Assembly (NCBI RefSeq): GCF_001021165.1
Contig: NZ_AZAY01000011.1
Location: forward strand, 1 to 64,000
Reading direction: 5' to 3'
Length of the DNA stretch: 64,000 nt
From: Marinitoga sp. 1197
GTDB taxonomy: Bacteria > Thermotogota > Thermotogae > Petrotogales > Petrotogaceae
The position numbers and the translations under genes were made by a program. The first letter of the stretch is position 1. Each line of letters opens with the position of its first letter. Positions 1-64,000 of this stretch are shown here, piece after piece. The notes below the pieces were generated by a model. It was not told the DNA's origin and did not search any database. It saw nothing but the letters and a program-made list of their open reading frames with translations.

Positions 1-4
1 AAAT

Positions 5-32
5 ACCTCTCTGCTTGATTTAGCAAAGAGGT
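5..32. terminator. Imperfect hairpin at window edge
   Basis: A ten-base stem (positions 5-14 with 23-32, one mismatch) closes an 8-base loop and is followed on the plus strand by TTGTCTT. It may end a gene lying to the left of the window. The T-run is weak, so this is less secure than the next hairpin. Confidence 0.4.
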
Positions 33-46
33 TTGTCTTCAATCTG

Positions 47-81
47 AAACAATCTGAGATATCTATCTCAGATTGTTTTTT
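47..81. terminator. Terminator at the 3' end of ddl and of a convergent gene
   Basis: A perfect 14-bp inverted repeat (47-60 with 65-78, loop ATCT) is followed by a T-run on the plus strand. It overlaps the ddl stop codon, which is read on the minus strand. It best serves a plus-strand gene entering from the left; the minus-strand side has only a short A/T tail. Confidence 0.7.
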
Positions 82-959
82 ATTAATATGTCTATTAAAC
101 TTTCAAAAGATAAACCATAGGCATATGCTGATTGAGGTAAATCACTTAATTTTGTAAGTCCAGGTATAGTATTTACTTCAAGAATATAATAATTTTCACC
201 TTTCACTATTGCATCAATCCTTGCAAAATCCTTTAATTTCATTAATCTAAATATTTTTTGAAAATCTTTTTTTATTTTTTTTTCCAATTCAAATGGTATC
301 TTTGCAGGAATTTCAAATTCGGTCATACCTTCTGTATATTTAGCCTCATAATCGTAAAATTCCTTTTTTGGCTTTATTTCAAGTATTGGTAATACTATAA
401 CTTCTTTATTTTTTTCTATTATACTAACAGATATTTCTTTTCCTTTTATAAATTCCTGAATCAACATTTCTTTATATTCCTGTAATTCATGTTCAAGAAA
501 TTTTTTATATTCTTTATAATTGTGACAAACATGTATGCCCAAACTGGATCCACTTCTTCTTGGTTTTATAATCAAAGGAAAATCAAAATGCGGTTTAATA
601 AATTTCTTTGTTGATATATAAGCCGGAACAGAAAAATCCTTCTCAATAAATCGCATAAAAGATAATTTATCAAATGTATTTTCAGAAACTTTTGAATTAG
701 AACCTATAAATTTAACCTTTAATTCCTCTAATATCTTTTGCAATGTTCCATCTTCACCTTCATAACCATGAACCACATTAAATACAAGATCTATGTATTT
801 ATATTCTTTTAAAAATTTATCAAAATCATATTTTAAATCATATTTTGATACTATATATCCCAGATTTTTTAATGCTTTTTCAACATTTTTAGCGCTTACT
901 ATTGAAATCTCTCTTTCATTTGAATTACCGCCATATATTAATCCTATATTATAATTCAT
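63..959 (-). CDS. ddl: D-alanine--D-alanine ligase
   Basis: ATP-grasp enzyme that joins two D-alanines for the peptidoglycan pentapeptide; cytoplasmic. The N-terminus has the family YGGNSNEREIS motif. The middle has GYEGEDGTLQ and the nucleotide-binding KPRRSGSSLGI. The C-terminal third carries the metal and substrate motif YILEVNTIPGLT. At 298 residues it has the normal length. It is the last gene of the minus-strand run alr-yhaM-topA-ddl and its start overlaps the end of topA by 11 bp, so translation is probably coupled. Alanine racemase, the previous enzyme of the D-Ala branch, is the first gene of the same run. Assignment is by motif recognition and is secure. Confidence 0.95.
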   Translation of the reverse strand: MNYNIGLIYGGNSNEREISIVSAKNVEKALKNLGYIVSKYDLKYDFDKFLKEYKYIDLVFNVVHGYEGEDGTLQKILEELKVKFIGSNSKVSENTFDKLSFMRFIEKDFSVPAYISTKKFIKPHFDFPLIIKPRRSGSSLGIHVCHNYKEYKKFLEHELQEYKEMLIQEFIKGKEISVSIIEKNKEVIVLPILEIKPKKEFYDYEAKYTEGMTEFEIPAKIPFELEKKIKKDFQKIFRLMKLKDFARIDAIVKGENYYILEVNTIPGLTKLSDLPQSAYAYGLSFESLIDILIKNNLR

Positions 960-3192
960 TCAACTCACTCTCTTTAAAAAATTTCTTTTCATCGGGACAA
1001 TATAACATTTCCTCTTTGTTTTTTTTCTTATAAAACAAAGGACCATTACATGAAGGACATCTATAATCCGAAGGTTCGTCCCAGAACATTTCACCACATT
1101 CAGAACATTTGAAATATATTTTCCCCTTTTTACTCTTTAATTTATGAACTTTACTGCCACATTTTGGACATTTACCTCTGGCGGGCAATGGAGCTGTATA
1201 TTTACAATCCGGATAATTTGAGCAGGCTATAAATTTACCAAAACGTCCACTTTTTATTATCAGGTCTCCACCACATTCTGGACATTTATCACCCGTTTTT
1301 TCTTCTTTTCCTTTTTCAGGTAGAATATTATCCTCGGATAAATATACATTATTATCAATAGTTACGCCCAATATCCCTTTAGAAAGACCTTTATTTTCAC
1401 CACATTCTGGACATTTTAAAAATAAACCATATCTTCCAAATTGAAGTTCCATTTCCACATTACACTTAGAACATTTTATATTAGATTTATAATAAAAATC
1501 TAAAGATTTTTCTTTCATTTTCTGTTCTGTTGTATTTAAAAATTTTTCGAAATCCTTATAAAATTCACTTAAAATACTTTTCCAGTTTGTTTCTCCAATT
1601 TCAATTTTATCCAATTTCTCTTCCATATGAGCTGTAAATTTAGCATCAACAATTTCAGGAAAATTTTTTTCAAGTAAATCTGAAACAATAAAACCAACAA
1701 GCGTGGGTATTAAATTACTTTTTTCTTTTATTACATATTTCCTATTTAACAATGTTGTTATTATGGTAGCATAAGTTGAAGGTCTTCCTATTCCTTTTGA
1801 TTCCATTTCTTTCACTAAAGATGCCTCTGTATACCTTGATGGGGGTTTTGTTTCATCTTTTTCTGTTTTCAATTCTATATTTTTTAATTCTCCGCTTTTA
1901 GGTAATTCGTATTCTTTTTCACCTGTAGAAGAAGACCAGAATTTTTCAAATCCATCGAATTTTCTTTTCCTTCCTACAACTTCAAAAGTATATTTTTTCG
2001 ATGCATCCATAATGGTATATATCTTTTCTGTATATATAGATTGAGACGATTGTGAAGCTATAAATCTATTCCATATTAGTGTATATAATTTTAAATTATC
2101 ACCTGAAATTAGCTTTTTCGCTTTTGCAGGGTCTATATAAACATCTGTTGGTCTTATTGCTTCATGGGCATCCTGGATTTTTTTCTTTGATTTTTTCACC
2201 TTAAAATGCCCCGTATATTCTTTACCATAATTCTCGTTTAAATAATTAAAAGCTTTTTTTTGTGCTTCTTCTGATATTCTTGTTGAATCTGTACGCATGT
2301 ATGTAATAAATGCAAGTGGGCCATCGCTCGTTTCTATACCTTCATATAATTTCTGTGCTATTTGCATAGTTTTTTTCGAAGACCATCCAAATTTTGATAT
2401 AGCACTTTGCTGTAACGTACTGGTTATAAATGGCTGCGGAGGATTTCTTTTTGCTTCTTTTTCTTCAACCTTTTCTATATAAAATTTTGTTTCTTTTAGA
2501 TCTTTTAATATTTCATTTTTTTTCTTCTCATTAATACTTTCTTTTTTATATTTTTTTCCATTTATCTTCACTAAAGGGATATCCTGATCCATATATTTCA
2601 AAAAAATTTTATAAAACTCTTTTGGTTTAAATTTAAATATTGCCCTTTCCCTGTCAACCAGAATTTTTAACGCAGCGGACTGAACCCTTCCGGCACTTGT
2701 GTTATAATTTTTCAAAATTCTCCATAATATAGGACTTATTTTATACCCGACTATTCTGTCAAGTATCCTTCGGGCCAATTGTGCTCCAACCTTTTTGTCA
2801 TCTATTTTTTTTGGTGATTTTATAGCTTCCAATATGGTATCTTTTGTAATCTCAGAAAAAACTATTCTATTTTCTTCATCTTCATCTAATCCCAATAAAT
2901 AACTTAAATGCCAGGCTATAGCTTCACCTTCTCTATCCATATCCGGTGCAAGGTACACTTTTTTCCCTTTTGTAACTTTTTTCAACTCTGCTACAACCTT
3001 TTCCTTACCTGGCATCAATTCAAATTCTGGTTCGAAATCTTTTTCTATATCAACTCCAAATTTCTTTTGTGGAAGATCTCTTATATGTCCTTTTGAAGCT
3101 ACAACTTTATAATCGGATCCAAGATATTTTTCTATGGTTTTTGCTTTCGCAGGAGATTCAACTATAACAACATTTTTTTTCTTTTTTGTCAT
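949..3192 (-). CDS. topA: DNA topoisomerase I (type IA)
   Basis: Relaxes negatively supercoiled DNA by single-strand passage. The N-terminal Toprim domain shows VIVESPAKAKTIEKYL and the acidic cluster in APDMDREGEAIAWHL. The catalytic tyrosine lies in YMRTDSTR at about residue 298. The C-terminal 180 residues hold four zinc-ribbon modules with CxxC pairs (about residues 575-600, 638-665, 675-705 and 712-735). The length of 747 is typical for a thermophile enzyme with a complete zinc tail. The start follows a GGGGG ribosome site, and its ATG overlaps the stop of the upstream exoribonuclease gene by one base (TAATG). This is ordinary TopA, not reverse gyrase: there is no helicase domain. Confidence 0.97.
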   Translation of the reverse strand: MTKKKKNVVIVESPAKAKTIEKYLGSDYKVVASKGHIRDLPQKKFGVDIEKDFEPEFELMPGKEKVVAELKKVTKGKKVYLAPDMDREGEAIAWHLSYLLGLDEDEENRIVFSEITKDTILEAIKSPKKIDDKKVGAQLARRILDRIVGYKISPILWRILKNYNTSAGRVQSAALKILVDRERAIFKFKPKEFYKIFLKYMDQDIPLVKINGKKYKKESINEKKKNEILKDLKETKFYIEKVEEKEAKRNPPQPFITSTLQQSAISKFGWSSKKTMQIAQKLYEGIETSDGPLAFITYMRTDSTRISEEAQKKAFNYLNENYGKEYTGHFKVKKSKKKIQDAHEAIRPTDVYIDPAKAKKLISGDNLKLYTLIWNRFIASQSSQSIYTEKIYTIMDASKKYTFEVVGRKRKFDGFEKFWSSSTGEKEYELPKSGELKNIELKTEKDETKPPSRYTEASLVKEMESKGIGRPSTYATIITTLLNRKYVIKEKSNLIPTLVGFIVSDLLEKNFPEIVDAKFTAHMEEKLDKIEIGETNWKSILSEFYKDFEKFLNTTEQKMKEKSLDFYYKSNIKCSKCNVEMELQFGRYGLFLKCPECGENKGLSKGILGVTIDNNVYLSEDNILPEKGKEEKTGDKCPECGGDLIIKSGRFGKFIACSNYPDCKYTAPLPARGKCPKCGSKVHKLKSKKGKIYFKCSECGEMFWDEPSDYRCPSCNGPLFYKKKNKEEMLYCPDEKKFFKESELNEL

Positions 3193-4229
3193 TATTTTTC
3201 CCCCATATTCGTAATTTTAATTTTTCTTCCCAGGTTTTTATGATATTCAGTCCAATGTTCATTATTAGACTCCTCAATATGACTTCTAACCTGCTCAATT
3301 TTTGAACTTAAATTATCTGCAAAATGCAAAATAAATGCTTCCAGTGTTTTTGGAACAATTGGACTACCCCATTCCAATTCTCCATGATGAGAGGCTATCA
3401 TATGAAGAATTTCATCAAGCATTTTCTTTGGAAATTTATTTATTTTTTTTGCATATTCAGAAACCATATTAATCCCTATCGCTATATGTCCAATTAATTC
3501 ACCTTCATCTGTTTTTTCAATTCCTGTTGGGGTAATCTTATATTCTCTTGTTTTTCCTATATCATGCAATAGTGCTCCTGCTATAAGTATGTCTTTATTT
3601 ACAATATTTTTGTAATTTTCTGCTATTGAATTACAGAGTTTTGCAACATCTATAGTATGTTCTAATAATCCATGCTTGTATGCATGATGAACATTAATTG
3701 CTGCAGGAGCGTATGAAAAATCCTTTTCAAAATTCTTATCTTTAATAAAGATATAAGATAATAATTCTTTTATATGAATATTTTTTATATTATTTATAAA
3801 ATTAATCAATTCATCCTTTAAATGTTGCACATTTTGAGTAGAAGTTTTTATGAATTTCTCCGAATTTATTTCAGAATCTTTTAAAATATATATACTATAA
3901 TTTTTCTCCAGATTTAGCTGAAGCCTATTTTCAAAAACTACTATTTTACCTTTTATTCTTATAATATTACCTATATTTATTTTTTCTGAATTTTCTCTTG
4001 CATTAAACCAATCAATAGCTCTTAGTCTCCCAGTTTTATCAGTTATTGTAAAAAGCAAAAATTCTTTTCCATCTTTAGTTGTTTGTAGTCTTTTGCTTAA
4101 AACTTTACCCTCTATTTCATAAGTTTCACTTGGTTTTAAATCAGATATATATATATCCTTTATTAAATCATCAGATAATTGGCCTTTTTCTCTTAATAAA
4201 TCTCCAAGATTCATACCACCATTTTTCAT
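3192..4229 (-). CDS. yhaM: 3'-5' exoribonuclease, YhaM family (OB-fold plus HD domain)
   Basis: Probable 3'-5' exonuclease acting on RNA (and possibly single-stranded DNA). An OB-fold nucleic-acid-binding domain covers about residues 30-120 (ending in VVFENRLQLNLEK). It is followed by an HD phosphohydrolase domain: HHAYKHGLLEHT at about 170, then GALLHDIGKTREY, then a conserved ASHHGELEWGSP. This OB-HD order and the sequence HHGELEWG are characteristic of YhaM/CBF1. The start at 4229 has a strong GAGGAGGA ribosome site. It sits between alr and topA with a 1-bp gap on one side and a 1-bp overlap on the other, so it is cotranscribed with cell-wall and topology genes. The link is positional only. 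Confidence 0.88.
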   Translation of the reverse strand: MKNGGMNLGDLLREKGQLSDDLIKDIYISDLKPSETYEIEGKVLSKRLQTTKDGKEFLLFTITDKTGRLRAIDWFNARENSEKINIGNIIRIKGKIVVFENRLQLNLEKNYSIYILKDSEINSEKFIKTSTQNVQHLKDELINFINNIKNIHIKELLSYIFIKDKNFEKDFSYAPAAINVHHAYKHGLLEHTIDVAKLCNSIAENYKNIVNKDILIAGALLHDIGKTREYKITPTGIEKTDEGELIGHIAIGINMVSEYAKKINKFPKKMLDEILHMIASHHGELEWGSPIVPKTLEAFILHFADNLSSKIEQVRSHIEESNNEHWTEYHKNLGRKIKITNMGEK

Positions 4230-4230
4230 A

Positions 4231-5337
4231 TTATTCCTCCTCTATATAAACGCGTGGAACCCTTTTAGTTATTTTTGACGTTATATCATAATTTATTGTT
4301 CCAGCTAATCTTGCCAGATCTTCTGCATATAGGAAACTTTTTTCTTGCTCTCCTATTAATACAACCTCTTCACCCAATTTTACTTTTTCAATTTGTGTAG
4401 TTTCAACTACAAACTGATCCATACAAACTCTTCCTATTATATTACATTTTTTCCCTTGAATCAATACATAACCTTTATTCGATAATTGTCTAAAATATCC
4501 ATCGGCATACCCAACAGGTATAGTCGCTATAGGAATATTCTGTTTTGAAAAATATGTTCTGCCATAACTTACACTTTCATTCTTCTTTAAAATCCCCACT
4601 CTTGCAACAACACTTTTCCATTGCAAAACAGGCTTTAATTTTTTTTCTTTTTTTATATCTGATGGTTGAAGACCATATGTTGCTATTCCAGGCCTTACAT
4701 AATCCAGTGTGTATTCTGGGAAAAATAATGCCCCTGCTGAATTACAAATATGCTTTATAGGGATATCGATATTTGAATTTTCAATATGACTAACAATATT
4801 TACAAATTTATCATATTGTACTTTAACAAAATCATCCAGATTATCTGCTGTTGCAAAGTGGGAATATGCTCCATGAATATTTATATTATATTCCTTTATT
4901 AATGTGATTATATTTTCTATCTCTTCTTCGCTTATCCCCATTCTATTCATTCCTGTATTTATATTTATATGAAACTTTATATTTTTTATTTCTTTTCCAA
5001 AATAATCAATAAGTTCTTTTAATTGCTTCAAAGAACCTATTGTATAAATATACCCTTCTATATTTTCTTTTATATATTCAGGTGAAACGTAATTAAAAAC
5101 AAGTGTTTCTATATCTATACCGCTTTTTTTTATTTCAATTCCTTCTCCTAAAAAAGCTACCGCAATCAATTTAATTCCCATATCATAAACAACTTTTGAT
5201 AATTTCACAGCGCCATGTCCATAAGCATCAGCCTTTAAAACAGGAATAACGGATGTTTTTGCTTTTTCTTTAATCAGTTCTATATTATGAATATACTTTT
5301 TAATATTTATTTCCACAAAAGTTTTTCTATCAAACAT
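4231..5337 (-). CDS. alr: Alanine racemase (PLP-dependent)
   Basis: Interconverts L- and D-alanine for peptidoglycan synthesis. The PLP lysine motif PVLKADAYGHGAVKL lies near residue 35, and the second catalytic tyrosine lies in ARVGILKKNESVSYGRTY. The substrate-pocket segment IGRVCMDQFVVE is intact. At 368 residues it has the usual two-domain length (TIM barrel plus C-terminal beta domain). GGAGGTG precedes the ATG. It is first in the run alr-yhaM-topA-ddl, so both enzymes of the D-Ala-D-Ala branch are likely made together. Confidence 0.96.
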   Translation of the reverse strand: MFDRKTFVEINIKKYIHNIELIKEKAKTSVIPVLKADAYGHGAVKLSKVVYDMGIKLIAVAFLGEGIEIKKSGIDIETLVFNYVSPEYIKENIEGYIYTIGSLKQLKELIDYFGKEIKNIKFHININTGMNRMGISEEEIENIITLIKEYNINIHGAYSHFATADNLDDFVKVQYDKFVNIVSHIENSNIDIPIKHICNSAGALFFPEYTLDYVRPGIATYGLQPSDIKKEKKLKPVLQWKSVVARVGILKKNESVSYGRTYFSKQNIPIATIPVGYADGYFRQLSNKGYVLIQGKKCNIIGRVCMDQFVVETTQIEKVKLGEEVVLIGEQEKSFLYAEDLARLAGTINYDITSKITKRVPRVYIEEE

Positions 5338-5505
5338 ACTTGCACCTCCGGTGTTACACGTTTACAGCAATTATTCACGCTGCCGCGAGCTTTTGATTTA
5401 TATTTTTTAATTATCCCACAATTTATATAAAGCTATATAATAATAATGTATAAATATTAAAAAAAAGTTACAAGGAAAATGCCTACACATTTAATATCTA
5501 ACAAA

Positions 5506-5514
5506 TGTTATAAT
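5506..5514 (+). promoter_or_regulatory. Extended -10 promoter for the LUD/permease operon
   Basis: TGTTATAAT is an extended -10 box; no good -35 is seen. It lies 43 bases before the ATG at 5557 and inside the longer open frame that begins at 5479. That argues for the downstream start. The rest of the 5338-5556 gap is AT-rich leader for the divergent alr operon, with a possible minus-strand TTGTAA/TACATT promoter that I do not list separately. Confidence 0.6.
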
Positions 5515-5556
5515 TACCCTGGAATATATTTAATTTTATTTTTAAGGAGGTTGACT

Positions 5557-6195
5557 ATGAGAAAAGATTTATATAACTGGAAATATCAAAAAGTAGGTGA
5601 AAAGGTTATAGAGAATCTAAAACGCAAAAAACACGATGCTTATCTCGTTGAAAAAAAAGAGGATGTAGTTCCATTATTAAATACAATCATGAAAGAAAAC
5701 TCTAAAGTTGCTGTTGGTGGAAGTTTAACTTTAAACGAGTGTAACGTTCTTGAATTTCTAAGAAGTGGAAGATTCAATTTTCTGGACAGATATAATGCGT
5801 CAAAAGATGAATTAGAAAATATCTATTTTGAAATGTTTAAAGCTGATTACTTTTTATGCAGCGCTAATGCGATTACAGAAGATGGAAAAATTGTACAATT
5901 AGATGGAAATGGCACAAGAGTGGCTCCAATGATTTTTGGTCCAAAATATGTAATAATTATAGCAGGAATGAATAAAATAGTTCCAGATTTAGACAGTGCC
6001 AACAAGAGAATAGAATACATTTCTCCGATGAATTCAAAAAGATTGAACTTCGATACCCCATGTACATATACCGGAAAATGTGATGATTGTCTTTCACCAG
6101 AAAGAATATGTATTCATAAAGTTATAGTTGAAAGTGGAGTAAGACATCCCGGGAGATTTAAAATTATTCTGGTTAAAGAGGATTTAGGATTATGA
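5557..6195 (+). CDS. LUD-domain protein (LutC/YkgG-like)
   Basis: Belongs to the LUD fold family, whose best-known members (LutB/LutC) take part in lactate oxidation; stand-alone members are often of unknown function. Visible signs are VAVGGSLTLNE near residue 50, the central ANAITEDGKIVQLDGNGTR, and a C-terminal cysteine-rich segment (PCTYTGKCDDCLSPERICIH) that could hold a metal or cluster. I chose ATG 5557 because AAGGAGG sits six bases upstream and the promoter lies inside the longer frame; this gives 212 residues. No LutA or LutB partner is nearby. The stop overlaps the following half-permease by 4 bp, suggesting a shared transport-linked role, which remains inference. Confidence 0.8.
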   Translation: MRKDLYNWKYQKVGEKVIENLKRKKHDAYLVEKKEDVVPLLNTIMKENSKVAVGGSLTLNECNVLEFLRSGRFNFLDRYNASKDELENIYFEMFKADYFLCSANAITEDGKIVQLDGNGTRVAPMIFGPKYVIIIAGMNKIVPDLDSANKRIEYISPMNSKRLNFDTPCTYTGKCDDCLSPERICIHKVIVESGVRHPGRFKIILVKEDLGL

Positions 6196-6683
6196 GTAAT
6201 CTGATTTTTGGATTTATAATGCTTTTGCTTACTATAATTTTATATATACAATTAAAATTTAAAAAAGGAAATAAAGAGTTTAAAAAAGCATTAAAAAAAG
6301 GAAATAAAAATCTTATCCAAAATTCAATTAGAATTTTTTCTATATTTTTAATAATAGGAATTTTGCAGAATTTTCTTTCTACAGAAAAGGTAGGAGATTT
6401 TCTTTTAAATTTTTCTGGAATCAAGGGAATAATAACAGGTTTATTTACTGGATCCTTAATGATGGGACCACCTGCTTCAGGATATCCAATAGCTCAATAT
6501 CTCTTTGCAAATAATGCCAGTGTTTCTCTTGTATCCTCTTTTTTGTTATCTTGGGTAATGCTGGGAATTATATTTATAACATATGAACTTCAAAATTTTG
6601 GAAAAAAATTTACTATAATACGTAATATATTAGCTATAGTATCAATAATAATTATTTCTTATTTAATGGAGATGATACTATGA
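6192..6683 (+). CDS. Half-size predicted permease, first partner
   Basis: Integral membrane protein of 163 residues with about four hydrophobic segments. The key feature is a Gly/Pro-rich motif, TGSLMMGPPASGYPIAQYL, in the middle of a membrane helix pair. The next gene repeats this pattern (GTLMVGPSYAFYPFFAEL). Full-length permeases of the PF03773 (ArsP-like) kind contain two such halves in one chain, so these two genes may encode the halves of one transporter. Overlaps of 4 bp on both sides indicate translational coupling. The substrate cannot be read from the sequence. The family link is tentative. Confidence 0.65.
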   Translation: MSNLIFGFIMLLLTIILYIQLKFKKGNKEFKKALKKGNKNLIQNSIRIFSIFLIIGILQNFLSTEKVGDFLLNFSGIKGIITGLFTGSLMMGPPASGYPIAQYLFANNASVSLVSSFLLSWVMLGIIFITYELQNFGKKFTIIRNILAIVSIIIISYLMEMIL

Positions 6684-7183
6684 AAAACCTTATAAAAAAT
6701 TATAAAATAGAAATAGTTATATTTCTTATAGCTATAATTTTAATAGTGTTTAACCCTAATAAGGCAATATCAGGTTTTAAATATGCAATAAAAACGTTTT
6801 TTAATTTGTTTCCAATAATAGTAAGTGTAGCCTATTTGACAGGATATATATCAGAAATTATACCGAAAAATGTTATCATTAAAATTATTGGTAAAGAAAG
6901 CGGAGTAAAAGGAAAGATTTTAGGAGGTATATTTGGTACATTAATGGTAGGACCATCCTATGCTTTTTATCCTTTTTTTGCTGAATTAATAAATAATGGT
7001 GCAAATGTTGGAGTAATAGCTGTAACAATTGCTGCATGGTCTATCAAGATTCAATGGCTACCATTTGCGCTTTCTATACTAAATATAAAATTTATTTTAC
7101 TTTTAAATATTTTTATAGTAATTTATGCTTTTATTAGTGGTTATATAATGGAATGTTTTTTAGATAGAAATCAATTTGATTAA
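6680..7183 (+). CDS. Half-size predicted permease, second partner
   Basis: Membrane protein of 167 residues that repeats the architecture of its upstream neighbour. A hydrophobic N-terminal helix (about 10-27) and a second segment (about 38-58) are followed by the motif GGIFGTLMVGPSYAFYPFF, a hydrophilic turn, then two more hydrophobic segments. The overlap with the previous stop (ATGA) implies production in equal amounts, as expected for a heterodimer. It ends the operon, and no clear terminator follows. The substrate is unknown. Confidence 0.65.
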   Translation: MKNLIKNYKIEIVIFLIAIILIVFNPNKAISGFKYAIKTFFNLFPIIVSVAYLTGYISEIIPKNVIIKIIGKESGVKGKILGGIFGTLMVGPSYAFYPFFAELINNGANVGVIAVTIAAWSIKIQWLPFALSILNIKFILLLNIFIVIYAFISGYIMECFLDRNQFD

Positions 7184-7230
7184 ATATAAACCATAATGCT
7201 TTGGTAAATAAAATTTAATACAACAAAATT

Positions 7231-7273
7231 ATAATTATTTCGTATGCGAATATTTCGCATACGAAATAATTAT
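7231..7273. promoter_or_regulatory. Perfect 20+3+20 palindrome, probable MarR operator
   Basis: Positions 7231-7250 are the exact reverse complement of 7254-7273 around a TAT centre. The core is CGTATGCGAA/TTCGCATACG. A TATAAT box at 7230-7235 overlaps its left end, and the right end is only 16 bases before the marR start. A repressor bound here would block both polymerase and initiation. The inner half-sites resemble the type of inverted repeat bound by MarR dimers; binding itself is inferred. Confidence 0.8.
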
Positions 7274-7289
7274 TTATGAGGTGATTCAA

Positions 7290-7715
7290 TTGAATAAAAG
7301 TTTTGAGATTATTGTTTTAATAAAAGAGATAAAAGAAAATTTCAAAAAGTTTATGTCTGAACATTTTAACAATATGCAATTTACGCATTCTCAATGGATG
7401 TTATTGGGAGTTTTAATGAAGAATGGAAACATGAAAATTAGCGATTTAAGTAAAAAAATGGGATTATCTAATAGTACAGTTTCAGGAATTATAGATAGAT
7501 TGGAAAATCAGGGATTTGTGAAAAGGGCAAGAGATGAAAAAGATAGAAGGAAAGTTTTTGTTGAGATAACGGAAAAATTTAAAGAAATTGCTGAAAAAAG
7601 CCATATCAATGTTGAAAAGCAAATGGAAGAAATGTTGAAAAATGTTCCAGAAGATGATTTAGATAAAGTTATTGAAGGATTAAAAATATTAAATAATATT
7701 TTGGAGGAGAGATAA
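7290..7715 (+). CDS. MarR-family transcriptional regulator
   Basis: Winged-helix repressor of 141 residues. The recognition region reads ISDLSKKMGLSNSTVSGIIDRLENQGFVKR, followed by the wing RDEKDRRKVFVEIT, which is the standard MarR pattern. I prefer TTG 7290: the GAGGTGA ribosome site ends five bases before it, whereas the GTG at 7281 lies inside that site. The gene is preceded by a perfect palindrome and followed one base later by the ABC exporter genes. It probably represses itself and the exporter until a toxic ligand binds. This arrangement matches other drug-responsive MarR-ABC operons. Confidence 0.9.
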   Translation: MNKSFEIIVLIKEIKENFKKFMSEHFNNMQFTHSQWMLLGVLMKNGNMKISDLSKKMGLSNSTVSGIIDRLENQGFVKRARDEKDRRKVFVEITEKFKEIAEKSHINVEKQMEEMLKNVPEDDLDKVIEGLKILNNILEER

Positions 7716-7716
7716 G

Positions 7717-9903
7717 ATGCTAAAGATAATGAAGTATTTAAAGCCATATAGTTTATATTTAATATTAGCGATAGCATTATTATATATTCAAGCGATGACT
7801 AATCTTGCATTGCCGGATTATATGTCAGATATAGTAAATGTTGGTATTCAACAAAGCGGTATAGAAGATACCTTACCAAAAGCGCTTTCTAATACAACTA
7901 TGAAAAGATTATTTATGTTTATGGATAAAGCAGAAAAAGAACTTGTTTTAAAATATTATGCATACATAAAAAAAGGAAGTAATGAATATATATCACAATA
8001 TCCATTATTAGAAAAAGAGGATATTTATGTAAAGAAAAATTTTTCTAATGATTCAAATCTGGAAAAAATATTTGCTAAATCATTTATTGCAGTAAATGCA
8101 ATAGAAAGAGGAGAAACAGAAGGTTTAAAAATAAATAAAAATTCAAAATTGGATATATTTAAATTATTGATATTTTTGCCTTTAAATAAAAGAATTGATT
8201 TTGCAAATAACATATATGAAAAAATAAATATATTAGGGGATGAGATGGTAAAACAATTCCTTATTCAGTCAGTGAAAACAGAATATGAGAAATTAGGAAT
8301 AGATTTATATAATTCTCAAAAGAAATATATATTAAAAACAGGGGTATGGATGCTATTAGTGACATTAATTGGTGTCATAAGTGCTATAATTGTTGGATTG
8401 CTAGGTTCCAAAACAGCAGCAGGTTTAGCGAAGGATTTAAGAAAGAAAATTTTTTCAAAGGTGGAGAATTTTTCTGGAGAAGAAATGGATAAATTTTCAA
8501 CAGCTTCATTAATTACAAGAACCACAAATGATATCACTCAAATACAAAATTTAATGGTTATTTTAATTAGAATAGTGTTTTATGCACCAATACTTGCAGT
8601 TGGTGGTTTGATTAGAGCACTTGATAAAAGTCCATCTATGTCATGGATAATAGGGGTTGCAGTAATATCTTTATTGGTGTTTATAGGGACAATATTTGCA
8701 TTTGCATTGCCTAAATTTAAATTAATACAAAAATTAGTTGATAAGCTTAACCTTGTTTCAAGAGAAAGTTTAACAGGAATGATGGTTATAAGAGCATTTA
8801 ATACCCAAGAGAGAGAAAAAAAGAGATTCGATGAAGTAAATAAAGAGTTGACAAAAACAAATTTATTTGTAAACAGATTGATGGCTTTTTTGATGCCTGC
8901 AATGTTATTTGTTATGAATGGAACAATGTTATTGATTGTATGGGTAGGAGCACATAAGATAGATAATTTCAACTTACAGGTTGGAGATATGATGGCATTT
9001 ATACAATATGCAATGCAAATAATATTTTCATTTTTAATGATGGCAATGATATTCATTTTATTTCCAAGAGCTTCGGTTTCTGCATCGCGTGTTGCGGAGG
9101 TTTTAGAAGTAGAACCGACAATAGTGGATCCTGAAAAACCTAAAAATATTAAAAAAACAAATGGTAAAATAGAATTTAAAAATGTATATTTTAAATATCC
9201 AGGCGGAGAAGATTATGCATTAAAAAATATAACCTTTACGGCAATGCCAGGTCAAACAACAGCTATTATTGGCTCTACCGGTTCAGGGAAATCAACACTT
9301 ATTAATTTAATTCCAAGATTTTATGATGTTGATAAGGGACAGGTTTTAATAGATGATATAGATGTAAGAGAATTAACTCAAAATGAGTTAAGAAAATATA
9401 TAGGGTATGTTCCTCAAAAATCTGTTTTGTTTAGTGGAACTATTGAATCAAACATAAAATATGGAAATGAAAATTTAACAGATGAAGAAATGGAAAAAGT
9501 TGCAGATGTATCAGAGTCTCTAGAGTTTATTAATAAGCTACCAAAGCGATTTAAAGAAGAAGTTTCTCAAGAAGGTAAGAATTTTTCTGGTGGTCAAAAA
9601 CAGAGATTATCTATAGCAAGAGCACTTGCAAAAAAGCCTAAAATTTTAATTTTTGATGATAGTTTTTCTGCGCTTGATTTTAAGACAGATTTATCTGTTA
9701 GAAAAAAGATGAAAGAATATACTAAAAATAGCACTATAATAATAGTTGCTCAAAGAATATCTACAATTATGAATGCTGAACAAATTATTGTATTAGATGA
9801 AGGTGAAATAGTTGGTAAAGGAACACATGAGGAATTAATGAAAACATGTTCAACATATAGAGAAATAGCTTATTCTCAGTTATCAGAGGAGGAGTTAGCA
9901 TGA
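7717..9903 (+). CDS. Heterodimeric ABC exporter, subunit with degenerate Walker B
   Basis: Half-transporter with an N-terminal exporter membrane domain and a C-terminal nucleotide-binding domain. Walker A is GSTGSGKS (519-526), the signature is FSGGQ, and Walker B ends LIFDDSF with Asp at 648 where the catalytic Glu is expected. This subunit therefore contributes the Walker motifs of the inactive site and a good signature to the active one, as in TM287/TM288 of Thermotoga maritima. At 728 residues it is about 150 longer than usual. The excess lies between the first membrane helix (about 10-28) and the second (about 209-230), which predicts a large external domain. It overlaps the partner gene by 4 bp. 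Confidence 0.93.
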   Translation: MLKIMKYLKPYSLYLILAIALLYIQAMTNLALPDYMSDIVNVGIQQSGIEDTLPKALSNTTMKRLFMFMDKAEKELVLKYYAYIKKGSNEYISQYPLLEKEDIYVKKNFSNDSNLEKIFAKSFIAVNAIERGETEGLKINKNSKLDIFKLLIFLPLNKRIDFANNIYEKINILGDEMVKQFLIQSVKTEYEKLGIDLYNSQKKYILKTGVWMLLVTLIGVISAIIVGLLGSKTAAGLAKDLRKKIFSKVENFSGEEMDKFSTASLITRTTNDITQIQNLMVILIRIVFYAPILAVGGLIRALDKSPSMSWIIGVAVISLLVFIGTIFAFALPKFKLIQKLVDKLNLVSRESLTGMMVIRAFNTQEREKKRFDEVNKELTKTNLFVNRLMAFLMPAMLFVMNGTMLLIVWVGAHKIDNFNLQVGDMMAFIQYAMQIIFSFLMMAMIFILFPRASVSASRVAEVLEVEPTIVDPEKPKNIKKTNGKIEFKNVYFKYPGGEDYALKNITFTAMPGQTTAIIGSTGSGKSTLINLIPRFYDVDKGQVLIDDIDVRELTQNELRKYIGYVPQKSVLFSGTIESNIKYGNENLTDEEMEKVADVSESLEFINKLPKRFKEEVSQEGKNFSGGQKQRLSIARALAKKPKILIFDDSFSALDFKTDLSVRKKMKEYTKNSTIIIVAQRISTIMNAEQIIVLDEGEIVGKGTHEELMKTCSTYREIAYSQLSEEELA

Positions 9904-11744
9904 GCAAAGAGCAAAGAGAAAATAGAGGACCAGGTGGAGGTCCAATGATGCGTGGACCTGTTGAAAAGGCAAAGGATTTTAAAGGTACAATGAAAAGATT
10001 AATAGCATATTTGAATCAATATAAATGGACATTGTTAATATCAATACTCTTTGCTATGGCCAGTGCAATTTTTTCTATAGTAGGACCTAAAATTCTTGGA
10101 AAGGTTACCACGAAAATATTTGAAGGTGTTATGGGAAAAATAATGGGTAAGGCAGGAATAGATTTTTCATATATAGCAAATACAATGATAATACTTCTTG
10201 GCATATATGTATTAAGTGCTTTGTTTGGATATATTCAGGGATGGCTTATGTCAGGAATTTCTATGAAAGTAACATATAATTTAAGAAAAGAGATTATGGA
10301 AAAAATCCACAAAATGCCTTTGAAATATTTTGATGGTACAAATCATGGTGAAATATTGTCGAAAATTACAAATGATGTAGATACAATAACACAAACATTA
10401 AATCAAAGTTTATCTCAAATTATTACTTCAATCACAATGATTATTGGTGTTGTAATAATGATGATAACTATTAGTTGGCAAATGACTTTAATAGCATTAA
10501 TAGTTTTGCCTATATCTGCTGGGTTAATGATGTTTATTATAAAACATTCTCAAAAATATTTTAAAAAAAGACAAGAATATCTTGGGCATGTTAATGGGCA
10601 CGTAGAAGAAATGTATGGTGGGCATGTTATTGTAAAAGCTTTTAATGGTGAAGAGAAAAGTATAAAAAAGTTTAATATTATGAATGATGAGTTATATAAG
10701 TCCGAATGGAAGTCTCAATTTTTATCAAGTATGATGATGCCTATAATGAATTTTGTAGGAAATCTTGGATATGTAATAGTTGCAGTAATGGGAGGTTGGT
10801 TTGTAGTAAAAAGGATAATAGAGGTTGGAGACATACAAGCTTTTATACAATATATGAGGTCATTTACACAGCCAATAGCTCAAGTTGCAAATATTTCTAA
10901 TATATTCCAGCAAACAGCAGCTTCAGCAGAACGTGTTTTTGAATTTTTGGATAAAGAAGAAGAAATAGAAGATAAAAAAACAACGATAGATTTAAAGAAA
11001 ATAAAAGGAAAGGTAGAGTTTAGAAATGTGAAATTTGGATACAATCCGAAAAAAATAGTAATAAAGAACTTTTCGGAAATTATTCATCCTGGACAGACTG
11101 TGGCAATAGTAGGTCCAACAGGTGCTGGAAAAACAACTTTAGTAAAATTATTAATGCGATTTTATGATGTAAATGATGGAGCAATTTTAATAGATGATTA
11201 TGATATTCGAGAATTTTCAAGATATGATTTAAGATCATTATTTGGAATGGTGTTACAGGATACATGGTTATTTAATGGAACTATAATGGAAAATATTAGA
11301 TATGGAAAATTAGATGCAACGGATGAGGAAGTTATAGAAGCTGCAAAAATGGCACATGTAGATAGTTTTGTTCACGCTTTACCTGGGGGATATAATATGG
11401 TTATTAATGAAGAAATAAATAATATTTCTCAAGGAGAAAAGCAGTTAATTACTATTGCTAGAGCCTTTTTAGCCAATCCTAAAATTTTAATTTTAGATGA
11501 AGCTACAAGTTCTGTTGATACAAGAACAGAATTAAAGGTGCAACAGGCTATGGAGAGGTTAATGAAAAACAGAACAAGTTTTGTTATTGCACACAGATTA
11601 TCAACAATAAAAAAAGCAGATTTAATTATTGTAATGAATGAAGGAGATGTTATAGAACAAGGAACGCATGAAGAATTACTAAAGAAAAATGGATTTTATG
11701 CTAATATGTATAATTCACAATTCGAAATTGTAGGGAATTTTTAA
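9900..11744 (+). CDS. Heterodimeric ABC exporter, subunit with catalytic Glu
   Basis: Partner half-transporter of 614 residues. A Gly/Pro/Met-rich N-terminal extension (about 25 residues) precedes six membrane helices. The nucleotide-binding domain has Walker A GPTGAGKT (405-412) and Walker B LILDEATSS with a normal Glu at 534. Its signature is degenerate (ISQGE instead of LSGGQ). Pairing with the upstream subunit gives one active and one inactive ATP site, the classical asymmetric exporter layout. Probable function is export of drugs or lipophilic compounds under MarR control. The gene ends the operon; no strong hairpin is visible in the 120 bases downstream. Confidence 0.93.
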   Translation: MSKEQRENRGPGGGPMMRGPVEKAKDFKGTMKRLIAYLNQYKWTLLISILFAMASAIFSIVGPKILGKVTTKIFEGVMGKIMGKAGIDFSYIANTMIILLGIYVLSALFGYIQGWLMSGISMKVTYNLRKEIMEKIHKMPLKYFDGTNHGEILSKITNDVDTITQTLNQSLSQIITSITMIIGVVIMMITISWQMTLIALIVLPISAGLMMFIIKHSQKYFKKRQEYLGHVNGHVEEMYGGHVIVKAFNGEEKSIKKFNIMNDELYKSEWKSQFLSSMMMPIMNFVGNLGYVIVAVMGGWFVVKRIIEVGDIQAFIQYMRSFTQPIAQVANISNIFQQTAASAERVFEFLDKEEEIEDKKTTIDLKKIKGKVEFRNVKFGYNPKKIVIKNFSEIIHPGQTVAIVGPTGAGKTTLVKLLMRFYDVNDGAILIDDYDIREFSRYDLRSLFGMVLQDTWLFNGTIMENIRYGKLDATDEEVIEAAKMAHVDSFVHALPGGYNMVINEEINNISQGEKQLITIARAFLANPKILILDEATSSVDTRTELKVQQAMERLMKNRTSFVIAHRLSTIKKADLIIVMNEGDVIEQGTHEELLKKNGFYANMYNSQFEIVGNF

Positions 11745-11810
11745 ATGAAAAATAAGCTGTTTTACTTTTTAAACACGGTAATTTTATAATTAGTCAATAT
11801 ATTTAAACTT

Positions 11811-12754
<944 letters not shown>

Positions 12755-12768
12755 AAGGGGGCTAAACT

Positions 12769-13044
12769 ATGGAAAAACGCCTAAAGTTTTTTCCAGCAAT
12801 TAAACAACGAACAGCAGCACAGATAAAAAGTATTTCTGTTTCATTTGTTGTTATTTCATTTTTAGCAATATTAATGGTAGGATTCATTGTCGCTACATTA
12901 AATTTCGGTAACAGAATACAAACTTTAAAAAATAATGTATCCAGTTTGAATTCAAGAATTTCGGATTATCATACGAAGATTCAAACTGTAACCACCGAAT
13001 TAGAATTTTATAAGCAAACGCTTATCATAATGGAGGAAGAATGA
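12769..13044 (+). CDS. FtsL-like division protein
   Basis: Small bitopic protein of 91 residues. A basic cytoplasmic N-terminus (about 1-22) is followed by one transmembrane helix (about 24-46) and an extracytoplasmic coiled coil rich in heptad hydrophobics (about 50-88). This topology and its position between rsmH and the penicillin-binding protein match FtsL, which helps recruit the septal synthase. Sequence conservation in FtsL is low, so the call rests on topology and context. GGGGG precedes the start. The gene ends 4 bp before the next start. Confidence 0.75.
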   Translation: MEKRLKFFPAIKQRTAAQIKSISVSFVVISFLAILMVGFIVATLNFGNRIQTLKNNVSSLNSRISDYHTKIQTVTTELEFYKQTLIIMEEE

Positions 13045-13048
13045 TTTT

Positions 13049-14749
13049 GTGCTACGTAACCGTTTAACTTTACTCATTATAGTATTTCTATATATCTTTT
13101 TAATTTCCTATGTTTTATTTTTAAAACCTTATAGTTTGAATGAAAATTATAAAATAAATGAAAGTAACAAAAAATTAGCGACCTTATTAGATAAAGAAGG
13201 TCGTATTATTGCTGTTGACAAAACTATTTATGAGGTATGGTTGGACTTAAAAACTATAAGAAAAAGAAATAAATTAGAAAAATTAAAACCTCAACTGAAA
13301 CGTTTTTTAAATGAAAATGACTTTAACAAATCATTTATATTACTTGGAAAATTTGAAGATATATTAGAACTAAAAACCTATATCCCAGGCAACATTTTAA
13401 AATATTCAAGAATATATAAAACATATGAAAGAAATTATAATTCTTCATATGATTTGAGAAAAAATATTGGTGAAATAGGGAAAACTGAATATGGCATAGA
13501 ACCGTATCTATATAAAAAAGGGTTTTTAAGCACACAAAGTATTCAATTATCTTTGGATCTAAAAATGCAAAAAATTGCTTATGAAGAACTTTCAAAAATG
13601 ATTTCAGAGCAAAATGCCGAAGGTGGAACTGTAATAATAATGGAAACAAGAACAGGAAAAATCAGAGCAGTGGTTTCACATTATCCATGGAATATGGCGT
13701 TTATGGGATATATAGAACCAGGTTCCACAATGAAACCTATAATATATTCCATAGCTCTTGAAGAAGGATTGATCTCTCCGTATCAAAAATTCACATTATC
13801 TCCATCCATTTCACCTGTAGATGGTATTAATTTTACAATAAGCGAAGTTGAAGGTCATTCTTTTAATAATATTGATGCAAAGGATGCAATTGCTTATTCA
13901 TCTAATGTTGCGGCTGTAAAAGTAATGAAAAAAATAATGGAAAATTTTTCCAATGAATGGTTATATAACAAACTTGATCAAATGGGCTTTGGAAAAAAAA
14001 CTGGTATAGAATTCAGCAAAGAAATTAATGGGGTTTTTACCAAACCTGATAATTGGTATAAAATTACACCTTATCAAATTGCAATTGGTCAGGGGATTGG
14101 AGTTACACCCATACAATTAGTCTCAATATTTAACATTTTTGCAAATAACGGGAAATATGTAAAACCCACATTTTTAGAAAAAAATAAATCAAAAAGTTTT
14201 CAGGTTTTTTCTCCTGAAATTGCAAATTTAATGAAAGATTGGTTAAGATATACTATGCTTAAAGGTACTGCCAGAAAAGCTTATAAACCCGGTGTTTTAA
14301 TTGCTGGTAAAACAGGAACTGCGCAAAAAGCTATATCTGGAAAAGGTTATTCAGATAGATATTATTCACTATTTGTAGGATTCTTTCCTGCATCAAAACC
14401 CAAATATACTATTGTTTCTATTATCGATGATCCTAAAAAGGAATATTACGGTGGTGAAGTTGCTGCCCCTGTAGCAACAAATATTTTTTATAGATTAGAA
14501 GATTTTAAATATTCAAACAAATTCCAAATAGTTGAAAATTATCTTCCAAATCTTAAAAACATGACTCTAACAGAAGCTTTGTTTATTTTAAAAACTCTCG
14601 GTATCAATGAAAAAAAAGTGATATTATATGGAAATGGCAATTATGTTGTAAGGCAAATTCCTGATATTTCTTATAATATAAAAGATATTGATTTTGTAAT
14701 ATTATACTTAGGAGATGAAAAAAATGAAAAAAATACTGATATTCGGTGA
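13049..14749 (+). CDS. Penicillin-binding protein transpeptidase, FtsI/PBP2 class, with PASTA-like tail
   Basis: Class B PBP that cross-links peptidoglycan, probably at the septum. One N-terminal membrane helix (about 5-25) leads to a dimerisation domain and then the transpeptidase with all three catalytic motifs: S226-T-M-K229, S284-S-N286 and K421-T-G. The last 45 residues (YLPNLKNMTLTEALFILK onward) look like a single PASTA domain. The start is GTG at 13049, preceded by GGAGGA. At 566 residues it is of normal length. Position after rsmH and ftsL supports FtsI over an elongation PBP2. The 3' end overlaps the holA gene. Confidence 0.9.
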   Translation: MLRNRLTLLIIVFLYIFLISYVLFLKPYSLNENYKINESNKKLATLLDKEGRIIAVDKTIYEVWLDLKTIRKRNKLEKLKPQLKRFLNENDFNKSFILLGKFEDILELKTYIPGNILKYSRIYKTYERNYNSSYDLRKNIGEIGKTEYGIEPYLYKKGFLSTQSIQLSLDLKMQKIAYEELSKMISEQNAEGGTVIIMETRTGKIRAVVSHYPWNMAFMGYIEPGSTMKPIIYSIALEEGLISPYQKFTLSPSISPVDGINFTISEVEGHSFNNIDAKDAIAYSSNVAAVKVMKKIMENFSNEWLYNKLDQMGFGKKTGIEFSKEINGVFTKPDNWYKITPYQIAIGQGIGVTPIQLVSIFNIFANNGKYVKPTFLEKNKSKSFQVFSPEIANLMKDWLRYTMLKGTARKAYKPGVLIAGKTGTAQKAISGKGYSDRYYSLFVGFFPASKPKYTIVSIIDDPKKEYYGGEVAAPVATNIFYRLEDFKYSNKFQIVENYLPNLKNMTLTEALFILKTLGINEKKVILYGNGNYVVRQIPDISYNIKDIDFVILYLGDEKNEKNTDIR

Positions 14750-15686
14750 TTCTAAGATAAAAAAAGATATAGCATTAAAAAATTTCTATAATATTGAAAT
14801 TTCAAATATAAGCATTACTCCAGATTCACCTTCTCCTATCGATGAAATAAAAAATAATGTTTTATCTAATTCTTTGTTTGGAGATAAAAAAAATGTTATT
14901 ATAAAAGATTTTAATAAGTTTAATAAAAAAAATCAAAAAGAAATTTTAGATATTATAAACAACATATATTCTGAAAGTATAGAAAATCTTATTATATTAA
15001 ATAATACAAAAATAAAAGCAGACTTTGAGGAATTTATAGAATGTTCATTACCAAAACCCTGGGAAGATGAAAAATGGATAAAATATATAAAAGATATTGT
15101 CAGTTTTTTTGGAAAAAAAATTGAGGAAAATGCTATTTCATACATTTTAGAAACCTATGGTAATGATGACAATTATTTATTTGAAGAATTAAAGAAAACT
15201 GCCATATATTCTGATGAAGTTATAACATTAAATGACATAAAAGAAATCGGCACTACACATATAAATATTAATTTTGAAGAATTTTCATATCTTCTTTCAT
15301 CAAAAAGAAAAGAAGAAGTATTAAAAATGGCTAAAGATTTTTTATCTTCTCCAGATTTTAATATTATTTCTTTATTAGGTTATTTGTTTAAATACTTTTT
15401 TGACCTATATCGTGTTATAATTAATGTAGAACCAAAGAAAAAATTTAACTGGCCAGAAGTACAAAAAATTGCTCAATTAACAAATGTTTCAAAAATGCGC
15501 GTGAAAAAATTTTTGGGTGTAAAATTCAAAAATGAAAAGATATTTTATGCCAATCATACTCTTTTTTATAAGAAAAAAGATATTATGGATATTATTATAA
15601 AACTTGAAGAATATGATCGCATGGCTAAAATTGGCGAAAAAGGAAATTTGATATTATTAGATTTAATATATTATATTTGTGGGTGA
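14724..15686 (+). CDS. holA: DNA polymerase III delta subunit
   Basis: Clamp-loader subunit that opens the sliding clamp. Of about 320 residues, the first half is a divergent AAA-like domain (ILIFGDSKIKKD, then NSLFGDKKNVIIKDFNKF) and the second half is helical, with the family pattern LSSKRKEEVLKMAKDFL and LFKYFFDLYRVI. ATG 14724 has better spacing from the GGAG ribosome site than ATG 14715. Either start lies inside the 3' end of the pbp gene, an overlap of at least 26 bp. Sequence is weakly conserved in this family, so the call rests on overall pattern. Confidence 0.82.
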   Translation: MKKILIFGDSKIKKDIALKNFYNIEISNISITPDSPSPIDEIKNNVLSNSLFGDKKNVIIKDFNKFNKKNQKEILDIINNIYSESIENLIILNNTKIKADFEEFIECSLPKPWEDEKWIKYIKDIVSFFGKKIEENAISYILETYGNDDNYLFEELKKTAIYSDEVITLNDIKEIGTTHININFEEFSYLLSSKRKEEVLKMAKDFLSSPDFNIISLLGYLFKYFFDLYRVIINVEPKKKFNWPEVQKIAQLTNVSKMRVKKFLGVKFKNEKIFYANHTLFYKKKDIMDIIIKLEEYDRMAKIGEKGNLILLDLIYYICG

Positions 15687-15690
15687 TAAT

Positions 15691-16782
15691 ATGAGTCTGG
15701 GGAAAAGTATATATGAATTAACAAATTTATTTACTATTTATCGCTGGAATAATAGACCTGCGTTGTTGAGATTTACAGAAGCAGATAATGTTTTTCACAG
15801 TTTAATTCTGGACTTAATATCCATTGAATATTTAAATAAAAAGGGTTATAATCTGCCTATTTCTTCTAATATTAAAGCAAAAATATTCAAAGAACTACCA
15901 AAAATTATTCTGTCTGATGTTTCATTAGATACCAAAAAAAGGATATTAGAAAAAGATGAAAAAATGTGGAAAATGGTTCTGAAAAAAAGTTATGATGAAT
16001 TGAAAGAAAACAAAATTGTTCAATTTTTCGAATCTGATTATGACATAAAATTCAAAAAATATGCTCAATTCATTGATTTAATGGTTTCATTAAAAGAAAT
16101 GGAAATTAACAGTAGAATATTCCCAGAATATTTTGAAGGTCCAAAGCAGGAAACTGAAAAGAATTTGAGGAAATTGAGATTAAATTTGGAACATATAAAC
16201 GAATTGGAAAGTATATTAAATTATGTATTAAAAACCTCAACACGATTAACTACCATGTATAGATGGAATAAAAACCACAGAAATGTAAAAAGTTCTGTTT
16301 CATCTCATACTTTCATGGTGGTATCTACCGCAATTATATTTTATTATTTGGATAATAGGAATAATGATAAATTATTAGATGAAATAATTATTGCAAGTAT
16401 TTTGCACGATTTTCCAGAAGCATTTACTGGTGATGTTATAACTCCAACTAAAAAGAAAGTTAAAGGGCTTGAAAATATTATATCAACAATAGAAGAAGAG
16501 ATGATAGAAGAATGGCTAAAAAGGGATGAAGATACAATATTAATATTTGAACGATTTAAAAAGTACATGATAAATCCTTTTGATAATGAATATGGCCGAT
16601 ATGTTAGAGCTTCTGATCTTTTTAATGCCATGCTTGAATGTGCCATTGAAATAAAATCCGGAAATTCGCAAATATTATTTCGGGAGGCCTTTTTTAATAT
16701 GAAAAAGGAATTAAAACAATTTAATTTTGATTTTATATATGAATTGATTGATGAAATTGAAAAGTTGACTTTTTTTAACTAA
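15691..16782 (+). CDS. HD-domain hydrolase with tandem halves (YfbR-like)
   Basis: Of the 363 residues, the C-terminal half carries the metal-binding pattern of 5'-deoxynucleotidase-like HD enzymes: VSSHTFMVVS, then SILHDFPEAFTGDVITPTKKK. The N-terminal half begins with a similar phrase (YRWNNRPALLRFTEADNVFHS) that reappears as TTMYRWNKNHRNVKSSVSSH in the second half. It seems to be a degenerate copy of the same fold without the HD pair. The expected activity is dephosphorylation of deoxynucleoside monophosphates. ATG 15691 follows a GGGTGAT ribosome site and overlaps the N-terminus-extending GTG at 15679, which I reject. The previous gene ends 4 bases upstream. Confidence 0.78.
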   Translation: MSLGKSIYELTNLFTIYRWNNRPALLRFTEADNVFHSLILDLISIEYLNKKGYNLPISSNIKAKIFKELPKIILSDVSLDTKKRILEKDEKMWKMVLKKSYDELKENKIVQFFESDYDIKFKKYAQFIDLMVSLKEMEINSRIFPEYFEGPKQETEKNLRKLRLNLEHINELESILNYVLKTSTRLTTMYRWNKNHRNVKSSVSSHTFMVVSTAIIFYYLDNRNNDKLLDEIIIASILHDFPEAFTGDVITPTKKKVKGLENIISTIEEEMIEEWLKRDEDTILIFERFKKYMINPFDNEYGRYVRASDLFNAMLECAIEIKSGNSQILFREAFFNMKKELKQFNFDFIYELIDEIEKLTFFN

Positions 16783-16839
16783 ATCCCCTATAAAATTTTT
16801 TAATATAAATATGCATTTCATCAAAAAAGGGGGGGTATT

Positions 16840-19008
16840 ATGTTATATTACATAATCATCGTACCGTTAATTGCTTTAGGCTTTGCTATGTTTAATTATT
16901 ATTCCGTTTTAAAACTGGATGAAGGTACAGATAAAATGAAAGAGGTCGCCTTGGCTATCAGAGAAGGCGCAAAAACATTTGTAAATCATGAATATAAAAC
17001 TATTGGTATATATGTAGTGTTTATCTCCATTCTTCTTATGATTGTAACAGACATAAATGTTGGCATTGCTTTTATTCTTGGTGCATTAATGAGCGGAAGT
17101 GCTGGATATATTGGTATGAAAATGGCTACATATGCCAATGTAAGAGTTTCAAACACTGCACGAACTACTAAAAATATAGGAAAAACATTGAAAGTTGCTT
17201 TTCAGGGCGGTAGCGTAATGGGATTGTCTGTTGCTGGATTTGCATTATTGGGGTTAATATTGGTTTATATAATATTTGGTATCTGGCGTGGACAATTAAA
17301 TAAGGAAAATATAGTTGTAATAAGAAATTGGTTAGGAATAAGTTATATCCCATTCGCTATGACTGTTTCAGGATATGCTCTTGGCTGTTCCATCATTGCA
17401 ATGTTTGATAGAGTCGGTGGTGGGATTTATACCAAAGCTGCTGACATGGGAGCTGATTTAGTAGGAAAAACAGAATTAAATTTACCAGAAGATGATCCAA
17501 GAAATCCCGCAACAATAGCTGATAATGTGGGAGATAACGTGGGAGATATTGCAGGATTAGGAGCTGATTTACTGGAAAGCTATATTGGAGCAATTATCTC
17601 TTCTGTTGTTTTAGTATTGTACGCTAGTTTTTTAATATCAAAAGATATTAAAGAAATTTCATATATTACAACGTATAAATTATCAACTTATCCTGTTTTT
17701 TTCACAATATTAGGATTGATTGGGGCGATGATAGGAATATTATATGTAATATTTAAAAAGTGTTCTGATAATCCGCATAAGGAACTTAATATTTCGCTAT
17801 TTTCCTCTGCGGCAATTACTATAATTTTAACCTTTTTTTTAAGCGTCTATTATTTAAAAGATTTACCTCAAGACGAATTAAAATTAATGAATTTCAGATT
17901 TGGTGTTTATTCTCCATGGTTATCTGCAATAGTTGGCATTTTTTCCGGTATTATAATAGGTTTATTAGCTGAGTATTATACGAGTGATAAATATAAGCCT
18001 ACAAAAGAATTAGCAAAATTTGCCAAAGGCGGACCTGCTATTGTAATATCAAAAGGTATGGCGTTGGGAATGAAAAGTGTTTTATATCCTGTTTTTATGT
18101 TAATGTTTGGAATCTTAATTGCAGATTATTTTTCCGGTTTATACGGTGTAGCTATGGCAGCAATGGGAATGCTTTCGTTTGTTGCTGCAACGGTTTCTGT
18201 TGATTCGTATGGACCGGTTGCAGATAATGCTGGTGGTATAAGTGAAATGGCAAAATTGGATCCTGAAGTAAGAAAAATTACTGACATGCTCGATTCTGTT
18301 GGAAATACAACTGCTGCAATTGGAAAAGGATTTGCTATTGGATCAGCTGCATTTGCGGCTTTATCATTATTTGCATCCTTTGTTTATTCCCAAATAAATC
18401 CTTCCATGCAGGTAGATTTAAAAAGTTTTTTAAATATAAATCTTTTAAGTCCAAAGACAATAGCAGGCGCATTGTTTGGAGCTGCTTTACCGTATTTTTT
18501 CAGCGCATATTTAATTGATGCTGTGGTAAATGCCGCAGAAAAAATGGTTGAAGAGATCCGCAGACAATTTAAGGAAATTCCAGGATTAATGGAGGGAAAA
18601 AGCAAACCAGATTATAATAGATGTATTAAAATAAGTAGTGATGGCGCATTAAAAGAAATGAAAGTTCCATCCTTAATTGCAGTTTTAACTCCTTTAATAT
18701 CAGGATTCATATTTGGAACAGATTTTGTAGGTGGATTATTGGCAGGAACCACTTTTAGCGGTGTTATGCTGGCAATTTACACAGCAAATTCTGGAGGAGC
18801 ATGGGATAATGCAAAAAAATATATTGAAAATGGAAATTTAGAAGGTGAAGGGAAAGGTACGGATGCTCATAATGCCTCAGTTGTAGGAGATACTGTTGGC
18901 GATCCTTTAAAAGATACTGTAGGTCCTTCCCTTGATATTTTGATAAAAATCATGGCCGTTACTTCATTAATCACAGTTTCCATATTTAAAATATATCATT
19001 TATTCTAA
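16840..19008 (+). CDS. hppA: Membrane-bound pyrophosphatase, K+-dependent, probably Na+-pumping
   Basis: Hydrolyses PPi and pumps cations across the membrane; about 16 helices, 722 residues. The active-site stretch has DMGADLVGKTELNLPEDDPR and NPATIADNVGDNVGDIAGLG; the C-terminal copy has DAHNASVVGDTVGDPLKDT. K+-dependence is read from Ala in GNTTAAIGKG, where K+-independent enzymes have Lys. A Glu in GADLLESYIG sits where Na+-transporting members such as the T. maritima enzyme keep their gate Glu. It is probably monocistronic with a hairpin terminator. A PPi-type phosphofructokinase is encoded about 8 kb away. Confidence 0.95.
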   Translation: MLYYIIIVPLIALGFAMFNYYSVLKLDEGTDKMKEVALAIREGAKTFVNHEYKTIGIYVVFISILLMIVTDINVGIAFILGALMSGSAGYIGMKMATYANVRVSNTARTTKNIGKTLKVAFQGGSVMGLSVAGFALLGLILVYIIFGIWRGQLNKENIVVIRNWLGISYIPFAMTVSGYALGCSIIAMFDRVGGGIYTKAADMGADLVGKTELNLPEDDPRNPATIADNVGDNVGDIAGLGADLLESYIGAIISSVVLVLYASFLISKDIKEISYITTYKLSTYPVFFTILGLIGAMIGILYVIFKKCSDNPHKELNISLFSSAAITIILTFFLSVYYLKDLPQDELKLMNFRFGVYSPWLSAIVGIFSGIIIGLLAEYYTSDKYKPTKELAKFAKGGPAIVISKGMALGMKSVLYPVFMLMFGILIADYFSGLYGVAMAAMGMLSFVAATVSVDSYGPVADNAGGISEMAKLDPEVRKITDMLDSVGNTTAAIGKGFAIGSAAFAALSLFASFVYSQINPSMQVDLKSFLNINLLSPKTIAGALFGAALPYFFSAYLIDAVVNAAEKMVEEIRRQFKEIPGLMEGKSKPDYNRCIKISSDGALKEMKVPSLIAVLTPLISGFIFGTDFVGGLLAGTTFSGVMLAIYTANSGGAWDNAKKYIENGNLEGEGKGTDAHNASVVGDTVGDPLKDTVGPSLDILIKIMAVTSLITVSIFKIYHLF

Positions 19009-19009
19009 A

Positions 19010-19046
19010 TGTTAAATAATTACAAAGTAATTATTTAACAGTTTTT
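19010..19046 (+). terminator. Terminator after hppA
   Basis: A perfect 13-bp AT-rich stem (19010-19022 with 19028-19040), a 5-base loop and then GTTTTT. It separates hppA from the GGDEF gene. Confidence 0.7.
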
Positions 19047-19115
19047 GATTTTGGTTAAAATAAATTCTTTGCATATAGCCCACTGCAAGTGTGCTATCTA
19101 TTGGGAGCGATTATA

Positions 19116-22100
19116 GTGGAAAGTTTTAATGGTTTCTTGAGAGAAACATTGTTTGGAAAAGATTATTTAAAAATAATAAATAACAGAATTTTCCGTGTAA
19201 GAATCACGGAGAGGTTTCTGTTTAATTATGATTCATATTTAAATATATCAAAAGCTTTAGAATCTTTAAATGAATTCGGTTTGATTTTGCCGGAAAAAAT
19301 TGTGTATAATGATGAAAAATACTATATTTATACAGAATATTGGAATGAAGTTCCTATTACTGAAATAAAAATAAATGAAGAAATTTATTATAATATTTTA
19401 TACAGAGTTTATGATATCGTCGATAGACTGACACATTCAATGAACTTTATCATTCCATATATTTACATTGACGATATTTATATTGATGAAACAGATAATA
19501 TTACTTTAATACCTTCTGTTTTTATCCCTAAAAAAAATACCAAGATTATCCTCAATGAAAAAAACGATGAAAATGGTGTTATAAATGTGTTAAAAATTTT
19601 AGCTAAAAAATTGTATAATTTAATGAATGTTAAGAATACAAAAATTGAAAATTTTATAAATACTATAGAAAAAGAATCCTTTGAATGTGTTCATGATTTA
19701 TATACATTATTATTAAATTTCTTTAAACATAAAAAACAATTTGAAAGAATAAAAATACCTCATTTTATAGATAGAGAACTTGAGAGAAGAAAAATTTTGA
19801 GAGCTCTGGGAAAAAAACATATATTTATTTACGGAAATCAACGGATTGGAAAAACTCGTTTAATCAAGTTTATGAACTTCAAGTTTAAAGAGTTAAATTA
19901 CACCATTATTAATGCCCGAAATATAAAAGATATATTTCCCGGATTAAAAATTCCGGAAAACCTAAATATTTTTTACTTTTTAAATCTTATAGAAAATCTA
20001 AGACAAAAAGAAAACAATTTTAAATTGATAATAATAGTGGATGATTACCAGGATATTGATATTAAATTTAAAAATTTCATCGAAGAATTAATAATTAAAA
20101 GTTTTGATTTTCCATTTTCTTTTATATTATTATCACATATTCCCCCAAAAGTAAAATTCGAAAATACTGAATATATTGAATTAAAACCTTTTGATAGAAA
20201 AAAAACTAAAATATTATTAAAAATAATTCTGTCAACGGATTTTTTAAATAAATATCCGGAAATAATTGATATTATATATAACCTTTCAAAAGGATATCCA
20301 GGGAATATTTTTCAGATAGTTAAAGATTTATATACTCTTAAAATAATTGAATTTAAAAATGGTGAATATATTTTTTATCCTGAAAAAATTAAAAATAAAA
20401 AAATAATAGATTTAGCAACAGAAAAAATTTCCAAAATACCAAAAAATATAAAAAATGATTTAAAACTTTTATCCACTTTAGGATTTAGATTCAATCAAAA
20501 AGATATTGAATATCTGGAAAATTTTTTCCACATGTCTTTTGATAAATCAATATTATATGCTCTTGAAAAAGATATATTATTAAAAGAAAATGATGAATAT
20601 AGATTTTTTAATTTAATATATCAAAATTTATTTCACGAAAGTTTAAATCAGAATGAAAAAGTAAAAATACATGTATATCTGTCTCAAAAAAATGAATCTC
20701 TCAAAAAAAAGATATTTCATCTAAAAAATGCAAATAAAGTAAAAAGTGCTATTGCTTTGATCATAAAAGAAATGAAAAAATCTTTATTTAAATGGCAAAA
20801 TTTAAATTTTATAGATTATGGATTTAATGAAATAAAAGATATGACAGAAAACATTCCATTTTCTGCAATTGCTATATATCTTTCTAAAAAATATTTTTTT
20901 AATGAATATAGCGAAGACATGAAACAATATATTGAAAAGATCAGCAAAAGTAAAGTTTATAATTACATTGCTTATTTATTTTTAAAATTCTCTGATGAAA
21001 AAAAATTAAGCGAACTTCTTCTTCAGTGGATAAATGACAAAAAAACATCCGATTATAAAAAAGTATTATACATATATTATTATCTCAGTATAAACTCTTC
21101 AAGTTTAAATAACGAAAAATTCTTTGAATATTATATCAAATTTGAAAAAATCTATTATAGATACAAACATTTATCTAAATTCAAAACTATTAAAGGTATG
21201 ATTTTAAATATGCTTGGAATAAAGACTGAAACTGATTTACCTGAATTATCTTTAAAATATTATAATGAAGCTTTGACAATATCTTTAGAAACAAATTATA
21301 AGAGATTAACACAAATAGTATATGTAAATATTGCTATATTGTATGAAGGTCTAAATTCTAATTTATCAGAATATTATAATAAAAAGGTTTTGGAAATATC
21401 TAAAGAAATAGGGGATTATCATACATACAATAGAATTCTTATTAATATTGCAAATAATAAATTGTATAAAGGAGATATAAAAGATTTTTTCGAATTGATA
21501 AACCGCGCAGAAAATTATTCAAAAATAAATAAAGATCATAACAGTTATATTTTAGCTAATGATATAAAAAATTATTATTTTTTATATGCAAAAGATTATT
21601 CAAACTTAAATAGTAATATAAGAAAAATAGAGAACTATGTAAAAAATAAATCATTTGTATCTACGAGTTTAAAACATATAAAAGATAATATTTTTATTTT
21701 AAAAGCCTTTTTTGATAAAAATAAAACATTGTTAAGCAATAAAAAATATAAAGACTTAATTTCTAAAAATGAATTTTTTCAGAATTTATACAACCTTATG
21801 TTTGAAAAAAATGAAAAGCTCGTTTATAATTCATGGTTATTTTTCAAAAATAATCCTTTAATATATTTAAAAGAAGAAATGGTTAGTTTAACTGCTGAAA
21901 AATTAGCCCGTTATTCATTTAACAGTGAATTTGAAAAATGGGTATTAGATTTAATCGCAGAATTCAAGGATAAAAAACTATCTTTAGCCATGTTATATGA
22001 AGGGTTAGGACTATTTTACAACGTAAAAAATGAAAAATTTAAATCATTAAAATATTTAAGAAAAGCTCAAAAAATTTATGATAATTTATTGATGAAAAAT

Positions 22101-23105
22101 AAATTTGAAGAAATTAACTATTACTTAATCAATCAATTTAAAATCCCAACATTTACTTATGAAGAAATCTATTCTTTAAACTCTAAAATAGAAAGCTATC
22201 ATTACAATAATTTAATTTCAAAGATTCATTCATATGAAAAAATAAACAATTTGATTATAGATTTATTAAAATCTGACTCTCCAAAATATCTGGTCGATAA
22301 AATAGGCGAATATTTAAGAGACGAATATCCTATAAACGAAATATTAATACGTATATTAACCAAAAATTATGAAGTGGAATATAATTTTAATTTTAAAGAT
22401 GAAAACGAATTAAAAGAAGATCAATTTAACACAAAACCTTTAAAATTATCATATATTTCAGATTATAAAGATTACAAATATCATATTTATCTATCAAATA
22501 CAAATATTGAACTTTCTCAAAAAGAAGCTGCTGATATACTGGATAATATAATCATCATTGAAGATGTTCTATATTCAATTCTAGATAAGATTACTCATTA
22601 CGAACACAGCATCGTTGATCCTTTAACTTCTGCATATACAAGAAGATATATGGAAAATAAATTAAAAGAATTATATGGACTATATGAGAGATATAAATTT
22701 GATTTTTCAGTTATTTTAATTGATATAGATGATTTCAAAAAAATCAATGACAAATATGGACATCAAAAAGGTGATGAGATATTAACCGAATTGGTAAATT
22801 CCTTAAAGAAAAATTTAAGAGAATTTGATATGGTTTGCCGATACGGTGGAGAAGAATTTTTAATTATTTTACCAAATACCAATATTAACGATGCTGAATT
22901 GATTGCAAAAAGACTTATAAAAGATATAAATATTGATTTATTAGAAAAAACCAAACTAAACATCACATGTAGTATAGGGGTTTCATCAATTTCCACTACT
23001 ATTAAAGAACCAAAATTAAAAAATATAATAAAAAATGCTGATGAGGCTTTATATAAAGCAAAAAATAGCGGTAAAAATAGAGTAGAGGTTATGAGAGGAG
23101 ATTAA
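19116..23105 (+). CDS. Large signalling protein: kinase-like N-terminus, P-loop ATPase, helical repeats, GGDEF
   Basis: A protein of 1329 residues. Residues 1-150 resemble a degenerate protein-kinase fold (hinge-like YYIYTEYWNEVP, then a loop with no catalytic Asp). A STAND/AAA-type ATPase follows, with Walker A GNQRIGKT (240-247) and a Walker B-like LIIIVDDYQDID. The centre (about 480-1060) is helical and TPR-like (for example PELSLKYYNEALTIS). The C-terminus is a GGDEF diguanylate cyclase with GGEEF at 1244-1248 and an RxxD inhibitory site (REFD) five residues before it, so it should make c-di-GMP. GTG 19116 has a GGGAG site eight bases upstream. The layout recalls PknK-type sensors. No membrane segment is seen, so the signal is probably cytoplasmic. 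Confidence 0.85.
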   Translation: MESFNGFLRETLFGKDYLKIINNRIFRVRITERFLFNYDSYLNISKALESLNEFGLILPEKIVYNDEKYYIYTEYWNEVPITEIKINEEIYYNILYRVYDIVDRLTHSMNFIIPYIYIDDIYIDETDNITLIPSVFIPKKNTKIILNEKNDENGVINVLKILAKKLYNLMNVKNTKIENFINTIEKESFECVHDLYTLLLNFFKHKKQFERIKIPHFIDRELERRKILRALGKKHIFIYGNQRIGKTRLIKFMNFKFKELNYTIINARNIKDIFPGLKIPENLNIFYFLNLIENLRQKENNFKLIIIVDDYQDIDIKFKNFIEELIIKSFDFPFSFILLSHIPPKVKFENTEYIELKPFDRKKTKILLKIILSTDFLNKYPEIIDIIYNLSKGYPGNIFQIVKDLYTLKIIEFKNGEYIFYPEKIKNKKIIDLATEKISKIPKNIKNDLKLLSTLGFRFNQKDIEYLENFFHMSFDKSILYALEKDILLKENDEYRFFNLIYQNLFHESLNQNEKVKIHVYLSQKNESLKKKIFHLKNANKVKSAIALIIKEMKKSLFKWQNLNFIDYGFNEIKDMTENIPFSAIAIYLSKKYFFNEYSEDMKQYIEKISKSKVYNYIAYLFLKFSDEKKLSELLLQWINDKKTSDYKKVLYIYYYLSINSSSLNNEKFFEYYIKFEKIYYRYKHLSKFKTIKGMILNMLGIKTETDLPELSLKYYNEALTISLETNYKRLTQIVYVNIAILYEGLNSNLSEYYNKKVLEISKEIGDYHTYNRILINIANNKLYKGDIKDFFELINRAENYSKINKDHNSYILANDIKNYYFLYAKDYSNLNSNIRKIENYVKNKSFVSTSLKHIKDNIFILKAFFDKNKTLLSNKKYKDLISKNEFFQNLYNLMFEKNEKLVYNSWLFFKNNPLIYLKEEMVSLTAEKLARYSFNSEFEKWVLDLIAEFKDKKLSLAMLYEGLGLFYNVKNEKFKSLKYLRKAQKIYDNLLMKNKFEEINYYLINQFKIPTFTYEEIYSLNSKIESYHYNNLISKIHSYEKINNLIIDLLKSDSPKYLVDKIGEYLRDEYPINEILIRILTKNYEVEYNFNFKDENELKEDQFNTKPLKLSYISDYKDYKYHIYLSNTNIELSQKEAADILDNIIIIEDVLYSILDKITHYEHSIVDPLTSAYTRRYMENKLKELYGLYERYKFDFSVILIDIDDFKKINDKYGHQKGDEILTELVNSLKKNLREFDMVCRYGGEEFLIILPNTNINDAELIAKRLIKDINIDLLEKTKLNITCSIGVSSISTTIKEPKLKNIIKNADEALYKAKNSGKNRVEVMRGD

Positions 23106-23108
23106 TTT

Positions 23109-23948
23109 ATGCTAATAGATTTACATTGTCATAGCACATTTTCAGATGGTACATTATCTCCAAAACAACTTATAAAAAAAGCAAGTAATATTGGAATAAA
23201 AATATTTTCCATTACAGATCATGATACTATTGAAGGCCAAAAAGAAGCTATTTATTTTGCAAAAAAAACTAATTTAAGATACATACCTGGCGTTGAAATA
23301 AATGCTGAATTCCCAACATTAATGGATATACTCGGATATAATATAGATATAAATGACGATTATTTAAACTCATTACTTAAAACAATTTATAACAAACGAA
23401 TCGAAAGAAACAGATTAATGATTGAATTATTAAAAAAAGAAGGTTTTAAAATTGATATCGAAGATCTTGAGGGTATATCGCTATATACAATTGGGAGACC
23501 TCATATTGCTAGAATTCTTTTAAAAAAGGGATATGGAACCTCTGTAAGTCAAATTATAGAAACATATTTAACCAGGGGAAAGAAATGCTATATTGAAAGA
23601 TTTAAGTTTTCACCAAAAAGAACCATTAAAGCTATTAAAAAAGCTGGTGGTTTTGCCGTTCTTGCTCATCCAAAAAAATTAAGATTATCAAACATTCAAT
23701 TAGAATCTCTAATCATTGAATTAAAAGATTATGGACTCGATGGAATTGAATGTTTCCATTACTCAAGTGATCCTCATTATACAAACTTTTTAATTGAATT
23801 AGCCAGAAAAAATGGTTTGTTAGTTACGGCAGGAAGTGATTTTCATGGCTCAAATAAACCCTTTGTTTCATTAGGGCTTTATATTGAAAATTTTGTTATA
23901 CAGGATACTATTAATTATTTTGTTACGAATTATTATAAAAAAAGCTAA
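23109..23948 (+). CDS. PHP-domain phosphoesterase
   Basis: Metal-dependent phosphatase of 279 residues, in the group that includes nucleoside 3',5'-bisphosphate phosphatases (YciV/RNase AM-like). The metal-binding residues are visible: DLHCHSTFSDG at the N-terminus, SITDHDTIEG, PGVEINAE, VLAHPKK and the terminal GSDFHG. It starts 3 bp after the GGDEF gene and may be cotranscribed with it. Its stop codon overlaps the -35 element of the flagellar promoter that follows. The exact substrate is not decidable from sequence. Confidence 0.88.
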   Translation: MLIDLHCHSTFSDGTLSPKQLIKKASNIGIKIFSITDHDTIEGQKEAIYFAKKTNLRYIPGVEINAEFPTLMDILGYNIDINDDYLNSLLKTIYNKRIERNRLMIELLKKEGFKIDIEDLEGISLYTIGRPHIARILLKKGYGTSVSQIIETYLTRGKKCYIERFKFSPKRTIKAIKKAGGFAVLAHPKKLRLSNIQLESLIIELKDYGLDGIECFHYSSDPHYTNFLIELARKNGLLVTAGSDFHGSNKPFVSLGLYIENFVIQDTINYFVTNYYKKS

Positions 23949-23973
23949 ACTTTTCTTTCATTATATCCGATAA
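23946..23973 (+). promoter_or_regulatory. Sigma-28-like flagellar promoter
   Basis: TAAACTTT (23946-23953), a 12-base spacer and TCCGATAA (23966-23973) match the sigma-28 consensus TAAAGTTT-N11-GCCGATAA with one mismatch in each box and one extra spacer base. It precedes flaG and fliD, both late flagellar genes, which fits control by FliA. Confidence 0.75.
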
Positions 23974-24023
23974 TATAATTAGGAAATTTATAGTCAGGAA
24001 AGGATTCCTATGGGGGTGTAATT

Positions 24024-24401
24024 ATGGGAGAAATGAATAGAATAAACAGTGATTTTTCTAGTTTTATAGATTCGCTTACAAAAGATATTGAATTTTCGAA
24101 AAAGAATAATAACCAAGGTGAAAGAAAAAATACTCCAAATGTTCAAAAAAACGTTCGTGATTTATCCAATATAAATATAAAAAAACTTTCAAAAACTATT
24201 GAAGAAAAACTGAACAAATTAAAGGAAATATTTAAAGGTGAAGTAAAATTTGAGGTAAATGATGACGTAAATATGATTATAGTTAAGATTGTAGATAAAG
24301 ATTCAAAAAAAGTAATAAGACAAATTCCTCCGGAAACAGCCGTGAAAATGGCAGAAATGCTTGATAAATTAGAAGGAATTTTCTTAGATGAACGCGCGTA
24401 A
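24024..24401 (+). CDS. flaG: FlaG-family flagellar protein
   Basis: Small cytoplasmic or exported protein of 125 residues linked to control of flagellar filament length. The N-terminal 60 residues are polar and low in complexity. The conserved FlaG core is at the C-terminus: KFEVNDDVNMIIVKIVDKD followed by KKVIRQIPPETAVKM. A GGGGGTG ribosome site precedes it. It lies 15 bp before fliD, the usual partner, and behind a sigma-28-like promoter. Confidence 0.9.
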   Translation: MGEMNRINSDFSSFIDSLTKDIEFSKKNNNQGERKNTPNVQKNVRDLSNINIKKLSKTIEEKLNKLKEIFKGEVKFEVNDDVNMIIVKIVDKDSKKVIRQIPPETAVKMAEMLDKLEGIFLDERA

Positions 24402-24416
24402 CGGAGGTGATTAATA

Positions 24417-26282
24417 ATGAGCGAGAATAGTTATTTGGGTTCTTTCCAATTTGGTGGGATAGCAAGTGGTCTGGACACCTCATCTATAATAGATCAATTA
24501 ATGTCAGTTGAGAGAAAACCACTGGAAAGATTACAGAATGATTTTGAAAAATTACAACTACAACAAAAAGCATGGAAAGAGGTTGATTCCAAACTTAGTG
24601 ATTTTTGGGACTTTCTTACTACATTTAAATTAAAAAGTAATCTTATTCCAAAAAGTGTTCAGGTAAGTGATGAAAATGTTTTATCAGCCACTGCATCAAC
24701 ATCAGCAAGCAATACAAATTTTAAAGTTAAAATTAATTCTTTGTCTTCATCTACATCATTTACGCCTACAAATACATTAGGAAACATACCTGACTTAACA
24801 ACCCAATACTACCAATTAAACGGAAGAACAACTCCAGTTGCTGGTTCATTTACATTAAAGGCTCTTGATTCCTCTGGAAACATAATGGAAAATGTCACAA
24901 TAAACTTTTCTGGCACAGATACTATAGGAGACATAATAAATCAAATAGACGCAAATTCAACATATTTTACCGCTTCACTTAACAATGGAAAATTAAAAAT
25001 TGAAGAAAAAGCCGGCCAGGAAGGGACTGTTTCAAGCATATTGTTAGGTGATTCATCTGATACAAGTAATTTTACAGAAGTTTTTAATCTCGAAGGTTCT
25101 GATTTTGTACCCGGAGGAGCAACAGCAGGATATATAGAAAGCACCGTTCATGCTGGTGCAATAAATACCTCAAAAATATTATCCGACATAAGTTCAGATG
25201 TGTCTTCTGGAATCATAAGAATTAATGGAACAGAAATAACAGTAAGCTCCACAGATACATTAGGCGATTTAATTGCAAGGATAAACGCATCAAATGCTGA
25301 TGTTATAGCATGGTATGATGAAAATGAAGATAAATTGATGATACGAAATAAAGAAGGTGGTCCTCAGTCAATAACAATTGAAGATGGTGATTCAACAGGT
25401 GCAAATAAGACAAATGTATTAGACGATTTATCCTGGATTGATACCAGTGGAAATTATATGGGTACTATTATTCCTGGTACCGCTGCAAATGTTGAAATAG
25501 ACCTGGATGGTGATGGCACTGCTGATTTAACCAAAACCACATGGGGAAATACCGTAGAATATAATAATGTCACATTGAATTTGAAATCAATTTCCTCAAA
25601 TTGGATAGATGTTCAGGTTACTCAAGATGTCGATGCTACTTATGATAAAATTAAAGAATTTGTAGACAAATATAATGAAGTTATAGGTTATATTTATGAA
25701 AAACTAAATGAAGAGGCTGTAAAGCCAGAGAAAGGTGAAACATTGTCTGAAGATGATAAATTAAAAGGTGTTCTGAAAGGCGATGACAATTTACAGAATA
25801 TATTTGATTCATTAAGAAATATGGCTTACGGGGTTATTTCATGGTCTTCTGATGTAAATGCTCAATATAGCTCATTATACGAAATTGGAATAAATTCAGG
25901 AGACGCGGGTGGAACATATGAAAACACCATGAAAGGGATACTCCAAATTAATGAAGATAAACTTAAATCAGCTATTCAAAATAATTCTGAAGAAGTGTGG
26001 AAATTATTTGCATATGAAGATGATAATAATAAAGGCATCGCTATTAAATTCAAAGATTACATATGGAATACTACAAAATTTGGAGGTACAATAGATCAAA
26101 TATCTGGTACTACCGGGACAATAGGACTTGAAATGAGAGATATTGCAAAAAGAATGACTTCATTAATCGATCAGCTTCAAAGAAAAGAAGCTTATTACTG
26201 GCAAAAATTCTCCGCAATGGAACAATCTGTATCCCAAATGCAATCGCAAGGTGCATGGATTACAAGTGCATTTATGAAATAA
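24417..26282 (+). CDS. fliD: Flagellar hook-associated protein 2 (filament cap)
   Basis: Forms the pentameric cap at the filament tip that folds exported flagellin. The N-terminal D0 segment FGGIASGLDTSSIIDQLMSVERKPL is the FliD hallmark. The variable middle contains repeated beta modules (two DTxGDxIxxI segments). The C-terminal segment (IAKRMTSLIDQLQRKEAYY and on to the end) is the second coiled coil. At 621 residues it is slightly long because of the variable domain. GGAGGTGA precedes the start. A hairpin follows directly on the stop codon. Confidence 0.95.
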   Translation: MSENSYLGSFQFGGIASGLDTSSIIDQLMSVERKPLERLQNDFEKLQLQQKAWKEVDSKLSDFWDFLTTFKLKSNLIPKSVQVSDENVLSATASTSASNTNFKVKINSLSSSTSFTPTNTLGNIPDLTTQYYQLNGRTTPVAGSFTLKALDSSGNIMENVTINFSGTDTIGDIINQIDANSTYFTASLNNGKLKIEEKAGQEGTVSSILLGDSSDTSNFTEVFNLEGSDFVPGGATAGYIESTVHAGAINTSKILSDISSDVSSGIIRINGTEITVSSTDTLGDLIARINASNADVIAWYDENEDKLMIRNKEGGPQSITIEDGDSTGANKTNVLDDLSWIDTSGNYMGTIIPGTAANVEIDLDGDGTADLTKTTWGNTVEYNNVTLNLKSISSNWIDVQVTQDVDATYDKIKEFVDKYNEVIGYIYEKLNEEAVKPEKGETLSEDDKLKGVLKGDDNLQNIFDSLRNMAYGVISWSSDVNAQYSSLYEIGINSGDAGGTYENTMKGILQINEDKLKSAIQNNSEEVWKLFAYEDDNNKGIAIKFKDYIWNTTKFGGTIDQISGTTGTIGLEMRDIAKRMTSLIDQLQRKEAYYWQKFSAMEQSVSQMQSQGAWITSAFMK

Positions 26283-26333
26283 ATAATTAATAAATTAAGG
26301 TGGGCAATTGCCTACCTTAATTTATTAATTATT
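26282..26333. terminator. Bidirectional terminator between fliD and ribF
   Basis: A 24-bp stem (26282-26305 with 26310-26333) with a single G.T pair and an AATT loop. It overlaps the stop codons of both convergent genes. The AT-rich outer stem provides a U-rich tail in both directions. Confidence 0.85.
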
Positions 26334-27202
26334 CTTCTTGCATTATCTTCATCTTTTATCATCTGATTTATAAGCTCCTGTCTGCTATTAAATTTTCTTT
26401 CCTCTCTAAGAAATTTTAATACCTCAACTTCTATAATTTTATTATATAAATCACCAAAATAATCCAGAAAATATATTTCTACTTTAGGCCTTTTTATGTT
26501 TTCATTAAATGTTGGTCTTAATCCAACACTCATAAGTCCATAAAATTTACGTTCTGTATTTTTTACTCCACCTTTTACCAAATATACACCATACTTTGGA
26601 TATATAACCTCTTCCTTATAACGTATATCTATATTGGCTGTAGGAAATCCTAAACTAAATCCAATATGTCTGTCTTCATATACAGGCCCTTCAACACTCC
26701 AATTTCTTCCCAATAAATTATTAGTTTCTTCAATCTTCCCATTAATCAATGTTCGTCGAATAAACGTTGAACTTATCCTTGTTTCTGAGGTTTTAATATC
26801 CTTTAAAACTTCTACCAAAAAATTCTTTTTATGTTGTTCAGATAACAAATAAGAAACATTTCCCTTTTTATCTTTTCCAAATGTAAAATCTTCACCACAA
26901 ACAATAGCCTTCATTCCATTATGTAGCAAAAAATCCAGATATTCACTATGCGTGATATGAATAACATCTAAAAGATCAAAAACTTCTGTTTCAAACCCCA
27001 TCTTCTCAAGCAACTCCTGACGCTTATATGAAGGCAAGATTACACCGTTAAATTCTCCAAAATACCTAATTGCCGGATATTTCATAATATAAGCTTTTGG
27101 TACTAAATTATTCCTTTGTGCAATTTCCAACGTTTTTTTTATAATAACCTGATGACCTTTGTGAACGCCATCAAATGTACCTATAGCTACTGCATAATTC
27201 AT
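26312..27202 (-). CDS. ribF: Bifunctional riboflavin kinase/FAD synthetase
   Basis: Makes FMN and FAD from riboflavin. The N-terminal adenylyltransferase has AIGTFDGVHKGHQVII at the start and SSTFIRRTLINGKIEE near residue 150. The C-terminal riboflavin kinase begins at about 180 with GFSLGFPTANIDI, followed by YPKYGVYLV and the terminal YFGDLYNKIIEVE. At 296 residues it is normal for a bifunctional RibF. It lies 29 bp downstream of the phosphofructokinase gene, so the two are probably cotranscribed. No FMN riboswitch fits in that gap. Confidence 0.95.
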   Translation of the reverse strand: MNYAVAIGTFDGVHKGHQVIIKKTLEIAQRNNLVPKAYIMKYPAIRYFGEFNGVILPSYKRQELLEKMGFETEVFDLLDVIHITHSEYLDFLLHNGMKAIVCGEDFTFGKDKKGNVSYLLSEQHKKNFLVEVLKDIKTSETRISSTFIRRTLINGKIEETNNLLGRNWSVEGPVYEDRHIGFSLGFPTANIDIRYKEEVIYPKYGVYLVKGGVKNTERKFYGLMSVGLRPTFNENIKRPKVEIYFLDYFGDLYNKIIEVEVLKFLREERKFNSRQELINQMIKDEDNARRIINKLR

Positions 27203-27231
27203 TATTAAAACTCACCTCTATATAATTTTTA

Positions 27232-28254
27232 TTAATCAAAAAATAATTGTGCCAATTTATAATATTCAAAAGGTACTAATTTTTTTGTCGCTACCCCATA
27301 TTCAAGTGGGATAGATACTATTTGATTTCCTTTTAAAGCAACCATCCTTCCAAAGTCTCTATTTTTTATAAGATTCATAGCTTCAACTCCATATCTTGTC
27401 CCTAAAATTCTATCAAAAGCCGTAGGTGTCCCTCCTCTTAAAAGATGACCTAATACCACAGATCTCGTTTCATAACCTGTTCTTTGTTCAACTATTTCTG
27501 CCAAATAATGGGCTATTCCCCCTAGTCTAATATGCCCAAATGCATCAATTGTAGATTTGTCTGCAACAACCTGCTCTAATTCTGTTGGCTTAAATCCTTC
27601 TGCTACAGCTATTATCATATATTTTTTTTCTTTCATTCTTTTGTTCACATAGTTTACAATTTCGTTTATTGTCATTGGAAATTCCGGAATTAATATAAGA
27701 TGTGCTCCAGCCGCCATTCCAGCTTCAATAGTTATCCATCCTGCTTCTCTACCCATTAATTCGACAATCATAACTCTCTGATGTGATTTTGCAGTAGAAT
27801 GCAATCTATCAATAGCATCAGCCCCGACATTAACAGCAGTATGAAAACCAAATGTATAATCTGTATTTGAAACATCATTATCTATTGTTTTTGGAACTCC
27901 CACCACAGGATATCCCAAACTTGACAACTTTGCAGCTACTGATAAAGTATCATCTCCGCCAATAGCTATTAAAGCATCTAAGTGCATTTCTTTAAAATTT
28001 TTTTCAAGCAATTCTCTGCTTTCTTCTTCTTTAAAAGGATTTACTCTTGCTGTTCCTAAAATCGTTCCTCCTAATATATGAATTCCTTCAACATCATCAT
28101 TATCCAATTTAATCATTTCTCCTGTTAACATACCTTTCCATCCATTTAATATACCATACGTTTCAAAACCTTCACCAGCTGCATGAACAATTCCTCTTAT
28201 AACAGCGTTCAATCCAGGGCAATCCCCACCACCAGTTAATATACCAACTCTCAT
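27232..28254 (-). CDS. Phosphofructokinase, PPi-type by key residues
   Basis: Phosphorylates fructose 6-phosphate in glycolysis. The PFK core is clear: GGGDCPGLNAVIRG, LGTARVNPF, PKTIDNDV with the catalytic Asp, and GREAGWITIEAG. The two residues that separate phosphoryl donors are Asp102 in GGDDTL and Lys122 in PKTIDND. ATP enzymes such as E. coli PfkA have Gly at both places, while Asp plus Lys is the PPi-using pattern. I therefore infer a reversible PPi-dependent enzyme, although family rules have exceptions. At 340 residues it is a short-type PFK. It shares a probable transcript with ribF. Confidence 0.9.
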   Translation of the reverse strand: MRVGILTGGGDCPGLNAVIRGIVHAAGEGFETYGILNGWKGMLTGEMIKLDNDDVEGIHILGGTILGTARVNPFKEEESRELLEKNFKEMHLDALIAIGGDDTLSVAAKLSSLGYPVVGVPKTIDNDVSNTDYTFGFHTAVNVGADAIDRLHSTAKSHQRVMIVELMGREAGWITIEAGMAAGAHLILIPEFPMTINEIVNYVNKRMKEKKYMIIAVAEGFKPTELEQVVADKSTIDAFGHIRLGGIAHYLAEIVEQRTGYETRSVVLGHLLRGGTPTAFDRILGTRYGVEAMNLIKNRDFGRMVALKGNQIVSIPLEYGVATKKLVPFEYYKLAQLFFD

Positions 28255-28273
28255 TTTTCTCCCTCCCTAAAAT

Positions 28274-28317
28274 AAATGATAAAATCATTTAATAAAATAG
28301 ATATATTTATTATACCA
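28274..28317 (-). promoter_or_regulatory. Extended -10 promoter and leader inverted repeat for pfk-ribF
   Basis: On the minus strand TGGTATAAT (28317-28309) is an extended -10 box. Just downstream, in the 5' leader, a 7-bp inverted repeat (28274-28280 with 28284-28290, AAATGAT/ATCATTT) could be an operator or a small hairpin. No protein partner can be named. Confidence 0.5.
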
Positions 28318-28349
28318 GAAATTTTCCAATTGAGAAAATTATTATAATG

Positions 28350-28378
28350 TTGTAATTTAGTTAAATTTATAGTATAAT
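28350..28378 (+). promoter_or_regulatory. Promoter for cheX and the ATP synthase operon
   Basis: TTGTAA (28350-28355), a 17-base spacer and TATAAT (28373-28378). It lies about 30 bases before the cheX start. No other promoter of similar quality is seen before atpB, so cheX may be cotranscribed with the atp genes. Confidence 0.75.
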
Positions 28379-28409
28379 TATCTATGAAATAATTAAAGGA
28401 GGACTTAGT

Positions 28410-28880
28410 ATGAATGCTAAAGTAATAAACTCGATTCTTGAAGCCTTTTCAAGAACATTTAAAATGGCTACAAATAATATGGATATAGTAATTCAAAAAC
28501 CTGTCGTCGACAAAGGAGATAATAGATCATATGAAGTTGTTGTTACTATAGGATTCATTGGAGATTTAGACGGCAACATTCACATGGGATTATCAACAGA
28601 ATCAGCTAAAGTTATTGTTTCTCAGATGATGATGGGAATGCCCGTTGAAAAATTAGATGAAATGAGTTTAAGTGCTCTTGGTGAATTGGGAAATATGATT
28701 TCAGGTGCAATTGCAGTAAATTTAGAAAAATTGGGATATAAAATAAATATTACTCCACCTTCAATTATGCATGGAAACAATATTATATTTATAAAAGATG
28801 GTATATCTTTAAAATTTCCTATGAATATTGATAATAAATTCTCAGAAGAATTTTTTGTAGTATTAAAAAGTTCAATATGA
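28410..28880 (+). CDS. cheX: Chemotaxis protein CheX (CheY-P phosphatase family)
   Basis: Dephosphorylates CheY-P. The family carries an active-site helix with the pattern ExxN; here it is E92-L-G-N95 in SALGELGNMISGAI. The 156-residue length and single motif fit CheX (one catalytic helix) and not CheC or FliY (two). AAAGGAGG precedes the start. The stop overlaps the next gene, atpZ, by 4 bp (ATGA), an odd placement for a chemotaxis gene at the head of the ATP synthase operon. Confidence 0.9.
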   Translation: MNAKVINSILEAFSRTFKMATNNMDIVIQKPVVDKGDNRSYEVVVTIGFIGDLDGNIHMGLSTESAKVIVSQMMMGMPVEKLDEMSLSALGELGNMISGAIAVNLEKLGYKINITPPSIMHGNNIIFIKDGISLKFPMNIDNKFSEEFFVVLKSSI

Positions 28881-29170
28881 ATGATCATAAGATAGATGTT
28901 AAGATTTTTGCAAATCTTAACCTAATTCTTTTTTTTGCTCTAACTGTGTTAGCAAATATATTTATTGGATATTTAATAGGTTATGGCTTATCTTCCTTAA
29001 CAAATAATAATGTATGGAAGATAGTGTTTTTGTTTTTAGGTATAATCTCTGGACTATATAATGGTATAATGGAATTAATAAAGGAGGCTAAAAAACAGGA
29101 TAATGAGCGAAGAATTAAAAAAGAAAACAAAAGAGATAATAATAAAAATAATAATTCTTTCAATAATTGA
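28877..29170 (+). CDS. AtpZ-like small membrane protein of ATP synthase operon
   Basis: Protein of 97 residues with two transmembrane helices (about 14-37 and 45-64), a short loop between them and a very basic, Asn-rich C-terminal tail. This layout and its position at the head of an F-ATP synthase operon match AtpZ (gene 1/AtpQ). AtpZ acts with AtpI in c-ring assembly and has been linked to ion uptake in some bacteria. The ATG overlaps the cheX stop. The last 68 bp overlap the next gene in another frame. Confidence 0.7.
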   Translation: MNDHKIDVKIFANLNLILFFALTVLANIFIGYLIGYGLSSLTNNNVWKIVFLFLGIISGLYNGIMELIKEAKKQDNERRIKKENKRDNNKNNNSFNN

Positions 29171-29441
29171 ATTTTTAAGTTTGTTATATTTTTATAAAAT
29201 TACTACATTATTTGTTTTTCTAGGTAGTATCGGAGCGATTGCGGGAATTTTAATGATAACCGAGGAAATTAAAATATTATTAACAAAACCCAAACGTAAA
29301 ATTTTAAAAGGATATATGATTAGATACGCTTTTTTTGGTATAATCTTATTTGTTGCTGCACTTTTTTCAGGAGAAGGATTATTTTTAACTTTTTTGGGGT
29401 TAATGAATATGAAGTTTGCGGCGCTCATTTCACCAAAATAA
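29103..29441 (+). CDS. AtpI-like membrane protein
   Basis: Protein of 112 residues with about four hydrophobic helices (roughly 12-28, 31-51, 70-85 and 88-104). It is placed where AtpI, the c-ring assembly factor, normally lies, just before subunit a. The start is uncertain. ATG 29103 lies inside atpZ, with a good AAGGAGG site 15 bases upstream and a weaker AGGA two bases upstream. The 68-bp out-of-frame overlap with atpZ is unusual. Family identity is inferred from size, topology and position. Confidence 0.62.
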   Translation: MSEELKKKTKEIIIKIIILSIIEFLSLLYFYKITTLFVFLGSIGAIAGILMITEEIKILLTKPKRKILKGYMIRYAFFGIILFVAALFSGEGLFLTFLGLMNMKFAALISPK

Positions 29442-29456
29442 CAGGGAGGAATATAT

Positions 29457-30281
29457 ATGACACAAAAGCAGAAAAAGATATTATTAACTCTTTTTTTGAT
29501 TTATGCAGGATTAGGATTGATTAATTTTATATTTTTTCCTTCAGCAAATTTAGAGGGAGTTGGATTAAGATGGGTATATTCTTTTGGAGGTATACCAACT
29601 TTTTGGAATACTATTAATCCAATGACAGTTATTATGTCAGGAGCTATTATTTTAATACTAATAATTTTTGCTGCAGGAGTAAAATTTGAATTAATACCTG
29701 ATAAGAAACAAGCTTTAGTCGAATCTCTGCTTGGTTATTTTTGGGAATTAGTTGAAGATGCTGTTCCAAATCAAAAATATAGAAAGCCAATATATGTAAT
29801 TGCAACTACATTATTTTTATACATTTTAATAGCTAACCTTTTGTCAGGTATGCCGGGGATAAATGTTTCTCCAGTTAATGATGGGCTAAAAGTAGCATTA
29901 TTCACAGACACATGGTATACACCAACTTCTGATTTAAATACAAATGCAACTTTTGCTGTGATGGTTCTTATTATTAGTCATATTTTTGCCGCATCAGCAA
30001 AAGGGATAGGTAATTGGTTAAAAATGTTTATTGAGCCAACCCCATTATTGTTGCCCTTAAATTTAATTGGTGAATTGGCAAAACCTGTATCTCATTCGTT
30101 GAGGTTATTTGGTAATATTTTTGGCGGTGGAATTTTGGTATTAATTATTAGTTATATGCTTAAATATTTTGTTCTTCCAATATTTTTATGGGGGTTTTTT
30201 GGTATTTTTGTTGGTTTGATACAGGCATTCGTTTTTTCTTTGCTAGCAATAGCGTATATGGGTTCTTTACTTGAAGAATAA
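29457..30281 (+). CDS. atpB: F-type ATP synthase subunit a
   Basis: Membrane stator subunit that forms the ion half-channels. The essential Arg lies in the helix SHSLRLFGNIFGGGIL, and the final helix IQAFVFSLLAIAYMGSLLEE is typical. At 274 residues and about six helices it is normal. GGGAGG precedes the start. The first 110 residues contain a long external loop segment (TNLLSGMPGINVSPVNDGLK region follows it) common in this family. The operon order a-c-b-delta-alpha-gamma-beta-epsilon is complete. Confidence 0.96.
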   Translation: MTQKQKKILLTLFLIYAGLGLINFIFFPSANLEGVGLRWVYSFGGIPTFWNTINPMTVIMSGAIILILIIFAAGVKFELIPDKKQALVESLLGYFWELVEDAVPNQKYRKPIYVIATTLFLYILIANLLSGMPGINVSPVNDGLKVALFTDTWYTPTSDLNTNATFAVMVLIISHIFAASAKGIGNWLKMFIEPTPLLLPLNLIGELAKPVSHSLRLFGNIFGGGILVLIISYMLKYFVLPIFLWGFFGIFVGLIQAFVFSLLAIAYMGSLLEE

Positions 30282-30324
30282 GTGTAAAATTATAACATAC
30301 TTAATAAATTTTGTAAGGAGGTAG

Positions 30325-30627
<303 letters not shown>

Positions 30628-30665
30628 TTTCGGGGTAAAAATCCCCATAAAAGGGGGTGTAAAGA

Positions 30666-31157
30666 GTGTTGGATTTTAATTTTACATCAATAATTAATTT
30701 AGTAGGATTTTCAGTATTAGCATATTTTTTGTGGGTTATGCTATATAAACCCTTTTTTGAGATGGCAGAAAAAAGGAGACAAATTGTTGAAAGTGAATTA
30801 AACCAATCAGAAAAATTACGTAAAGAGGCTGAAGAGAAACTAAATCAGGCTAATTTAGAATTGGAAGAAGTAAGAAACAAAAAAGAGAGTATAATAAAAG
30901 AGGCTGAAGATTTAGCCAAAAATATAATTTCTAATGCAAAAGAAGACGCTTTAATCGAAAAAAATAGAATAATTTCTACTGCTGAAAAAGAAGCTAAGGA
31001 AATAAAAGAAGAAGCTTATAAAGATATACAAAATAAAGTGGTATCATTATCAATAGCTATAGCTTCAATGATTTTAAAGAAAAACATCGATGAAAAAGCA
31101 AATGAAGAAATAGTAAAAAGAGCATTTGAAGCTTTAAGTAAGGGTGAAAAATTATGA
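30666..31157 (+). CDS. atpF: F-type ATP synthase subunit b
   Basis: Peripheral stalk subunit of 163 residues. One N-terminal membrane helix (about 8-27) is followed by a long charged coiled coil (about 30-140, with EAEEKLNQANLELEEVRNKK). It starts with GTG at 30666 behind GGGGGTG. Its stop overlaps the delta subunit start by 4 bp. Only one b gene is present, so the stalk should be a b homodimer. Confidence 0.93.
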   Translation: MLDFNFTSIINLVGFSVLAYFLWVMLYKPFFEMAEKRRQIVESELNQSEKLRKEAEEKLNQANLELEEVRNKKESIIKEAEDLAKNIISNAKEDALIEKNRIISTAEKEAKEIKEEAYKDIQNKVVSLSIAIASMILKKNIDEKANEEIVKRAFEALSKGEKL

Positions 31158-31708
31158 AATTTTCCATTTCACTCGCAACTCGATATGTTGAGGCATTTAT
31201 AGAGTATCTTTCAAAAGAAAGCAAACTGAATAAACTCGATGAATACGTTAAAGCATTAAAAAATGTTGTAGATAAAATTAATAACGACTCTCTTTTCTAT
31301 GATTTAATTGGAAATCCTTTACTACCAAAGGATTATATCGTTATGCAAATAGTAAAGGTTGCAGATATTGATGATAAGAATTTTAATAGATATATCAAAG
31401 TTCTCGTATATAAAAATAGGCAATTAATGATACCCATGGTATATACATTATTAGAACAAAAAAATAATGAATTAAAGAAATTTGCAAAAGTTGATATAAC
31501 TATACCTTATAATATCAACAAAGATATGATAAACGAATTAAAAAATATTATACATCAAAAAACAGGAAGAAAGGTTATTTTAAATACAAAATTAGATGAA
31601 GATTTAATTGGTGGTATTCAACTACAGTTAGAAGATAAAATATTTGATTATTCAATAAAAGGTATTCTGGAAAAAATCGGACGCGAATACGCTTCCAAGC
31701 GGGGGTGA
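31154..31708 (+). CDS. atpH: F-type ATP synthase subunit delta
   Basis: Connects the b stalk to the alpha3beta3 head (OSCP). The 184 residues show the N-terminal helical domain (ISLATRYVEAFIEYLSKES) and the conserved C-terminal signature LDEDLIGGIQLQLEDKIFDYSIKGIL. Its start overlaps the end of atpF. Position and motif make the call secure. Confidence 0.93.
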   Translation: MKFSISLATRYVEAFIEYLSKESKLNKLDEYVKALKNVVDKINNDSLFYDLIGNPLLPKDYIVMQIVKVADIDDKNFNRYIKVLVYKNRQLMIPMVYTLLEQKNNELKKFAKVDITIPYNINKDMINELKNIIHQKTGRKVILNTKLDEDLIGGIQLQLEDKIFDYSIKGILEKIGREYASKRG

Positions 31709-31714
31709 TTTATT

Positions 31715-33232
31715 TTGAGAATAAATCCTGATGAACTTGAAAAAGTCATAGAGGAACGCATTAAAGCTTATGAATCAGGTGAAATAAAAGAAGTTGGATG
31801 GATAATGCAGGTTGGTGACGGTATTGCCAGGACATATGGTTTAAAGGATGTTATGGCAAGTGAATTGGTTGAAATTCACACCGATACCGGGGAAATAGTA
31901 AGTGGAATGGCATTAAATCTTGAAGAAGATAATGTTGGTATAATTATTTTAGGTGATTATAAACTTATCAAAGAAGGAAATAAAGTAGTTAGAACAGGCA
32001 AAATTGCTCAGGTCCCTGCAGGCGAAGAACTATTGGGAAGAGTTGTTAACCCATTAGGCGAGCCTTTAGATGGAAAAGGGCCAATAAACACTAAACATAC
32101 TAGACCTATAGAATATAAAGCTCCTGGTGTTGTTTTAAGAAAACCTGTTGATACACCTTTACAAACCGGTCTAAAGGCTATTGATACAATGATCCCAATT
32201 GGCCGAGGACAAAGGGAATTAATAATCGGAGACAGACAAACGGGTAAAACAGCAATTGCTATAGACACAATAATTAACCAAAAGGGTAAAGGAGTCAATT
32301 GTATATATGTTGCGATAGGGCAAAAAGCCTCTTCTATTGCAAGAACTGTAGCTAAATTAGAAGAATATGGTGCTATGGAATATACAATAATTGTTGCTGC
32401 TAGCGCAAGCGATCCAGCATCATTGTTATACTTAGCACCTTACGCTGGCGCAGCAATGGGTGAATATTTCATGTTCAACGGAAAAGATGCGCTGGTTGTA
32501 TATGATGATCTTTCAAAACACGCTGCAGCTTATAGGGAATTATCGCTATTATTAAGAAGACCACCAGGGCGTGAAGCATATCCTGGGGATGTATTTTATT
32601 TACACTCAAGATTGTTAGAGAGGGCTGCCAGATTAAATGAAAGTTATGGTGGTGGCTCATTAACTGCACTACCTATAATTGAAACGCAGGCAAATGATGT
32701 TTCAGCCTATATTCCAACAAATGTTATTTCTATAACAGATGGTCAGATTTATTTAGAACCATCATTATTTTACGCCGGACAAAGACCTGCTGTTAATGTA
32801 GGTTTGTCTGTTTCAAGGGTTGGTGGTGCTGCTCAAATAAAAGCTATGAAACAGGTCGCAGGTAGTTTAAGGTTAGACTTAGCTCAATACAGAGAATTGG
32901 AAGCTTTTGCACAATTTGCAACAGAGTTGGATGAATCAACAAGAAAACAATTAATCAGAGGAGAAAAACTATCTGAATTATTAAAACAAGGACAATATGT
33001 TCCTATGGAAGTTGAAGAACAGGTTGCTATTGTGTTTGCTGGTGTTAATGGATATCTTGATGATATTCCAACTTTAAGCATAAATAAATTTGAAAAAGAA
33101 TTCTTACAATATTTAAAATCAAATAAACCTTCAATATTAGAATCTATAAAAACCAAAAAAGTCATAGATGAAGAACTGGATAAAGAGCTTAGAAAAGCTA
33201 TAGATGATTTTAAATCAGCTTTTCAGGCTTAG
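31715..33232 (+). CDS. atpA: F-type ATP synthase subunit alpha
   Basis: Non-catalytic nucleotide-binding subunit, 505 residues. The P-loop is GDRQTGKT, and the alpha signature is [17 protein letters not shown]. The N-terminal [14 protein letters not shown]-type helix that contacts delta is present in variant form. It starts with TTG at 31715 behind GGGGGTGATT. Normal length and no lesions. Confidence 0.97.
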
Positions 33233-33246
33233 GGTGGTGACAACTC

Positions 33247-34083
33247 ATGAGTCGAGGAAAACTTAGGGTATTAAAACAACGTAGAGCTTCAACACAATCC
33301 ACAATGAAAATAACCAAAGCAATGGAAATGGTTGCTGCTGCGAAAGCTAATAAAGTTGTCAAAGAAATTTCTTCATTGAAAGATTATGCTCATTATTCTG
33401 AAAAAATAATGAAAAAAATTGCTCCAGTAGAAGATAGCATATACACTTCAAAAAAAGAAGGAACTTTGATTGTGGTTATTACACCAGATATGGGATTATG
33501 TGGGGCTTTTCCAATGGAACTTACAAAAGCTGCAAATGATTTAGCTAATAAAACAGATGATTTTATAGGTTTTTATAATATTGGATCAAAAGGTGAAATA
33601 GAACTAAAACAAACTGGAAATTTATTGCTTTCAAGAACTAAATTGTATGATGTACCAAAGCAGGAAGATGCTGAATATATACTGGACGATATTATCGATA
33701 TTATAGAAGATAAAAATATAGGTAAAGTAAAGGTCGTTTATGGTGCATTTAAAAACGCATTAATTCAAAAACCGGAAGTTGTTGAATTATTACCTGTAAA
33801 TTTTGAAGGTTCAATGGATCCAAGATTCGAATATGAACCTGATTCAAAAGAATTATTTGAAGAAGCTGCTTATTTATACTTATTGTCTAAAATGTATTTA
33901 ATTATATATGAAAACAAAATAAGTGAATTATATGCTAGAAAAAATGCAATGCGTAATGCTACTGATAATGCAAAAAATTTAATTGAAAAGCTCACCCTTG
34001 CATACAACAAAGCAAGGCAGGCTTCTATAACCCAGGAATTAATAGAAATAGTAAATGGCGCTCAGGCATTGCAGGAAGAATAA
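33247..34083 (+). CDS. atpG: F-type ATP synthase subunit gamma
   Basis: Central rotor shaft, 278 residues. N-terminal helix has LRVLKQRRASTQSTMKITKAMEMVAAAK, split here by a short variable part, and the C-terminal helix has ITQELIEIVNGAQAL, the expected paired coiled coil. The start is ATG 33247, with GGTGGTGA upstream. Order and length are normal. Confidence 0.95.
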   Translation: MSRGKLRVLKQRRASTQSTMKITKAMEMVAAAKANKVVKEISSLKDYAHYSEKIMKKIAPVEDSIYTSKKEGTLIVVITPDMGLCGAFPMELTKAANDLANKTDDFIGFYNIGSKGEIELKQTGNLLLSRTKLYDVPKQEDAEYILDDIIDIIEDKNIGKVKVVYGAFKNALIQKPEVVELLPVNFEGSMDPRFEYEPDSKELFEEAAYLYLLSKMYLIIYENKISELYARKNAMRNATDNAKNLIEKLTLAYNKARQASITQELIEIVNGAQALQEE

Positions 34084-34100
34084 TATTGGGGGTGTAATAA

Positions 34101-35510
<1,410 letters not shown>

Positions 35511-35524
35511 GGAGGGGGTAAAAA

Positions 35525-35920
35525 ATGTTTGATCTAAAAATAGTAACCCCCAAAGGAATAAAAGCTGAAATAAAAGCTAAATATGCCGAATTCACAACAG
35601 TTGAGGGTGGAATGGGAGTTTTAACAAATCGACTTCCTATAGTTGCAAAACTTAAAGTTTCACCTTTAAAAATAAAAACAGAAGATGATAAAGAAGAATT
35701 ATTTGCAATTCATAGTGGAATAATCGAAATGGATGGAAAAGAAATGATAATACTTACAACTGCTGCGGAAAAGCCTGAAGAAATTGACGTAGAAACTACC
35801 ATGAAAGCTATTGAATCTGCAAAAGCTAAATTATCTCAAATAGAAAATACCGCTGAAAAGGCTAAAGTTCAGGCAGAAATTGAAAAAAATATGGTAAGAA
35901 TATCGATAGTAAAAAAATAA
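35525..35920 (+). CDS. atpC: F-type ATP synthase subunit epsilon
   Basis: Regulatory rotor subunit of 131 residues. The N-terminal beta sandwich (KIVTPKGIKAEIKAKYAEFTTVEGGMGVL) is followed by a C-terminal helical hairpin (ESAKAKLSQIENTAEKAK). GGAGGGGG precedes the start. It ends the operon and is followed at once by a strong terminator. Confidence 0.94.
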   Translation: MFDLKIVTPKGIKAEIKAKYAEFTTVEGGMGVLTNRLPIVAKLKVSPLKIKTEDDKEELFAIHSGIIEMDGKEMIILTTAAEKPEEIDVETTMKAIESAKAKLSQIENTAEKAKVQAEIEKNMVRISIVKK

Positions 35921-35945
35921 GGCGCTTTGCGCCTTATTTTTTTAC
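35916..35945 (+). terminator. Terminator of the ATP synthase operon
   Basis: GC-rich stem GGCGC/GCGCC extended by AT pairs (35916-35925 with 35929-35938), TTT loop, followed by a T-run. A textbook intrinsic terminator. Confidence 0.92.
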
Positions 35946-36027
35946 AGTCTATTAATATTATAAATGAATTGGAATAAACATATAATTAAATAATCCATAA
36001 TCATTTTCTGTTTTTTTAAAATTAATA

Positions 36028-36036
36028 TGTTATAAT
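36028..36036 (+). promoter_or_regulatory. Extended -10 promoter for the 36068 gene
   Basis: TGTTATAAT, with no clear -35, lies 31 bases before the ATG of the secreted protein gene. Confidence 0.55.
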
Positions 36037-36067
36037 TAAATAAAATACTTTCATTGGAGGTGTAGTT

Positions 36068-36913
36068 ATGCTTAAAAAACTATTTACTGCATTATTATTA
36101 CTATTATCTTTAAGTATTTTTTCAATTAACAATTATTTTTTCAATTTAAATACAATCAATATAAATAATACGAATGTATATATTTCTAAAAATTTATGGA
36201 ATATATCAGAAAAATCTAAAATTGGTTTGTGGATATCCATGAATAATTTTAATGTATTCCCAAAATTAGGAATCAATTATAATGACAAAATAACATTTTA
36301 CAAAACTCAACAGATTTTTTTTAAGAAAGTGAAACTAAAAACTGGTGAAAGAGTTTTTAACCTAGATGTTGGATATAATTTAAACAATAACTCCTTTATT
36401 TTATCGACAACAATAAAAAAATATAAAAATGATTTGATTTCTAAAAATTTTTCATATACATATACTTCTGTATTTAAAAGTGGGAGTGAAAAAAGAGGTA
36501 TAGCTTTAAATAAGATATTAATACCTACAATAATAAAAAGTTCCGTCTTTTCAACGGATTATAATGAGTATTATATATCAAATTATTCATTTCAATTACA
36601 GAGATATTTTACATTACCCTTTATAATAGGTATATCTGAATTAGGATACTCTTTTTCAATTCCTATTGGTATTTTTGAAAATAGATATTTATCAGGATAT
36701 TATTCATATGGTATTTTATATAAAGATGAAATTTCACCTTTTTTTAATTTTCAAACACCTATAAAAATAAATAAAAGTGATTATTATTTTGGCATGCAAT
36801 TAAAAATGAAAGAAAAATCGAATTTTATTGTATTTTTTTCAAGACTGGATATGAATAACACATTTAGTTTAATATTTACAAAAGACGGAGGGAGTTTTTT
36901 CTTTGAATTCTGA
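36068..36913 (+). CDS. Secreted or outer-envelope protein of unknown function
   Basis: I do not recognise a family. The 281 residues start with a signal peptide (hydrophobic core LFTALLLLLSLSIFS). The rest is rich in Asn, Tyr, Phe and Ser with many short alternating hydrophobic stretches and ends in Phe (FFFEF). That pattern suggests a beta-barrel or beta-rich outer-envelope protein. GGAGGTG precedes the start. Its 3' end overlaps hemW by 11 bp, so they share a transcript without an obvious functional link. Confidence 0.7.
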   Translation: MLKKLFTALLLLLSLSIFSINNYFFNLNTININNTNVYISKNLWNISEKSKIGLWISMNNFNVFPKLGINYNDKITFYKTQQIFFKKVKLKTGERVFNLDVGYNLNNNSFILSTTIKKYKNDLISKNFSYTYTSVFKSGSEKRGIALNKILIPTIIKSSVFSTDYNEYYISNYSFQLQRYFTLPFIIGISELGYSFSIPIGIFENRYLSGYYSYGILYKDEISPFFNFQTPIKINKSDYYFGMQLKMKEKSNFIVFFSRLDMNNTFSLIFTKDGGSFFFEF

Positions 36914-38030
36914 AATCGGGATATACATACATATACCCTTTTGTAAAAGTAAATGTCTATATTGCGATTACCCTTCGACGACAAATATTAATATACAGCA
37001 AAAATACTTTAATTATTTAATGAAAGATATAGAATTGGATAAATATGATGGAAAAATAAAAACAGTTTTTTTAGGTGGCGGAACCCCATCTTATGTTGAT
37101 ATTAAATATATAGAAAATATTTTTAAAAAATTAAATATTACCGATGCTTTCGAAATAACGATAGAATCAAATCCTGAAACATTAACAGAAAAAAAATTAT
37201 ATAATTACAAAATGCTTGGAATAAACAGATTAAGTATGGGTATCCAAACATTTGATAATAATATTTTAAGAGCTATGAATAGACAATATAACAATGAAAT
37301 AATAGAAAAAAAATATAGTCTAGCCAGAAAATATTTTTTTAATATCAATTTTGATTTTATTCTTGGATTACCTGGTGATAATATGAATATTTTAGAAAAA
37401 AATTTAGAATTAATAGAAAAACTACAACCTCAACATGTTTCTTATTACATATTTGATGATGATCATCCTACGCCATTAAAAAGTTTATTGGATAAAGGTA
37501 AAATGAAATTACCAGAATATGAATTTATTGAAGATGGTTTTGACTTAATAATAGAAGAATTAGACAGAATGGGATATAAAAGATATGAAATATCCAATTG
37601 GTCAAAAAAAGGATTCGAATGTAATCATAATTTAATATATTGGAATAATGAAAATTACTATGGTTATGGAATTTCAGCCGGAGGACATGTAAATAATATA
37701 AGATATACAAAAACATCAGAATTAAAAAAGTATTTTAAATATCTTAATGAAAATAAGATACCATATGAATATTATAATGAAAACACCTTATTAGAAGAAT
37801 TAACGGAAGAATTATTCATGGGTTTAAGATTAATAGATGGAATTAAAGTAAAAAAATTAAAAACAAAATATGGAAAATTATATGAAAAATTTTTCAAAAA
37901 TTTTGTTCATGTAGGGTCAGACTTAATTAAAGTGGATAATAGAATTAGATTGTCAAAAAAAGGCCAGGATTTATCTAAAATGGTATTTGAAAAAATTCTT
38001 GAAGTGAGGGAAAATATAGAATGGATATGA
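36903..38030 (+). CDS. hemW: Radical SAM protein HemW-like (heme chaperone family)
   Basis: Member of the HemW/HemN-like group. The N-terminus has the radical SAM cluster motif CKSKCLYCDYPS (CX3CX2C), then FLGGGTPS, ESNPETLT, RLSMGIQTFDN, and the HemW C-terminal EELFMGLRL. In other bacteria HemW inserts heme and does not act as coproporphyrinogen dehydrogenase. It has 375 residues. It starts with TTG at 36903 behind GGAGGG. No heme synthesis genes are visible nearby. Confidence 0.88.
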   Translation: MNSEIGIYIHIPFCKSKCLYCDYPSTTNINIQQKYFNYLMKDIELDKYDGKIKTVFLGGGTPSYVDIKYIENIFKKLNITDAFEITIESNPETLTEKKLYNYKMLGINRLSMGIQTFDNNILRAMNRQYNNEIIEKKYSLARKYFFNINFDFILGLPGDNMNILEKNLELIEKLQPQHVSYYIFDDDHPTPLKSLLDKGKMKLPEYEFIEDGFDLIIEELDRMGYKRYEISNWSKKGFECNHNLIYWNNENYYGYGISAGGHVNNIRYTKTSELKKYFKYLNENKIPYEYYNENTLLEELTEELFMGLRLIDGIKVKKLKTKYGKLYEKFFKNFVHVGSDLIKVDNRIRLSKKGQDLSKMVFEKILEVRENIEWI

Positions 38031-38533
38031 AAGATAAAGTGGAGAAATATATAGCGGATTTAGTTAATAGAAATTTTGAGAAAGAATCTAATCCTAAAGA
38101 ATGGGATGAATATTTTATGAAAATTGCTTTTCTTGTTAGCGAAAGGTCTTCGTGTACGCATAGAAAAGTAGGTGCAGTAATAGTAAAAAACAAAAGAATA
38201 CTGGCAACCGGATATAATCAACCACCATCAGGATTCCCTCATTGTGATAAAATAAACTGTATAAGAGATGATCTAAAAATAAAAAGTGGAGAATATCAGG
38301 AAATCTGTTACGGACTTCATGCAGAACAAAATGCATTAATGCAAGCTGCAAAATTTGGGATTTCTACTGATGGAGCTTACATATATGTGACACATCAACC
38401 ATGTTCTATTTGTGCAAGGTTAATAATTAATGCTGGGATAAAGAAAGTGATATATGGAGGTAATTATCCTGATGCATTAACAAAGTTATTTTTTAAACAA
38501 ACAGGTGTAGAATTTAAAATGATGAAAAAATAA
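38021..38533 (+). CDS. dCMP deaminase-family zinc enzyme (ComEB-like)
   Basis: Cytidine/deoxycytidylate deaminase fold of 170 residues. The zinc and proton-shuttle motif is GLHAEQNALMQAA, and the two cysteine ligands are in HQPCSICARL. Conserved N-terminal residues CTHRKVGAVIV and GYNQPPSG fit dCMP deaminase, which provides dUMP for thymidylate synthesis. The start overlaps hemW by 10 bp; a GTGAGG site lies inside hemW. Confidence 0.88.
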   Translation: MDMKDKVEKYIADLVNRNFEKESNPKEWDEYFMKIAFLVSERSSCTHRKVGAVIVKNKRILATGYNQPPSGFPHCDKINCIRDDLKIKSGEYQEICYGLHAEQNALMQAAKFGISTDGAYIYVTHQPCSICARLIINAGIKKVIYGGNYPDALTKLFFKQTGVEFKMMKK

Positions 38534-38548
38534 TCTTGGAGGTGTATT

Positions 38549-39376
38549 ATGCCTAATCAAAAGTATTTCCAGTATTTAAGAAAGGATAGACTACCAAATG
38601 TATGGTGCCCTGGTTGTGGAAATGGAATTGTTATGAAATCTTTCATTGAAGCAGCTGGAAATCTAAATTTAGACAAAAATAAAGTTGCAGTAGTTTCTGG
38701 AATAGGATGTTCCTCAAGGGTTACAGGATACCTTGATTTTAATACATTACATACTTTGCATGGAAGAGCTATACCTTTTGCAACAGGAGTTAAATTAGCC
38801 AGACCTGATTTAGAAGTTGTTGTTATGGGTGGAGATGGAGATATGCTGGCTATTGGTGGAAACCATTTTATCCATGCCTGCAGAAGAAATATGGATTTAA
38901 CAGTAATACTTTTTAATAATACTATCTATGGAATGACTGGCGGACAGTATTCACCTACCACACCTCATGATTCTATGGCTTCCACGGCCCCATATGGTAA
39001 TATTGAAAGCACATTTGATCCTGTTCAAATGGCAGTATCTTCAGGTGCAACATATGTAGCAAGAAGCACAGTATATCATTATACCCAAAGTGTAAAATAT
39101 ATAGAAAATGCAATAAAACATAAAGGTATGTCTGTTGTAGAAATAGTTTCAAATTGTCATACATATTATGGAAGATATAACGGAATGAGTAAACCTTCTC
39201 AATTTATGGACTATTTTAAGAAAAATACTATAATGTTAAATAAAGCAAAAAAAATGAGCAGTGAAGAGCTTGAAGGTAAAATTATTATAGGTGAATTTTA
39301 TAATAACGAAGACAAAAAAACCTATCTTGATTTATATGAAGAATTATCTGAAAAATTAGGTGGTGTTGTGAAGTGA
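38549..39376 (+). CDS. korB: 2-oxoacid:ferredoxin oxidoreductase beta subunit
   Basis: TPP-binding subunit of a 2-oxoglutarate/2-oxoacid:ferredoxin oxidoreductase, 275 residues. Features are WCPGCGNGIVMKSF, the segment GIGCSSRVTGYLDFNTLHTLHGRA, and the TPP/Mg motif GGDGDMLAIGGNHFIHA with NNTIYGMTGGQ. The gamma gene follows with a 4-bp overlap. The alpha subunit gene normally found just upstream is missing from this locus; a deaminase gene occupies the place. Confidence 0.92.
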   Translation: MPNQKYFQYLRKDRLPNVWCPGCGNGIVMKSFIEAAGNLNLDKNKVAVVSGIGCSSRVTGYLDFNTLHTLHGRAIPFATGVKLARPDLEVVVMGGDGDMLAIGGNHFIHACRRNMDLTVILFNNTIYGMTGGQYSPTTPHDSMASTAPYGNIESTFDPVQMAVSSGATYVARSTVYHYTQSVKYIENAIKHKGMSVVEIVSNCHTYYGRYNGMSKPSQFMDYFKKNTIMLNKAKKMSSEELEGKIIIGEFYNNEDKKTYLDLYEELSEKLGGVVK

Positions 39377-39966
39377 ATATAAAAGAACCAAGAAGTATCA
39401 GAATTAGTGGAATGGGCGGTCAGGGAAATATACTCATGGGTCTTATTTTAGCAGAATCTCTTGTTAATGAAGGTTATTGGGTAGTTCAATCTCAGCATTA
39501 TGGAGCTCAGGTTAGAGGTGGCTTATCTTTTTGTGACGTGTTATACTCAGATGAAGTTATTGATTATCCAAAAGCAGAAACATTTGATATATTATACATT
39601 ATGAATGATATAGCATTTCCACATTTAACTATGATAAAAAACAATGGTATAATTTTTTATGATAGTTCATATATAAAATCACTCCCTCAAACTGTATCAA
39701 GAATTACAAAAAAAATAGTTGCTATTCCTGCATCAAAATTGGCATACGAAGAACTTGGAAATACAAATGTTGCAAATATGATAGGACTTGGAGCAATTGC
39801 TAAAAATTGTGAAATTGTTAAATTAGAAACATTAATTAAAATTATGAAAAAACGTGTAAATCCAAAATTTTACGAATTAGACGAAAAGGCTCTAAAAATT
39901 GGTTATGAATATAGCAACAAAAAATATGAAATAAAAATAAATGATAAAAATGGAAGAGGATTTTAA
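39373..39966 (+). CDS. korC: 2-oxoacid:ferredoxin oxidoreductase gamma subunit
   Basis: Gamma-domain protein of 197 residues: SGMGGQGNILMGLILAE at the N-terminus and SQHYGAQVRGGLSFCDVLYSD, both diagnostic. It ends with the NMIGLGAIAK segment common to this subunit. GTG start at 39373 overlaps the korB stop. Together with korB it needs an alpha subunit encoded elsewhere. The stop is adjacent to the dgkA ATG (1-bp overlap). Confidence 0.92.
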   Translation: MNIKEPRSIRISGMGGQGNILMGLILAESLVNEGYWVVQSQHYGAQVRGGLSFCDVLYSDEVIDYPKAETFDILYIMNDIAFPHLTMIKNNGIIFYDSSYIKSLPQTVSRITKKIVAIPASKLAYEELGNTNVANMIGLGAIAKNCEIVKLETLIKIMKKRVNPKFYELDEKALKIGYEYSNKKYEIKINDKNGRGF

Positions 39967-40409
39967 TGAGAAAATTTTCAAAAAGTATTTCTTTTGCAAT
40001 TAAAGGCTTATTTGAAGTTTTTAAAACTCAAAGAAATTTTAAAATTCAAACTTTTTTCGCTTTAATAGCCTTTACATTATCTTTTATACTCAACCTAAAT
40101 GAAAGTCAGATTTTATGGATATCATTGGCTATATTTTTTGTTTTAATTTTAGAAACAATAAACACATTAATAGAAAAAATGATGGATTTGATACATCCTC
40201 ATTACAATCCTATCGTAGGACTAATAAAGGATTTAGGTGCTGCTGCGGTACTAATCGCAGCATCTTTTTCTATTGTAATTGCAGTTGTCATATTCGGTGG
40301 TAAAATTTTCAATTGGCCTCCAAAATATGGTATAATAATAGGTATAGCATTTATTGTATTTATAATAACTGGGAGTTTGTTTAAAGGGAGGGAAAAAAAT
40401 GACCGATAA
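39966..40409 (+). CDS. dgkA: Diacylglycerol/undecaprenol kinase family protein
   Basis: Small integral membrane kinase, 147 residues. The N-terminal amphipathic helix (SKSISFAIKGLFEVFKTQRNFKIQ) and the active-site segment ETINTLIEKMMDLIHPHYNP are family hallmarks, followed by KDLGAAAVLIAA. Three main membrane helices plus one extra at the C-terminus are visible. In Gram-positive-like bacteria this family phosphorylates undecaprenol; in proteobacteria, diacylglycerol. Which lipid is used here is undecided. The 3' end overlaps cheB by 11 bp. Confidence 0.88.
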   Translation: MRKFSKSISFAIKGLFEVFKTQRNFKIQTFFALIAFTLSFILNLNESQILWISLAIFFVLILETINTLIEKMMDLIHPHYNPIVGLIKDLGAAAVLIAASFSIVIAVVIFGGKIFNWPPKYGIIIGIAFIVFIITGSLFKGREKNDR

Positions 40410-41448
40410 TGTAATAAAAATTCTAATTGTAGATGATTCTGGATTTATGAGAATGGTATTAAAAGACATAATTGAAAAACAAAAAGACATGAAAGTTGTT
40501 GGAATAGCAAAAACCGGACTCGAAGGAGTAGAAAAAGCGATAACGCTGAAACCAGATGTAATAACAATGGATGTTGAAATGCCTGAATTAAATGGACTTG
40601 AAGCGGTAAAATTAATAATGAAAAAAAATCCAACCCCTATTATTATGGTTAGCAGTTTAACCTCAAAAGATTCTGAAATAACAATAGAAGCTCTGGGAAA
40701 TGGTGCAGTAGATTTTATACAAAAGCCAGCTGGAAGCGTTTCATGGACATTTAGAGCAGTTGCGGATGATCTATTGATAAAAATAAGAAATGCTGCAAAG
40801 ATAGACCCAACAAAATTAACGAAAAGATCTACATTCAAAGCAAAAAGACCTAGAATAACCTCCCTTCTAAGAGGACAAAAAATTGTATTAATTGCATCAT
40901 CAACAGGTGGGCCAAGATCATTGGATACTATAATTCCAAATCTCCCAAAAGGTATAAATGTGCCTGTGGTGGTTGTGCAACATATGCCTGCTGGATTTAC
41001 AAAATCTCTTGCAAGTAGACTAGATAAAGTTTCAGAGTTAAAAGTAAAAGAGGCTGAAGATAATGAAGAATTAAAACCTGATACGGTATATATTGCACCT
41101 GGAAGCTATCATTTGGGATTGAAATCAAAAGGCTCTAAAGTATATACATATCTGGATTCATCGGATAAAATAAACAATGTAAGACCTGCTGCTGATTTTA
41201 CTTTTGATAAAGCTGCCGAAATATATAAATCAAATATAGTAGCAGCAGTCTTAACAGGTATGGGAAAAGATGGAGCAAAAGGTGCATTTAAAATAAAGCA
41301 TTATGGAGGGAAAATAATTGCAGAATCTCCAAAAACGTGTGTTGTATACGGTATGCCCAAAGCAGTTGTAGAAGAAAATTATGCTGATTTTGTTTTACCA
41401 AATTATGAAATAGCAGAGAAAATAGTTGAGTTATTAGGAGGAAAATGA
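40399..41448 (+). CDS. cheB: Chemotaxis methylesterase CheB
   Basis: Response-regulator-controlled receptor methylesterase/deamidase, 349 residues. The receiver has Asp12, Asp13 and phospho-acceptor Asp58 (in ITMDVEMPELNG). The catalytic domain begins at about 155 with the nucleophile Ser in IASSTGGPRSL, then VVQHMPAGFTKSLASRL and GMGKDGAKGA with the catalytic Asp. Start behind GGGAGGG. It lies between a lipid kinase and peptidoglycan hydrolases, away from other che genes in the window except cheX. Confidence 0.95.
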   Translation: MTDNVIKILIVDDSGFMRMVLKDIIEKQKDMKVVGIAKTGLEGVEKAITLKPDVITMDVEMPELNGLEAVKLIMKKNPTPIIMVSSLTSKDSEITIEALGNGAVDFIQKPAGSVSWTFRAVADDLLIKIRNAAKIDPTKLTKRSTFKAKRPRITSLLRGQKIVLIASSTGGPRSLDTIIPNLPKGINVPVVVVQHMPAGFTKSLASRLDKVSELKVKEAEDNEELKPDTVYIAPGSYHLGLKSKGSKVYTYLDSSDKINNVRPAADFTFDKAAEIYKSNIVAAVLTGMGKDGAKGAFKIKHYGGKIIAESPKTCVVYGMPKAVVEENYADFVLPNYEIAEKIVELLGGK

Positions 41449-42272
41449 TGAAAAATCGGTTTATTTTAATCTTATTGATTTTATTACCCCTTGTATTATT
41501 TTCAGTAAAAACATTTATTTATACAATAAAAAGTGGTGATTCTCTGGAAAAAATAGCAAATAAATTTAATATTCCTTTATCTCTTATTATTGATTATAAT
41601 CCGGATTATGCATATAAGAAATATATATATCCTGGCGAAAACTTATTAATACCAGAAAAAGCTATAATGATATATCGTGTTAAATCAGGAGACAATTTAA
41701 GTTATATAGCAAAAATATTCTTTTCTGATGCAAGTTTAATAGCTGAATATAACAATATAAAAGATCCAGATCTTCTTTATATAGGCCAAAAATTAGAAAT
41801 TCCATATGAATACATTGGTTTAAGCTTTAATAAGCAGGTTGATGTATCTTGGCCTGTATGGGGAGAAATTACATCGTTGTATGGCTGGCGAATACATCCG
41901 ATATATAACGAAAAAAGATTTCATTCTGGTGTAGATATAGCTTTAAGCGAAGGTGCGCCAATATTATCTGCAGTTAGTGGAAAGGTTGTTGAAGTAAAAA
42001 AAGATAATGGATATGGAATATACGTAAAAATAAAAGCAGAAAAACATTATTATATATTTGCACATATGTCAAAAGCACTTGCTACAGTGGGTGAAATCGT
42101 TAAAAAAGGTGAATTAATCGGAAGAGTAGGCTCAACAGGAATATCCACTGGACCTCATGTCCATTTTGAAGTTAGAACATTAGCGGATAAATCCGTAGAT
42201 CCATTGGGTTTATTACCAGGATTTAAATATGCTCATGTATCAATAGAGAAACATTATATGGGTGGTAATTAG
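41445..42272 (+). CDS. LysM-M23 peptidoglycan endopeptidase
   Basis: Exported cell-wall hydrolase, 275 residues. A signal peptide (about 1-20) is followed by two LysM domains (about 23-66 with IKSGDSLEKIANKFNIP, and about 75-118 with VKSGDNLSYIAKIFF). A zinc-dependent M23 domain follows, with ligands in FHSGVDIAL and HVHFEVRT. It probably cuts peptide cross-links during growth or division. The start overlaps cheB, and GGAGGA precedes it. All catalytic motifs are intact. Confidence 0.9.
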   Translation: MMKNRFILILLILLPLVLFSVKTFIYTIKSGDSLEKIANKFNIPLSLIIDYNPDYAYKKYIYPGENLLIPEKAIMIYRVKSGDNLSYIAKIFFSDASLIAEYNNIKDPDLLYIGQKLEIPYEYIGLSFNKQVDVSWPVWGEITSLYGWRIHPIYNEKRFHSGVDIALSEGAPILSAVSGKVVEVKKDNGYGIYVKIKAEKHYYIFAHMSKALATVGEIVKKGELIGRVGSTGISTGPHVHFEVRTLADKSVDPLGLLPGFKYAHVSIEKHYMGGN

Positions 42273-42274
42273 AC

Positions 42275-43633
42275 ATGAGAAAATTATTAATATCAATATT
42301 TTTACTTATTACATTATCTTTTTTTTCAAAAGAATTATATCTTCAATGGAAAAAAGTGGATAATAATAATTATATTGAGAAAAACAATAATATTTTTCTC
42401 AATATTTCTTATTTAGAAAAGCTTGGATATATAATAATGGGAACATCAGAAAATATGTTTATATTAAAATTAGATGATACGTGGTCTGCTGTTGTTTTTC
42501 CAAAAGCCGAAGTTGCTATTATAAATTCTTCTGAAAGTATTTCACTTAATTCTGAAGATTTTATGTATATTAATAAAAAATATTTTGTAAAATTGAACAT
42601 TCTTGCCAAAATAGCTAATCTTGAATATTTTAAGAATTCCAAAGGATATTACTTAAATTATAAACTTGCAAAATTGAAAAGTATAGACGGTTTTTTAATG
42701 AAGGATAGATTAAGGATTATAATGGAATTTTCAGCTAAACCAGAAAAATTTGAGATATATCCATTAACAGCTGTTCCTGGTTATTTAATAAAAGTTTTTG
42801 GAGTTGAAATTCCTGAAGTTTCCTTTTCAAAAGAATTCAATAATAAATTTTTAAGCCGAATTAAAGCTATGCAGCATTCGCAAAAAGAAATATGGGTGAC
42901 TATAATACTTGGAGCAGAAGCAAAAAAATACACAAAACTGGAAGAAAATGGTCGAATTATGTTGGATATAGAAATGACTGAAGATTTTACCAAACCTGTA
43001 GTTGTCATAGATCCAGGACATGGAGCATTTGATCCGGGAGCACTAGGATATCTTGGAACAAGAGAAAAAGATATGGCATTAAAAGTTGCATTAAAAACAA
43101 AAGAAATACTTAAAAACAAAAATATAAGAGTATATCTTACTCGTGATACTGATAAATTTATAGAATTATATAATAGAGCAAAAATTGCAAATGACTTACA
43201 TGCAGATCTTTTTATAAGTATTCACTTGAATTCATATCTTGAAAATAGAAGTGTTAGGGGATCGGAAGTTTATTATTTTTCTTTTTCCGATGACAAATAT
43301 GCAAGAAAAATTGCAAGAAAAGAAAATCTTGATATGAATGATAATAAAGATATAATACAATCAAGAGTTATAGAAAAGAAAAACTCTATACCTGAAAGCA
43401 AAAAAATGGCGGAGATTTTAAAGAAATATATAGAAAAAAATAAAATACCATTTAGATCTACAAATGCCGCTGAATTTGCTGTTTTAGCATATACAAAATG
43501 TCCAGCTGTGTTATTTGAATTAGAATTTTTATCAAATCCAATTGTAGAAGTTAACTTTATTTCAGGGAAATATGTGGATTTATTTGCAAAAATAATAGCC
43601 GAATCAATTATGGAATATTTTAATGTGAAGTAA
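42275..43633 (+). CDS. N-acetylmuramoyl-L-alanine amidase (Amidase_3, AmiC-like)
   Basis: Exported zinc amidase, 452 residues. A signal peptide is followed by a copper-amine-oxidase-like N-terminal region (about 20-135) and an AMIN-like beta domain (about 140-230). The Amidase_3 domain starts at about 238: VVIDPGHGAFDPGA with the first His, the Glu in TREKDMALKVA, ISIHLNS with the second His, and the catalytic Glu in VLFELEFLSNP. It cleaves the amide between muramic acid and the stem peptide. It lies 2 bp after the M23 gene, so the two hydrolases are made together. Confidence 0.9.
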   Translation: MRKLLISIFLLITLSFFSKELYLQWKKVDNNNYIEKNNNIFLNISYLEKLGYIIMGTSENMFILKLDDTWSAVVFPKAEVAIINSSESISLNSEDFMYINKKYFVKLNILAKIANLEYFKNSKGYYLNYKLAKLKSIDGFLMKDRLRIIMEFSAKPEKFEIYPLTAVPGYLIKVFGVEIPEVSFSKEFNNKFLSRIKAMQHSQKEIWVTIILGAEAKKYTKLEENGRIMLDIEMTEDFTKPVVVIDPGHGAFDPGALGYLGTREKDMALKVALKTKEILKNKNIRVYLTRDTDKFIELYNRAKIANDLHADLFISIHLNSYLENRSVRGSEVYYFSFSDDKYARKIARKENLDMNDNKDIIQSRVIEKKNSIPESKKMAEILKKYIEKNKIPFRSTNAAEFAVLAYTKCPAVLFELEFLSNPIVEVNFISGKYVDLFAKIIAESIMEYFNVK

Positions 43634-43663
43634 ATTTTAACAAATTAGTTGCGAAAAATTTTC

Positions 43664-43692
43664 TTGATTTATATCATATCTTATGTTATAAT
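43664..43692 (+). promoter_or_regulatory. Promoter of tRNA-Asn
   Basis: TTGATT (43664-43669), exactly 17 bases, then TATAAT (43687-43692), 16 bases before the tRNA 5' end. Confidence 0.85.
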
Positions 43693-43708
43693 ATACCTCG
43701 GAAGTTGT

Positions 43709-43783
43709 TCCGGCGTAGCTCAATGGTAGAGCGGGTGGCTGTTAACCACTAGGCTGGGGGTTCGAATCCCTCCGCCGGAGCCA
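43709..43783 (+). tRNA. tRNA-Asn (anticodon GTT)
   Basis: A 75-base cloverleaf with encoded CCA. The acceptor arms TCCGGCG and CGCCGGA pair perfectly. The D arm is AGCTCAATGGTAGAGC-like, the anticodon stem GTGG/CCAC encloses CTGTTAA (anticodon GTT), and the T loop is TTCGAAT. The discriminator is G. It has its own promoter and a terminator shortly downstream. Confidence 0.97.
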
Positions 43784-43809
43784 TAAACAAAATCCCCTTA
43801 GGGGTTAAC

Positions 43810-43843
43810 AAAAACGTCCAGTATAATAACTGGACGTTTTTTT
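43810..43843 (+). terminator. Terminator after tRNA-Asn
   Basis: 13-bp stem (43810-43822 with 43829-43841, core ACGTCCAGT/ACTGGACGT), ATAATA loop, then a T-run. A small CCCC/GGGG hairpin lies just before it at about 43793-43804. From here to 43971 I see only AT-rich DNA without a gene. Confidence 0.9.
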
Positions 43844-43969
43844 ATATAATTTCAAAATCACAACATGAATAACTAATAAAAGCTATATATTTTCTGGATA
43901 TTTTAATAAACTATAATAAAGTTTACTTTTTTATTGTGTAAATGGTAAAATAAAAAAGAACAAAAAGAG

Positions 43970-44010
43970 GAAAATAAAAAATGGGCTATGGTTGTGATAA
44001 CCATAGCCCA
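43970..44010 (-). terminator. Terminator of the small minus-strand gene
   Basis: Perfect 12-bp stem (43982-43993 with 43999-44010, GGGCTATGG/CCATAGCCC). Read on the minus strand it is followed by TTTTTTATTTT, a classic intrinsic terminator 16 bases after the stop of the 29-codon gene. The loop region contains GGTTATCACA, which is complementary to a segment inside that gene. Confidence 0.88.
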
Positions 44011-44026
44011 AATAATTACTTTATCA

Positions 44027-44116
44027 TCAATAATAATTGATGTGAGCAAGGTTATCACAAATAGGCACACTTATCCCACTAACAAGATTTAATGAAACTA
44101 ATCTTCTAATAAACAT
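44027..44116 (-). CDS. Small protein of 29 residues, unknown function
   Basis: An intact 29-codon gene with the strong ribosome site GAGGAGG seven bases before its ATG. The product begins MFIRRLVSLNLVSG, contains one Cys and ends HINYY. It is basic at the N-terminus and mildly hydrophobic in the middle, with no clear signal peptide. It has its own terminator, so it seems to be a monocistronic transcript of roughly 180 bases. The sequence TGTGATAACCT in codons 20-23 can pair over 11 bases with the ribosome-site/start region (44116-44126), and alternatively with the terminator loop region (43992-44002). I recognise no family. It could be a signalling peptide, a leader peptide or part of a dual-function RNA. 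Confidence 0.7.
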   Translation of the reverse strand: MFIRRLVSLNLVSGISVPICDNLAHINYY

Positions 44117-44159
44117 GTGATAACCTCCTCTCGAATTTTAATGATTTTATACAATTTTT

Positions 44160-44168
44160 ATAATAACA
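44160..44168 (-). promoter_or_regulatory. Possible extended -10 promoter for the small gene
   Basis: On the minus strand TGTTATTAT could be an extended -10 box 44 bases before the ATG at 44116; no good -35 is seen. Otherwise 44169-44316 is AT-rich with nothing recognisable. Confidence 0.35.
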
Positions 44169-44316
44169 CATAATCAAAAAATAGAAAATAACAATTAACG
44201 AAGATTAAAGATAATTATAAACAAATATCTATGATTACGAACAAAATTCTATCGTTATTCAAATAATATTACTATTTTAAAACAATAAAGTTTAAATATT
44301 AAATAAATCAAAAAAA

Positions 44317-44643
44317 TTAATCTTCTATTTTCTTTAATTTTACAGCAGTTCCATAAGCCAACATTTCTGCAGCGCCTTGCATAACAGCAGAGCTTGAAAA
44401 TCTCATACCAATAATAGCGTCAGCACCAAGTTTTTCTGCTTCATCGATCATTCTTTCATATGCAATATTCCTTGCTTCTGTGAGCATTTCTGTATAACCT
44501 TTCAATTCACCACCAGCCAATGTTTTAAATGCAGCAGCAATATCTCTTCCTAAATGTTTTGAATGAACAGTATTACCTATAACTATACCTAAAACTTCTT
44601 TGAACTCATATCCGGGAACATAACCAACAGTTGTTACTATCAT
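44317..44643 (-). CDS. YbjQ/UPF0145 family protein
   Basis: Protein of 108 residues with the YbjQ pattern: a VGYVPGYEF-like start, the Gly/Thr-rich GIVIGNTVHSKHLGRDI, LKGYTEMLTEARNIAYERM, and LGADAIIGMRFSSS. The family forms pentameric rings and has been suggested to bind metals, but its role is not settled. GGGAGGTG precedes the start. It lies 13 bp after the ABC permease gene and is probably the last gene of the gntR operon. Confidence 0.9.
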   Translation of the reverse strand: MIVTTVGYVPGYEFKEVLGIVIGNTVHSKHLGRDIAAAFKTLAGGELKGYTEMLTEARNIAYERMIDEAEKLGADAIIGMRFSSSAVMQGAAEMLAYGTAVKLKKIED

Positions 44644-44656
44644 AAAAACACCTCCC

Positions 44657-45418
44657 TCAGATTTCTTTGTTTTTAAAAGTGTAATATGCTAAAGAAGCGA
44701 TAATTTCTCCTAAAACAAAAAGGTATATACTATAAGTCCAATCAATTTTTCCGTATTTTAAAATATTATTACCAAGAATATAGATATAAGTATTTAGAAA
44801 GTTTAAAGGTTTTATGAATCCCAATGCTGTTGTAATAGCTAATAAACCTATAGATGAAAGAATGGGTTTAACCTGATCATTAAAGATTATAGAAAAAAAT
44901 ACAGTTACTTCGTACCAAAATAATACACCGAACAAACCATGAATCATATATTTATATGCTATAATTGAATTAAAATTTTTGTTAAATAAATTAGAATATA
45001 CAATGGGCAATACATTTCCAAAAATAACAAGTAAAAATAATAAAATCAAACCACTATATACTTTTGATAAAAATATATAGTCTCTTGACTTTCTTACCAT
45101 CAAATATTCCATTGTTCCATTTTCAAATTCTCGTGAAAATAATGGAAATGCTGCTATAATAGCAAAAATCGGTAACATTTGTCCAAAGTTTTTTCCAAAC
45201 CATTGAGTATAAATATAATAATTCCAATCATTTAAATTTTCAATCATATTTGCTATACCAAATTTTTCTGCATATGTTTTTATAACTGTTATATTCTCTT
45301 CAATCATATTTACATATATTTTTTGAAATGGAGCTATAGAAAAAAATAAGATTATTGTTATTATAAATAAGATTAAAAAACGTACTCTCATTTCATAAAA
45401 CTCTTTTTTCATTACCAT
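44657..45418 (-). CDS. ABC-2 type transporter permease
   Basis: Integral membrane protein of 253 residues with six predicted helices: about 12-28, then a long external loop, and helices near 75-92, 105-130, 150-170, 180-198 and 225-242. The cytoplasmic phrase FSREFENGTMEYLMVRKSR between helices is typical of ABC-2 permeases. It overlaps the ATPase gene by 7 bp. Under control of a YtrA-like GntR regulator, such systems often respond to cell-envelope stress; the substrate is unknown. Confidence 0.85.
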   Translation of the reverse strand: MVMKKEFYEMRVRFLILFIITIILFFSIAPFQKIYVNMIEENITVIKTYAEKFGIANMIENLNDWNYYIYTQWFGKNFGQMLPIFAIIAAFPLFSREFENGTMEYLMVRKSRDYIFLSKVYSGLILLFLLVIFGNVLPIVYSNLFNKNFNSIIAYKYMIHGLFGVLFWYEVTVFFSIIFNDQVKPILSSIGLLAITTALGFIKPLNFLNTYIYILGNNILKYGKIDWTYSIYLFVLGEIIASLAYYTFKNKEI

Positions 45419-46182
45419 TCCCCCTTTACAATAGCTTCGAAGATATCGTCTATAGTTATATGTTCTCCTTTGTTGTTTTTAATAATCCATACATTTTCTT
45501 TTTCTAAACTTTTCCATAAATACCCTTTTGTTTTTTCTTCTTTAGGAAGTGATATGGCAGTATATTTATTTTTTATATTATCAAGATAGTCAATTTCTAA
45601 TATTTTTCCTTTAGACATAATAGCAATTCTATCTGCAATTTTTTCGACTTCAGAAAGGATGTGACTGGTATATAATACACTTTTTCCATTATATGTAAAT
45701 TCTCTGATTAAATCTAAAACTTTATTTCTCATTAAAGGATCAAGTCCCCATGTTGGTTCATCTAAAATATATAAATCAGCATTTTGTGAAAAAGTTATTA
45801 TAATATATATTTGTGTAAGCATTCCATGAGATAAATTTGAAATCTTAATTTTTTTATCTATATTAAAATCACTTAATAATTCATATGCTTTTTTTATGGA
45901 AAAATCTTTCGTCAAAAAATTATTAATCTCAATCATTTTTTCAACTGTTAAACTTTTATATAATTGTTTTTTTTCTGGCAAATAAGCAATTTTTCCATTA
46001 ATTTGGATTTGACCTTTATTCTGTTTTCTTAGACCTAATATACATTTTAAAGTTGTAGTTTTTCCAGCACCATTTGGACCTAATAATCCAAATATTTCTC
46101 CACGATTTATTTCAAAAGAAATATTGTTTACTGCAATTAAATTTCCATATTTTTTTGTTAAACCTTCAATCTTTAAAATCAT
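45412..46182 (-). CDS. ABC transporter ATP-binding protein
   Basis: ATPase subunit of 256 residues. Walker A is GPNGAGKT, the signature is LSHGM (variant of LSGGQ), Walker B is YILDEPTWGLDP, and the switch His lies in VLYTSHILSEVEKIADR. I use ATG 46182, because GGAGGTGA lies just upstream while the in-frame TTG at 46197 is inside that site. The gene starts one base after the gntR stop. The C-terminal 50 residues, after DYLDNIKNKY, form a small domain of unknown role. Confidence 0.9.
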   Translation of the reverse strand: MILKIEGLTKKYGNLIAVNNISFEINRGEIFGLLGPNGAGKTTTLKCILGLRKQNKGQIQINGKIAYLPEKKQLYKSLTVEKMIEINNFLTKDFSIKKAYELLSDFNIDKKIKISNLSHGMLTQIYIIITFSQNADLYILDEPTWGLDPLMRNKVLDLIREFTYNGKSVLYTSHILSEVEKIADRIAIMSKGKILEIDYLDNIKNKYTAISLPKEEKTKGYLWKSLEKENVWIIKNNKGEHITIDDIFEAIVKGEW

Positions 46183-46183
46183 G

Positions 46184-46546
46184 TTATTCACCTCCAAATA
46201 AATCTTCTATAATTTCAAATAGATCTTCTTTTTTTATATTTGCACTTTTGCATGAAACAACTGCTTTTTTAAATTCTTCAATTTTATTATTAATAAAATC
46301 TTTTTCATTTATTCCTATAACAATATAACCAGAACCGCGTATAGATTTAATAACATTTTCATTTTCTAATTCTCTATAAGCTCTTGCAACGGTATTTAAA
46401 TTTACACCTAATTCTTTTGCTAATACTCTAATTGAAGGAATAAACATCTCTTTTTTTAATTCGTTATTTAGAATTTTCTCTTTTATTTTATTTTTTATTT
46501 GTTTATATACAGGAGTATGCGAATGAAAATCTATAGAAAACCACAT
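46184..46546 (-). CDS. GntR-family regulator, YtrA type
   Basis: Short GntR protein of 120 residues: winged-helix domain with PVYKQIKNKIKEKI at the start, FIPSIRVLAKELGVNLNTVARAYRELENENVI as the helix-turn-helix and wing region, and only a 45-residue C-terminal helical tail. That short tail is typical of the YtrA subfamily, which controls neighbouring ABC transporters. An inverted repeat overlaps its promoter. It is the first gene of the operon gntR-ATPase-permease-ybjQ. Confidence 0.9.
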   Translation of the reverse strand: MWFSIDFHSHTPVYKQIKNKIKEKILNNELKKEMFIPSIRVLAKELGVNLNTVARAYRELENENVIKSIRGSGYIVIGINEKDFINNKIEEFKKAVVSCKSANIKKEDLFEIIEDLFGGE

Positions 46547-46557
46547 TTATATCACCT

Positions 46558-46593
46558 CTGTAATATTATACTATTACAGTATGAAAATGTCAA
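46558..46593 (-). promoter_or_regulatory. Consensus promoter with overlapping GntR-type inverted repeat
   Basis: On the minus strand TTGACA (46593-46588), a 17-base spacer and TATAAT (46570-46565) match the sigma-70 consensus perfectly. The inverted repeat CTGTAAT/ATTACAG (46558-46564 with 46573-46579) encloses the -10 box, the expected place for repression by the YtrA-like regulator. Confidence 0.85.
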
Positions 46594-46664
46594 CAACTAT
46601 AATAAAAAATAATATTATTAATCTTATTTTTATTTTTAATTAATACAAAAAACATAATAATGTA

Positions 46665-46726
46665 TTGATTTGTAATATTTAAGGGATATACTATAGTTAT
46701 AACCCACCCCCCAACCATAGGGGTAA
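46665..46726 (+). promoter_or_regulatory. copA promoter with CsoR-like operator
   Basis: TTGATT (46665-46670), a 16-base spacer and TATACT (46687-46692). Just downstream (46702-46724) lies ACCCACCCC followed by AGGGGT, a C-tract/G-tract pair like CsoR operators. A similar element precedes the DUF302 gene at 50540. The csoR gene lies between them. Confidence 0.65.
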
Positions 46727-46754
46727 AGAAAAAAAAGGAAAAGGAGGAGTTCAT

Positions 46755-49244
46755 ATGATAGATAACGAAGTTTTAGAAAAAAATAATAAAGCTGTTGAAA
46801 AAGAACTTAATGTAATAGGCATGACGTGTACTTCATGTGCTCGAACAATCGAAAAGAAATTAGGAAAATTAGAGGGTATTGAAAAAGTTAGTGTTAATTT
46901 TGCTACGGAAAAACTAACTTTGAAATTTGATCCTGAAAAAATTAACGAAGAAGTAATTAAAGAAGTAGTAAAAGATGTAGGTTATGATGTTGAATCTCCA
47001 GTAGATTATAAGACTGTTACAATTCCAATTGAAGGTATGACATGTTCATCTTGTGCAAATGCGATAACAAAAGAAATTAATAAAATTGAAGGAATTGTTT
47101 CTGTAAATGTTAATTTTGCTACAGAAAAAGCTATAGTTTCTTATAATCCAACTATTACGAGATTATCAAAAATAAAAAAAGCAATAGAAAATGCAGGATA
47201 CAAACCACTTGAAGTTGATTCAAAAGATAGTGTGGATTTTGAAAAAGAAAGGCGTCAAAAAGAAATCAAAACATTATGGAGAAAATTTGTAGTTTCAGCT
47301 ATTTTTTCAATACCGTTATTATATATTTCAATGGGGCACTTGTTAGGTGCAAACTTACCAGAATTTGTAAATCCAGAAGTAAATCCATTTAATTTTGCGC
47401 TTATTCAATTATTATTGGTTATCCCAATTGCAATTGCTGGTTATAAATTTTATACAATAGGATTTAGAAATTTATATAAGTTAAGTCCAAATATGGATTC
47501 ATTAATAGCAATAGGTACTTCAGCAGCAATAATTTATGGATTATTTGGAACTATTCAAATTTATTTTGGTAATACCCAATATGCAAATGATTTGTATTTT
47601 GAAACGGCAGGAGTTATTATAACTTTAATTCTTTTAGGTAAATATCTCGAGAGTGTTACAAAAGGAAAAACATCAGAAGCTATAAAAAAACTAATGGGAT
47701 TACAACCAAAAACAGCATTAATACAACAAGATGGAAAAGAATTGGAAATTCCTGTAGATGAAGTGGAAGTTGGAGATATTGTTATTGTAAAACCTGGAGA
47801 AAAGATACCTGTTGATGGTGTTATTATTGAAGGACATACATCAGTTGATGAATCAATGCTAACAGGTGAAAGTATTCCAGTTGAAAAAAATATAGGAGAT
47901 AAAGTTATAGGTGGATCTATAAATAAAAATGGTAATATAAAATTTAAAGTCACAAAAGTTGGTAAAGATACAGCTTTAGCTCAAATAATTAAATTGGTTG
48001 AAGAGGCTCAGGGTTCAAAAGCACCAATAGCAAAATTAGCGGATGTTATTTCAGGTTATTTTGTACCAATAGTTATAGCAATAGCAATATTAGCAGCTAT
48101 AGCATGGTATTTGGCAGGTGCAGGTGGAATATTTGCTTTAACAATATTTATAGCAGTTTTAGTTATTGCATGTCCATGTGCTTTGGGTTTGGCAACTCCA
48201 ACAGCAATAATGGTTGGTACTGGTAAAGGCGCTGAATATGGAGTTTTAATAAAAGGTGGAGAACCATTAGAAACAACGCATAAAATAAAAACAATTGTTT
48301 TTGATAAAACAGGTACAATAACTGAAGGGAAGCCTAAGGTTACAGATATTTACACAAAAGGAAATTATTCAAAAGATGAATTATTAAGTATAGCAGCTTC
48401 AGCAGAAAAAGGATCAGAACATCCGTTAGGAGAGGCTATAGTAAAAGCAGCAGAAGAAAAGAATTTAAAATTAAAGAAAATTAATAAATTTATGGCAATT
48501 CCAGGACATGGTATTGAAGTAGAAATTGATAAAATGAATATTTATTTAGGTAATTTAAAACTTATGAAAGATAAAAATATTGAAATTTCATTAAATGAAG
48601 AAGCAAATAAGTTGGCACACGAAGGAAAAACTCCAATGTTTATAGCAATAAATGGAATTCTTGAAGGAATAATAGCTGTTGCGGATACAGTTAAACCATC
48701 AAGTGCAAGTGCGATAGAGAAATTACATAAAATGGGAATTAAAGTTGCAATGATTACAGGAGATAATAAAAAAACAGCAGAAGCAATAGCAAGACAAGTA
48801 GGTATAGATATTGTATTAGCAGAAGTTCTTCCGCAAGATAAAGCTAATGAAGTTAAAAAACTTCAGCAAAACGGAGATATTGTTGCTATGGTTGGAGATG
48901 GAATAAATGATGCACCAGCGTTAGCTCAAGCAGATGTTGGTATAGCGATAGGTTCAGGTACAGATGTTGCAATGGAATCAGCAGATATAATTCTTATGAA
49001 AAGTGACCTTGAAGATGTAGTTACAGCAATCCAATTAAGTAAAGCTACAATTAGAAATATAAAAGAGAATCTTTTCTGGGCTTTTGGTTACAATACCGCA
49101 GGTATTCCTATAGCAGCAGGGTTATTGCATGTATTTGGAGGTCCGTTGCTAAGTCCTATGATTGCTGCAGCTGCTATGTCATTTAGTTCTGTTTCTGTTT
49201 TATTAAATGCTTTAAGGTTAAAAACCTTTAAACCTAAAAATTAA
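46755..49244 (+). CDS. copA: Copper-exporting P1B-1 ATPase
   Basis: Exports Cu(I) from the cytoplasm. Two N-terminal HMA domains carry GMTCTSC (Cys25, Cys28) and GMTCSSC (about residues 95-101). Membrane helices follow, with an actuator TGES motif, the transport site CPC in [14 protein letters not shown], the phosphorylation motif DKTGTITEG, the SEHPLG loop, and [10 protein letters not shown]. The last two helices contain YN (GYNTAGIP) and MSFSS, which with CPC define the Cu(I) subtype. At 829 residues it has full length. AAGGAGGAG precedes the start. copZ follows 16 bp downstream. Confidence 0.97.
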
Positions 49245-49260
49245 AAAAGGAGGAGAAATT

Positions 49261-49578
49261 ATGAAAAAAGTAATTATTATTGAAGGTATGACTTGTGATC
49301 ATTGTGTTATGCATGTAAAAAAAGAATTAGAAAAGATTTCAGGACTAAAAATTTTAAAAGTTGAAATTGGAAAAGCAATTATAGAAGGAGAAAATTTAGA
49401 TGATAATTTGATTAAGGAAGCTGTAGATGAAGCGGGTTATGAAGTAAAAGAAATTAAAGAAAATGATGATGAAGAACATCATATGGAACATAAACATCAT
49501 CAACACGAAAAGCATCATCATGGACATCATATGGAACATAAAGATCATAAAAAACACAAAGGCGGTTGTTGCCACTAA
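49261..49578 (+). CDS. copZ: Copper chaperone (HMA) with His-rich tail
   Basis: Protein of 105 residues. Residues 1-65 form an HMA fold with the metal motif GMTCDHC. The last 40 residues are almost entirely His, Glu, Lys and Met with a terminal GGCCH. Ordinary CopZ is about 68 residues; the extra tail adds some 16 histidines that may store or buffer metal. Probable role: carry Cu(I) to CopA. GGAGGAG precedes the start. Confidence 0.9.
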   Translation: MKKVIIIEGMTCDHCVMHVKKELEKISGLKILKVEIGKAIIEGENLDDNLIKEAVDEAGYEVKEIKENDDEEHHMEHKHHQHEKHHHGHHMEHKDHKKHKGGCCH

Positions 49579-49589
49579 AAATTATAGAA

Positions 49590-49618
49590 AGACTGGTCTT
49601 TTAGGCCGGGCTTTCATA
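49590..49618 (+). terminator. Weak hairpin after copZ
   Basis: GAAAG/CTTTC outer stem with inner GGTC/GGCC pairing and one mismatch. No T-run follows, so it may only attenuate or stabilise. The csoR start is 28 bases downstream. Confidence 0.4.
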
Positions 49619-49645
49619 AAAATATAATAATGAAAGAGTGATATT

Positions 49646-49921
49646 ATGCATAAGAATAAAAAGGGATTAAATATTTTGAAAACAGCAAAAGGACAAGTGG
49701 AAGCAGTAATTAAAATGGTTGAAGATGAAAGATATTGTATAGATATTTCAAGACAAATTTTAGCTTCAATAGCTTTATTAAAAAAAGCAAATGCACAAAT
49801 ATTGAACTCTCATCTTGAAAGTTGCGTCAAAAATGCTGCATATTCAAATAATTCTGAGGAAGTAAATGTAAAAATTATCGAACTGGAAGAAATTATGAAT
49901 TATATAAATAAAACAATATAG
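49646..49921 (+). CDS. csoR: CsoR-family copper-sensing repressor
   Basis: All-helical repressor of 91 residues (DUF156). The Cu(I) site is complete: Cys31, His56 and Cys60, the same spacing as the Cys-His-Cys triad of the Mycobacterium protein. The N-terminal GQVEAVIKMVEDERYC is the family start. On copper binding it should release its operators; candidates lie before copA and before the DUF302 gene. An ATG follows AAAGAGTG. Confidence 0.93.
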   Translation: MHKNKKGLNILKTAKGQVEAVIKMVEDERYCIDISRQILASIALLKKANAQILNSHLESCVKNAAYSNNSEEVNVKIIELEEIMNYINKTI

Positions 49922-49941
49922 AATTTTTGGAGTGATGTGAT

Positions 49942-50250
49942 TTGGATAAATATATATTAATTTCTAATATTTTTAAAGCATTATCAAATCCTGTAAGATT
50001 GAAAATAATAGACATTATACATAAAAAAAGATGTAATGTATCTAAAATAATAGAGGAATTAAATCTTTCTCAATCTAATATTTCGCAGCATTTAAAAGTT
50101 TTAGAAGATGCCGGATTAATAAAAAAAACAAAGAAAGATAATTATGTTTTATGTGAAATTAAATATGAAAGTATTTTAGAAACAATAGATAATGTGGATT
50201 ATATTATAGAAAGAGAAATAGAATTCTCAAGAGAACTTATGAAAAAATGA
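49942..50250 (+). CDS. ArsR-family transcriptional regulator
   Basis: Winged-helix protein of 102 residues: FKALSNPVRLKIIDII, then the recognition helix region LNLSQSNISQHLKVLEDAGLIK. Only one or two cysteines are present (Cys in KKRCNVSK and VLCEI), and the classical ArsR CVC and SmtB alpha-5 metal sites are absent, so the signal may not be a metal. It starts with TTG at 49942 behind GGAGTGAT. The stop overlaps the frame of the next gene. Confidence 0.88.
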   Translation: MDKYILISNIFKALSNPVRLKIIDIIHKKRCNVSKIIEELNLSQSNISQHLKVLEDAGLIKKTKKDNYVLCEIKYESILETIDNVDYIIEREIEFSRELMKK

Positions 50251-50264
50251 AAGGAAAGGATAGT

Positions 50265-50495
50265 ATGTTACTAGAAATAAATGAAAATATGAGCTTAAAA
50301 GAAATTATGGATATGGATAATAAATTATTTGATGCATTAAAAAATTTTGGGTTTGATATTTGTTGTGCAAAAATGAGCAGCTTAAAAGACAGCTGCAAAG
50401 ATAAAGGATTAAATGTAAAAGTTGTAGTGAATAAATTAAATGAAGTAGTTGAAGAAATTAATTATATAGAAAAATTAATAGCAGAAAATGAATAA
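50265..50495 (+). CDS. ScdA_N-domain small protein
   Basis: Protein of 76 residues that matches the N-terminal ScdA/RIC domain: MSLKEIMDMDNKLFDALKNFG, then DICCAKMSSLKDSC with the paired cysteines. In ScdA this domain precedes a di-iron hemerythrin-like domain for iron-sulfur repair; here it stands alone. ATG 50265 is chosen for the AGGAAAGGA site just upstream; the in-frame ATG at 50247 overlaps the previous stop. It probably forms an operon with the ArsR gene. Confidence 0.75.
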   Translation: MLLEINENMSLKEIMDMDNKLFDALKNFGFDICCAKMSSLKDSCKDKGLNVKVVVNKLNEVVEEINYIEKLIAENE

Positions 50496-50521
50496 TTTCT
50501 AAGGTTTTTTTAAGGTTGATG

Positions 50522-50557
50522 TGTTATACTACAAGTGTCCCACCCATACAGGGGTGG
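50522..50557 (+). promoter_or_regulatory. Promoter and CsoR-like operator for the DUF302 operon
   Basis: TGTTATACT (50522-50530) is an extended -10 box. Downstream, CCACCC (50540-50545) and GGGTGG (50552-50557) form a perfect 6-bp inverted repeat with a 6-base centre. The G/C tracts resemble the element before copA, which suggests joint control by CsoR. Confidence 0.65.
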
Positions 50558-50582
50558 AAAAAACAAAAAAGGAGGAGTAAAT

Positions 50583-50966
50583 ATGAAATATGGAATTTTA
50601 AAAGAAACAGAATATGAATTTGAAGAAGCCATTATCAAACTTAATGCTGAACTACAAAAGGAAGGTTTTGGGATTTTAATGAGAATTGATCTTGATGAAA
50701 AATTTAAGGCAAAGTTAGGTATTGATTTTAAAAAGTATACTATTTTGGGAGCATGTAACCCTAAAAATGCACACAAAGCTATATTAGCAGAAGAAAATGT
50801 GGGTCTTTTTTTACCCTGTAACGTTATTGTTTATGAAAAAGGTGAAAAAACAGTAGTCGCAGCAATAAAACCTACAATTGCAATGAGTTCAACGGAGAAT
50901 GATGCGGTATATGAAATTGCAAAAGAAATAGAAGAATCATTGAAAAGAGCTATTAATAGCTTATAA
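50583..50966 (+). CDS. DUF302-family protein
   Basis: Protein of 127 residues with the DUF302 pattern: an N-terminal beta-alpha unit (TEYEFEEAIIKLNAELQKEGFGIL), then the conserved YTILGACNPKNAHKAI and VGLFLPCNVIVYEK with two cysteines in the typical places. Function is unknown; the family is frequent beside metal and redox genes. ATG 50583 follows GGAGGAG and lies after the promoter, so the longer frame from 50535 is rejected. It heads a run of small envelope genes. Confidence 0.9.
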   Translation: MKYGILKETEYEFEEAIIKLNAELQKEGFGILMRIDLDEKFKAKLGIDFKKYTILGACNPKNAHKAILAEENVGLFLPCNVIVYEKGEKTVVAAIKPTIAMSSTENDAVYEIAKEIEESLKRAINSL

Positions 50967-50980
50967 AAAGAGGTGAAATT

Positions 50981-51262
50981 ATGATGCATGGTTGGGGTTG
51001 GTCTGGTTTCAGACCTTACGGATATGGATATGGAATAATAGGTTCATTTATAAGTTTTATATTTTTAATACTTCTGCTTGTTGTTGCATATTTTATCCTA
51101 AAAAAAATTTTTACAAATAATAATTTTACTTTTAAAAATAATATTATAAGAAGAGAAGACGAAGATATATTAAAAATTTTAAATGAAAAATTAGTTAAAG
51201 GTGAAATTTCTGAGGAAGAGTATATTAGAAAAAAAGAATTAATATTAAAAAATTTAAAGTGA
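50981..51262 (+). CDS. SHOCT-domain membrane protein 1
   Basis: Protein of 93 residues. The N-terminus is rich in Gly, Tyr, Trp and Phe (GWGWSGFRPYGYGYG). A membrane helix (about 20-42) follows, then a linker and a C-terminal SHOCT module (ILNEKLVKGEISEEEYIRKK). SHOCT is a short C-terminal module thought to mediate oligomerisation. GAGGTGA precedes the start. It is the most diverged of four SHOCT copies in the region. Confidence 0.85.
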   Translation: MMHGWGWSGFRPYGYGYGIIGSFISFIFLILLLVVAYFILKKIFTNNNFTFKNNIIRREDEDILKILNEKLVKGEISEEEYIRKKELILKNLK

Positions 51263-51273
51263 GGTGAGAAATT

Positions 51274-51471
51274 ATGATGTTTTTTGGATTCCTTTTAATT
51301 ATATTAATAATATGGTATATAATGAAAAACCCAGATGCAGTAAAAAATTTAACAGAAACACAGAGTAAAAATAGTGCAAAGGAAGATGCTTTAAGAATAT
51401 TAAATGAAAAATTTGTAAATGGAGAAATAACAGAAGAAGAATATTTAAGAAAAAAGAAACTTATTGAATAA
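51274..51471 (+). CDS. SHOCT-domain membrane protein 2
   Basis: Protein of 65 residues, made of one membrane helix (about 2-17), a short linker and a SHOCT module (ILNEKFVNGEITEEEYLRKK). The coding DNA of the module is nearly identical to those at about 52099-52170 and 52980-53050, so these are recent duplicates. GAGGTGAG precedes the start. Confidence 0.83.
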   Translation: MMFFGFLLIILIIWYIMKNPDAVKNLTETQSKNSAKEDALRILNEKFVNGEITEEEYLRKKKLIE

Positions 51472-51501
51472 AGTTTTTTGGGAATATCTGAGGTGATTTC
51501 T

Positions 51502-51936
51502 ATGAAAGAATTGATGAAAGTTGTAGATATTGGTGATGAATATATTTATGTTCAAGCTTTAGAAGCCGCAAATTGCAGTTCTTGTGTTATAAAAGGTTCA
51601 TGTAATTTAACAGGTGATCCTAACAGAAAAATTAGAGCTATTAACAAATCAAATTTGAACTTAAATAGAAATGATTTTGTCTACATAAAAAAAGAAGATT
51701 CTCTTGAATCACAAGCTGCATTCGTTATGTATGGTATTCCATTACTGATAATGATAGTATTAACAATTGTACTATTTGTTATGGGATTGAATGAAATTAT
51801 CTCTTTTTTTAGTGGCTTAAGTGGTATGGTTATATCGTATTATTTTATACATATATATGATAAAAATATTGCAAAAACAAAATATATTCCAGAAATTATC
51901 GAAAAATTACAAATATATAATAATTTTCAGCTTTAG
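51502..51936 (+). CDS. RseC/MucC-family membrane protein
   Basis: Protein of 144 residues. The N-terminal cytoplasmic part holds a cysteine cluster (CSSCVIKGSC) that in this family can hold an Fe-S cluster. Two membrane helices follow (about 75-95 and 100-118). The family works with Rnf-type complexes to reduce SoxR or modulates sigma-E. No rnf genes are in this window. ATG 51502 has GAGGTGA upstream; the longer frame from 51478 has no site. It is inserted between SHOCT genes. Confidence 0.8.
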   Translation: MKELMKVVDIGDEYIYVQALEAANCSSCVIKGSCNLTGDPNRKIRAINKSNLNLNRNDFVYIKKEDSLESQAAFVMYGIPLLIMIVLTIVLFVMGLNEIISFFSGLSGMVISYYFIHIYDKNIAKTKYIPEIIEKLQIYNNFQL

Positions 51937-51947
51937 GAGGTGAAATT

Positions 51948-52184
51948 ATGTCATGCGGAGGTTTTGGGAGAGGTTTTTTTCATAATTCACATCACAATCG
52001 AGGATATCATGAACATCATGAACATCATAAAGAACGCCCAATAAACGAATCTAGACAACCAATGTTAGAAGAAACATATAAAGGAAGTAGTAGGGCTTTA
52101 GATATTTTGGATGAAAAATTTGTAAATGGGGAAATAACAGAAGAAGAATATTTAAGAAAGAAAAAGATTTTACTTAATAGATAA
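51948..52184 (+). CDS. SHOCT-domain protein 3 with His-rich N-terminus
   Basis: Protein of 78 residues without a membrane helix. The first 30 residues are rich in His and Gly (HNSHHNRGYHEHHEHHKE) and could bind metal. A SHOCT module follows (ILDEKFVNGEITEEEYLRKK). GGAGGTGA precedes the start. Compared with its sisters the membrane part has been replaced by the His-rich segment. Confidence 0.82.
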   Translation: MSCGGFGRGFFHNSHHNRGYHEHHEHHKERPINESRQPMLEETYKGSSRALDILDEKFVNGEITEEEYLRKKKILLNR

Positions 52185-52213
52185 GATGCTGTTAAATAAT
52201 GTGAGGTGTTTTT

Positions 52214-52789
52214 ATGAAAAAAATAATATTAATGTTTACCATTTTGAGTGTTGTAATAGTATCGTTTAGTAATATAATAGATTTTTCTATTGAAACCATC
52301 AATAAAACATATTTAAATGATGAAACAAAAAGTTATTTTGATATATATGGTAGAATAAATATTTTTTCTTTATATACAAATATTCCTTTAGCTATAGATA
52401 ACTATTATAAAAAAGATTTTAGTGAAATTTTAATATATCCAAATAAAAATATTAATTTAGATGATATAAAAGTTGGAATTGATATAGTTAATACAGGATT
52501 TAAAACAAATAATTTATTTATTTTCCCCATGATGCATATGATGTTTTATAAAAGAATAATTAAAGAAAATAATAAGGAAAATACAATATATATTCCGTTT
52601 AGAATAGCAATAGAAAATAAAATAAAAGATATCACAGATTATGAAAAAATAGATGTTGTATTAAGTAGCGGGATAGCTTTTGATAATAAATATATTATAG
52701 AAGTTGGAATAAAAGATAATGTCGGAAATATTATAAATAATACTTTTAAATTTGATTGGATAATAGGATTGAGATATAACATATTTTAA
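52214..52789 (+). CDS. Exported beta-rich protein of unknown function
   Basis: I recognise no family. The 191 residues start with a signal peptide (IILMFTILSVVIVSFS) and continue with alternating polar/hydrophobic stretches, a Met/His patch FPMMHMMFYK, and end in Phe (GLRYNIF). That suggests an outer-envelope beta-barrel or beta-rich protein. GAGGTG precedes the start. It lies in the metal island between SHOCT genes, so a role in metal passage or binding is possible but unproven. Confidence 0.65.
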   Translation: MKKIILMFTILSVVIVSFSNIIDFSIETINKTYLNDETKSYFDIYGRINIFSLYTNIPLAIDNYYKKDFSEILIYPNKNINLDDIKVGIDIVNTGFKTNNLFIFPMMHMMFYKRIIKENNKENTIYIPFRIAIENKIKDITDYEKIDVVLSSGIAFDNKYIIEVGIKDNVGNIINNTFKFDWIIGLRYNIF

Positions 52790-52805
52790 TTAGGAGGTGA
52801 AAATT

Positions 52806-53057
52806 ATGCCTTGTTGGGGTTGGAGTGGCTTTTATGGATATGGTGGCATTATAGGATCATTAATAGGTTTTGGTTTTATGATTCTATTGATAATAATAGT
52901 GTATTTTTTATTTAAAAATTTAGTTAAGCCTAACAATTCGAAAAAATCAAATGTAAAAACAAACAATGAAGATTTATTGAGAATTTTGAATGAAAAATTT
53001 GTAAATGGAGAAATAACAGAAGAAGAGTATATGAGAAAAAAGAAACTTATCGAATAG
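52806..53057 (+). CDS. SHOCT-domain membrane protein 4
   Basis: Protein of 83 residues: CWGWSGFYGYGG at the N-terminus, a membrane helix (about 16-38), a linker and a SHOCT module (ILNEKFVNGEITEEEYMRKK). Copy 1 has the same Trp/Gly/Tyr start, so copies 1 and 4 are closest in architecture, while the SHOCT DNA matches copies 2 and 3. ATG 52806 follows GGAGGTGA. Confidence 0.83.
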   Translation: MPCWGWSGFYGYGGIIGSLIGFGFMILLIIIVYFLFKNLVKPNNSKKSNVKTNNEDLLRILNEKFVNGEITEEEYMRKKKLIE

Positions 53058-53069
53058 GGAGGTGAAACA

Positions 53070-53705
53070 ATGAAAAATAAATTTTTAATGGGAATTGTTT
53101 TAATTTTGAGCTTATCATTAATGTTTGCTCATGGTGAAAATTTAGGAACAGTAAATGAAAATAATGAATCAATAATTTCAGTAAATTTGGATTTGAAAGT
53201 TGTTGAATTAAACGAACAAATGCCGGTGGCATTAGCTGAAGATAATAAAGGAACCTATTACGTATTAAGATTAGACAATATGTATATGTTTTATAATGAT
53301 TTGCCAATAGTTGAAGGAAAAGAAATTAAAGTTAAAGCAGTAGTTTTATACAGTTTTTCAAAAATTGAAGAATTAATTGTAACATCAGTAGAAATTGACA
53401 ATAAAATATATATAATACCGGAGAATTTTGCTTATGGAATGATGGGTGGATATGGTTATCCGGGTATGATGAATATGATGATGAGTGGATATGGACAAAT
53501 TCCTAATGGATATAATATGATGGGTGGATATGGTTATCCAGGTATGATGAATATGATGATGGGCGAATATGGATATTCAGATATGATGAATGAAAATGAA
53601 TATGAAAATATGATGAATTACCCAAATAATTATTATCAATATAACGAACAATCAAAAGATGAAGATAATAATAATGATAAAAAAATGGATATGGAAAATA
53701 AATAA
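53070..53705 (+). CDS. Secreted Met/Gly/Tyr-rich repeat protein
   Basis: Protein of 211 residues. A signal peptide (about 1-20, ending LMFAHG) is followed by a folded part (about 30-115) and a low-complexity tail with runs such as GGYGYPGMMNMMM repeated twice, then YSDMMNENEYENMMNY. Methionine clusters of this kind bind Cu(I) in other proteins. It lies among copper genes, so a metal-binding role outside the membrane is a reasonable guess. GGGAGGTG precedes the start, and a strong terminator follows. Confidence 0.75.
   Translation: MKNKFLMGIVLILSLSLMFAHGENLGTVNENNESIISVNLDLKVVELNEQMPVALAEDNKGTYYVLRLDNMYMFYNDLPIVEGKEIKVKAVVLYSFSKIEELIVTSVEIDNKIYIIPENFAYGMMGGYGYPGMMNMMMSGYGQIPNGYNMMGGYGYPGMMNMMMGEYGYSDMMNENEYENMMNYPNNYYQYNEQSKDEDNNNDKKMDMENK
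53439..53561 (+). repeat. 45-bp tandem repeat inside the Met-rich gene
   Basis: Copy 1 (53439-53483) and copy 2 (53517-53561) differ at one base; the period is 78 bp. They encode the two MMGGYGYPGMMNMMM blocks. Confidence 0.92.
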
Positions 53706-53711
53706 AATTTT

Positions 53712-53753
53712 AAAGCACATCCCTTAACGGTTCTGTTAAGGGTGTGCTTTTTT
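53712..53753 (+). terminator. Terminator of the DUF302-SHOCT operon
   Basis: A 16-17-bp stem (53712-53728 with 53735-53750, one bulge) around GGTTCT, ending in TTTTTT. The 148 bases that follow contain only weak inverted repeats (53749-53758 with 53800-53809, and 53836-53844 with 53848-53856). Confidence 0.92.
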
Positions 53754-53901
53754 AGCATTATGACGTGGTGTCAAAAAATCAACCTCGTTCAGACAATTCA
53801 TGCTAAAAATGAAAATTTAAGAGAACCTTGCGATTTTTCATATTATTAATATGAAATTATTTTTTGTATGATGTGTGAAAAACTTAAAAGGAGAGTCAAA
53901 T

Positions 53902-56406
53902 ATGATAAATAAAAAAATATTTAGATTTATTATAAAATACAGAGTCTGGATAATATTAATATCTATTTTTATAACGATTTTTTTCACATTTTTTGCATCA
54001 AAAACAATTATAGATATGGGAACATATACATTATTACCTAAAGATGATCCGGAAATTGTTAAATTTAATAATACCTCAAAAAATTTTGGTGGATTTGATA
54101 ATATGATTATTTTCATAAAAGGTAATAATAATACATTAATGGAAAATGCAGCAGAAGAAATTGCAAAAACACTGAAAAAATTAAATAAATATGTAAAATA
54201 CATTGATTATAAGTATCCAGTAGATTTTATAGAAGAGAATATTTTATTATATTTAAATGATGATATGTTTGAAAAAGCAGTTTATTTAATAGAAAATAAT
54301 ATAGATTTATTAAAATTATCTCAAGAAGAAAATAATATTTCTAAAATGTTATTATATTTGAGTACAAAAAAAAATATAACAGAAAAAGAAATAACTATTA
54401 TAAATGAATTAATAGAAAAAATTAAAGATCCATCTTTTAAAATGTTTAATATGAAATATTATTATAATAGTTCAAAAACAACATTACTTATATTTTTAAG
54501 ACCAACAAATGCTAATCATGATATGTTGTTTTTTGAAAAAATGGTATCTGAGGTAAGAAAAAATATAGATCCAGTTTTAAAAAAATATTCTGATTTAAAT
54601 ATTGGAATTACAGGTATGCCTGTAATTATGGCAGAACAACAAAAAAATTTAAACGAGAAAATTACGATAATATCAATTTTTGTATTGTTATTTTTGATAA
54701 TTTTATTTATATTCTCTTTTAAACGTATTTCATCTGCTGTTTATATTGTAGTTCCTATTATAGTTGCTATTATATGGACATTAGGTATAAATTATTTAGT
54801 AATAGGGAGATTAAATATTGTTACAAGTATTTTTGCCATATTATTATTAGGACTTGGTGTGGATTTTTCATTACATTTTTTGACAAAATTTTATTATGAA
54901 ATAAATTTAGGAAAAAATGTAATTGATAGTTTAGAAGAAGTATTTAAACACACATTATCAGGTATTTTTGCTGGAGCAATTACAACGGCAGCTTCATTTT
55001 ATATTTTGATGTTTTCAAAGTTTAAAGGATTATATGAATTAGGTTTTATAGCAGGAACTGGTATTTTAATGTCTCTTTTATCGATTACATTTCTTTTGCC
55101 TTCAATTATCTCTTATTCAAATCCTAAACAATCAATTATATTAAAAGAAGAAATTTTAAGTAAACATTTTGAAAAAATCCTTTTAAAGAACAAATATATT
55201 ATTATAGTAATAATTTTTTCAATAATATTTATTCCTTTTTTATTTAAAAGTAATATTGAATTTAATTATAACGCTTTTGATTTGCTTCCTGACTTGCCTT
55301 CTGTAAGATTAGAAAATTTATTAAAAAAAGATTTTAATACATCTTTTGAATATAATATTTTAATAGCAAAAAATATAAAAGAAAGTAGAGAACAATATAA
55401 TAAATTGAAAAAAACTAATATATATTCTGAAATTGATTCTTTGACATTATTAATACCAGAAAATCAATCTAAAAAGATTTTAATATTAAAAGAGTTAAAT
55501 AAAAAGTATTTATCTGAAAAAAAACCAAAAATAGCAAATGTTTCACTTAAATTAATAACAATGTTAGCTTTAAATCAAATAAAAAATGATAAAATTTTTG
55601 GAAAAATAAAATCTTTAGAATTTAAAACAATTTTGGAAGATTTAAATAAATTAAACAAAAAAGAGCAACAAGAAATTCAATTAAAAATAAAAAAATACTT
55701 TTCTTTTATAATAAAAAGCATAGAAAATGCATCAAAATATGGAGAGATTTCAATAGAAAGACTTCCGAACTATATAAAAGATAAATATCTTGATAAAAAT
55801 AATAATATTGCAACCTTTGTATTTATAAAAGAAGGTTTTTGGGATGAACAAAATATGAAAAAAGTAGCAAATGTACTTAGAAAAATTAATGAAAATTCTA
55901 CTGGTACTACATTTGTATGGATAAAATTAATTGATTACATTAGAGATGATTTATATAGAAGTTCTTTTCTTGTTTTTATTTTAATATTTTTTATTGTTTT
56001 ATTCTATTTTAGAAAATTAAAAATAACGTTATTAACTTTGACTCCAGTAGTACTTGGAACATTATGGCTTATAAATTTTATGTTGTTATTTAATATAAAA
56101 TTTAATATTGCAAATATAGTTGTAATTCCATTAATATTAGGAATAGGAATAGATGATGGTATACATATGATTCATAGTTATATTGCAAATAGAAGTATAA
56201 ATAAAATGCTAAAACAATCTGGTAAGGCTGTTATAATTACATCAATAACAAGTATGGTAGGTTTTGGTTCATTATATTTTGTTAAAGATCCTTTAGTATC
56301 TCAAATGGGATTTTTATTATTTTTTGGTATATTATTTTGCCTAATTATTTCTTTGACTGTTTTACCGATTTTTATTCAATTATTTAAAAAATCTATTTTT
56401 AAATAA
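53902..56406 (+). CDS. MMPL/RND-superfamily exporter
   Basis: Large membrane protein of 834 residues in two similar halves, each with one membrane helix, a large external domain and five membrane helices. The helix-4 motifs are GLGVDFSLHFL in the first half and GIGIDDGIHMIH in the second. This is the MMPL/hydrophobe-exporter pattern and not the CusA type, since no Met-triad region is apparent and the protein is much shorter. ATG 53902 follows AAAGGAGAG. It has no adjacent membrane-fusion or outer-membrane partner. The substrate may be a lipid or hydrophobic compound. Confidence 0.85.
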   Translation: MINKKIFRFIIKYRVWIILISIFITIFFTFFASKTIIDMGTYTLLPKDDPEIVKFNNTSKNFGGFDNMIIFIKGNNNTLMENAAEEIAKTLKKLNKYVKYIDYKYPVDFIEENILLYLNDDMFEKAVYLIENNIDLLKLSQEENNISKMLLYLSTKKNITEKEITIINELIEKIKDPSFKMFNMKYYYNSSKTTLLIFLRPTNANHDMLFFEKMVSEVRKNIDPVLKKYSDLNIGITGMPVIMAEQQKNLNEKITIISIFVLLFLIILFIFSFKRISSAVYIVVPIIVAIIWTLGINYLVIGRLNIVTSIFAILLLGLGVDFSLHFLTKFYYEINLGKNVIDSLEEVFKHTLSGIFAGAITTAASFYILMFSKFKGLYELGFIAGTGILMSLLSITFLLPSIISYSNPKQSIILKEEILSKHFEKILLKNKYIIIVIIFSIIFIPFLFKSNIEFNYNAFDLLPDLPSVRLENLLKKDFNTSFEYNILIAKNIKESREQYNKLKKTNIYSEIDSLTLLIPENQSKKILILKELNKKYLSEKKPKIANVSLKLITMLALNQIKNDKIFGKIKSLEFKTILEDLNKLNKKEQQEIQLKIKKYFSFIIKSIENASKYGEISIERLPNYIKDKYLDKNNNIATFVFIKEGFWDEQNMKKVANVLRKINENSTGTTFVWIKLIDYIRDDLYRSSFLVFILIFFIVLFYFRKLKITLLTLTPVVLGTLWLINFMLLFNIKFNIANIVVIPLILGIGIDDGIHMIHSYIANRSINKMLKQSGKAVIITSITSMVGFGSLYFVKDPLVSQMGFLLFFGILFCLIISLTVLPIFIQLFKKSIFK

Positions 56407-56416
56407 CTAAATTTAT

Positions 56417-56445
56417 TTGAAAAAATTGGATAAAAATAGTATAAT
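56417..56445 (+). promoter_or_regulatory. Promoter of copB-like gene
   Basis: TTGAAA (56417-56422), 17-base spacer, TATAAT (56440-56445), 66 bases before the start. Confidence 0.8.
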
Positions 56446-56510
56446 TAAAATAGTGGAAAATATAACTTTTTCTTTCGAAAAAACATCTATTACTAAAGGA
56501 GGGGATGGAA

Positions 56511-58550
56511 ATGGATGAAAGAAAACACGAACATCATGAACACTCCGGTCATGACACTATGAAACATGAACATCATGAGCACTCCGGTCATGATCATCAC
56601 AGTCATCATGAACATATGGTTGCTGATTTTAGAAAACGTTTTTGGATTTCTTTGATTCTAACAATACCAGTTTTAGCATTATCACCATTAGTTCAAAAAC
56701 TATTTGGACTTTCTGATACTTTGCGTTTTTCAGGGGATTTATATGTTCTTTTTGGAATATCAACAATAATATATTTTTATGGTGGCTATCCATTTTTAAA
56801 AGGTTTTTTTGAAGAATTAAAAGCAAAAAGGCCAGGAATGATGACTTTAATAGCTGTAGCTATAAGTACTGCATATATTTATAGTAGTACAGTTGTATTT
56901 GGACTAGAAGGAGAAATATTTTTTTGGGAACTTGCAACATTAATAGATATTATGTTACTTGGACATTGGATTGAAATGAAATCGGTAATGGGTGCATCAA
57001 GAGCGCTAGAGGAACTTGCAAAATTGATGCCTTCCGATGCTCATAAACTTATGCCAGATGGTTCTTTAATAGATATACCACTTGAAGAATTAAAAACCGG
57101 AGATATTGTTGTTGTAAAACCAGGAGAAAAAGTGCCAGCAGATGGTATTATAATTGAAGGAGAAAGTTCTTTAAATGAATCTATGCTTACAGGTGAAAGT
57201 AAACCTGTAACTAAAAAGAAAAATGATCTTGTTATTGGTGGTTCTATTAATGGAGAAGGTTCTTTAAAAGTTAAGGTTAAGAATACAGGGAAAGACTCAT
57301 ATCTTTCTCAAGTTATAGAACTGGTAAAAGAAGCTCAAGAAAGTAAGTCGAAAACACAGGATTTAGCTAATCGTGCAGCTGTATGGCTAACAGGTATAGC
57401 ATTATCTGGAGGAGCTTTAACTTTCTTTATATGGACATGGGTAGTTGGAAAGAGTTTTGTTTTTGCTCTTGAAAGAACAGTTACAGTTATGGTTATTACA
57501 TGTCCTCATGCACTTGGTCTTGCTGTTCCGCTTGTTGTTGCAGTATCAACAGCAATTTCTGCGAAAAACGGATTACTTATTAGAGATCGTGTAGCCTTTG
57601 AAAGAGCACGAAATATTCAAGCAATTGTTTTTGATAAAACAGGAACACTAACAATGGGGAAATTTGGTGTAACTGATATTATTAAACTTTCAAATGATAT
57701 GACAGAAGAAGATATTTTAAATTATGCAGCTTCGATCGAATTACATTCTGAACATCCAATTGCTAAAGCTATAGCTAATGCAGCGAAAAATCGTATGAAA
57801 GTAGATAATTTTAAAGCAATACCTGGAAAAGGTGCTGAAGGAAAGGTTGAAGGAAAACATGTTATGGTTGTTAGTCCAGGGTATTTAAGAGAAAATAATA
57901 TAAAAGTTGAAAATAAGAAAATTGATGAATTACATTCAGCTGGAAAAACAGTTGTATATGTATTAATCAATTCAGAATTAAAAGGAGCAATTGCACTTGC
58001 TGATATAATAAGACCAGAATCCAAAGAAGCGATTGCAAAATTAAAAGAAATGGGAATAAAATGTATGATGCTTACAGGAGATAACAAACAAGTTGCAAAA
58101 TGGGTTGCTGATGAGTTAGGACTTGATGAATATTTTGCCGAAGTTTTACCTCATGAGAAATCTCAAAAGATAAAGGAAATTCAAGCAAGAAATTTAGTTG
58201 TAGCAATGACGGGAGATGGTGTAAATGATGCACCAGCTTTAGTACAAGCTGATGTTGGAATTGCTATAGGAGCTGGAACAGATGTAGCTGTAGAATCAGC
58301 TGATATTGTTCTTGTTAGAAGTGATCCTAGAGATGTTGTTGCAATTATTGGCTTAGCAAAAAATACTTACAAAAAGATGATCGAAAATTTATTATGGGCA
58401 ACAGGATATAATGCCGTTGCTATTCCATTAGCTGCAGGAGTTTTATATAATTGGGGTATTCTTTTAAGTCCAGCACTTGGAGCAGTATTTATGTCATTAA
58501 GTACAGTTATTGTTGCAATAAACGCAAAACTTTTAAAATTAGAAAAATAA
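56511..58550 (+). CDS. copB: CopB-type P1B-3 copper ATPase
   Basis: Metal-exporting ATPase of 679 residues, P1B-3 type. The N-terminus is His-rich with a repeated HEHSGHD-like unit and there is no HMA domain. The transport motif is CPH (ITCPHALGLAVPL), the phosphorylation motif is DKTGTLTMG, and the last helices have GYNAVAIP and MSLSTVIVAIN, all diagnostic of the Cu(II)/Ag-type group. ATG 56511 is preferred because AAAGGAGGGG ends one base before the other ATG at 56505. It is followed by a bidirectional terminator. Confidence 0.94.
   Translation: MDERKHEHHEHSGHDTMKHEHHEHSGHDHHSHHEHMVADFRKRFWISLILTIPVLALSPLVQKLFGLSDTLRFSGDLYVLFGISTIIYFYGGYPFLKGFFEELKAKRPGMMTLIAVAISTAYIYSSTVVFGLEGEIFFWELATLIDIMLLGHWIEMKSVMGASRALEELAKLMPSDAHKLMPDGSLIDIPLEELKTGDIVVVKPGEKVPADGIIIEGESSLNESMLTGESKPVTKKKNDLVIGGSINGEGSLKVKVKNTGKDSYLSQVIELVKEAQESKSKTQDLANRAAVWLTGIALSGGALTFFIWTWVVGKSFVFALERTVTVMVITCPHALGLAVPLVVAVSTAISAKNGLLIRDRVAFERARNIQAIVFDKTGTLTMGKFGVTDIIKLSNDMTEEDILNYAASIELHSEHPIAKAIANAAKNRMKVDNFKAIPGKGAEGKVEGKHVMVVSPGYLRENNIKVENKKIDELHSAGKTVVYVLINSELKGAIALADIIRPESKEAIAKLKEMGIKCMMLTGDNKQVAKWVADELGLDEYFAEVLPHEKSQKIKEIQARNLVVAMTGDGVNDAPALVQADVGIAIGAGTDVAVESADIVLVRSDPRDVVAIIGLAKNTYKKMIENLLWATGYNAVAIPLAAGVLYNWGILLSPALGAVFMSLSTVIVAINAKLLKLEK
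56529..56593 (+). repeat. 39-bp-period repeat in the copB His-rich head
   Basis: Copies at 56529-56554 and 56568-56593 differ at one base and encode EHHEHSGHD twice, a potential metal-binding module. Confidence 0.9.
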
Positions 58551-58608
58551 ATTTAAAAATATTTATTATAATTATTTTGAAAACATACAGTCAAAGAATT
58601 AATAAAAA

Positions 58609-58642
58609 AAATATAGCTGGACACTCCAGCTATATTTTTTAT
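58609..58642. terminator. Bidirectional terminator between copB and the zinc ATPase
   Basis: 13-bp perfect stem (58609-58621 with 58625-58637), loop CAC, with an A-run before and a T-run after. It serves both convergent genes. Confidence 0.9.
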
Positions 58643-60729
58643 CTTTTTTTTAATATTCTCAATGAGTTAAATATGGCAATTAATGTAACCCCAACATCAG
58701 CGAATACTGCACCCCACATGTCTGTTAATCCCAATGCTCCAAGAATTAAAAAGAATACCTTTACACCCAATACTATTATTATGTTTTCCCATGTTATTCT
58801 TAAAGTTTTTCTTGAAATTTCTATTGAATCTATGAGCTTTGATATATCATCATCCATGATTACAACATCTGCTGCTTCAATTGCTGCATCAGATCCAAGA
58901 CCACCCATTGCAATTCCAACATCTGCTCTCGTTAAAACAGGTGCATCATTAATTCCGTCGCCAACAAATGCGGTTGAAATACCCTTTTTATATTTTTCAA
59001 AGAATTTGACTTTGTCTCCTGGCAATAGTTCAGCATAATATTCATCAATTCCAGTTTCTTTTGCAACTTCTTTTGCAACCCTTTCACTATCCCCAGTAAG
59101 CATTACAGTTTTCTTAACGCCTAATTTTTTCAGTTTTTTAATTGTTTCAGGAACTCCTTGTTTTATCCTATCAGAAATGCCAATATATCCAGCAAATACA
59201 TCATCAACAGCAACAAATACTATAGTTCCATTAAAATTAATATCAGGGACTTTTATGTTAAATTTATCCATTAATTTTTTATTACCAACAAGAACTCTTT
59301 TTCCTTTAATTTTTGCATTAATACCATAACCAGAAATTTCCTCATAATTTTCGATTAAATCTTTATTAAAATCTTTTCCATATTTTTTCTTTATTGATTC
59401 GGCAATTGGATGATTTGAATGTTCTTCTGCATAAGCAGCAATTTCAAGCATTTCATCTTCGTTTATACCGTTAAATGTTTTTATTTCAACTACTTCAAAA
59501 ACACCTTCAGTGAGTGTGCCGGTTTTATCGAAAATAATAGTATTTAAATTTTTCAATACCTCAAGATAATTACCGCCCTTAACTAAAACACCATGTTTTG
59601 ATAAGCCTCCGACACCAGCAAAGTATCCAAGAGGTATTGAAACAACAAGTCCACAAGGGCATGAAATTACGAGAAATATTAGAGCTCTATAAATCCATTC
59701 ATTAAATGGTGCTCCTGTTAACAGTGGAGGTAATGTTGCTAAAGCAATGGCTAAAAATACAACTACTGGTGTATAATATTTTGCAAATTTGGTAATAAGT
59801 TTTTCAGTTTTCGCCTTTTTTGCAGCAGCATTTTCAACCATATCCAATATTTTCGATATAGTAGATTCATCATATTCTTTTTCAACTTTTATTGTAATTA
59901 ATCCATTAAGATTAATAAATCCACTCATAACTTCATCATTTTCTTTAATGCTTCTTGGAACGGATTCTCCTGTTAATGCAGAAGTATCTGCCATGGAATT
60001 TCCTTTAACTATGACGCCATCTAAAGGAATTCTTTCACCAGGTTTTACTATAATTAAATCGCCTTTTTTTACATCTTGAGGAGAAACACGAACCTCTTGA
60101 CCATTTTTTAACAAGTTCGCATAATCTGGTCGTATGTCAAGAAGGGCTTTAATAGATCTTTTTGAATTATCAACAGCTAAATCTTGTAATAACTCACCAA
60201 TTTCAAAAAATACCATTACACCAACTGCTTCAGGATATTCACCAATTGCAATTGCTCCGAGAGTTGCAACACTCATTAAAAAATTTTCATCAAAAACATT
60301 ACCTCTCATTATATTTTTAAAAGAACGAATTAAAACTTTTCCACCTGAAATCAAATAAGCGGCAATATACAGAGCAACTTTTAAATAAAATGGTTCTTTT
60401 ATTATTAGTGCAGTTATAAAAATTCCAAGAGCAGAAAATAATCTTATAGTTTCTAATTTTCTATTAAATTCTCCATTATGACTGTGGTTATGACTATGAT
60501 CATGTTGATTGTTTTCTTTTTTGATAACTTCAACTTCTGGTTCGATTTTTTTTACTAATTTTTTTATTTCTTCAATCTTATTTTCATCTTTAACTTCTAC
60601 AGTTAAAGTTTTGGTAATAAAATTTACAGTAACGCCGTCAACATCTTTTATTTTTTTTACATTTTCCTCAATTTTTGCTGCACAACTGGCGCAATCCAAC
60701 CCTTCTAAAATAAGTTCTTTTTTTTCCAT
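58639..60729 (-). CDS. Zn/Cd/Pb-exporting P1B-2 ATPase
   Basis: ZntA/CadA-like pump of 696 residues. One N-terminal HMA domain has GLDCASC, followed by a His-rich linker (HDHSHNHSHNG). The transport site is CPC in VISCPCGLVVSIPLG. DKTGTLTEG, SNHPIAES and [10 protein letters not shown] are intact. A Lys in the seventh helix (VLGVKVFF) and Asp in the eighth (FADVGVTLIAIFNSLR) are P1B-2 marks that separate it from copper pumps. Upstream operator and ArsR gene indicate metal induction. Cadmium, zinc or lead cannot be separated by sequence. Confidence 0.94.
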   Translation of the reverse strand: MEKKELILEGLDCASCAAKIEENVKKIKDVDGVTVNFITKTLTVEVKDENKIEEIKKLVKKIEPEVEVIKKENNQHDHSHNHSHNGEFNRKLETIRLFSALGIFITALIIKEPFYLKVALYIAAYLISGGKVLIRSFKNIMRGNVFDENFLMSVATLGAIAIGEYPEAVGVMVFFEIGELLQDLAVDNSKRSIKALLDIRPDYANLLKNGQEVRVSPQDVKKGDLIIVKPGERIPLDGVIVKGNSMADTSALTGESVPRSIKENDEVMSGFINLNGLITIKVEKEYDESTISKILDMVENAAAKKAKTEKLITKFAKYYTPVVVFLAIALATLPPLLTGAPFNEWIYRALIFLVISCPCGLVVSIPLGYFAGVGGLSKHGVLVKGGNYLEVLKNLNTIIFDKTGTLTEGVFEVVEIKTFNGINEDEMLEIAAYAEEHSNHPIAESIKKKYGKDFNKDLIENYEEISGYGINAKIKGKRVLVGNKKLMDKFNIKVPDINFNGTIVFVAVDDVFAGYIGISDRIKQGVPETIKKLKKLGVKKTVMLTGDSERVAKEVAKETGIDEYYAELLPGDKVKFFEKYKKGISTAFVGDGINDAPVLTRADVGIAMGGLGSDAAIEAADVVIMDDDISKLIDSIEISRKTLRITWENIIIVLGVKVFFLILGALGLTDMWGAVFADVGVTLIAIFNSLRILKKR

Positions 60730-60761
60730 AAAAACGCTCCTCTCTTTTATCTTTTATGAAT

Positions 60762-60781
60762 ATATGAATAAATATTCATAT
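60762..60781. promoter_or_regulatory. ArsR/SmtB-type operator before the zinc ATPase
   Basis: ATATGAATA-AA-TATTCATAT, a perfect 9-bp inverted repeat in the 5' region of the pump gene. A related repeat precedes the arsR gene itself. Confidence 0.8.
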
Positions 60782-60800
60782 TTTAAAAACAAAGAAAAAA

Positions 60801-61163
60801 TTATTCTTCATTAACATGCGAATAACCAACATCGAGAATTAATTTCACATGTTCATCATTTAAAGAATAATATACAACTTTGCCTTCTTTTCTATATTTT
60901 ACAAGATTTGCTTGTCGCAAAACACGAAGTTGATGTGAAATAGCAGATTGAGATTTTTCAAGCACTGTAGATAAATCGCATACACACATTTCACCAGCTT
61001 GAAGTAATGCATATAAAATTTTAATCCTTGTTCTATCGCCAACTATTTTGAAAAAATCTGCTAATTTGTTTAAATTATCATCATCTGGAGTATTTTTTCT
61101 AACCTTTTTTATAATATCGTTATGAATTTCAATAGTTTGACAGATCTCTATTTTGTCTTTCAT
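60801..61163 (-). CDS. ArsR/SmtB-family metal-sensing repressor
   Basis: Repressor of 120 residues. The alpha-3 site CVCD (GEMCVCDLSTVLEK) is the CadC-type motif. The alpha-5 site DEHVKLILDVGYSHVNE has the exact SmtB zinc spacing D-x-H-x10-H-x2-E. Both metal sites are therefore present. Helix-turn-helix is SQSAISHQLRVLRQANLV. ATG 61163 follows AAGGGTGAT; the longer frame to 61229 runs through its promoter and operator and is rejected. It should repress itself and the pump gene 72 bp downstream on the same strand. Confidence 0.93.
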   Translation of the reverse strand: MKDKIEICQTIEIHNDIIKKVRKNTPDDDNLNKLADFFKIVGDRTRIKILYALLQAGEMCVCDLSTVLEKSQSAISHQLRVLRQANLVKYRKEGKVVYYSLNDEHVKLILDVGYSHVNEE

Positions 61164-61177
61164 ATTATCACCCTTTA

Positions 61178-61229
61178 TATATGAATATATGTTCATATAT
61201 AGTATAACATTTTTTATATTCAAAGTCAA
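61178..61229 (-). promoter_or_regulatory. Promoter and operator of the ArsR gene
   Basis: On the minus strand TTGACT (61229-61224), a 17-base spacer and TATACT (61206-61201). Immediately downstream is the inverted repeat TATATGAA/TTCATATA (61178-61185 with 61192-61199), similar to the operator at 60762. Confidence 0.85.
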
Positions 61230-61356
61230 CTCTAATCATAATATTCACAAAAAATTAATATATTATGATATAATATTATTTGTAAGGTATATTTTAAGCA
61301 AATTTTAAGTGTAATTAAGTATAATAATTTTATCATGAATTAGAAAGGGTGATAGA

Positions 61357-63120
61357 ATGAAAAAGAAATTAACAACTTTATATAAATTAATTTCTAAAAA
61401 TATTATGGGAATTGTGATTAGTGGTGTTTTATTTGTTATATTAATTTTAACTGTTATTAGTTTTTATAATATAAAAGTATTGCATGAAGAATTTGAAGAA
61501 AATACTATAGAACTTGTACGGATGACTTTTGACTCTATATATAATTCTTTGTATGATTTTGATGCTAAATATTATAAATCGCTTGATAGATTTATTGAGA
61601 AAATAAAAGAGTCTGGAGATACCGATGATTTTGAGAAAAAACTAATAGATTATATGAACACTATGCATTATAATACAAATACAAAAATAGAAAAAATAAA
61701 TATTGATAGTGTGGATGATAAACTTAAAGAAAAAATATCCACATTAGAAAATTACAATTATATGGTCGAATTTATACTTAAAACAGATAGATTATCAAAA
61801 AATATATATATAAGGATAAATAATGATTTTTATTTATTACATCATTCATTGGCTTTTGATAAAATAAAAAAGACTATGGATAATATTATAGAGCTCGAAA
61901 AGAAATATAAATTTATAAAAGAAATAAATATCTATAATATGTATTTTGAGGAATTATCCGGAAATATGGGGAGTATAAATGAAACAGATAAAAAATATTT
62001 ATCTGAGGTATTTAATACAGAAAAGGAAGTATTAATAGAAAAAGGGAATAAAGTAAATTTATATTACTTATGGGAATATGAAGATGAAAATACGATGTTT
62101 AGACCTGTTGGAATTGTATTAAAATTTGATCTGGGGATACTAAGAAATATAATGTTGTATAACATATATATTTTTTTAGTAGGTCTTTTAATAATGCTAT
62201 ATTTTATCTCCAAAAAAGCACATAAAGTATCAAAACAGATATCAAAACCATTTGAAATAATGCTTGATAATATGAAAAAATTTCAGAAAACACGTTACCT
62301 TGAATTTGATAAAATTATGGAAAAGTGTGAAATTAAAGAAATTAATGAGTTGATGACTGAATACCAAAAAATGGCTGAAGATATTATGACATCATTTGAA
62401 GAAATTAATGCTATGAATGAAGAATTAGAATCTTCTTACAAAGAAATTGAAAAGATTAACAATGAATTAGAAGATGCATATCTTAATTTTAGTACCCAAT
62501 TATCTATCATCGCAGAAGGTTATGATGAAACAACAGGTAATCATGTAAATAGGGTTGGAGAATTATCCGCTTTTATTGCAGAAAAACTTGGATTAAACAA
62601 TGATTATGTGGAGAAAATAAGATATTATGCTCCTTTACATGATATAGGAAAAATAATGATACCAAAAGAAATATTATTGAAAAAAGGTCCTTTAACAGAA
62701 GAAGAATGGAAAGTTATGGAAAAACATACAATATATGGTGGCGTTTTAATTGGAGATTCTCCAAAATTCAAAATAGCAAAAAACATTGCAATATATCATC
62801 ATGAAAAATATAACGGTGAAGGTTATCCATATGGACTAAAAGGTGATGAAATTCCAATATGTGCAGCAATAGTTTCTGTTGTTGATGTTTATGATGCTCT
62901 ACGTTCAGAAAGACCATATAAACGTGCATTTTCTCATGAAGAAGCTATAAATATAATATTAAATGGAGATAATAGAACTAACCCTCAGTACTTTAACCCT
63001 GAAGTTTTAAATATACTGAAAAAATACGAAAAAGATGTTAAAGAACTCTGGAATATTATTGATAAAAAATCTTCTAAACTATTAGAACTTTTAAAAAATA
63101 TTGAAAAACAGAAAAAATAG
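61357..63120 (+). CDS. HD-GYP domain c-di-GMP phosphodiesterase sensor
   Basis: Membrane sensor of 587 residues. Helices at about 14-35 and 265-290 flank an external sensing domain (about 36-260). A HAMP-like linker and coiled coil follow (EEINAMNEELESSYKEIEK region, about 330-375). The HD-GYP domain then has HDIGK (His428), HHEKYNGEGYP with GYP at 489-491 and the GLKGDEIP segment. It should hydrolyse c-di-GMP, the product of the GGDEF protein at 19116. AAAGGGTGAT precedes the start. It stands alone between divergent arsR and the MITE-like element. Confidence 0.93.
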   Translation: MKKKLTTLYKLISKNIMGIVISGVLFVILILTVISFYNIKVLHEEFEENTIELVRMTFDSIYNSLYDFDAKYYKSLDRFIEKIKESGDTDDFEKKLIDYMNTMHYNTNTKIEKINIDSVDDKLKEKISTLENYNYMVEFILKTDRLSKNIYIRINNDFYLLHHSLAFDKIKKTMDNIIELEKKYKFIKEINIYNMYFEELSGNMGSINETDKKYLSEVFNTEKEVLIEKGNKVNLYYLWEYEDENTMFRPVGIVLKFDLGILRNIMLYNIYIFLVGLLIMLYFISKKAHKVSKQISKPFEIMLDNMKKFQKTRYLEFDKIMEKCEIKEINELMTEYQKMAEDIMTSFEEINAMNEELESSYKEIEKINNELEDAYLNFSTQLSIIAEGYDETTGNHVNRVGELSAFIAEKLGLNNDYVEKIRYYAPLHDIGKIMIPKEILLKKGPLTEEEWKVMEKHTIYGGVLIGDSPKFKIAKNIAIYHHEKYNGEGYPYGLKGDEIPICAAIVSVVDVYDALRSERPYKRAFSHEEAINIILNGDNRTNPQYFNPEVLNILKKYEKDVKELWNIIDKKSSKLLELLKNIEKQKK

Positions 63121-63139
63121 GACATAATCAATAACTATT

Positions 63140-63336
63140 TACGATGTCCAAAAAGTAAAGTTGCTCAAACCTTGATTGTTAATCCTCAAAAATAGCTCAT
63201 TCTCGCCGGTCGTATCAGACTCACATCCATGTTCGGCTTCACTCAATTTTGCATCCGTGCAAAATTGACCGGCTTCATTCGCTATTTTTTCGGACAATCT
63301 GCGAGTTTTCGCTCGCTTTACTAATTGGACACCATA
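63140..63336. mobile_element. MITE-like element with terminal inverted repeats
   Basis: 197 bp without coding capacity. The ends are imperfect inverted repeats with 17 of 21 matches, containing TGTCCAA and AGTAAAG in both. Inner complementary segments nest inside: AAAAATAGC/GCTATTTTT (63188 and 63281), GCCGGTC/GACCGGC (63205 and 63267), and TCAATTTTGCA/TGCAAAATTGA (63243 and 63258). The base sequence AATAACTATT directly abuts both ends (63130-63139 and 63337-63346). This is what a target-site duplication would look like. It is richer in GC than its surroundings. Confidence 0.75.
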
Positions 63337-63414
63337 AATAACTATTCTTAAAATAGAAAAAGGAAAATTTAAATCTTGTATACCAATATTGCGAAATTGA
63401 ATTAGTAGAATGTC

Positions 63415-63453
63415 ATAATAAATAATTCCCCGTTACGGGGAATTATTTATTAT
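63415..63453. terminator. Terminator at the gatB 3' end
   Basis: Perfect 18-bp stem (63415-63432 with 63436-63453) with core TTCCCCG/CGGGGAA and loop TTA; AT-rich flanks on both sides, so it may work in both directions. Confidence 0.88.
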
Positions 63454-63460
63454 TTAAAAA

Positions 63461-64000
63461 CTACTCATCTAATAATCTTTTTGCAATTTGATTTGCTTTT
63501 TGAGGATTTGCCTTTCCCTTTGTTTCTTTCATAATTTGACCAACAAAAAATCCTAAAAGTTTTGTTTTTCCATTTTTATATTGCTGATATTGTTTAGGAT
63601 TATTTTCTATTACTCTTTTTACTATTTCTTCAATTATATTATCATCATCAATTTGTTCTAATCCCTTTTCATTCACAATTTCTGAAGGCATTTTTCCAGT
63701 TTTAAACATTTCTATAAATATTTCTTTTGCTATTTTAGTTGATATTTTTCCGCTATCCAATAATTTTTCAAGTTCTTCGTAATGTTCAGCTTTTATTCTT
63801 ACATCCTTTAATTCAATATTATTTTTATTCATTTCTCTCATTAAATCTGTAATTATTAAATTACTTACAAATTGTGGATTTTTAACATTTTTTACAGCAT
63901 TTTCAAAGTATTCAGCCAATTCTCTATCTCCAGCAAGAATATCCGCATCATACTTTTTTATTTTGTATTGCTTTACAAATCTTTCGGATTTTTCATCTAT
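63461..64000 (-). CDS. gatB: Asp/Glu-tRNA amidotransferase subunit B, C-terminal part
   Basis: The frame is open to the window edge, so this is the last 179 codons of a longer gene; the 5' part lies outside. The segment YDADILAGDRELAEYFE followed by the helical YqeY-like tail (LLGFFVGQIMKETKGKANP) is characteristic of GatB, which with GatA and GatC converts Glu-tRNA-Gln or Asp-tRNA-Asn into the amide forms. A TTG at 63919 is internal and not a start. GatB carries the kinase and tail domain that binds tRNA. Identity rests on the C-terminal domain alone. Confidence 0.88.
   Translation of the reverse strand: MDEKSERFVKQYKIKKYDADILAGDRELAEYFENAVKNVKNPQFVSNLIITDLMREMNKNNIELKDVRIKAEHYEELEKLLDSGKISTKIAKEIFIEMFKTGKMPSEIVNEKGLEQIDDDNIIEEIVKRVIENNPKQYQQYKNGKTKLLGFFVGQIMKETKGKANPQKANQIAKRLLDE

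Follow-up and report, generated by a model that had tools for sequence, protein, structure and literature searches.

A 29-codon gene of Marinitoga sp. 1197, together with its ribosome-binding site and the terminator that follows it, is most likely a transcription attenuator under ribosome control. It would have led an operon for a heterodimeric ABC multidrug exporter, since deleted from this genome so that the leader is orphaned; we put the probability of this reading at roughly 0.83. The stretch analyzed (the window) comprises 64,000 nucleotides of contig NZ_AZAY01000011.1. The window genome is labelled G000 and the other Marinitoga genomes G001-G006 (G003 is M. lauensis, NZ_QHLX01000002.1). 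The evidence read from these sequences consists of conservation of the element, compensatory re-pairing in other genera, linkage to the exporter and loss of the exporter in G000, and ribosome-mediated attenuation appears well supported as the working mode.

The features of the element are collected in Table 1. The coordinates of the original prediction were all correct, and its open reading frame (ORF), GAGGAGG motif and 12-bp perfect terminator were re-located as given. For the promoter that it considered possible, the results are divided: a -35/-10 scan gave no promoter match at the leader locus, but an extended -10 sequence is retained in the alignment in G003, G004 and G005, and roughly in G002. 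The transcript would be expected to start near 44153 on the minus strand. A Pfam search with leader peptides and mini-ORFs returned no match, and a plasmid collection searched with the DNA gave only weak matches to A+T-rich stretches. Upstream of the leader, positions 44317-46546 (minus) carry a YbjQ_1 gene preceded by a GntR regulator/ABC ATPase/ABC-2 permease operon with a YtrA-like layout.

Table 1 Features of the leader element and its junction in the window.
Feature	Position	Strand	Description
Candidate extended -10 promoter TGTTATTAT	44160-44168	minus	based on sequence and retention in relatives
SD GAGGAGG	44124-44130	minus	5' of leader ORF
R1 (anti-antiterminator)	44116-44132	minus	SD GAGGAGG and start codon A; 44116-44127 and 44130-44132 pair with R2
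Leader ORF	44027-44116	minus	29 codons, MFIRRLVSLNLVSGISVPICDNLAHINYY
R2 TGTGATAACCTTGCTCA	44043-44059	minus	codons 20-25; partner either R1 or R3
Small hairpin spanning leader stop codon	44025-44042	minus	persists within antiterminator fold
R3 TGGGCTATGGTTATCACA	43993-44010	minus	terminator 1 left arm and loop; R2 partner in antiterminator
Terminator 1	43976-44010	minus	12-bp perfect stem, 5-nt loop, U-tract; stem-loop 44010-43982
Repeat fragment, probable IS end	43936-43980	minus	45 bp; abuts terminator 1

An internal segment of the frame had been described as complementary over 11 bases to the SD/start region, and an overlapping 11-base segment as complementary to the terminator loop region. 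Both were confirmed, and the pairings extend beyond 11 bases. TGTGATAACCT (44059-44049, codons 20-23) is complementary to AGGTTATCACA (44126-44116), and TTGTGATAACC is complementary to GGTTATCACAA (44002-43992). The R1:R2 helix comprises 12+3 bp, longer than first stated, and R2:R3 comprises 10 bp plus GCUCA:UGGGC at the terminator base, so that R2:R3 occupies the entire left arm of the terminator. Pairing of R1 with the ORF (-21.5 kcal/mol) was equalled in 5 of 5000 dinucleotide shuffles of the ORF interior, and pairing of the ORF with the left side of the terminator (R2:R3, -20.3 kcal/mol) in 4 of 5000; both pairings jointly were equalled in none of 5000. Neither pairing is due to chance. 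The whole leader RNA folds with z = -6.9. The antiterminator and the anti-antiterminator are mutually exclusive through their common segment R2, which lies in frame 0 of the leader in every species compared. Terminator 1 begins 16 nt beyond the leader stop codon.

A DNA search of 61 genomes detected the element in five of the six other Marinitoga genomes (73-100% identity) and no convincing match outside Marinitoga; G006 carries neither the leader nor an exporter ortholog. Terminator 1 is conserved in six genomes in a multiple alignment, and an SD and ATG are present at the leader ORF. Both the peptide and the pairing, on whose conservation the original prediction was to stand or fall, are conserved in relatives. 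G005 encodes the same peptide as the window, while G001, G002, G003 and G004 encode MLKRLFAITLSDSGNSVSCDNLAHINYY, MNKLAFVRFELLQFDSGRSVSTSCDNLAQIKVNCC, MLIKRLFALSVSDSGNSVPICDNLAHINHY and MLIKRLFALTLSDSGNSVSIFCDNLAHINYY, respectively. The Marinitoga leader ORFs differ in length by multiples of 3 only, and the spacer between stop codon and terminator varies also by single bases, a pattern that suggests translation of the leader. Repeat or mobile-element copies of the element were ruled out, as each Marinitoga genome with the element has the terminator segment at this locus alone.

In G001-G004, the element immediately precedes an operon for a heterodimeric ABC multidrug exporter. On the same strand, 3' of the leader, a second terminator is followed by short ORFs and then by two ABC half-transporters, and an intrinsic terminator therefore stands between leader and regulated gene, as in an attenuator. 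Two terminators are carried by G001-G005 and only one by the window. By reading, the first half-transporter has a degenerate Walker B motif (FDD) and a normal LSGGQ, and the second a normal Walker B motif (LDE) and LSIGE. Judged by sequence, the exporter pair is an asymmetric heterodimer of the BmrC/BmrD, TM287/288 type, and among the solved bacterial structures closest to it are TM287/TM288 and B. subtilis YheI/YheH (= BmrC/BmrD). In G004, the SD of the next mini-ORF lies within ~15 nt of terminator 2, which leaves no space for a promoter there. The exporter genes of M. lauensis contain frame breaks, possibly through sequencing error. The description of the gene as monocistronic thus holds for G000 only, since in G001-G004 the element leads a two-gene operon, and a signalling role for the peptide itself is not supported, given that four sister genomes have the element as an exporter-operon leader.

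Exporter orthologs with 53-61% identity are found in G007, G011, G013 and G016. The G013 and G016 contigs end near the leader, and the design was judged in G007 and G011, which belong to two other genera of the family. In both, short ORFs lie upstream of the exporter (MNLRLFSQSNSWDSFTSKYLSIKI and MIRLLKLRYYILAFAGIVSQFIANLLNPQKSWDSSASKVLIF, respectively), a terminator follows each, and the R1:R2:R3 design is kept with different sequences. R2 of these genomes aligns with that of Marinitoga codon by codon (TGG GAT AGC vs TGT GAT AAC) and pairs with its own, differing SD region and terminator. Between Marinitoga and G007, R2:R3 carries three two-sided compensatory changes (T-A to G-C, A-T to G-C and C-G to T-A). 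Shuffle tests gave p < 0.001 for each pairing in G007; in G011 each pairing alone was weak (p ~0.07), and jointly they were equalled in 11 of 3000 shuffles. In a scan for this anatomy across 113 ABC exporter regions of Firmicutes and Thermotogota, the only convincing case beyond Marinitoga, G007 and G011 was Tissierella sp. P1, although the scan is insensitive, having missed the first G007 terminator owing to an interrupted T-run. Tissierella sp. P1 has MIRMNFVLNNKENLIILTTRPGYKI, two terminators and then a homologous exporter (p 0.006 and 0.017 for the pairings; jointly 0 of 3000 shuffles). The design is compact in that the leader's ribosome-binding site would double as the anti-antiterminator, and it recurs with compensatory changes across genera and once in Clostridia.

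Conserved sequence within the ORF could instead point to a ligand-binding riboswitch, with an aptamer between R1 and R2 and the ORF incidental. GATAGTGGGAATAGTGTG is well conserved in Marinitoga, and the G011 leader shares GGGAATAGTGT with several Marinitoga leaders that read it in another frame, reflecting either an RNA-level role or chance. However, the conserved segment is missing from G007 though the switch is kept, the strong SD belongs to the switch, and the stepwise variation in ORF length, with single-base variation confined to the spacer beyond the stop codon, argues against an incidental ORF. An Rfam search of the entire window also found no family for the leader, its sole match above the gathering score being a tRNA at 43709-43780. 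We consider a riboswitch highly unlikely.

G000 contains no exporter ortholog; its best ABC matches are ~36% identical, at a genome completeness of 99.98%. Over 1690 bp the window shares 97.7% identity with G005 and shows no difference in the promoter-leader stretch. Promoter, SD, ORF and terminator there are intact and match G005 exactly over ~245 bp despite 2.3% divergence of the neighbouring DNA, and the two sequences part directly after terminator 1. At that point the window has the 45-bp fragment where terminator 2, the mini-ORFs and the ABC exporter operon stood ancestrally; the junction shares CATTTTT. Other contigs of G000 and G005 carry this fragment at 100% identity between different flanks, which marks it as a repeat with the appearance of an IS end; the flanks vary on both sides across several contigs of these genomes. 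Past the repeat lie tRNA-Asn and an amidase region, which in G004 is ~167 kb away. Together with the repeat junction, this indicates that terminator 2 and the exporter disappeared through a rearrangement or deletion. The G005 exporter is split after about residue 179 by an ISL3 transposase (G005:C31:1-317 and the end of C46), so that both of the closest genomes have either a disabled exporter or none.

The intact sequence shared with G005, and the lack of anything downstream in G000, would also fit the original proposal of a small peptide gene that stands alone, or of a small RNA with a dual function. This is very improbable: the ancestral role is that of an exporter-operon leader, the peptide is conserved beyond Marinitoga around R2 only, and the exporter loss looks recent, since G005, the nearest relative, retains the second terminator and interrupted exporter genes. 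The window element is thus very probably an orphan leader left beside an IS scar after loss of the exporter operon, and it presumably regulates nothing any more. A striking orphan small gene can therefore be a leader relic after loss of the regulated genes, as one sister-genome comparison shows.

In the attenuator as proposed, a leader without a ribosome, or one whose translation is over, would pair R1 with R2, so that terminator 1 forms and the exporter is off. A ribosome stalled at or soon after the leader start would occupy R1 and leave R2 exposed, and nascent R3 would pair with R2 before the right arm of the terminator is made, allowing RNA polymerase to read through. A ribosome reaching R2 would cover it, and the terminator would form. 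The leader would thereby switch between folds, and stalling by ribosome-targeting drugs is the probable signal, as suggested by gene content and by the bmrB-bmrCD system. Of the original prediction, the idea that the pairings link translation and termination is supported, the pairings being mutually exclusive and conserved in relatives; the signalling peptide and native monocistrony that accompanied it are not.

Folding calculations are consistent with this scheme, with differences among species. With the 5' part through codon 10 kept unpaired and the RNA ending at R3, R2:R3 forms in all eight leaders with 12-15 pairs. When a ribosome footprint was moved codon by codon, most Marinitoga leaders formed R2:R3 with the ribosome stalled no further than about codon 14-18; the limit was about codon 7 in G007, whose R2 begins at codon 12, and about codon 27 in G011. 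A footprint over R2 abolished R2:R3. These model results suggest that an early stall would give read-through and completed translation would give termination. With R1 free, R1:R2 forms in 5 of 8 cotranscriptional folds, and G001, G002 and G007 prefer R2:R3, so in these three the OFF state would depend on translation. In most species the full-length RNA gives terminator 1 a slight stability advantage over the antiterminator, and the switch would thus have to be kinetic, like other attenuators. No clear stalling motif is common to the leader peptides.

Instead of a drug, stalling could in principle report an amino acid or charged tRNA, since the anatomy is that of amino-acid leaders and some of these leaders end in YY or CC codons. 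The ends differ, however (INYY, INHY, VNCC, LSIKI and KVLIF), with no common single-residue run. The end codons also lie 3' of R2, where a stall would cover R2 or free R1 and hence lead to termination, and the controlled gene is a drug-type exporter. Amino-acid sensing thus has only a slim chance of being correct. A type I toxin-like mRNA, with a short peptide and its SD locked by a downstream internal segment, is extremely improbable, given that this segment pairs with the terminator too in every species, that the peptide, which has no family match, is no hydrophobic membrane helix, and that the element is linked to an exporter.

The proposed drug-responsive attenuator has counterparts among known systems. 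In E. coli trp-type leaders, which PMC4191407 also discusses, regions pair as 1:2, 2:3 and 3:4, with 3:4 being the terminator, and a stalled ribosome frees region 2. The Marinitoga element follows the same 1:2/2:3/3:4 scheme, but it lacks a regulatory codon run, its region 1 is the leader SD and start, and the regulated genes encode an exporter. It resembles bmrB-bmrCD of B. subtilis in combining a small leader ORF and terminator/antiterminator/anti-antiterminator structures with a multidrug exporter of the same heterodimeric ABC type (PMC4191407). bmrB-bmrCD is induced by ribosome-targeting drugs, and leader translation is needed for its induction by lincomycin (PMC4191407). There, however, the terminator lies inside a 53-residue GTG-start ORF, and the role of the anti-antiterminator is unclear (PMC4191407). 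The Marinitoga-type ORF has 24-42 codons, its terminator lies past the stop, its anti-antiterminator includes the SD and start codon of the leader itself, and in ancestral copies two stem-matched terminators and extra mini-ORFs are present. Strict assignment to the bmrB type fails on one feature, the terminator outside the leader coding region; the regulated genes are a heterodimeric ABC multidrug exporter in G001-G004, though not in G000, where they have been lost. In the vmlR leader of B. subtilis, a stall in the upstream ORF likewise prevents the anti-antiterminator, so that an antiterminator blocks an intrinsic terminator; this leader differs in its three-codon upstream ORF, single-stranded SD and NusG pausing, and controls an ABC-F ribosome protection protein rather than an exporter (PMC9226507). 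In the literature searched, there was no report of drug-sensing leader-peptide attenuation of multidrug exporters in Thermotogota, where our reading, if true, would place it.

The second terminator of the ancestral leaders may have a part in the switch. Within each of four lineages, terminators 1 and 2 share a stem whose sequence is lineage-specific (GGGCTATGG in Marinitoga, CCATAGG in Tissierella, CCGTGAC in G011 and GGGCC in G007), so that the right arm of terminator 1 can pair with the left arm of terminator 2. Against 30000 random pairs drawn from 113 unrelated non-redundant terminators, this cross-pairing gave p values of 0.0002 (Marinitoga G004), 0.011 (G007), 0.0025 (G011) and 0.0012 (Tissierella), or 2.5e-8 when combined post hoc by Fisher's method. 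One stalled ribosome might then disarm two terminators in series: R2 would take the left arm of terminator 1, and the freed right arm would take the left arm of terminator 2, resulting in read-through. With R2:R3 imposed, the relay helix is present in the minimum-energy fold even with a complete terminator 2 (-54.3 vs -55.8 for the unconstrained two-terminator fold). Such a relay would explain the two look-alike terminators in these leaders. We regard it as tentative and somewhat doubtful, because the match was noticed after looking and because the likeness of the stems could stem from repeated duplication of terminator 1.

Between terminator 2 and the exporter, chains of short ORFs, each led by an SD, are found in G002, G004, G005, G007, G011 and G016. 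One of these mini-ORFs is conserved in Marinitoga (..SYYEGFxEMExIKDxLxELKR..).
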